Shown piece by piece: positions 1 through 21,885 of a DNA stretch of 21,885 nt; the first letter of the stretch is position 1; the number at the start of each line of letters is the position of its first letter. The notes under the pieces are model-generated. The model was given only the letters and a program-made list of their open reading frames with translations. It was not told the origin of the DNA and made no database searches. The stretch covers positions 1 to 21,885 of the IMG/VR virus record IMGVR_UViG_3300009285_008145. One strand, given 5' to 3'. The position numbers were made by a program, and so were the translations under genes. Source of the stretch: a virus.

Positions 1-163
1 CATTGTGCAGCGCGATCGCATCGGCGCCAGTGGCACAGCCTGTATTAATGATGCCTGGGTAGGAGCTTGCGAATTTTGCGCATGCGAGACCCGCCGCGCT
101 GGATGGCTGGACATTGCGCCCGCCGCCGATAAGGATTTGTTTATTTTCAAGATTGGTTTTCAT
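1..163 (-). CDS. SLOG/DprA-like Rossmann protein, N-terminal half (partial; continues at the right end of the window)
   Basis: Reading leftwards from ATG at 163, the frame is open to base 1 (54 codons). It begins with MKTNLENKQILIGGG, a first beta strand followed by a Gly-rich nucleotide-binding loop with an Arg (GGGR, residues 13-16). It reaches IINTGCATGADAIALHN (residues 38-54), the TGCxxGADA motif of SLOG/DprA-like Rossmann proteins, which bind nucleotides or nucleic acid. No strong Shine-Dalgarno precedes the ATG. The C-terminal half of the same fold lies on the same strand at 21508-21885, so the gene appears to cross the window junction. A simple end-to-end join is out of frame, so a few bases are missing or overlap there. 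SLOG membership is inferred from motifs; the biological role is unknown. Confidence 0.7.
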   Translation of the reverse strand, partial: MKTNLENKQILIGGGRNVQPSSAAGLACAKFASSYPGIINTGCATGADAIALHN

Positions 164-171
164 TGGGGAAT

Positions 172-215
172 TTTACTTGATTTATATATATAATGCAAGT
201 AAAGTGACCTTACAA
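172..215 (-). promoter_or_regulatory. Promoter and palindromic operator of the SLOG-like gene
   Basis: On the minus strand, TTGTAA (plus 210-215) lies 17 bp upstream of TATATA (plus 187-192), about 24 bp before the ATG at 163. The -10 sits inside a near-perfect 30-bp palindrome at 173-202, with TTACTTG on one arm and CAAGTAA on the other and four mismatched central positions. The -35 is embedded in a direct repeat, TGACCTTA at 205-212 and 216-223, spaced 11 bp (about one helical turn). The layout suggests repressor control. The binding protein is unknown. Confidence 0.5.
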
Positions 216-721
216 TGACCTTAACAAATATATGACATTTTGCGATCGCCGCCCGGAGAAAATTTGACAGGAAACCGAAGCAACTGCCTGGGAGGGGTTG
301 GTGCGGGTTTGGTCTTTGCCTTGCCCTGAAAATACACTGACCGCCTAATTGCGCTGTGCGCCATGCGAAGGTAAAAAATACGCAATCCGTAGGGCGACTG
401 GGGCTGGTGGGGTTTCCGGCGCGCTCTTGGTTTATGCGCCGTGGCGTACTCGCCCCCCACCGTCTAGCCCCGCTCAGGAGGTGCTGGCCGCGGTAAGCCG
501 CGAGTCCAGCGCTTGCGTATTTTTTATCCTGAGCCATATAATGGAACTGGCGGTCTGTGGATTTTCTTTCAATAGAACTTGCGCGGACGTTTTGGGCTGA
601 ACGTTCTTGCATTTTGTGAAGCCGCAAAACGCCATAGCGACTTACCAGCAGGGTTTTGCTTGTGATCTGTGTGGGGTTGTATAGAAGTGTATGTGGTTTT
701 TAAAAATGAAGGATTTAGTTT

Positions 722-770
722 AAACACAAAAAATGGCGGGCTGTAATCAGCCGCGCCATTTTTTGTGTTT
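722..770. terminator. Perfect 17-bp hairpin, probable bidirectional terminator
   Basis: Left arm 722-738 and right arm 754-770 are perfect inverted repeats of 17 bp. The A-rich outer part gives T-runs in both directions, and an inner GGCT-GTAATC-AGCC hairpin occupies 739-752. It lies 11 bases past the stop of the minus-strand gene 782-1000 and so should end that transcript. Confidence 0.8.
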
Positions 771-781
771 ACGAACAGAGT

Positions 782-1000
782 TTATTCTTTGAACTGCTTT
801 GCGATGATGCGTATTGCTGTTGATCTTATGGGATGGATTTGCTTTAATGACTGGATAGTTTCATCATCGAGATAGTCCAGGTAATTCTTTGGATTGGTGC
901 CGATGCTTTCCGCGGGTCTGCCGATCTTCTTGCCTTTGCCTGCAACGCGCTTGCCTCCATGTTGTGCTTTTACTGTGTACTTGCCTTTAGGTTCGCTCAT
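782..1000 (-). CDS. Small basic protein of unknown function
   Basis: This encodes 72 residues from the ATG at 1000, chosen because AAAGGAG lies just upstream; an earlier in-frame start at 1036 would fall inside the promoter. The N-terminal half is rich in Lys, Arg and Gly (KGKYTVKAQHGGKRVAGKGK) and looks like a nucleic-acid-binding tail. The C-terminal half has YLDYLDDETIQSLKQIHPIR, an Asp/Glu-rich predicted helical segment resembling small phage proteins with a helix-turn-helix or ribbon-helix-helix end. It is a single-gene unit with its own consensus promoter (1020-1047) and terminator (722-770), which implies independent, probably strong, expression. The gene is real with good confidence; no family was recognised. 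Confidence 0.75.
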   Translation of the reverse strand: MSEPKGKYTVKAQHGGKRVAGKGKKIGRPAESIGTNPKNYLDYLDDETIQSLKQIHPIRSTAIRIIAKQFKE

Positions 1001-1010
1001 AAGAAACTCC

Positions 1011-1047
1011 TTTACTTGAATTATATATATAATCAATATCCTGTCAA
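1011..1047 (-). promoter_or_regulatory. Consensus sigma-70-type promoter of gene 782-1000
   Basis: On the minus strand TTGACA (plus 1042-1047) and TATAAT (plus 1020-1025) are perfect consensus hexamers with a 16-bp spacer, followed by a short leader containing AAAGGAG. The block at 1011-1033 matches 22 of 23 bases with 172-194 in the promoter of the SLOG-like gene, so the two promoters share their -10 region and early transcribed bases. Confidence 0.85.
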
Positions 1048-1970
1048 GTCCGCTTGCGCCTTCGTGTTGCGAATTCCAACAGGAACGAAGGCGGTTCTGT
1101 GCGTGGCGCGTTTCTGGCGGATCACTTGTCGCCGCTCTGTCTTTTCTTCTGCCGCAGTGAGAGGGGAATGAGGCGGCGCACTTGTCCAGGCGCGAGCGGT
1201 GAATGTGCGTACTCGCGCAGAGTCCCCAGCCACGCGGCTATGAGCGCTGATTTTGAATTTGGGTTTGAACGTAGGGTGTAGGATTAAGGTCTCGTCCCGG
1301 GAAAATTGTCAGCGGGGATGGTTTTGATTTATAGAAGTGTGCCGAAGGCTTGAAGCCTTTGCGCGAAACAAAAAGGGAATTGCCTAAAAGACGAAACGAG
1401 ACTGCCGCTCTTGGTTTTAGCAGGCTTGGGGTGGCTTGTGGCAAGGAATGAATTGTTTGCGTCAATGGCGCTGGTTTTGGCGCGTCCAGGCTGTACCTTT
1501 TAGTGCGAAGCGTCCACGGCGCGGGGCGGGCAGTTGCCTGAATGGGTTTTGAAGGCATTAGCACGCATTCGCGTAAAAGGCTGTGCCTGCGCCTTACCTT
1601 GAAGGTTCTGGCGCGGCGTGTGAACAGTGCCATGAGTGAACAACGTCCGCGCCGTTTGTATCTTTCAATGCTTTTTACCATCAAGGCGGGTATTCAAAAC
1701 AGGACGCAAGCACACGCCCGCGCTACTGCGCGGGGTTTGCGTGTGAACGCCCCTTTCCCCTATCCCGATTTCAACACACCGCTCGACGCTGGAAGCCGAC
1801 GAGGGACGAGGAGGGCTGTAAGCGGCGGCGGGGCGAGGGGTTGGGTTCGGGAGGGGAGAGGGGCAGAGCTTGCGTTCTTGTTTTGCGCCGTTGGCGGTTC
1901 TGGCAAGCGGGCAACGTCCGCGCTTGCCGTCCGTGCGAACTATGCGCGGTAGGCGGACACAAGGACAAAG

Positions 1971-2018
1971 AGCGGACAGGAAACGGGCTTGTAATCAAGC
2001 CGCTGTTTCCTGTCCGCT
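1971..2018. repeat. Large hairpin with 14-bp outer stem and GTAATC loop
   Basis: AGCGGACAGGAAAC (1971-1984) pairs perfectly with GTTTCCTGTCCGCT (2005-2018). Inside, GGCTT-GTAATC-AAGCC (1986-2001) forms a second stem and loop. Its architecture copies the terminator at 722-770: a long outer stem around an inner GTAATC hairpin. On the plus strand it is followed by a short T-run. Confidence 0.7.
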
Positions 2019-2036
2019 TTACTTGTTTGGAAGCAT

Positions 2037-2067
2037 AAAAAAACCCCGCCGAAGCGAGGCTGTGGGG
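2037..2067 (-). terminator. Intrinsic terminator, probably of the late operon
   Basis: On the minus strand, a hairpin CCCC-aca-GCC / GGC-GGGG (plus 2044-2067) is followed by seven T (plus 2037-2043). It is the first good minus-strand terminator after the last late gene, whose stop is at 2605. If it is the true end, the late transcript carries about 540 bases of structured 3' untranslated sequence. Confidence 0.65.
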
Positions 2068-2454
2068 CTTAGCGAGGACCCCAGGGCAACTGAACTATGC
2101 GACCGAAGATGCGGACTGCGACTGGACGAGAAAAGAGACGAATGCCTTTTGATGAAACAAGGAAACGGAAGCTAAAAACTGAGAATGTGAACACGACGAA
2201 CTCCTTTGAATTAGAACGGCACGGATTTGCCGCTGTGTTTCACAGACACCTGACGGGTTCCCTGAACACGCAACCGCGTACTCGCGGCGAATGTGCCAGC
2301 GGGGTTGCGGCGGTAATCCGCCTGGCGCGGTAATCCGCGCCCCCCCGCACGCTTGGCACGTCCATGAGGGCTGAAAGCCTTGCGGGTTTAGGGTGGCAGG
2401 TAAACTTAGAAACAGCGGAAATAGGTTTGCGAGGGCTTGCCCGGAGCGTTATTT

Positions 2455-2600
2455 GAACTTAGGGGGACAGCGCGTGCGCTTATGTGGTGAACTTAGGGGG
2501 CGAAGAACTTTGGTTCTGCGGAGGCTATGCCGAAGCGTCTGATGGTTCTGCGAGGGCAAACGCACTTATGCCCGAAGCGGTTCTGCGGAGGCTATGCCGA
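2455..2600. repeat. Short direct repeats
   Basis: GAACTTAGGGGG occurs at 2455-2466 and 2489-2500. A perfect 22-base direct repeat beginning GGTTCTGCGGAGGC occurs at 2512-2533 and 2579-2600. A partial third copy (GGTTCTGCGAGGGC) lies between them near 2543. The last copy ends about five bases from the stop of the final late gene. Confidence 0.7.
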
Positions 2601-2604
2601 TTGC

Positions 2605-2958
2605 TTATATAGTAAACATCCAGTCCAACAGATATAAATCAATTGGGGAGATGGAAAAGTCCTCTGATAAAGTCACTTGCCGAATGTCCAACTCGACTTC
2701 TTCGGCTTGCAGTTCTTCAAGCTCTTTTAAAAAAGCTTTGATTTTGGCTTGTGGGACAGCCATCTCGCCATCTACATTTTTCTCACCATATTTGGTCTCA
2801 ACCAGGGAAATGCGGACTTTTTCATATTCTTTGAGTTCCGGCTCGATTAATCGAATATTGCGACTGATGTTATACACCATTTTACCCGAGCATTTTTCAG
2901 CACCCAAACGTGCCAATGCGGGGGTTGCTTCAATCAACTGCGATAATTTTAGTTTCAT
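2605..2958 (-). CDS. Small late protein, possibly DUF1617-like
   Basis: This encodes 117 residues, with its start overlapping the preceding stop (ATGA, 2955-2958), so it is translationally coupled. The N-terminal half (KLSQLIEATPALARLG, then YNISRNIRLIEPELKEYEKV, residues 29-48) is helical. It resembles a small phage family (DUF1617) often found after tail-fibre genes, in which a conserved stretch of the form 'ARNIxxLEPELK' is followed by a charged helix. The rest alternates charged helices and a final hydrophobic SPIDLYLLDWMF. There is no signal peptide or membrane segment. It is the last gene of the late operon. The family assignment is tentative, and the function within the family is not established. 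Confidence 0.7.
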   Translation of the reverse strand: MKLKLSQLIEATPALARLGAEKCSGKMVYNISRNIRLIEPELKEYEKVRISLVETKYGEKNVDGEMAVPQAKIKAFLKELEELQAEEVELDIRQVTLSEDFSISPIDLYLLDWMFTI

Positions 2959-3194
2959 TTCTTCGCCTTCTTCACATCTGCCAACAGTTCATCTATCTCA
3001 GCCATGCGGGCCACAGTGGAAGCCTGCAAACTGGTTTTCTCTGCCAGCAACGCGGCTTCAACCACTGTAGTCAGTTCGGGGGCAACGGGTAGTCCAGTTT
3101 CAGCGTCCCATTTTTTGCGATGAATGACGACGCCCAATTCAGTTTTTACCAGCGTGATGACGCCTTTTGCTTTGAGTTCTTTATAATTTTGCAT
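2955..3194 (-). CDS. Small late protein of unknown function
   Basis: This encodes 79 residues, with a start one base after the preceding stop and AGGTG just upstream. It starts MQNYKELKAKGVITLVKTELG, a short helix and strand, then a charged middle with RKKWDAETGLPVAPE. A long predicted helix follows (residues 45-79: AALLAEKTSLQASTVARMAE, ending in Lys-rich KKAKK) and could form a coiled coil. Its place between the tail-fibre gene and the last late gene suggests a tail-associated or fibre-assembly role, but that is only positional inference. No family was recognised. Confidence 0.65.
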   Translation of the reverse strand: MQNYKELKAKGVITLVKTELGVVIHRKKWDAETGLPVAPELTTVVEAALLAEKTSLQASTVARMAEIDELLADVKKAKK

Positions 3195-3195
3195 G

Positions 3196-3441
3196 TTACA
3201 CCTGTGCCTTCATTGCATCCAATTCAGCCAGGAACGCCGTTTCAAGTGCCAGTTTTTCGCGGAACTCGTCCACGTCCACCTTTCGAATGGCAGTCACTTC
3301 GTCTGGCAATGCCTCTCCGTTTCCATCAAACGACTTCTGGTACACGGCATACTCAGCCGCTTCGGGGAAGTCCGCTTTCAGGCGCACGATGGATGCTGTG
3401 CCCGCTAGAACTTTTTCTTTGAATGTTTTTATGTCAATCAT
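3196..3441 (-). CDS. Small late protein of unknown function
   Basis: This encodes 81 residues; GGAG lies six bases before the ATG at 3441. It is acidic and mostly helical, opening MIDIKTFKEKVLAGTASIVR and closing with a long helix DVDEFREKLALETAFLAELD (residues 55-74). It begins ten bases after the tail-fibre gene and is tightly coupled to the next one. Paired with that gene it may be a chaperone or accessory of the fibre, as is common downstream of phage fibre genes; nothing in the sequence proves it. Confidence 0.65.
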   Translation of the reverse strand: MIDIKTFKEKVLAGTASIVRLKADFPEAAEYAVYQKSFDGNGEALPDEVTAIRKVDVDEFREKLALETAFLAELDAMKAQV

Positions 3442-3450
3442 TTTGTTCTC

Positions 3451-4914
3451 CTAAACTACGGTAGTGAGTCCATAATTATTCAATGCTGTTCTAAGCGCAG
3501 TGATTGCAGTAATGGCTGTTGCTAAATCAGTTGGCACAGCACAGCCAGTTTGTTGGACTACGGGCGTGGATGAAAATAGCCCGATTTTATTTCCGAGTAC
3601 CTGTATCATGGTTGTCTGCGTTCTATCCGCCGTACCAGATGCTCCAGCCACACAGCCTTGAATGGTCACGCCGCTTTCAGCCGAGCCAGTGGACAAGCCA
3701 CCTTGCAGTATTAACGCTCCGCCTGCCTTGTTGGTAGCCGAGGCTGTTGCTCCGCCAGCGGTGATGGTCAGTGTATTGCCTGCTGTGTTAGAAGTTGTGT
3801 GGCGCTCCATCCATACTATTCTTGCGGCATTGCCGCCAAGACTTAGCAGATTAGTAGGTGTTGTGGTGGCAAAGCCAAAATTTCCAGCAGCATCAATTCT
3901 CAGTCGTTCCGTACTATTTATAGATCCTATTGAAGTAGTTTTGAATGACGTATATCTGCCTCTGGCTGTGCTAGTATAGTTTTCAGATGCGTTTACTGTT
4001 ATGAAATCTTCACCAGATCCGGCGTTGGGCAATGTGCCATCATCTAAATACCCAATAGCCATAAATCTTGCTATTTGGTCGCCAGATTGTATACCTGTGG
4101 GTACACTTGGCGTCCCCCTGGCTTTTACGTAACGAAGCCCCTGTGAGTTCGCATCATCTGAAATTCTTTCCAATTTAAGCGGAATAAATGATGTTCCGGT
4201 TATATAGAGAGTAGCTCCGCTAATAGTAACTTGTTGAGTAAATACATTTGCCGTACCCAATAACGCCGCCGTACCTGTGGCGGGAACTGTCAATGTGTAA
4301 CCAGCCAGAGCCAGAGTTCCACCTCCGGTTATTGTGGTATTGGTGGCATTGGTCAGTGTGCCAGAGTTATTTACGCCCGTTCCACCGTTTGCAGAGGGCA
4401 GTATTCCAGTGACATGCGTAGTTAGATTGATCAGTGCGCGTGTGATAGCTTGACCAGATATAGTTAAATAGTCTGGAGTTCCTGCGAGGGTGACATCACC
4501 TGTGTTTGTGCCAGCGACGGATGCTGTACCTGCTACAGTTAGGGCATAATTATCTGTTGCCGTCAGAGTGAGAGTTTTAGCCGCAGTGATATTGAGTGCA
4601 AGCGTAGAAGCCGCTGCGTTGGTCAAGGTGAGTATGTTTACAGCGGGTTGAACGATGGTTAAGCCGAGCACGGCTTTTGTTTCAACCAGGGTTTTCTTGA
4701 CAAAGACGCCGGATCCGCTTGCGATTAGAAAATCATTTGCGGCGGTTGCCAGATCGTGACGTGTCCACAAGCCCTTGAGTGTTGACCATAAAGTTCTTTT
4801 ATTTGTACCGCCTGCGCCATCAGTCGCATCGGAGACGTCTACCACCATAACGAGATCGTCGTCTGCGGGTTCTGCTGCAAGTTCGGTGGACCCTGATAAT
4901 TTACGATTTGCCAT
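3451..4914 (-). CDS. Tail fibre / receptor-binding protein
   Basis: This encodes 487 residues with AAGGA upstream of the ATG at 4914. The N-terminus (residues 1-50) is a likely attachment domain. It is followed by a long Thr/Ala/Gly-rich, beta-repeat shaft with motifs typical of phage fibres: GILPSANGGTG near residue 170 (the 'PxxxGGTG' fibre repeat) and ERLRIDAAGNFGFATTTP near residue 332 (the fibre motif usually seen as 'RLRIDSSGNVGIGTTSP'). The C-terminus (DLATAITAITALRTALNNYG) is a short helix, likely for trimerisation. It would sit on the outside of the virion and recognise the host. It is followed by three small genes that may assist assembly. The fibre class is well supported; the receptor is unknown. 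Confidence 0.85.
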   Translation of the reverse strand: MANRKLSGSTELAAEPADDDLVMVVDVSDATDGAGGTNKRTLWSTLKGLWTRHDLATAANDFLIASGSGVFVKKTLVETKAVLGLTIVQPAVNILTLTNAAASTLALNITAAKTLTLTATDNYALTVAGTASVAGTNTGDVTLAGTPDYLTISGQAITRALINLTTHVTGILPSANGGTGVNNSGTLTNATNTTITGGGTLALAGYTLTVPATGTAALLGTANVFTQQVTISGATLYITGTSFIPLKLERISDDANSQGLRYVKARGTPSVPTGIQSGDQIARFMAIGYLDDGTLPNAGSGEDFITVNASENYTSTARGRYTSFKTTSIGSINSTERLRIDAAGNFGFATTTPTNLLSLGGNAARIVWMERHTTSNTAGNTLTITAGGATASATNKAGGALILQGGLSTGSAESGVTIQGCVAGASGTADRTQTTMIQVLGNKIGLFSSTPVVQQTGCAVPTDLATAITAITALRTALNNYGLTTVV

Positions 4915-4919
4915 GGGAT

Positions 4920-6083
4920 TTATCCTTGTAACAAAATGTCGTCATTTTCGAGTAAACAAAAATCATTATTTTCAAGCAATATGGCATATGTGTTGAGATC
5001 ACCCGTGCCGATGGGAACCCATATGCCATTTATGTAAATATAGAATGTGTTGTTTGAGGTATTGTATATTAAGTCACCGTTATCGGCGTTGACGGGTATT
5101 TCAGAAACGATGCGGACAATATTGCCATTTGTGCCTATATTGAAATATTCCAATTGGGATAATTCAACATTGAATTTGAGTTTCGTGCTGTCTTTATTGA
5201 AATTTTCGGTAACTTCTATGGGATAGGGTGTCAGCGTACCTGAATTCCAATTGACATAATCTCCGGACTGATATTTAAGGTGGACGGGCATAGGTGTTGA
5301 CTTGAAAGGTTGTGATTGAGTATATGTGGTTGGCATGGGATCAAGTGACGAAATAAAGCCGAGATCATAAACTGGATCAGTGGCGGTACCGGCTGAACGG
5401 GGATTGCTGAATTCATCTAAGGCATAAAAACGCCGGCGAAGTGGCATGCCAGTACCGTACATTGGAGGAAGAACGGAAGTTATGCCATAATCAGTGCTGA
5501 CTGGCACATCGAGTGCATAATAGAATAAGATGTCATCATTACCGTTGTCACAACAATATACAAGTTTGCTGTTGAGTACGGAAAGGAAGTCGCGAGCATC
5601 TTCGGAGATATAGCGCTGACCGGTAATATAAAATTGTTGTTGCCAAAAGTCTATTGTTGAATTTTTGAATGTTGCGGTTTTGCCTATGGCGGTGCAATAG
5701 GCGGTGATGACAGCTTCGTAGGTGGTGTCTGCAAGAAAATCCACATATATAGGAGGGATCAATGAACAGATGATTTCCGAGATGACGCTAGTTGAGTCGA
5801 AGTGTTTTGTAAAACCATCGACGACAGTAAATTTTGATGTAGTGACGCCATAATTGACACCTGAAATCGTGACGCCTCTTTCGAGCTCAACTTCCACGGA
5901 CATTATGCTTGTGGATTGGGGCACGATGCCATATACGGTTATGCTTAAGTTCATCCCTGTGAGTTTATATTTGATGGGCTGGAACTCACCATAGAGAGTG
6001 GTTGTGTAAACCTTGCAATTGAAATAAACGGAATAGGATCCGCTTTCAAGTGCCTGCGTGAGTTCTGATGCAAGAGTTCGCAT
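4920..6083 (-). CDS. Virion protein, probably tail-associated, of unknown function
   Basis: This encodes 387 residues, beginning 13 bases after the adaptor-like gene and ending five bases before the fibre gene. It opens MRTLASELTQALESGSYSVY and is then beta-rich. Motifs such as EVELERGVTI (residues 64-73) and STIDFWQQQFYITGQRYI lie in the first half. The last third has GDLIYNTSNNTFYIYINGIW, a short motif common in tail and fibre proteins, and the C-terminus ends with acidic repeats ILLENNDFCLLENDDILL. Its position between adaptor and fibre would suit a tail hub or nozzle in a short-tailed phage. I did not recognise a formal family. Unusually for a structural protein it contains several Cys residues (YCCDNG near residue 178). 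Confidence 0.75.
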   Translation of the reverse strand: MRTLASELTQALESGSYSVYFNCKVYTTTLYGEFQPIKYKLTGMNLSITVYGIVPQSTSIMSVEVELERGVTISGVNYGVTTSKFTVVDGFTKHFDSTSVISEIICSLIPPIYVDFLADTTYEAVITAYCTAIGKTATFKNSTIDFWQQQFYITGQRYISEDARDFLSVLNSKLVYCCDNGNDDILFYYALDVPVSTDYGITSVLPPMYGTGMPLRRRFYALDEFSNPRSAGTATDPVYDLGFISSLDPMPTTYTQSQPFKSTPMPVHLKYQSGDYVNWNSGTLTPYPIEVTENFNKDSTKLKFNVELSQLEYFNIGTNGNIVRIVSEIPVNADNGDLIYNTSNNTFYIYINGIWVPIGTGDLNTYAILLENNDFCLLENDDILLQG

Positions 6084-6096
6084 TTAGTACGCCTGA

Positions 6097-6747
6097 TTAC
6101 GAAGTCCAACTGTGATAAGAGTCATTCCATGATGCCACGTTTGGCTCACTGACTGGTGGCTTTCTGCGCGCGGCAAGCGAGAGTCCGTGATCGAACGCCT
6201 GACGAAAGTAACGGCGAATATCGATCCAGTTTTCCGAAACCTTATCGTTAAGGTTGAATGGTTCGACGCGCCCGGCGGAACGGATCTGCGCTGACCAGAA
6301 ACACGCGCCATCGATCAAAACGTCATCCCAATATGCCGGCAGAGTTGACTCGACTTCAGAGTCAAGACCATTGACGATATAGGGGATGGTGAAGCGCACC
6401 ATGAGATAACCTGAAGATTGAGCGGTACGCAAGCGGAACATCGGTCCGCCATTTTCCCAATAATAATCAAAGGGTAATTCAATGTTGTTGTCGAGGTATG
6501 TGTCCGTGCCTTGTTTTAGGATGGAGATCACGTCAAGGATATTGGCATAAGGTGTAGCGTTGAGATTGTATTCGAGTTGCTCGGATACCACGTCCATTAA
6601 TTCACCCTTGTATTCGGGAGCGCGTTGATTGAACTCTTTAAGAGCCGACCTTACGGCGGCGGTCACGGTGGCGGTCGAAAAGCGCGTGCCGTCATCCAGA
6701 AGTAGGGATTGGACATTCGAAATCAGGGTTGTAAGGGATTTGGACAT
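6097..6747 (-). CDS. Head-tail adaptor (connector)-like protein
   Basis: This encodes 216 residues; ACGGAG lies upstream of the ATG at 6747. The N-terminal helices (LTTLISNVQSLLLDDGTRFS, then TAAVRSALKEFNQRAPEY, residues 29-46) match the pattern of head-completion/adaptor proteins. These bind under the portal and are usually a helical bundle starting with short helices that contain 'F(S/T)xxxLxxAIxxALxxYSR'. A beta-rich middle (residues 52-135) and a C-terminal helical part with the Arg-rich RYFRQAFDHGLSLAARRKPP follow. It sits downstream of capsid genes and upstream of the tail-associated genes, as expected for the connector. The assignment rests on pattern and position, so it is moderate. 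Confidence 0.6.
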   Translation of the reverse strand: MSKSLTTLISNVQSLLLDDGTRFSTATVTAAVRSALKEFNQRAPEYKGELMDVVSEQLEYNLNATPYANILDVISILKQGTDTYLDNNIELPFDYYWENGGPMFRLRTAQSSGYLMVRFTIPYIVNGLDSEVESTLPAYWDDVLIDGACFWSAQIRSAGRVEPFNLNDKVSENWIDIRRYFRQAFDHGLSLAARRKPPVSEPNVASWNDSYHSWTS

Positions 6748-6907
6748 AGTGCTCTCCGTATGCCGCCTTGCGGCGTTTTAGCCTCTAATTCGGTGTGGAT
6801 GATGGATAACTCGTAAATTGTAAAAAAGAATAAGGGTGGGGCTTGTTATTTTCGATAATAAGCCATTGCAGAGCGGGCGGGGAGGAGGTCCGCCCGCTCT
6901 GGTAGAA
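6748..6907. repeat. Two tandem hairpins between the holin-like and adaptor-like genes
   Basis: AGAGCGGGCGG (6870-6880) pairs with CCGCCCGCTCT (6890-6900), 11 bp. GGCTTGTTAT (6840-6849) pairs with ATAATAAGCC (6855-6864) with one wobble, 10 bp. Neither has an ideal T-run on the minus strand, so they are better read as partial terminators, processing sites or attenuators inside the late operon. A small GCCGC-CTT-GCGGC hairpin lies near 6762-6775 in front of the adaptor-like gene. Confidence 0.55.
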
Positions 6908-7189
6908 CTATCCTTTGGGGATACGATTACCGACCCATTCAAGGGTGGTAAAGGCGAGGGCAGCCAGCAGGCTGGCGAGCACGGCTACGAGCGCGGCTTC
7001 AGCCTGTGGGTCATCGCTCAATCCGGCAAGGACTGCCGATAGAACCACATTGGCAAGGCGAGCCTGATCACCGGTGGCAACCAATCCGCCTTTCTTCGCG
7101 GTGTAGACGCCGAGCAGGATTACTACGGCGGCGAGCAGACCCGGCAAGCCGAAGCCTTTAAGTACGTCAACGAGAGTTTGGAATTCCAT
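6908..7189 (-). CDS. Small membrane protein, holin candidate
   Basis: This encodes 93 residues, with AAGGAG upstream of the ATG at 7189. Two clear hydrophobic segments are seen: residues 15-31 (LPGLLAAVVILLGVYTA) and residues 66-84 (ALVAVLASLLAALAFTTLE). A weaker hydrophobic stretch lies at 45-57, and the C-terminus is short and basic. Size, two to three membrane segments and location within the late operon suit a holin or other small phage membrane protein. No lysin gene is next to it, and I see no peptidoglycan hydrolase elsewhere, so a lysis role is only a suggestion. Confidence 0.65.
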   Translation of the reverse strand: MEFQTLVDVLKGFGLPGLLAAVVILLGVYTAKKGGLVATGDQARLANVVLSAVLAGLSDDPQAEAALVAVLASLLAALAFTTLEWVGNRIPKG

Positions 7190-7192
7190 GAT

Positions 7193-7456
7193 TTATTTCT
7201 CCTTTGGTTTGCGAGTGGGCGTGAGAGTCTTGACAGACTCACGCGCTTCCTCGTTGGTGTGGATGACCGAGCCGAAGGCGGCTTTCTGCGCTTCTTCAAG
7301 TTTTTGAATGGCGGCGAGAAGCTCAGCCTCGGTCCTGGTCAACTTGGGACCCGACGCAAGCACGAATGTGATCGAACCGTCATCGTGTAGTTTATACGCG
7401 CCCTCAATTACGAAAGTGCCCTTGAGCCTGGCATATTTGGAGGCGAGATTTAACAT
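7193..7456 (-). CDS. Small late protein with coiled-coil segment
   Basis: This encodes 87 residues. The ATG at 7456 follows the preceding stop directly (TAG-ATG), with GAGGT upstream. The N-terminal half looks beta-rich (TFVIEGAYKLHDDGSITFVL, residues 14-33) and is followed by a helix with heptad-like leucines, AELLAAIQKLEEAQKAA (residues 44-60). The tail is Lys/Arg/Pro-rich (TPTRKPKEK). It lies between a capsid-associated gene and the holin-like gene. No family was recognised; a minor structural or decoration role is possible from position. Confidence 0.65.
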   Translation of the reverse strand: MLNLASKYARLKGTFVIEGAYKLHDDGSITFVLASGPKLTRTEAELLAAIQKLEEAQKAAFGSVIHTNEEARESVKTLTPTRKPKEK

Positions 7457-7981
7457 CTACAACCTCGCAGTGTAATTGGCAACCGCGCCCAAAATATCCA
7501 GCGTGGTTGTGGCGGCGGCAATACAGGTCAGGGTTGCGATAAGTTCTTCATCGTTTTCGATGTAGAACGGAGTCGTGACGGTGAGGGTCAACTTGTGTTG
7601 ATCCACATCAGCCGCATCGGTCGCGGCGGTGAGGTCCTGGGTGGCTGTGATGGTTGAAACAACCGCAACCGAGCCATCCGCGCCGCGCTTGATCTTGGTG
7701 AGTGCGGCTGTAACGGAAGTGCAAGCCGCGATCAAGACTTCATAATCGAATTCGATCGATTCGATCAGACTGCCCTTGATTGCCACGCCCCCGGCGTCCA
7801 CTCCGCTATGACTCGGCAAAGGGATTGGTATGTAAACAATGGATGTTTCAGCGGCGGCGGCCTTGTGTTTGCAGATCGTTCCTGCGACCTGTCCCGCAAC
7901 TTCCGTCCAGGTGCCTGTGATGGGCATCATGGCGGTGGGCGGGATATAAAGAGATAGGTTTGGATCGTGTACGTAACCCAT
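7457..7981 (-). CDS. Probable capsid-associated/decoration protein
   Basis: This encodes 174 residues from the ATG at 7981, preceded by AAAGGAG at good spacing; an upstream in-frame start at 8002 lies before the ribosome binding site and is disfavoured. The protein is rich in Ala, Thr, Val and Ile with alternating beta-strand-like stretches (SIVYIPIPLPSHSG, ESIEFDYEVLIAACTSVTAA, HKLTLTVTTPFYIENDEELI) and has no membrane segment or signal peptide. It is the first gene after the major capsid gene, where head decoration or fibre proteins often lie, and its beta-sandwich-like composition fits. The function is inferred from position only. Confidence 0.7.
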   Translation of the reverse strand: MGYVHDPNLSLYIPPTAMMPITGTWTEVAGQVAGTICKHKAAAAETSIVYIPIPLPSHSGVDAGGVAIKGSLIESIEFDYEVLIAACTSVTAALTKIKRGADGSVAVVSTITATQDLTAATDAADVDQHKLTLTVTTPFYIENDEELIATLTCIAAATTTLDILGAVANYTARL

Positions 7982-8030
7982 GATATTTACTCCTTTTTTC
8001 ACTGGCTAGGGTGAGTCAGTGCGACTAATT

Positions 8031-8061
8031 CCTTTGGTGGCGCGCAGCGCGCCACCAAAGG
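8031..8061. terminator. Perfect 15-bp hairpin after the major capsid gene
   Basis: CCTTTGGTGGCGCGC (8031-8045) and GCGCGCCACCAAAGG (8047-8061) are perfect inverted repeats separated by a single base. The hairpin lies 20 bases after the capsid stop at 8082. It lacks a T-run on the minus strand, so it is more likely a partial terminator, RNase-blocking stabiliser or processing site that boosts capsid mRNA over downstream genes. Confidence 0.6.
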
Positions 8062-8081
8062 TGAATGAATTGTTTTACGGT

Positions 8082-9611
8082 TTAACCAGAGACGTTGGAC
8101 TTGTGCAACGGCATATCGTCCGCAACGCCGACTGTCACGAATTGCCTGACCTTCAAGCGGCTCTCGTCATTCGCGAACATGGCGGGGTCGATCTCGGAGG
8201 CGGCGGAGAAGATCTGAGGCTTGACGCCGAAGATCTCACCCAACATGACGCCTGGGCGAAGCTTGGGAGAAATGACAGCCGCCCAATCTGTGGCATCTGT
8301 CCACTCGGGGACAGCCAAAGGCTGAACCTTGCCGCCCCAACGAACGGAGGCGGTAGCCGGCACGTTCTGAGCCTGTGCTTCCCAACGTGGGATGAACAAG
8401 GCTTCAGCGGCGGTGATCAGATCTGCGGGGACAAGGCAGATGCTCGGCTTTAATGCCTGCGGCTTGCCTGTGCCGTAGTAACCTCCGGCATTCTTGACCA
8501 TCAGTTTCTTCTTATACATGGCAAGCGCGACCGCGTTCCAGGCGGTATAGTCCGTGCCGAGTGCGGTGGTCAAAAGATTGACATGTCCGCCGGCGGTGGT
8601 CTGCGCGGTGGCATTGAACAACGCTCCGCCATCCGTCATGGTTGGACCTGCGCCGGAGGCTTGCGTAAAGATCGCGGCAACTTGTTCGGAGATATTGCGA
8701 ATGCCGGCAAGAGCGACTTCGGAGGGCATGCGCCGGAATGCGCGCAGATCATCGCGCAGTACGGCTTCGATGGTCAACGGCACATAGCCGCCATACTTAC
8801 CCCATTCGGAGGTTTCCTTGATGTCGCCGATCGGCAACTCGGTGTAATCTCCGCGTTCCGCAACGGAGGGCAGGCTGGCGATCGTGCCGGTGCGAACCCA
8901 TGTGGCGGTGTTGAGGTTGGTGAAATGTTCGATGGTGGCGATCTGCTGCCACCAGCCGTAGGCTTCCTCGAAGTCCTTCCAGGCGTCGATCAACATCTTA
9001 TTTTGGACGTTGGCGACGATGCCTGGGAAATTGGCGGTTACCAGGGCGAACTCAGGGAAGTACCCGCCGGTGAAGAACTGATCGCCTGTAGCCATCTTAT
9101 AGGCTTGCAGGATGCCGTCAAGGCGGTGAACCTTGCGGTTTTCCTGACCAGGCTCGCGAGGCAGACCGAACATATCCGCGACCGCGAGGGCGAAATCGTC
9201 CGCCACGTTATACATATTGGTAATGCGCCCGGGTCCCTGAACATTATCCGCGCTGGTGAGGGCGGTCAGCACATCACGTTTCTTACTGATGGCGGTGTTC
9301 AATTCAGTAGCTTCGAACGTGCGTCCTTTGAATTGGTCTCTGATCTCTGTCTGCATGACATCAGGCAGACGGGAGGTGGAGAGTCCAACGGTGAGCAGGT
9401 GCTCGCACATGGAAACGAGGGTCTTGCGGCTCATCTCCAACTGTGCATCTTGTTCCTGTTGTCGTTGAGTTTCGCCCAACAACCTGGTGGCGGCAAGCTG
9501 ATTGGCTTCGATCTGCTGTTCCTGCAGGGACTGCTCAATCTGCTCTCCCTCGACCTCGGATTGCTCGTTAGTTTCGGGATCTGTAACTAAAACTTTCACT
9601 TTCTTTTTCAT
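8082..9611 (-). CDS. Major capsid protein from internal in-frame start
   Basis: This nested product would be 509 residues, starting at Met219 of the fusion frame. It begins MKKKVKVLVTD, which echoes the fusion's own MKKKNQ start. The minus strand reads AAAGGAGGTCAA-ATG, the strongest Shine-Dalgarno in the window, placed exactly before this ATG. The nested start lies at the natural boundary between the protease part and the capsid scaffold region. This parallels in-frame nested genes such as C/Nu3 in phage lambda. Independent synthesis would supply the hundreds of capsid subunits, with few copies of the fused protease. Use of the start is inferred, not shown. Confidence 0.75.
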   Translation of the reverse strand: MKKKVKVLVTDPETNEQSEVEGEQIEQSLQEQQIEANQLAATRLLGETQRQQEQDAQLEMSRKTLVSMCEHLLTVGLSTSRLPDVMQTEIRDQFKGRTFEATELNTAISKKRDVLTALTSADNVQGPGRITNMYNVADDFALAVADMFGLPREPGQENRKVHRLDGILQAYKMATGDQFFTGGYFPEFALVTANFPGIVANVQNKMLIDAWKDFEEAYGWWQQIATIEHFTNLNTATWVRTGTIASLPSVAERGDYTELPIGDIKETSEWGKYGGYVPLTIEAVLRDDLRAFRRMPSEVALAGIRNISEQVAAIFTQASGAGPTMTDGGALFNATAQTTAGGHVNLLTTALGTDYTAWNAVALAMYKKKLMVKNAGGYYGTGKPQALKPSICLVPADLITAAEALFIPRWEAQAQNVPATASVRWGGKVQPLAVPEWTDATDWAAVISPKLRPGVMLGEIFGVKPQIFSAASEIDPAMFANDESRLKVRQFVTVGVADDMPLHKSNVSG

Positions 9612-10265
9612 TTGACCTCCTTTGGTCAAGGGTTTATGTGACGCTTTCGCGCGGGTAACGGCGTTTAGATTGCCGATTACTTTGAGTTTGGTGTCATCAA
9701 TGGATTGGAGAATGCCAGTCCCATCAACGGCGGGATCATTGACTGCGGATGTCTCTATGCCTTTTGGATTGACCATGATTAATTCGCAATATTTATTTTC
9801 ATATAGGCGACCTCGAATGTGTTGACACTTGCTGTAGTCGCTGTAATCATTGCCGCAAATTGAGCAAAGCGTTTTCTCAGCTCTCCACCCGATTGAGAAG
9901 CGGTCTATCTGACCTTCCAGATAGGCGGTCATTCCTTTGCGCGTGGTGAGACGGATGGTCTGTATCATGGCGTTATTTTCCAACTTGGACGACTTGATGG
10001 TTCCGTCTCTGCTTTCGATGCTGTCTATATCGTGATTGCGAAGGAAAGGGGCGTTTTTGAATGAGTTTGAAAATGAGGGTAAGTCGTTATCCCGGAAGCG
10101 GACAAAGTTTTTATTCTGTCCATCCTTGAACACGCGTGCGGAAAATTCAATGTATTCCGTTTTGCCGCTGGTGATATCTGCCAGTGTTTGCTCGCGGTTT
10201 GCAGACTGTGATACCTGGTGAATTTCAGCAAGGCTGTAGAATATGATTTGGTTTTTCTTTTTCAT
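8082..10265 (-). CDS. Prohead protease-major capsid protein fusion
   Basis: This encodes 727 residues. Residues 1 to about 200 look like a prohead serine protease: NHDID with His78, FSIGW with Ser124, and a zinc-knuckle-like insertion CxxC...CxH (Cys134, Cys137, Cys147, His149), seen in some phage proteases. The remaining 509 residues look like a major capsid protein. They have a Gln/Glu-rich coiled-coil scaffold-like region (about 235-275), then a capsid domain with conserved-looking segments such as DFEEAYGWWQQIATIE and a C-terminal IFSAASEIDPAMFANDESRL. The start at 10265 has GAGGAG upstream and overlaps the portal stop. A second in-frame ATG at 9611 has a near-perfect ribosome binding site, so capsid protein can also be made alone. 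In most phages the protease and capsid are separate genes. Confidence 0.8.
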   Translation of the reverse strand: MKKKNQIIFYSLAEIHQVSQSANREQTLADITSGKTEYIEFSARVFKDGQNKNFVRFRDNDLPSFSNSFKNAPFLRNHDIDSIESRDGTIKSSKLENNAMIQTIRLTTRKGMTAYLEGQIDRFSIGWRAEKTLCSICGNDYSDYSKCQHIRGRLYENKYCELIMVNPKGIETSAVNDPAVDGTGILQSIDDTKLKVIGNLNAVTRAKASHKPLTKGGQMKKKVKVLVTDPETNEQSEVEGEQIEQSLQEQQIEANQLAATRLLGETQRQQEQDAQLEMSRKTLVSMCEHLLTVGLSTSRLPDVMQTEIRDQFKGRTFEATELNTAISKKRDVLTALTSADNVQGPGRITNMYNVADDFALAVADMFGLPREPGQENRKVHRLDGILQAYKMATGDQFFTGGYFPEFALVTANFPGIVANVQNKMLIDAWKDFEEAYGWWQQIATIEHFTNLNTATWVRTGTIASLPSVAERGDYTELPIGDIKETSEWGKYGGYVPLTIEAVLRDDLRAFRRMPSEVALAGIRNISEQVAAIFTQASGAGPTMTDGGALFNATAQTTAGGHVNLLTTALGTDYTAWNAVALAMYKKKLMVKNAGGYYGTGKPQALKPSICLVPADLITAAEALFIPRWEAQAQNVPATASVRWGGKVQPLAVPEWTDATDWAAVISPKLRPGVMLGEIFGVKPQIFSAASEIDPAMFANDESRLKVRQFVTVGVADDMPLHKSNVSG
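9614..9623 (-). promoter_or_regulatory. Strong internal ribosome binding site within the protease-capsid gene
   Basis: On the minus strand AAAGGAGGTC precedes the in-frame ATG at 9611 by two to four bases. It is a near-perfect complement to the 16S rRNA tail and stronger than the site at the beginning of the gene. Confidence 0.8.
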
Positions 10266-11680
10266 GGATTATTCTCCTCTGGTTCTTGTGGATCTGTTGG
10301 ATCTGTTTCGGGATCAACTATCAAAGGTGAGTCTTTCGCCGGCCTCACGAGCGGTTTCTTTTGAATATCGGGGACTGTGCCAGTCCAGACCTCCGCGAAG
10401 GTCTTGTAGACCAGGCGCATAAATTCTTTTGCGTCAATCGCGTCACGATCGAGCATATCCGCAAGATTGGGGTAGGCGCGCCCGAGCGCAAGCGCAAGCG
10501 TGGCGTTGTCCCGTTCGGTGATGTCGGGTCCCTCGATCCAGATTTTTGCATCGGGTTTTACTTTTTCGTAGCGCGCGCGAACTTCGAGCGCGACGCGCGC
10601 CATGTGAATTAATATCTCGAATAACTCGTCCTGGCTTTCCTCGAGCGTTCTGAAAGTTGGTGTGCCGGCGGCTTCCGCGGTGGTGCGATTGGAACCCTCC
10701 GGTTCCGCGAACCAGTGCATTGGGAAACCGAGACCTGAAAGGACATTTTTCTTGATGGCAAGACCGTCGGTATTGGCATCGGCTGATTCAAGTTTTGGGC
10801 TTATCGTTTCCCAGGTCTCGCCATTGTCCTTGTTCAACACAAGTGTCGAACCGGGTTTGGGCGGATTTTGATTTAGAAATTTCTCTCGTGCGCCGCGTTC
10901 GGTCTCGTTCTTATATGAGCCCGTGATGACATACATGAATGCGGTGCGGAAGTGGTTGAGTCTGACCCGATCTTCGAGCCAGGTGGAGAAACGTCCGATC
11001 CAAACCAGCAGGGGAGGCAGGTCGCCCTCCCCCCATGCCGAACCCACTGGTTGGTTGATGGCATAGTGAAGCATGAAACTATTCTGCTTTTGTTCGGAAC
11101 CGTAGTCTTGTTCGGGATCGTAGGCTTCCCAGGAGTCAACGCCAGTGGAGTCTTTGGTGTATTTGATCTCCTGTTCGATGTCGTTATCCCTGCTGATGAT
11201 TTCCTCGATCTGTTCAGCCGGTACGGCGCGGGGGTTGGTCATGCCATTGGCTTGCACTGTATACAGAAAGAACAGATTGCCTGTGCGGGTGACCTCGTCC
11301 GCCCAACGTTTTATATTCTTATTGAAATTGTTGAGGGGATGATGCCACCATTCGAGCAGAAATTTCAGAGTAGGCGGATCGTCACAGTTGATCGTGAGAC
11401 CCTTGCCGATGATGAATGAGCGCGTCAGCCGCACAATGCGGCGGGCAATGGGATTGACGCGCCAGGCACGCAAGGCTTCCGAAAAAACCTTCTTACGATC
11501 CCATGAGTTGCGGTCGTTGTATGCCGCGCTTAGTCCGCCTGGATAGAAGTTATCGTCCGTGACGGCGGAGGCGCTCAACGCCATTTCGAGTGCATCGTTC
11601 GTGTCTCGAAGCTGGCGTTCCAATTGCGCAATGCGGGATGGTTTCGACGAGCTTAACCTGTGAGTTTTTTTAGTAGGCAT
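10262..11680 (-). CDS. Portal protein
   Basis: This encodes 472 residues. The ATG at 11680 lies within the last codons of the terminase gene, with AAGGAAAT upstream. The protein shows a portal pattern: AYNDRNSWDRKKVFSEALRA and NPIARRIVRLTRSFIIGKG (residues 76-94) near the N-terminus. A central region follows with LVWIGRFSTWLEDRVRLNHF and the motif SGLGFPMHWF (residues 309-318), then the clip/stem-like NRTTAEAAGTPTFRTLEESQ. The C-terminus is acidic and Pro-rich. The dodecameric ring it forms would be the DNA entry gate of the capsid. The gene order terS, terL, portal, protease/capsid is the classic packaging-head module, and the overlaps show translational coupling. Confidence 0.85.
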   Translation of the reverse strand: MPTKKTHRLSSSKPSRIAQLERQLRDTNDALEMALSASAVTDDNFYPGGLSAAYNDRNSWDRKKVFSEALRAWRVNPIARRIVRLTRSFIIGKGLTINCDDPPTLKFLLEWWHHPLNNFNKNIKRWADEVTRTGNLFFLYTVQANGMTNPRAVPAEQIEEIISRDNDIEQEIKYTKDSTGVDSWEAYDPEQDYGSEQKQNSFMLHYAINQPVGSAWGEGDLPPLLVWIGRFSTWLEDRVRLNHFRTAFMYVITGSYKNETERGAREKFLNQNPPKPGSTLVLNKDNGETWETISPKLESADANTDGLAIKKNVLSGLGFPMHWFAEPEGSNRTTAEAAGTPTFRTLEESQDELFEILIHMARVALEVRARYEKVKPDAKIWIEGPDITERDNATLALALGRAYPNLADMLDRDAIDAKEFMRLVYKTFAEVWTGTVPDIQKKPLVRPAKDSPLIVDPETDPTDPQEPEENNP

Positions 11681-13163
11681 TATCCATTTCCTTGAGGGGG
11701 TCGGCGGCTTCGATGATGCTGGTCTCGAATTGGATCGACCATTCGAGTTTGTCCAATACGGCGGTCATGGCATCGGTCACCACAAAATCATCGTGGATCA
11801 GCAAGCCGTTCTCGTCGCGCGTGCCGTCCGGGACTGACCAGCACATGGTCTTGGCGGGTCCGATTAGGATTTCAGAGGTGCAAGCGGCGTACTGCTTATC
11901 CACTTCTGTGGAGGGACAGCAATCGCGGAAGCGGCCGGTATTGATGATGGCGAGGAAGCCGTAGCCGATCTCTGATTTAACCTGCTGGGTGAATTTGACC
12001 GGGATTACGCGGGTTGGGTGAGACTTGTCGAACATCGCCCAAAGCCCTTCCCCTACGCCGGTTGCGTCGATCACCATGTATTGCGGATTCCACTGTGACC
12101 AGAAAGCGTTTATTTTGCCGAATACCGAGGTATGCTTTTCACCTGTCCACGCAAAACGCGCGACTGACCTGTATATCGGAGCTTGAAGGGTATCGAGTTG
12201 GGATAGGTCAATGCTGACAATATCGAGGGTCAGCTGGTCGCGTCCTGGATTTTGTGTGCCGGCTTCATCGAGGTGCATGCTGGCTTCGTCCTGTCCCGCC
12301 ACGTCCACGATAAAGGCGTAGATCTGACCTTCCTGCGGGCTGGTTTGCGCCGGCTGATCACCCCGCATCAGAGCGCGGCGTCCGGGGTTGAACATGCCGG
12401 CTTCCGCGTCAATGCGCTTGCAAAAGTACTGGGTCTTGACAAGCGGATGTTCGCGTCCGAGTTTGGCGATCTCGCCGTCCACAAATTGACCATAAGCGGG
12501 AACGATCTTGCGAACTGTATCGGAGTCGTACACGAACACGCGCTTTACGCCATCCAACTTTTCGGCTTCGCGGGCGGCGTCCTCCTCGCGTGCGAGTAGT
12601 GTGCGGCTGGTCCAAGTTGTGCCAACGATCAAGCGCGTGGCGTTTGTGCTTGCGACCATTGGCGCAAAGTCTTTGTCATATTTGGCGGGTGAAATATCCT
12701 GGGCTTCGTTGACGACCAGCAGGAGTGAAGCGACTGCGCCGACCACGTTGGCGGTTTTATCGCCTGAAAGAAAACTCACCGTAGCCATGCCGATCATGCG
12801 CATATAGTCACTGCGTTTCTTCCATTGGGATTTTGTCAACAGGTTGGCTTTAAGTCTGTTTTCAAGCCGCATGATGGCATTGATCGTCTGCGGCTTGTAG
12901 GTGGGATTGGCAACGACAATCCCGACTTCGCGGTGTGCGAAAAGGGTAACGAGATAGGATAAGAGATTTGCCAGCAGTTCATCTTTTCCCGCCTGGCGTG
13001 AGATGATAAGAACGATGGTGTCCCCGCGCTTCTCTATAATGGATCTAAGAATTGCCTTTGCTGGCTCGAGCTGATAGGGACGCATTTTGATACCGCCTGC
13101 TCTGGCAGTGAAGGCGGGGAACGTGCGCCCGATGGTCTTGATGGTCTGGATCATGGTACTCAT
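11670..13163 (-). CDS. terL: Terminase large subunit
   Basis: This encodes 497 residues of the DNA-packaging motor. The ATPase half has Walker A SRQAGKDE (55-62), Walker B LLLVVNEAQD (147-156, with Asn-Glu in place of the usual Asp-Glu), and a coupling motif near GTTW (181-184). The nuclease half has the three acidic clusters of the RNase-H-like fold: VDVAGQD (Asp287), MVIDATGVGEGLW (Asp366) and HDDFVVTDAM (Asp458-459, Asp464). It would translocate DNA into the prohead and cut it. The start at 13163 lies two bases after the small-subunit stop, so translation is coupled. A second ATG three codons later is possible. Confidence 0.93.
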   Translation of the reverse strand: MSTMIQTIKTIGRTFPAFTARAGGIKMRPYQLEPAKAILRSIIEKRGDTIVLIISRQAGKDELLANLLSYLVTLFAHREVGIVVANPTYKPQTINAIMRLENRLKANLLTKSQWKKRSDYMRMIGMATVSFLSGDKTANVVGAVASLLLVVNEAQDISPAKYDKDFAPMVASTNATRLIVGTTWTSRTLLAREEDAAREAEKLDGVKRVFVYDSDTVRKIVPAYGQFVDGEIAKLGREHPLVKTQYFCKRIDAEAGMFNPGRRALMRGDQPAQTSPQEGQIYAFIVDVAGQDEASMHLDEAGTQNPGRDQLTLDIVSIDLSQLDTLQAPIYRSVARFAWTGEKHTSVFGKINAFWSQWNPQYMVIDATGVGEGLWAMFDKSHPTRVIPVKFTQQVKSEIGYGFLAIINTGRFRDCCPSTEVDKQYAACTSEILIGPAKTMCWSVPDGTRDENGLLIHDDFVVTDAMTAVLDKLEWSIQFETSIIEAADPLKEMDNAY

Positions 13164-13165
13164 AT

Positions 13166-13579
13166 CTATATCCCCATCTCAAGGCGTAATTCTTCTAGCG
13201 CGGTCAATATGGAGGTCTGGATATCTCCGACTTTGCCGTGCGTTAGGTAATGTGTGCGCACAAGGGTGGACAGGCTTTGGGTCATGGCTGCAAGAGTATT
13301 CAATTGGTTTATATAATGGCTGTCTCGAAATTCAGTATCATTAGCATCCTTGCGTTTGATCGCAACGAATGAGATTTGTTTCTTAAGTTTGTCGAGCATC
13401 ACACGCAGCAGGTTGATCTCCGCCAGGACATCAACATCGTCCTGCGCGTCCAGCCTTTTCTTCTCGTCGATAGTAAAGTTCTTCGAATAAAAGCCATGGC
13501 GCTGTGCGTTCTTATTACCGGGTTGCGCGCCCTTTGGTTTTGCGCTTTTGGCTTTCGGCTTGCGCTTGTTGGTCGTCAT
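13166..13579 (-). CDS. terS: Terminase small subunit
   Basis: This encodes 137 residues. The Lys/Arg-rich N-terminus contains KGAQPGNKNAQRHGFYSK (residues 16-33), the 'PGNxNAxxHGxY' motif seen at the front of many phage terminase small subunits. A helical region follows (DVDVLAEINLLRVMLDKLKK, residues 48-67) and would form the oligomerisation core. It should recognise the packaging site on phage DNA and deliver it to the large subunit. Its ATG overlaps the preceding stop (ATGA) and its stop is two bases before the large subunit, so the three genes are one translation unit. Confidence 0.85.
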   Translation of the reverse strand: MTTNKRKPKAKSAKPKGAQPGNKNAQRHGFYSKNFTIDEKKRLDAQDDVDVLAEINLLRVMLDKLKKQISFVAIKRKDANDTEFRDSHYINQLNTLAAMTQSLSTLVRTHYLTHGKVGDIQTSILTALEELRLEMGI

Positions 13580-13809
13580 TGGAAAAAGATTTTTAGAACT
13601 ATGGTAAGCAACAGGTTGCCGGTGAAGAGCGAATAGATGACATTGGCTTTTACTTGTCCGGCTTCCAGTGGGCGCAACCTGGTTTCGTGGTCAAGTTGGA
13701 TGCCTTCAAGCGTCTTAAGGCGCAAGTCCACCAGTGCGGCATGCAGTTCATTGCGCTCTGCCGTCACTTCTTTAAGTTGTTCGCGTAATTCGTATTCTTC
13801 GGTTGGCAT
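13576..13809 (-). CDS. Small coiled-coil protein with C-terminal membrane anchor
   Basis: From the ATG at 13809 this is 77 residues. A charged helix (EEYELREQLKEVTAERNELH, residues 4-23) with coiled-coil spacing continues to about residue 50. It is followed by one hydrophobic segment at the C-terminus (VIYSLFTGNLLLTIVLKIFF). An upstream in-frame start at 13935 exists but lies before the predicted promoter, so it is disfavoured; the ribosome binding site at 13809 is weak, leaving the start uncertain. It overlaps the small terminase gene by four bases. The topology (cytoplasmic coil plus tail anchor) resembles some phage spanin, holin or exclusion-type proteins, but no family was recognised. 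Confidence 0.55.
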   Translation of the reverse strand: MPTEEYELREQLKEVTAERNELHAALVDLRLKTLEGIQLDHETRLRPLEAGQVKANVIYSLFTGNLLLTIVLKIFFQ

Positions 13810-13896
13810 AAGGTGGACGAGGGCGGCTCCACGTTCGCCTTTGGCGGAGGCGTGAAACGAGGACTGGCTGATTGAGAGCTGTCCTAGTCTTTGCGC

Positions 13897-13925
13897 ATGG
13901 TAGGACAGATATACGTTATTGTCAA
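13897..13925 (-). promoter_or_regulatory. Probable late-operon promoter
   Basis: On the minus strand TTGACA (plus 13920-13925) lies 17 bp from TACCAT (plus 13897-13902), immediately after a strong terminator. The -35 is perfect and the -10 is weak, as expected of a promoter that may need an activator. It would drive the packaging and structural genes. Confidence 0.5.
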
Positions 13926-13934
13926 GAAATAACA

Positions 13935-13967
13935 AAAAGAGACCACGTGGTTAACGTGGTCTCTTTT
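13935..13967. terminator. Perfect 13-bp bidirectional terminator at the early/late boundary
   Basis: AAAAGAGACCACG (13935-13947) and CGTGGTCTCTTTT (13955-13967) are perfect inverted repeats with a 7-base loop and T-runs on both strands. It separates the genes upstream of 13997 from the late promoter and operon. Confidence 0.85.
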
Positions 13968-13996
13968 GAAGGAATGGACTAAGGGCGGACAGGATT

Positions 13997-14248
13997 TTAC
14001 CTGCCGTTTGGAAGATTGGTGTGGCGATGATACGCGCCGCCTAATCCCTCTGGATCGCGTACAGAGACGCCGCCGCACTCTTGGCATGTTCGGACATATA
14101 CAACAATAACGCCATCGGTATGACCTACTACTGAACAATCAACATCGTTGTTTTCACACCAATTGCAAATAAACTCGATGTTCTCTATGTCTATGATTGC
14201 AAAATGCGATTTTATTAGTGCAAGAAACCAATTGATTATATTTATCAT
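13997..14248 (-). CDS. Small Cys-rich, zinc-ribbon-like protein
   Basis: From the ATG at 14248, two bases after the preceding stop, this encodes 83 residues; a GTG at 14290 would add 14 residues and overlap the previous gene. The hydrophobic N-terminal helix MINIINWFLALIKSHFAI is followed by two Cys pairs, CNWC (residues 28-31) and CQEC (54-57). Their CxxC...CxxC spacing suggests a zinc ribbon. The middle segment DGVIVVYVR is a likely beta strand. There is no good ribosome binding site, so translation is probably coupled to the gene before. It is the last gene before the terminator at 13935. No family was recognised. Confidence 0.6.
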   Translation of the reverse strand: MINIINWFLALIKSHFAIIDIENIEFICNWCENNDVDCSVVGHTDGVIVVYVRTCQECGGVSVRDPEGLGGAYHRHTNLPNGR

Positions 14249-14250
14249 AA

Positions 14251-14415
14251 TTACCGGCGCGAAAACATTCTTTTGATCTTGAAATACCACTCAGCGCGGC
14301 AAAGCGGAAACAATATTGATGGTGTGGTCTCCAGGGTGAAATAGATCCAACCATCGTTCATTTCGTGATAGATATAAATCGGGTGTCTGTAGTAGATTCT
14401 TCCTCTTGTGCTCAT
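14251..14415 (-). CDS. Small protein of unknown function
   Basis: This encodes 54 residues from the ATG at 14415, which has AAGGAAG upstream; an earlier in-frame start lies before that site. It begins MSTRGRIYYRHPIYIYHEMN and is rich in Tyr, Arg and Trp (DGWIYFTLE near residues 21-29), with a basic C-terminus (KIKRMFSRR). It is followed within two bases by the zinc-ribbon-like gene. It could be a small nucleic-acid-binding or host-takeover protein, but the sequence does not decide. Confidence 0.55.
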   Translation of the reverse strand: MSTRGRIYYRHPIYIYHEMNDGWIYFTLETTPSILFPLCRAEWYFKIKRMFSRR

Positions 14416-14494
14416 GGGGGCTTCCTTTGGTGATGGGTATTTCGAGGGCAACGGTTTGCGCTACCCGCAGAGGCGAGAGCGCAAGACCACAATT

Positions 14495-14770
14495 TTATTT
14501 AGAGACCTTCTGACTGGCGACACGTTGTCCCTGTCGGGTGCGCGCTTTGTTAGCCCGCCCATCGAGTGTGCCAGCACTATTGATCTCACAATACAAAACC
14601 TTCTTGATGTCGTTGCGATACTCTTGCTTATCTATTTTCCAAGTCATTCTGATTGCCGCTTCTCTGGCTTCAACATCATCTTTGGCTAGGATTGTTACTG
14701 TTGGCATGTCACCTTCCAAACCAGATTTATCTTCATAGTGAACAACCACGTTGAACATTCTTCCGATCAT
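14495..14770 (-). CDS. Small protein of unknown function
   Basis: This encodes 91 residues; the leader has a purine-rich GGAGAAGGAAAA before the ATG at 14770. The N-terminal half has a beta-alpha-beta feel: MFNVVVHYED, then TVTILAKDDVEAREAAIRMT (residues 24-43), like a small ferredoxin-like or ACT-type fold in which a strand is followed by 'AxDxxEAxxAA'. The C-terminus is basic (KARTRQGQRVASQKVSK). It lies alone between two short gaps in the early block. Function not recognised. Confidence 0.6.
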   Translation of the reverse strand: MIGRMFNVVVHYEDKSGLEGDMPTVTILAKDDVEAREAAIRMTWKIDKQEYRNDIKKVLYCEINSAGTLDGRANKARTRQGQRVASQKVSK

Positions 14771-15076
14771 TTTATTTTCCTTCTCCGTTACAAAGCCATC
14801 GGGAGCGGGCTAACGGCTTGCGTAACCAGCGCGAAGCCTTATAAGTTTATTGCGCCACGCTGGTACGTGGCGAAGCGTCTGGTTCACGCTTTGTTAGATG
14901 GCTCTGTGCAGAACATGAGTTTCCTAATACCGACGATACGCCGAGTCGAACGGCATACCCACCACTGACCCATGAACGGCTTGCGTTTAGTTACGCTACT
15001 CACGTCCTGCGAAGAACCATCTAAGTTTTCAAAGTGCCATCTAACTAGTGTTTGAGCGGAATGTACATTTTTCTTC
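14771..15076. other. 306-base gap without a convincing gene
   Basis: No supported gene. It contains ACCAGCG (14825-14831) paired with CGCTGGT (14858-14864), and three copies of CCATCTAA-type sequence: GTTAGATGGC (14893-14902, inverted), ACCATCTAAG (15016-15025) and GCCATCTAAC (15036-15045). The first and last form a 10-bp inverted repeat 133 bases apart. A T-arm-like GCCG-TTCGACT-CGGC exists on the minus strand, but no tRNA can be folded around it. Promoters for the gene at 14770 probably lie here. Confidence 0.45.
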
Positions 15077-15274
15077 TTATAAATCAAGTCTTATATATCT
15101 CTTCCGCTTCGGTTTGATTACGACATCTGGTAATAATAACCTGACTGCTTTCTCAATTGCAAATTTGACCGCATCCGTTTTAGACATTTTGAAAACTGCG
15201 TTCTCATTCAAACAATCCACCAATGCCATGACATAAACTTCATAATTACTCAAATCCGGACGGAATGTTTTCAT
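15077..15274 (-). CDS. Small protein of unknown function
   Basis: This encodes 65 residues. The start at 15274 is three bases after the preceding short gene's stop. Predicted helices include LSNYEVYVMALVDCLNE and KTDAVKFAIEKAVRLLL (residues 32-48). The end is strongly basic (KPKRKRYIRL). The helix with KxxAVxxAI is reminiscent of ribbon-helix-helix or small DNA-binding proteins, but not enough to assign it. It sits with the winged-helix and helix-turn-helix genes of the early block, which supports a regulatory role. Confidence 0.6.
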   Translation of the reverse strand: MKTFRPDLSNYEVYVMALVDCLNENAVFKMSKTDAVKFAIEKAVRLLLPDVVIKPKRKRYIRLDL

Positions 15275-15277
15275 GAT

Positions 15278-15373
15278 TTATTCCAATCGCAGCGCCAACT
15301 GCCCACCGAATTCATCTCTCATGTTTTTTACCAGCCGACGCGCATTCTCTAGCTGCGTCAACGCGCGGTTCAT
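15278..15373 (-). CDS. Very short gene, 31-residue helical protein
   Basis: ATG at 15373 is preceded by GGAGAGAAAC (a GGAG site at good spacing) and the frame ends with TAA at 15278-15280. The product starts MNRALTQLENARRLVKNMRD and ends FGGQLALRLE, an amphipathic helix. It fits exactly between the winged-helix gene (stop at 15416) and the gene starting at 15274, filling most of an otherwise empty gap. The in-frame sequence before the ATG continues as LEDGLDAAERN back to the previous stop without another start. It could instead be a remnant or extension of the preceding gene; confidence is moderate. Confidence 0.45.
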   Translation of the reverse strand: MNRALTQLENARRLVKNMRDEFGGQLALRLE

Positions 15374-15415
15374 GTTTCTCTCCGCCGCATCCAGCCCGTC
15401 CTCCAGGCTTGCCGC

Positions 15416-15643
15416 TCACCGGTATCCGCCGTGCGCGCTCGAACACACCAACCCGCCAGCCTGGTTGATCTCCTCTATCGCCGCTCTCAGCGTTCGGTCG
15501 TACGCATTGTTGTAGCTCTCGTCCGCCGCCGCGTATGCGCCATAAAGCTCGACAAGCAGTTCGCGTTTCTTGATTGACCTGGCTTGTCCACTATGGAAAT
15601 TTTTCATCAACCATAGTAGTCGTGATTTCAATTCATCTTCCAT
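15416..15643 (-). CDS. Winged-helix-like DNA-binding protein
   Basis: This encodes 75 residues; AGGT lies upstream of the ATG at 15643. The C-terminal two thirds carry a winged-helix signature, YDRTLRAAIEEINQAGGLVC (residues 48-67) ending SSAHGGYR. This is the recognition helix followed by a beta wing with the pattern 'RxLRxAIxxLxxxGxxIxSxxxGGYR', seen in small phage regulators and replication-associated proteins. The N-terminal helix (DELKSRLLWLMKNFHSGQAR) precedes it. It should bind DNA, perhaps as a regulator of the early genes. The target is unknown; the repeat array at 17017-17232 is a candidate. Confidence 0.65.
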   Translation of the reverse strand: MEDELKSRLLWLMKNFHSGQARSIKKRELLVELYGAYAAADESYNNAYDRTLRAAIEEINQAGGLVCSSAHGGYR

Positions 15644-15684
15644 GGGATACCTCGCTATAAGTGATACAAATTGTGCGGCGCCTT

Positions 15685-15996
15685 TTAGAATTTGTCATAG
15701 ATCTGTTTGATCAGGTCACGGCGTAGGGTTGGATCAAGTCTGCGCCACCAGCGGATGTGGTTTGGGACGATCTTTGGCACGCTGACCGCGCGCGGCTTGC
15801 GAGGCTTGCGCGGCAAACCGAATTTGACGCGCACATCCTGGTTGACCGGTTCTTTACCTTTCACCAAAGCTTTCCAGACTTCCGCGATATTGACATTGAG
15901 ATACTTGGCGATGCGGTAATGCGCGGGGTAGTCTTTCCAGAGTTTGACAAGCCGGCGTGGAGCGTGTGGGTGGAATTGTGGTTTGGGTTTTTTCAT
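15685..15996 (-). CDS. Small helix-turn-helix protein
   Basis: This encodes 103 residues from the ATG at 15996. Residues 14-60 carry a helix-turn-helix-like motif: RLVKLWKDYPAHYRIAKYLN (residues 15-34) and then VNIAEVWKALVKGKEPVN. The form 'YRIAKxLxVNxxxVWxxLxxGxxPxNxxxRxxLGLPRKPR' is one I associate with small phage and mobile-element DNA-binding proteins. A basic linker with many Arg, Lys and Pro residues follows, then a C-terminal helix (LRRDLIKQIYDKF). A DNA-binding role is likely; whether it is repressor, activator or packaging accessory cannot be told. Confidence 0.6.
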   Translation of the reverse strand: MKKPKPQFHPHAPRRLVKLWKDYPAHYRIAKYLNVNIAEVWKALVKGKEPVNQDVRVKFGLPRKPRKPRAVSVPKIVPNHIRWWRRLDPTLRRDLIKQIYDKF

Positions 15997-16011
15997 AGGG
16001 TTATTTCGCCG

Positions 16012-16341
16012 TCAATTTCGTTGATAAGATAGTTCGCTATCGGCTGCGCCTTCCGGGTCGTCATTATCCGGATTGTCAGCACCTTCCGCAGTTTCATGCG
16101 CATCCTGTCTGGTGCAGCCGTGTGCAATAAGACGACTTTCGTATTTCGCGCGCCATTCCATATCTGCGGTGATTTTCTCGCGGATGATACGTGCCAAATG
16201 CCTGCCCATCATTGCCGACTGGCAATCAATAAAGCGAGGGTAACGCGCAAGTACATTGTTTCGCTGACTCTCAGTTATGTCAGGAAATATATCTTGCGGA
16301 TACGTCTTTTCGATTTCATCAAGAATTTCAAGAATATTCAT
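16012..16341 (-). CDS. Protein of unknown function
   Basis: This encodes 109 residues with AAGGAG upstream of the ATG at 16341. The N-terminal 65 residues are helical (ILEILDEIEKTYPQDIFPDI, then RYPRFIDCQSAMMGRHLARI). The tail is acidic and Asp/Glu-rich (DNPDNDDPEGAADSE), probably disordered. Such an acidic tail occurs in DNA mimics and in small phage accessory proteins, but nothing is decisive. It follows the polymerase-like gene by about a dozen bases and is probably co-transcribed with it. Confidence 0.65.
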   Translation of the reverse strand: MNILEILDEIEKTYPQDIFPDITESQRNNVLARYPRFIDCQSAMMGRHLARIIREKITADMEWRAKYESRLIAHGCTRQDAHETAEGADNPDNDDPEGAADSELSYQRN

Positions 16342-16353
16342 GGTTGCTCCTTT

Positions 16354-16950
16354 TTATGGCGCCCAGGGCGCCACCGGCATCCAAACCGGTTCCCGTTTTT
16401 CCGGTTCGAGCCATCTTCTATCGCACAGCTTGAAATATGCCTGCTCGTCGGGGATCTCAACTCTTTTATCTCCTTTCCAAACCGTGCCTTTATCCACGTG
16501 GTATTTGTCGGGCAACGCGCCGCCTTTGGATATTTGAGTGACCATAAATTTCGAGAATGTGGCGGGACCGGTTCTGATCATATAAAGAACGCCCCAGCTT
16601 GCCGGCGGTGTGCAGATCCACAACTCGAACAGGAATGGATTAATGGGCGTCTCATAGCCGAACTCCTCCCAGCGACCGATGCGGTATTGGCGCATTTTCT
16701 CCGCGCCTTTGATCTTGGTCAATGCGCCGTCGAAGATCAGGTTGTCGAGGATTTGATCCAGCCTGGACTTATATGCCTTCTGCCCCCATTCCGGGCGTGG
16801 TGCGGCGGTGTTAGGTTTACAGACGATCTCCGTATCGTGGACATCCGCTCTCTGGCGGCGTAGTGAGCCGCAGATCTCCGCGATCTCACAGGCTGGACGG
16901 ATTTGGTCAAGTATCCATGCTGTGACGGCGAGGGCTTGTTTGTGTTCCAT
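16354..16950 (-). CDS. Minimal DNA polymerase X (Pol beta-like) nucleotidyltransferase
   Basis: This encodes 198 residues with AAAGGAG upstream of the ATG at 16950. CGSLRRQRADVHDTEIVC (residues 27-44) is the nucleotidyltransferase motif 'GSxRR...DxD/E' of family X polymerases, giving Asp39 and Glu41 as the first metal ligands. FLFELWIC (107-113) matches the strand holding the third carboxylate, here Glu109 where Pol beta has Asp256. SWGVLYMIRTGPATFSKFMV (118-137) and the later KYHVDKGTVW match the region after it in Pol beta. The C-terminal PDEQAYFKLCDRRWLEPEKR resembles the PolX end. The 8-kDa lyase domain and fingers of full polymerases are absent. It may fill gaps, add nucleotides or transfer a nucleotide to another molecule. 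Confidence 0.75.
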   Translation of the reverse strand: MEHKQALAVTAWILDQIRPACEIAEICGSLRRQRADVHDTEIVCKPNTAAPRPEWGQKAYKSRLDQILDNLIFDGALTKIKGAEKMRQYRIGRWEEFGYETPINPFLFELWICTPPASWGVLYMIRTGPATFSKFMVTQISKGGALPDKYHVDKGTVWKGDKRVEIPDEQAYFKLCDRRWLEPEKREPVWMPVAPWAP

Positions 16951-16995
16951 ATGACTCTCCTTTTCTTTATTTGCATGTATATATATAAAAATTTA
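16951..16995 (-). promoter_or_regulatory. AT-rich promoter region of the polymerase-like gene
   Basis: On the minus strand a run of TATATATATATA (plus about 16976-16988) precedes ATGCAAATAAAG and the AAAGGAG ribosome site of the gene at 16950. A TATATA -10 with a weak upstream -35 is plausible. The layout (TA-tract, then CAAATAAAG) resembles the promoters at 172-194 and 1011-1033. The AAAGGTACAA array begins just upstream. Confidence 0.4.
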
Positions 16996-17016
16996 ATTTT
17001 AGAAGTAGTAGTAGGG

Positions 17017-17232
17017 AAAGGTACAACTCGGTTTTTTGGAGCGCCATATAGCAGGATGTGTCTTTATAGGGGGAAAGGTGTACCTTTAACAAAGGTACAA
17101 GTCGGGGGGAACTCAGGTACAACTCACCCCGAAAAGGTACATCTTCAATTTTGGGTGTGATTTTCATTGAATTACCGCCTCAAAAGGTACAAGTAGGGCA
17201 CTTGTACCTTTCTGTACCTTTTTTGTACCTTT
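17017..17232. repeat. Array of nine AAAGGTACAA-type sites (iterons or operators)
   Basis: Nine copies of a GTAC-centred motif with consensus AAAGGTACAAST, with GTAC beginning at 17021, 17080, 17095, 17117, 17137, 17187, 17204, 17214 and 17225. Those at 17021, 17095, 17117, 17137 and 17187 read on the plus strand and the others on the minus. AAAGGTACAAGT (17183-17194) and ACTTGTACCTTT (17200-17211) form a perfect 12-bp inverted repeat, and the last three copies are spaced 10-11 bp. Four copies lie in the 3' end of gene 17164-17643, where they encode repeated Lys-Gly-Thr or its reverse-strand partner; the others fill the gap before the polymerase-like gene. The array could be a replication origin or a multi-site operator. 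Confidence 0.85.
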
Positions 17233-17643
17233 GTTCGAGTTGGGCTCTCTTTGAGAGAGCGGTACGATTAGAATTGTGTCTGATTCCGGCTCGTAAGAAA
17301 GGTAGTGATTTTCAGTTGGCTCGGGCAGGGATTGGAACTGTGCGACAAAATCATCCCAGCCTGCCTGAGACCAGTACCATGAGCACATCAGATCGCGCAG
17401 TAGATAGGTGAAATTGAGTTCGTTGATGGCGCGATCAACGCCTTTGATCACTGCGATGCTTTCCGACAATGTGCCGTCTATTCGCATGACTGGTCGAGGG
17501 ACGCATCTTTGAACGACCTGCGCAATGTGTTCGGTGTTCATGCCGGCTGAGCGTGCGGTCTTTCTGTTGTTGTAGTGCCACTCCCATGCCGAGGCTCGGC
17601 GTTTGTAGATTTCCTTTACGGAGATAATGGTGCGGCGCGGCAT
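17164..17643 (-). CDS. Protein of unknown function
   Basis: This encodes 159 residues from the ATG at 17643, which overlaps the preceding stop (TAATG), so translation is coupled; the longer frame upstream overlaps the previous gene and is rejected. The N-terminus is basic (MPRRTIISVKEIYKRRASAW), followed by WHYNNRKTARSAGMNTEHIA. A helical middle carries NELNFTYLLRDLMCSWYWSQ (residues 89-108), and the C-terminus ends with the GGTACA-encoded repeats NKGTKKVQKGTSALLVPFE. It may bind DNA through the basic N-terminus. The C-terminal coding sequence doubles as part of the repeat array, a hint that the protein acts on or next to it, as replication initiators often do. Unproven. Confidence 0.6.
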   Translation of the reverse strand: MPRRTIISVKEIYKRRASAWEWHYNNRKTARSAGMNTEHIAQVVQRCVPRPVMRIDGTLSESIAVIKGVDRAINELNFTYLLRDLMCSWYWSQAGWDDFVAQFQSLPEPTENHYLSYEPESDTILIVPLSQREPNSNKGTKKVQKGTSALLVPFEAVIQ

Positions 17644-17897
17644 TAGAAATTCTCCGATGCTTCGCGCATGATGAAGTAGGCGAAGTCTTGCGCCTGCGGC
17701 AAGTTGTCCGCTTGCTTGGTTTCGAAATGCATTGGCTTTGCCATGTCTTTGGTTTGATATTGGACAAGTCCGATAAAAGCGCCATCGGGTAATTCGAATA
17801 TCTGTATATTGGCAATGTCTGATTTTTTCTGCCATACGCACACACCCTGGGATTTGGTGCGACCAATGGCTAGGGTTGAAAACATCTTGCTTATCAT
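17643..17897 (-). CDS. Small protein of unknown function
   Basis: This encodes 84 residues from the ATG at 17897, which has AAAAAGGAG upstream; the longer frame beginning at 18032 lacks a ribosome site. It begins MISKMFSTLAIGRTKSQGVC and continues with beta-rich IQIFELPDGAFIGLVQYQTK (residues 31-50), then a helical end (AQDFAYFIMREASE). It is the first gene of the leftward early block, diverging from the integrase across about 160 bases. No family was recognised. Its position next to integrase and upstream of a possible initiator suggests early expression. Confidence 0.6.
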   Translation of the reverse strand: MISKMFSTLAIGRTKSQGVCVWQKKSDIANIQIFELPDGAFIGLVQYQTKDMAKPMHFETKQADNLPQAQDFAYFIMREASENF

Positions 17898-18059
17898 AAG
17901 AACTCCTTTTTGTTGTAAAATAGGGATATGTCGCCGTCCGGTTGAAAGACCTGAGAACTCCGTCAGTCGGGCGGCGGCTGTGCGTGTCCGGCGTTCACGG
18001 CGCGGGACCTGAGCAGAGCCATGGGATAGCAAGGCTCTGTATCATTCATGGAGATTGAA
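17898..18059. promoter_or_regulatory. Divergent promoter region between early block and integrase
   Basis: This is 162 bases between the leftward gene at 17897 and the rightward integrase at 18060. CAGAGCC (18014-18020) pairs with GGCTCTG (18033-18039) around a 12-base loop just upstream of the integrase ribosome site. No consensus -35/-10 pair is obvious on the plus strand, which would suit regulated integrase expression. Confidence 0.35.
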
Positions 18060-18881
18060 ATGAATACGTTGATCGAAGATTTTCTTGCGTCGCATCCTTA
18101 TGCTGACTCGACCAAGAAAAAGTATCGCGTTATCTTGCCTCGCTTGTTGTCTATCCTTGACCTTGAGAAAACAAGCGCGGCAGAATTGTTATGTTTGATT
18201 GAAAAGCCTGAATGGGGAAACACTCAACGGGCGTTTGTTCTTTACTCGTATCAGAAGTTTTTGCGCTGGCGGTTTGGTTCGCTGCATCCCGCTCTTAGCG
18301 CGAGGATTAAGCGGATCAAGCCAAAACCGCGAAGATCACTGAACGCAAACAAAGCGCTGGAATTGCTGGCGTCATTCAACCCCTACACGCCGATCGGAGC
18401 GCGCGACTTGGCTCTTGTCGCATACGGGCTGGATACCGGTTTTCGGCGCGAGGAACTGTGCGGCAGTTTATTGGCTGATGTTGATTTCACCAACAATACC
18501 GCGCTCGCGCTGTGCAAAGGTGGCGAATATAAATACGCTGCCTTTTCGCCTGAGACAGCTCACATCATCCAGACCTGGCTTGCGGTGCGCAAGCCGGCGG
18601 CGAATGTCGATAATCTATTCGTTAACATTCGAAGCGGTAAGGCTCTTACCGGGGATGGCATGGGATGTATATTCAAGGGATGGAGTAGGAAGATAGGTTT
18701 TAAGATTTCCCCGCACGATCTTCGATCTTCTTTTGCGACCCTAGCCACGATATATGGTGCGCCGTCTCGTACGGTTCAATTGGCGGGGCGTTGGGCGAGT
18801 ATTGAGATGGTGGAGCACTATACTGGAAACTTGAAACTTGAGGCTATTCGGGCTTACCTGCCGATGGCAAATCTAAGGTAA
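18060..18881 (+). CDS. int: Tyrosine recombinase (phage integrase)
   Basis: This encodes 273 residues from the ATG at 18060, chosen because GGAG lies six bases before it; an ATG at 18048 has no ribosome site. The N-terminal SAM-like core-binding domain covers about residues 1-90 (YADSTKKKYRVILPRLLSIL). The catalytic domain carries the full set: TGFRREEL (Arg129), CKGGEYKY (Lys153), PHDLRSSFAT (His219, Arg222), GRWAS (Trp245 in the His/Trp position) and the nucleophile EHYTGNL (Tyr254). It would insert the phage genome at a host site by strand exchange. It is the only convincing plus-strand gene. A tRNA 3'-end-like sequence 50 bases downstream (18934-18960) is the probable attP core. It lacks the arm-binding domain of lambda-type integrases. 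Confidence 0.93.
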   Translation: MNTLIEDFLASHPYADSTKKKYRVILPRLLSILDLEKTSAAELLCLIEKPEWGNTQRAFVLYSYQKFLRWRFGSLHPALSARIKRIKPKPRRSLNANKALELLASFNPYTPIGARDLALVAYGLDTGFRREELCGSLLADVDFTNNTALALCKGGEYKYAAFSPETAHIIQTWLAVRKPAANVDNLFVNIRSGKALTGDGMGCIFKGWSRKIGFKISPHDLRSSFATLATIYGAPSRTVQLAGRWASIEMVEHYTGNLKLEAIRAYLPMANLR

Positions 18882-18933
18882 AATACACCTGGTCATACCT
18901 AAAAACAGCCTTTAGAACAGAGTTGTAGATGTT

Positions 18934-18960
18934 GTGGGTTCGAAACCCATCAGGCTCCCA
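18934..18960 (+). other. Probable attP core, mimic of a tRNA 3' end (best fit tRNA-His)
   Basis: The sequence reads as a T-arm, GTGGG-TTCGAAA-CCCAT (18934-18950, with G-T closing the stem as in tRNA-His), followed by CAGGCTC (18951-18957), which would be the 3' acceptor strand. A C at discriminator position 73 (18958) follows; C73 is the mark of tRNA-His. No complete tRNA can be built upstream, so this is a fragment. Tyrosine recombinases of phages commonly integrate in tRNA 3' ends and carry this fragment to rebuild the gene. It lies 53 bases past the integrase stop. Confidence 0.7.
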
Positions 18961-19018
18961 AAGTCTATTCGGTTGTAAAGGTTCTGACTTGCTTTATGGC
19001 TGATTAGGCTCATAGTTA

Positions 19019-19056
19019 CCGCCTTCGATGGTAGGACATCGGGGGCGGGATTTTTA
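19019..19056 (+). terminator. Intrinsic terminator of the integrase transcript
   Basis: CCGCCTTCGATG (19019-19030) pairs with CATCGGGGGCGG (19037-19048) through 12 bp with two G-T wobbles. The loop is GTAGGA, followed by GATTTTTATTT on the plus strand. It lies after the attP core, so the integrase transcript would run across attP. Confidence 0.85.
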
Positions 19057-19123
19057 TTTAATGCTGCGGTATATCTTGCGTTTTATGCTGTGTTTACTGT
19101 ATAAGATGAGCGGATCATATGGC

Positions 19124-19330
19124 TCAGGTTTTCGCGTGGGCTTTGCGGATTTTGGACCCAGTACGAAGTCTAATAATGTGTTCAATTTCCGTGCGAGGGA
19201 TGCGATAAACACTCTTGCTTTTTGGGTTGAGTTTGTAGGCATAGATTACCTCCGCATCAATCCAGTTGCGGATCGTGCGACCAGTTACATTTAATTTTTT
19301 GGCGGCTTGGGATGTGGTCAGGTCTGACAT
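19124..19330 (-). CDS. Excisionase-like helix-turn-helix protein
   Basis: This encodes 68 residues: MSDLTTSQAAKKLNVTGRTI at the N-terminus, then RNWIDAEVIYAYKLNPKSKS. The pattern 'LTTxQAAxxLNVTxRTIxxWIxxGxIxAYKL...YRIPRxEIE' is that of MerR/AlpA/excisionase-type winged helices (HTH_17), which in phages direct excision or control integrase. It faces the integrase across attP and its terminator. The ATG is preceded by no Shine-Dalgarno; a perfect promoter ends seven bases before it, so the message is probably leaderless. The C-terminus is basic (RTGSKIRKAHAK). Confidence is high for the DNA-binding type and moderate for excisionase. Confidence 0.78.
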   Translation of the reverse strand: MSDLTTSQAAKKLNVTGRTIRNWIDAEVIYAYKLNPKSKSVYRIPRTEIEHIIRLRTGSKIRKAHAKT

Positions 19331-19337
19331 GCAGGGA

Positions 19338-19365
19338 ATTATAGGCGGATTGGGAAATTTGTCAA
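19338..19365 (-). promoter_or_regulatory. Perfect consensus promoter giving a probably leaderless transcript
   Basis: On the minus strand TTGACA (plus 19360-19365) and TATAAT (plus 19338-19343) are both perfect, with a 16-bp spacer. The ATG at 19330 begins eight bases after the -10, right where transcription should start. Confidence 0.85.
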
Positions 19366-19508
19366 GACCTGGCTATGGGCGAGTATCCAGCCGCTCCATA
19401 GCCGCATTGAGCCAGCGGGGCGCAGGTCTCGCACGCGGAGAGTTGGCGCGGGAAACAGGGTACAAACAAAAGATGGTGGCTCTTGGGTTTTGATCCGAGG
19501 CGATGGGT

Positions 19509-19570
19509 AAGCGGGACGGTCTGCAAGTGAGTGGGCTTGATCTTGGCGAACCTTGCAGACCGTCCCGCTT
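19509..19570. repeat. Perfect 19-bp inverted repeat with 24-base loop
   Basis: AAGCGGGACGGTCTGCAAG (19509-19527) and CTTGCAGACCGTCCCGCTT (19552-19570) are perfect reverse complements. There is no T-run next to it, so it is not a typical terminator, and it lies outside any gene. It could be a protein-binding site, a structured RNA or a packaging or replication landmark. Confidence 0.8.
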
Positions 19571-19598
19571 TACCGCTTCCAGGCGCGGAATTTAGATA

Positions 19599-19628
19599 AA
19601 AACGCTCCGCATTTATGCGGAGCGTTTT
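19599..19628. terminator. Perfect 14-bp bidirectional terminator
   Basis: AAAACGCTCCGCAT (19599-19612) pairs with ATGCGGAGCGTTTT (19615-19628) across two central bases, with T-runs on both strands. It should end the minus-strand operon whose last gene stops at 19717. Confidence 0.85.
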
Positions 19629-19716
19629 GAGGGCAACTTCGAGATATGCGGCGCGCAGCGTCTGTATCATTGACCGTTGCTCGATATTATAATGCCGTCG
19701 GGAGCGCAGCGGGCTT

Positions 19717-19932
19717 TTAGAAACTGAAATATTCGGCACAAAGGGGACATACTGCAAGCGCAAAATAAATGCCGTCTTTTTTGTATCCCTTATATTGCAT
19801 TTTTGTTTTGCATTCGGGGCATGGTGTTGGATCGTCAACCTTTATAACTTCAAAATCAAATTGGTTGTAGTGTTGATTCTCTATCTCGTCTATTTCGTTT
19901 TCTTGAATAAATTCCTCGAATTTCTGTGCCAT
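19717..19932 (-). CDS. Small zinc-ribbon protein
   Basis: This encodes 71 residues with AAAGGAT upstream of the ATG at 19932. The N-terminal half is acidic (EEFIQENEIDEIENQHYNQF). The C-terminal half has CPEC (residues 38-41) and CPLC (62-65), a treble CxxC zinc ribbon with strands KMQYKGYKKDG and YFALAV between them. Zinc ribbons of this type bind nucleic acid or mediate protein contacts. It is the last gene of the right-hand accessory operon, just before the bidirectional terminator. The specific role is unknown. Confidence 0.7.
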   Translation of the reverse strand: MAQKFEEFIQENEIDEIENQHYNQFDFEVIKVDDPTPCPECKTKMQYKGYKKDGIYFALAVCPLCAEYFSF

Positions 19933-20013
19933 GATCTTATCCTTTTCATTTTCTCCGCAAGTGGCTTTCGGCTGGCTTGCGGGGTTGGGTTGCTGTTGGC
20001 GGAGTCGGCAAGA
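19933..20013. other. Short intergenic region with hairpin
   Basis: CCGCAAG (19955-19961) pairs with CTTGCGG (19976-19982) around a 14-base loop, upstream of the zinc-ribbon gene. No T-run follows on the minus strand. Confidence 0.4.
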
Positions 20014-20616
20014 TTACGCCTTGCCGATCACCTTGCGCGGTGAAAGCTTGCCTTCGTCATTGGTGACGATCTGCACTCGCGCGGGTATGGGTGCGGGCTG
20101 TGGGTTTGGACCCGGCTTAAGCGTGGTCGGGTCAATCCCCAGGACTGGCAATACTTCGTCCCACACGCGCACACCGAATTTGTTGTAGGGTGTGCCGGTG
20201 GCTTTGTATGCCGGCTTGCCTTTGTCGTCATAGGTCATAACGATATTGTCTATGACCATTTCCGCAAACGTGCCGGCAACGGGAGCGGGCTGGCTGATGG
20301 CTTGCTTTAAGCCGTCTCGGATTGCCTCCAAGTCCGCGCGGACGTTTACCAGTTCGGCGGCTTGGCTGCGCAACTCGTCCATGATCTCGGCGAGATCGGC
20401 GCGCAGGTCTGCGCGGAATTGTTCGGCGGCTTGCTGTGCAGGTGTGATTGGTTGGGTGGTTGGGGTAGTCATCTCGGTAATTTCCTTTAGTTGTGCAAAT
20501 GATACGAGTGGATTGTCTGCCAAAAGTTGTATGGCTTGCTCAGGGCTGGCGGCTGTTACGGTTTGTGTCTCGATGCCGTCGCCGTTGGTGTAGTAAGTGA
20601 TTACGTAGGTGTGCAT
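20014..20616 (-). CDS. Protein of unknown function with coiled-coil middle
   Basis: This encodes 200 residues from the ATG at 20616, two bases after the preceding stop. A TTG three codons upstream (20625) is possible but overlaps that stop. Three parts are seen. Residues 1-45 (MHTYVITYYTNGDGIETQTV) resemble a small domain in which two strands and a helix hold 'ASPEQAIQLLADNP'. Residues about 62-110 form a long charged helix (AEQFRADLRADLAEIMDELR) able to make a coiled coil. The C-terminal part has FAEMVIDNIVMTYDDKGKPA, then TPYNKFGVRVWDEVLPVLGI. The end is Pro-rich and basic. No family was recognised. Confidence 0.65.
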   Translation of the reverse strand: MHTYVITYYTNGDGIETQTVTAASPEQAIQLLADNPLVSFAQLKEITEMTTPTTQPITPAQQAAEQFRADLRADLAEIMDELRSQAAELVNVRADLEAIRDGLKQAISQPAPVAGTFAEMVIDNIVMTYDDKGKPAYKATGTPYNKFGVRVWDEVLPVLGIDPTTLKPGPNPQPAPIPARVQIVTNDEGKLSPRKVIGKA

Positions 20617-20618
20617 TG

Positions 20619-20924
20619 TTACCAACCCTGATCAACGTCAATATATTGTGGTTCGTCTACTTCCTGCGCCATGAGCCAATCTAATTGACGATCATTCATC
20701 GGGATTAATTCAAAGCCTTTGCCCTGGTGTTTGTTGTAATGCGTGCGGGTTGTTTGTGCCGCGAAGAAAAAGTCTTCTCCGTGACAAATGACTAAACCTC
20801 GACGGGTCTTTTCTACCCAGTGGGCGATCATGCATTCAGGGCAATAATCACGCTCGAAATACATCGGGTAGTTGATCAGCGGACGGCTTGCGCGTGTGGC
20901 TGGCTGTGTGCTGGTGGTGTTCAT
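20619..20924 (-). CDS. Small Cys-containing protein of unknown function
   Basis: This encodes 101 residues; its ATG overlaps the preceding stop (ATGA) and AGGTG lies upstream. After a Ser/Thr-rich start comes YCPEC (a CxxC pair at residues 28-31), RRGLVICHGEDFFFAAQTTR, and a C-terminal acidic segment (DRQLDWLMAQEVDEPQYIDV). With only one clear CxxC plus Cys47 and nearby His residues, metal binding is possible but not certain. It belongs to the right-hand accessory operon of overlapping small genes. Confidence 0.6.
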   Translation of the reverse strand: MNTTSTQPATRASRPLINYPMYFERDYCPECMIAHWVEKTRRGLVICHGEDFFFAAQTTRTHYNKHQGKGFELIPMNDRQLDWLMAQEVDEPQYIDVDQGW

Positions 20925-21157
20925 TGGATCACCTGCTCAACTGTGGCGTAGGCGTTTGCCAGGCGCGAAAATAACACAGATACGGGCAATGACGCGCCAT
21001 TGAAAAGCACATGCGCGAGCAGGTAGTGCTTTTGCGTGGCTGTGTCGTAGACATTCCGCAGGTCTAAAACTTTGACCTGCCGACCTTCGACCATCGCATA
21101 AAGTGCGACTATGCGTTGGTTGGTCTTAAGCGTGGTTGTGGTGGTGTAGGCTTGCAT
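20921..21157 (-). CDS. Small protein of unknown function
   Basis: This encodes 78 residues from the ATG at 21157, which has ACGGAG eight bases upstream; a longer frame starting at 21259 would run through the leader and overlap the previous gene's stop, so it is rejected. It begins MQAYTTTTTLKTNQRIVALY, contains a beta-rich VEGRQVKVLDLRNVYDTATQ and ends in a helix (RLANAYATVEQVI). The compact beta-rich look suggests a small binding domain. No family recognised. Confidence 0.55.
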   Translation of the reverse strand: MQAYTTTTTLKTNQRIVALYAMVEGRQVKVLDLRNVYDTATQKHYLLAHVLFNGASLPVSVLFSRLANAYATVEQVIQ

Positions 21158-21258
21158 TTTGAGAACTCCGTTTCGTGTGACGCGGAAACGTTCCGCGCTA
21201 TATGGGGGCTTAGTGCCCTCCTGACCTGCTCCGAACGATCGGGGCAGGATGCAGGGCA
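21158..21258 (-). promoter_or_regulatory. Leader region upstream of gene 20921-21157
   Basis: About 100 bases between two small genes. It holds possible hairpins on the minus strand (GCGGAAC / GTTCCGC-like around 21181-21200, and GGAGGGCAC with the GTGCCCTCC at about 21211-21219). It may be an attenuator or carry a separate promoter. Evidence is weak. Confidence 0.25.
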
Positions 21259-21468
21259 TTAACCTTGCTCAAATAATTGTTCCAGCATATCAAGCGCGGC
21301 GTTACTTAACAGGAAGGATTTATCTATTACTGCCAGAGTGGCTGTTGCGCCTTCGATGTATGCGCTCATTTCGGCTTTGGTTGCTGTGCCTTTGGTGCGA
21401 TTGTTGAACCAATCGCGGGCTTCTTTCTTGATTTCTGCCATGACTTTTTCTAACTGTTCTTTTTGCAT
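21259..21468 (-). CDS. Small helical protein of unknown function
   Basis: This encodes 69 residues with AAGGAG upstream of the ATG at 21468. It is entirely helical in appearance: MQKEQLEKVMAEIKKEARDW, a Thr/Lys-rich turn (NNRTKGTATKAEM), then SAYIEGATATLAVIDKSFLL and a final amphipathic ALDMLEQLFEQG. Its two-helix hairpin with leucine spacing is like small phage accessory or inhibitor proteins, but I cannot assign it. It lies next to the SLOG-like gene (stop at 21508) and may share its transcript. Confidence 0.6.
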   Translation of the reverse strand: MQKEQLEKVMAEIKKEARDWFNNRTKGTATKAEMSAYIEGATATLAVIDKSFLLSNAALDMLEQLFEQG

Positions 21469-21507
21469 TGTGATCTCCTTATGATTTGCGTGCCAAATTA
21501 CACGCGA

Positions 21508-21885
21508 TTAAAATAAACTGGCTTGCTTTGCTGGGGTGTATTGCCAGAACTCGAAACCCTGCCAGGTGATGAGGCGCGCGGGGACTGGCAGGACCGGCGC
21601 GACTGGCACGCCAGCACATGAGACAAAGACCGTGATGCCTGCTTTGAGCGCAGCGCGTGCGACTTTGAGCGAGCCGATGCCAGGCGCAAAAAAAACGGCA
21701 GACGAACAGCCAGCCAGAGCCGCAACACTGCGGGACATGAGACGCGCGATAAGCGGCACCTGGAGACCGCCGCCTGCCAGCCAACTGACGGACAAACAGC
21801 GGGATGCGGCAATGCGGACACCTGAGGTATTTGAGCCGGCAAAACTGCCCGCCCCGCCCTGGGCAAATGCCACAAACAGATTGAC
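21508..21885 (-). CDS. SLOG/DprA-like Rossmann protein, C-terminal half (partial; continues from the left end of the window)
   Basis: The frame is open from the window edge at 21885 to the stop at 21508 (125 residues visible). It begins with a beta strand (VNLFVAFAQGGAGSF), then SWLAGGG, and VPLIARLMSRSVAALAGCSS. The strand-helix unit AVFFAPGIGSLKVARAAL (residues about 69-86) carries a GxGS signature, followed by AGITVFVS. These features match the second half of SLOG/DprA-like proteins, where the strand 'AxFFxPGxGSLxxARAA' helps bind a ligand. GTG at 21873 could only serve as an internal start. The N-terminal half with the TGCxxGADA motif is at 1-163 on the same strand. Between the halves about five residues seem to be missing by comparison with the family, so the join is not exact. 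Confidence 0.7.
   Translation of the reverse strand, partial: VNLFVAFAQGGAGSFAGSNTSGVRIAASRCLSVSWLAGGGLQVPLIARLMSRSVAALAGCSSAVFFAPGIGSLKVARAALKAGITVFVSCAGVPVAPVLPVPARLITWQGFEFWQYTPAKQASLF

Follow-up and report, generated by a model that had tools for sequence, protein, structure and literature searches.

The locus considered here raises a simple question: do two gene pieces lying at opposite ends of one virus record belong to a single gene and, if so, what form does the genome take? The window, meaning the whole stretch of DNA analysed, is an entire IMG/VR virus record of 21,885 bp. The first-pass annotation, made from the sequence alone, had proposed that one SLOG gene on the minus strand is split across the two ends. 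The two pieces are:

1..163, minus strand: 5' part of the split SLOG/DprA-like gene (codons 1-54 plus one base; start at 163)
21508..21885, minus strand: 3' part of the split SLOG/DprA-like gene (125 codons plus stop)

The N-terminal half reads from 163 to 2 as 54 codons (MKTNLENKQILIGGGRNVQPSSAAGLACAKFASSYPGIINTGCATGADAIALHN), with base 1 left over, and contains the motifs GGGR (GGSR in nearly all relatives) and GCATGAD. The C-terminal half reads from 21885 to 21508 as 125 open codons (VNLFVAFAQGGAGSFAG...FFAPGIGSLKVARAALKAGITVF...QASLF) followed by TAA, and contains the motifs AGGG, RSVAALAG, and FFAPGIGS. A search of IMG/VR with the joined halves, sharing one base, returned three relatives, each aligned through the junction without a change of frame. 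We widened the set of relatives by a search with the terminase large subunit (TerL), and then with a profile built from seven intact proteins. An intact SLOG gene is present in sixteen related phage contigs, exactly one copy each, and all of them carry the same terminase. Within the window, the profile of seven intact relatives matches the two halves and no other place: the C-terminal half corresponds to profile positions 70-170 (E 1.7e-27) and the N-terminal half to positions 4-47 (E 0.003, a weak match taken alone). The halves therefore do not align to the same part of the family (4-47 versus 70-170). The two reading frames and these alignments confirm the proposed split gene, and show the halves to be complementary parts of one predicted SLOG-fold protein family.

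The genes and DNA flanking each half were compared with the surroundings of the intact gene in the relatives. Three neighbouring genes are informative:

782..1036, minus strand: 84-aa gene; in G006 its homologue immediately precedes the intact SLOG gene
20921..21259, minus strand: 112-aa gene; in G004 its homologue immediately follows the intact SLOG gene
20619..20924, minus strand: 101-aa gene; in G001-G005 and G032 its homologues come after the intact SLOG gene

On the N-terminal side, window DNA at 317-396 and 531-689 matches DNA that precedes the intact SLOG gene in G005 (81% identity), G006 (81% over 160 bp), and G032 (79%). On the C-terminal side, the order SLOG, 112-aa gene, 101-aa gene is found in G004, with 69% identical proteins. 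Since the outer neighbours of both halves flank one intact gene in relatives, the two halves make up one gene.

Placing the window ends side by side puts the gene out of frame, as the first-pass annotation had noted. A single shared terminal C, the only identity between the ends, restores the frame. The window has no direct terminal overlap longer than 1 bp, so the record is not closed by its own sequence, and it has no inverted terminal repeat. In the 16 intact proteins, the loop from GAD to the next strand spans 13-24 residues (median 15.5); with one base shared, the same loop in the window spans 8. Hence, we estimate from protein lengths, and not by reconstruction, that about 5-9 residues are missing at the junction, equivalent to 14-26 bp and always 3n+2, in agreement with the earlier suggestion that about 5 residues were lost. 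IMG/VR yielded no match to exact DNA patterns that span the junction, whether with 0-10 bases added or with 1 bp shared, and no contig with the intact junction of the window's phage was found in that database.

Five further genes of the window identify the type of element:

11670..13163, minus strand: terminase large subunit, TerL (HMM libraries)
13166..13579, minus strand: terminase small subunit, TerS (HMM libraries)
10262..11680, minus strand: portal protein (HMM libraries)
8082..10265, minus strand: major capsid protein with a head-maturation-protease-like N-terminal part, in a 727-aa ORF (HMM libraries)
18048..18881, plus strand: tyrosine recombinase, or integrase (HMM libraries)

Together, the terminase, portal, capsid/protease, and integrase genes show that the window comes from a tailed phage that is probably temperate. 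Most relatives match the 727-aa ORF across almost its full length. No tRNA genes were found in the window. Megablast of the window against named phages gave no match, and the sole match of TerL among them was to Bacillus phage vB_BboS-125, at 29%. We also noted an exact 22-bp direct repeat, GGTTCTGCGGAGGCTATGCCGA, at 2512-2600, with copies 67 bp apart. In G001, G027, and G030, part of the tail-fibre-like 487-aa protein (residues 151-235) is found between the portal and capsid genes, not after the tail genes; the G001 copy, at 15142-15402 (L010 3942-4202), is 66% identical.

The relatives also bear on the form of the genome. Six have exact direct terminal overlaps (77 bp in G002, 99 bp in G012, 123 bp in G005, and 127 bp in each of G007, G028, and G031), which give closed circular maps of 17.6-27.7 kb; the overlap in G027 is 149 bp with 9 mismatches. 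Overlaps of 77-127 bp have lengths typical of assembler k-mers. Reading from TerL, the core gene order that these relatives share with the window is TerL, portal, capsid, and the 181-aa and 216-aa genes, with SLOG later and TerS last. The 101-aa gene comes after SLOG in several relatives, and the integrase gene lies before SLOG, rather than after it, in G005, G032, and G025. With TerL set at 0, the breaks of the seven overlapping contigs are spread over 0.33-0.85 of the circle, so a fixed end is excluded. Around SLOG, G001 and G002 share 98% identity, and each contig is a circular permutation of the other. Several relatives, such as G003, G025, G026, and G030, have no end overlap. Since these may be fragments, completeness is not proved by gene content alone; both the gene content and the length of the window match those of the closed relatives.

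Taken together, we consider it very probable that the record represents all or nearly all of a small tailed-phage genome of about 21.9 kb, whose map is circular and was opened inside the SLOG gene with the loss of the short junction piece. The assembler would have opened the circle at an arbitrary point within this single-domain SLOG/DprA-like Rossmann gene, and the loss of perhaps 14-26 bp at the opening would have left the gene halves at opposite ends. As terminase and portal genes are present, the packaged DNA is presumably linear. Virion DNA would then be a linear, terminase-packaged molecule, and the circle would reflect either a replicating or excised form or the effect of permuted, redundant ends. 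A circular map is compatible with a circle, with headful-permuted linear DNA, or with joined cos ends. Hence, the earlier proposal of a whole small circular genome holds for the map, given the intact gene, the overlaps, and the permuted breaks of the relatives; it does not extend to a circular virion molecule.

Three other explanations of the split gene were weighed and rejected on the evidence against each. The genome might be linear and have physical ends at fixed positions (cos or protein-capped) that by chance lie within the SLOG gene. This would account for the lack of an end overlap in the window, but the gene is intact in relatives, the contigs break at differing places in the gene order, the window has no inverted terminal repeat, and it is itself unlikely that a fixed end would interrupt a coding gene and leave bases missing; we regard such ends as extremely improbable. 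The same slight probability attaches to the window being an internal fragment of a larger element, such as a prophage, in which two different SLOG genes are each cut by one end. In one Anaerolineae genome, a single contig does contain both a terminase and a SLOG gene, about 14 kb apart and in opposite orientations. Against this, each related phage searched whole has exactly one SLOG gene, the two halves complement each other and have outer neighbours that match, and the content and length of the window fit the closed relatives (17.6-27.7 kb).

The circle could also be real and the SLOG gene truly disrupted by a frameshift, as the out-of-frame abutment would allow. The break, however, falls exactly at the contig ends, and a loop some 5-9 residues shorter than in the 16 intact proteins fits lost bases, not mutation, making a genuinely broken gene very unlikely. 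We therefore favour a gene split by the opening of a circular assembly, an ordinary and useful property of metagenome phage assembly. On this reading the record is a whole phage genome and not a fragment, so that its gene content and its absences can be read as real.

Two features lie on the N-terminal side of the split gene:

557-337, minus strand: covarying structured RNA candidate, a conserved landmark on this side of the gene
172..203: imperfect AT-rich palindrome TTTACTTGATTTATATATATAATGCAAGTAAA, composed of TTTACTTGA-TTATATATATAA-TGCAAGTAAA, just upstream of the gene

The RNA candidate is present in six phages (the window, G003, G005, G006, G007, and G032). Of its 40 predicted pairs, 20 show compensatory changes; 90% of cells are paired, a share that drops to about 44% after a shift of one column, and the covariation score is 0.387 versus 0.169 after shuffling (0/500). 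No Rfam family reached its gathering score, and a permissive scan of the region gave one sub-threshold match only. Scanning IMG/VR by DNA pattern with a covariance-model filter yielded two weak matches (E 0.02-0.04) besides four phages that the set already contained, with no clear new members. One arm of the palindrome recurs as a partial second copy at 1011-1033, upstream of the 84-aa gene, which suggests a probable shared promoter/operator.

Anaerolineae/Chloroflexota genomes, including Leptolinea tardivitalis, contain homologues of the portal, the capsid, and TerL (the last at up to 46% identity), and two of those genomes also have SLOG homologues. These similarities suggest a host in the Chloroflexota. 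In two Anaerolineae genomes, L098 (G016, about 7391-9863) and L099 (G015, about 15615-18086), a SLOG homologue is followed by a similar small-gene set and a 269-290 aa protein, which may resemble ArdC N-terminal/ssDNA-binding domains. The set is a possible ssDNA-handling or anti-restriction cassette. We think it likely that the window belongs to a clade of small tailed phages (17-31 kb), not described before, that look temperate and are associated with Chloroflexota. Their core genes would include a DprA-like SLOG protein that current family models do not detect, and in a subset a new covarying RNA (about 140-240 nt) would lie immediately upstream of its gene. The SLOG gene, kept throughout the clade, would be missed twice by annotation: it is cut by the contig ends and is unseen by family models.

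What, then, is the SLOG protein? Curated models from Pfam, PHROGs, NCBIfam, and PADLOC gave no significant match, and the Pfam DprA model scored below its cut-off (E 0.19). We predicted the structure of the intact protein from G002 (mean pLDDT 76, pTM 0.75, with a low-confidence junction loop at 51-72). Its best fold match was DprA (3maj; Z 14.0, 156 residues, rmsd 3.0), followed by Moco carrier proteins (Z 12.5), ShosA, LOG (11.4), and the ThsA SLOG domain (9.0). The intact relative is thus predicted to have a Rossmann fold in common with DprA, LOG, the Moco carrier, and ThsA SLOG. The SAM and winged-helix domains that flank the Rossmann domain in DprA proper are absent from the G002 fold model, which consists of the Rossmann domain only.

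Binding of ssDNA or of an adenine nucleotide is the most likely activity of the protein, by analogy with DprA and the other members of the SLOG superfamily. Phage SLOG proteins have been proposed to counter NAD-derived host signals (PMC9503650), and jumbo-phage DprA proteins have been proposed as possible ssDNA-binding proteins (PMC7824862). A role in phage recombination and one in counter-defence appear about evenly balanced, with the stronger predicted fold match to DprA slightly favouring ssDNA and recombination.

Comparison with known systems places both the protein and the record. The window's family resembles the DprA/Smf branch in predicted fold and in motif order (GGSR, GCxxGAD, ARxxxRS, AVFFxPGxGS, GIPVF), but differs in being a Rossmann domain alone, with intact relatives of about 170-195 aa and a sequence below the Pfam DprA cut-off. 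The YspA/YAcAr/DUF2493 SLOG proteins of phages are likewise standalone domains, with Foldseek matches in the viral library; the window's family has no significant sequence match to them. As for the record, it is like the circularly permuted complete-phage contigs of IMG/VR (direct-terminal-repeat) in having a circular map with an arbitrary break, and its relatives sharing gene order close by overlaps of k-mer length. Unlike those contigs, the window has no k-mer overlap and instead lacks about 14-26 bp.
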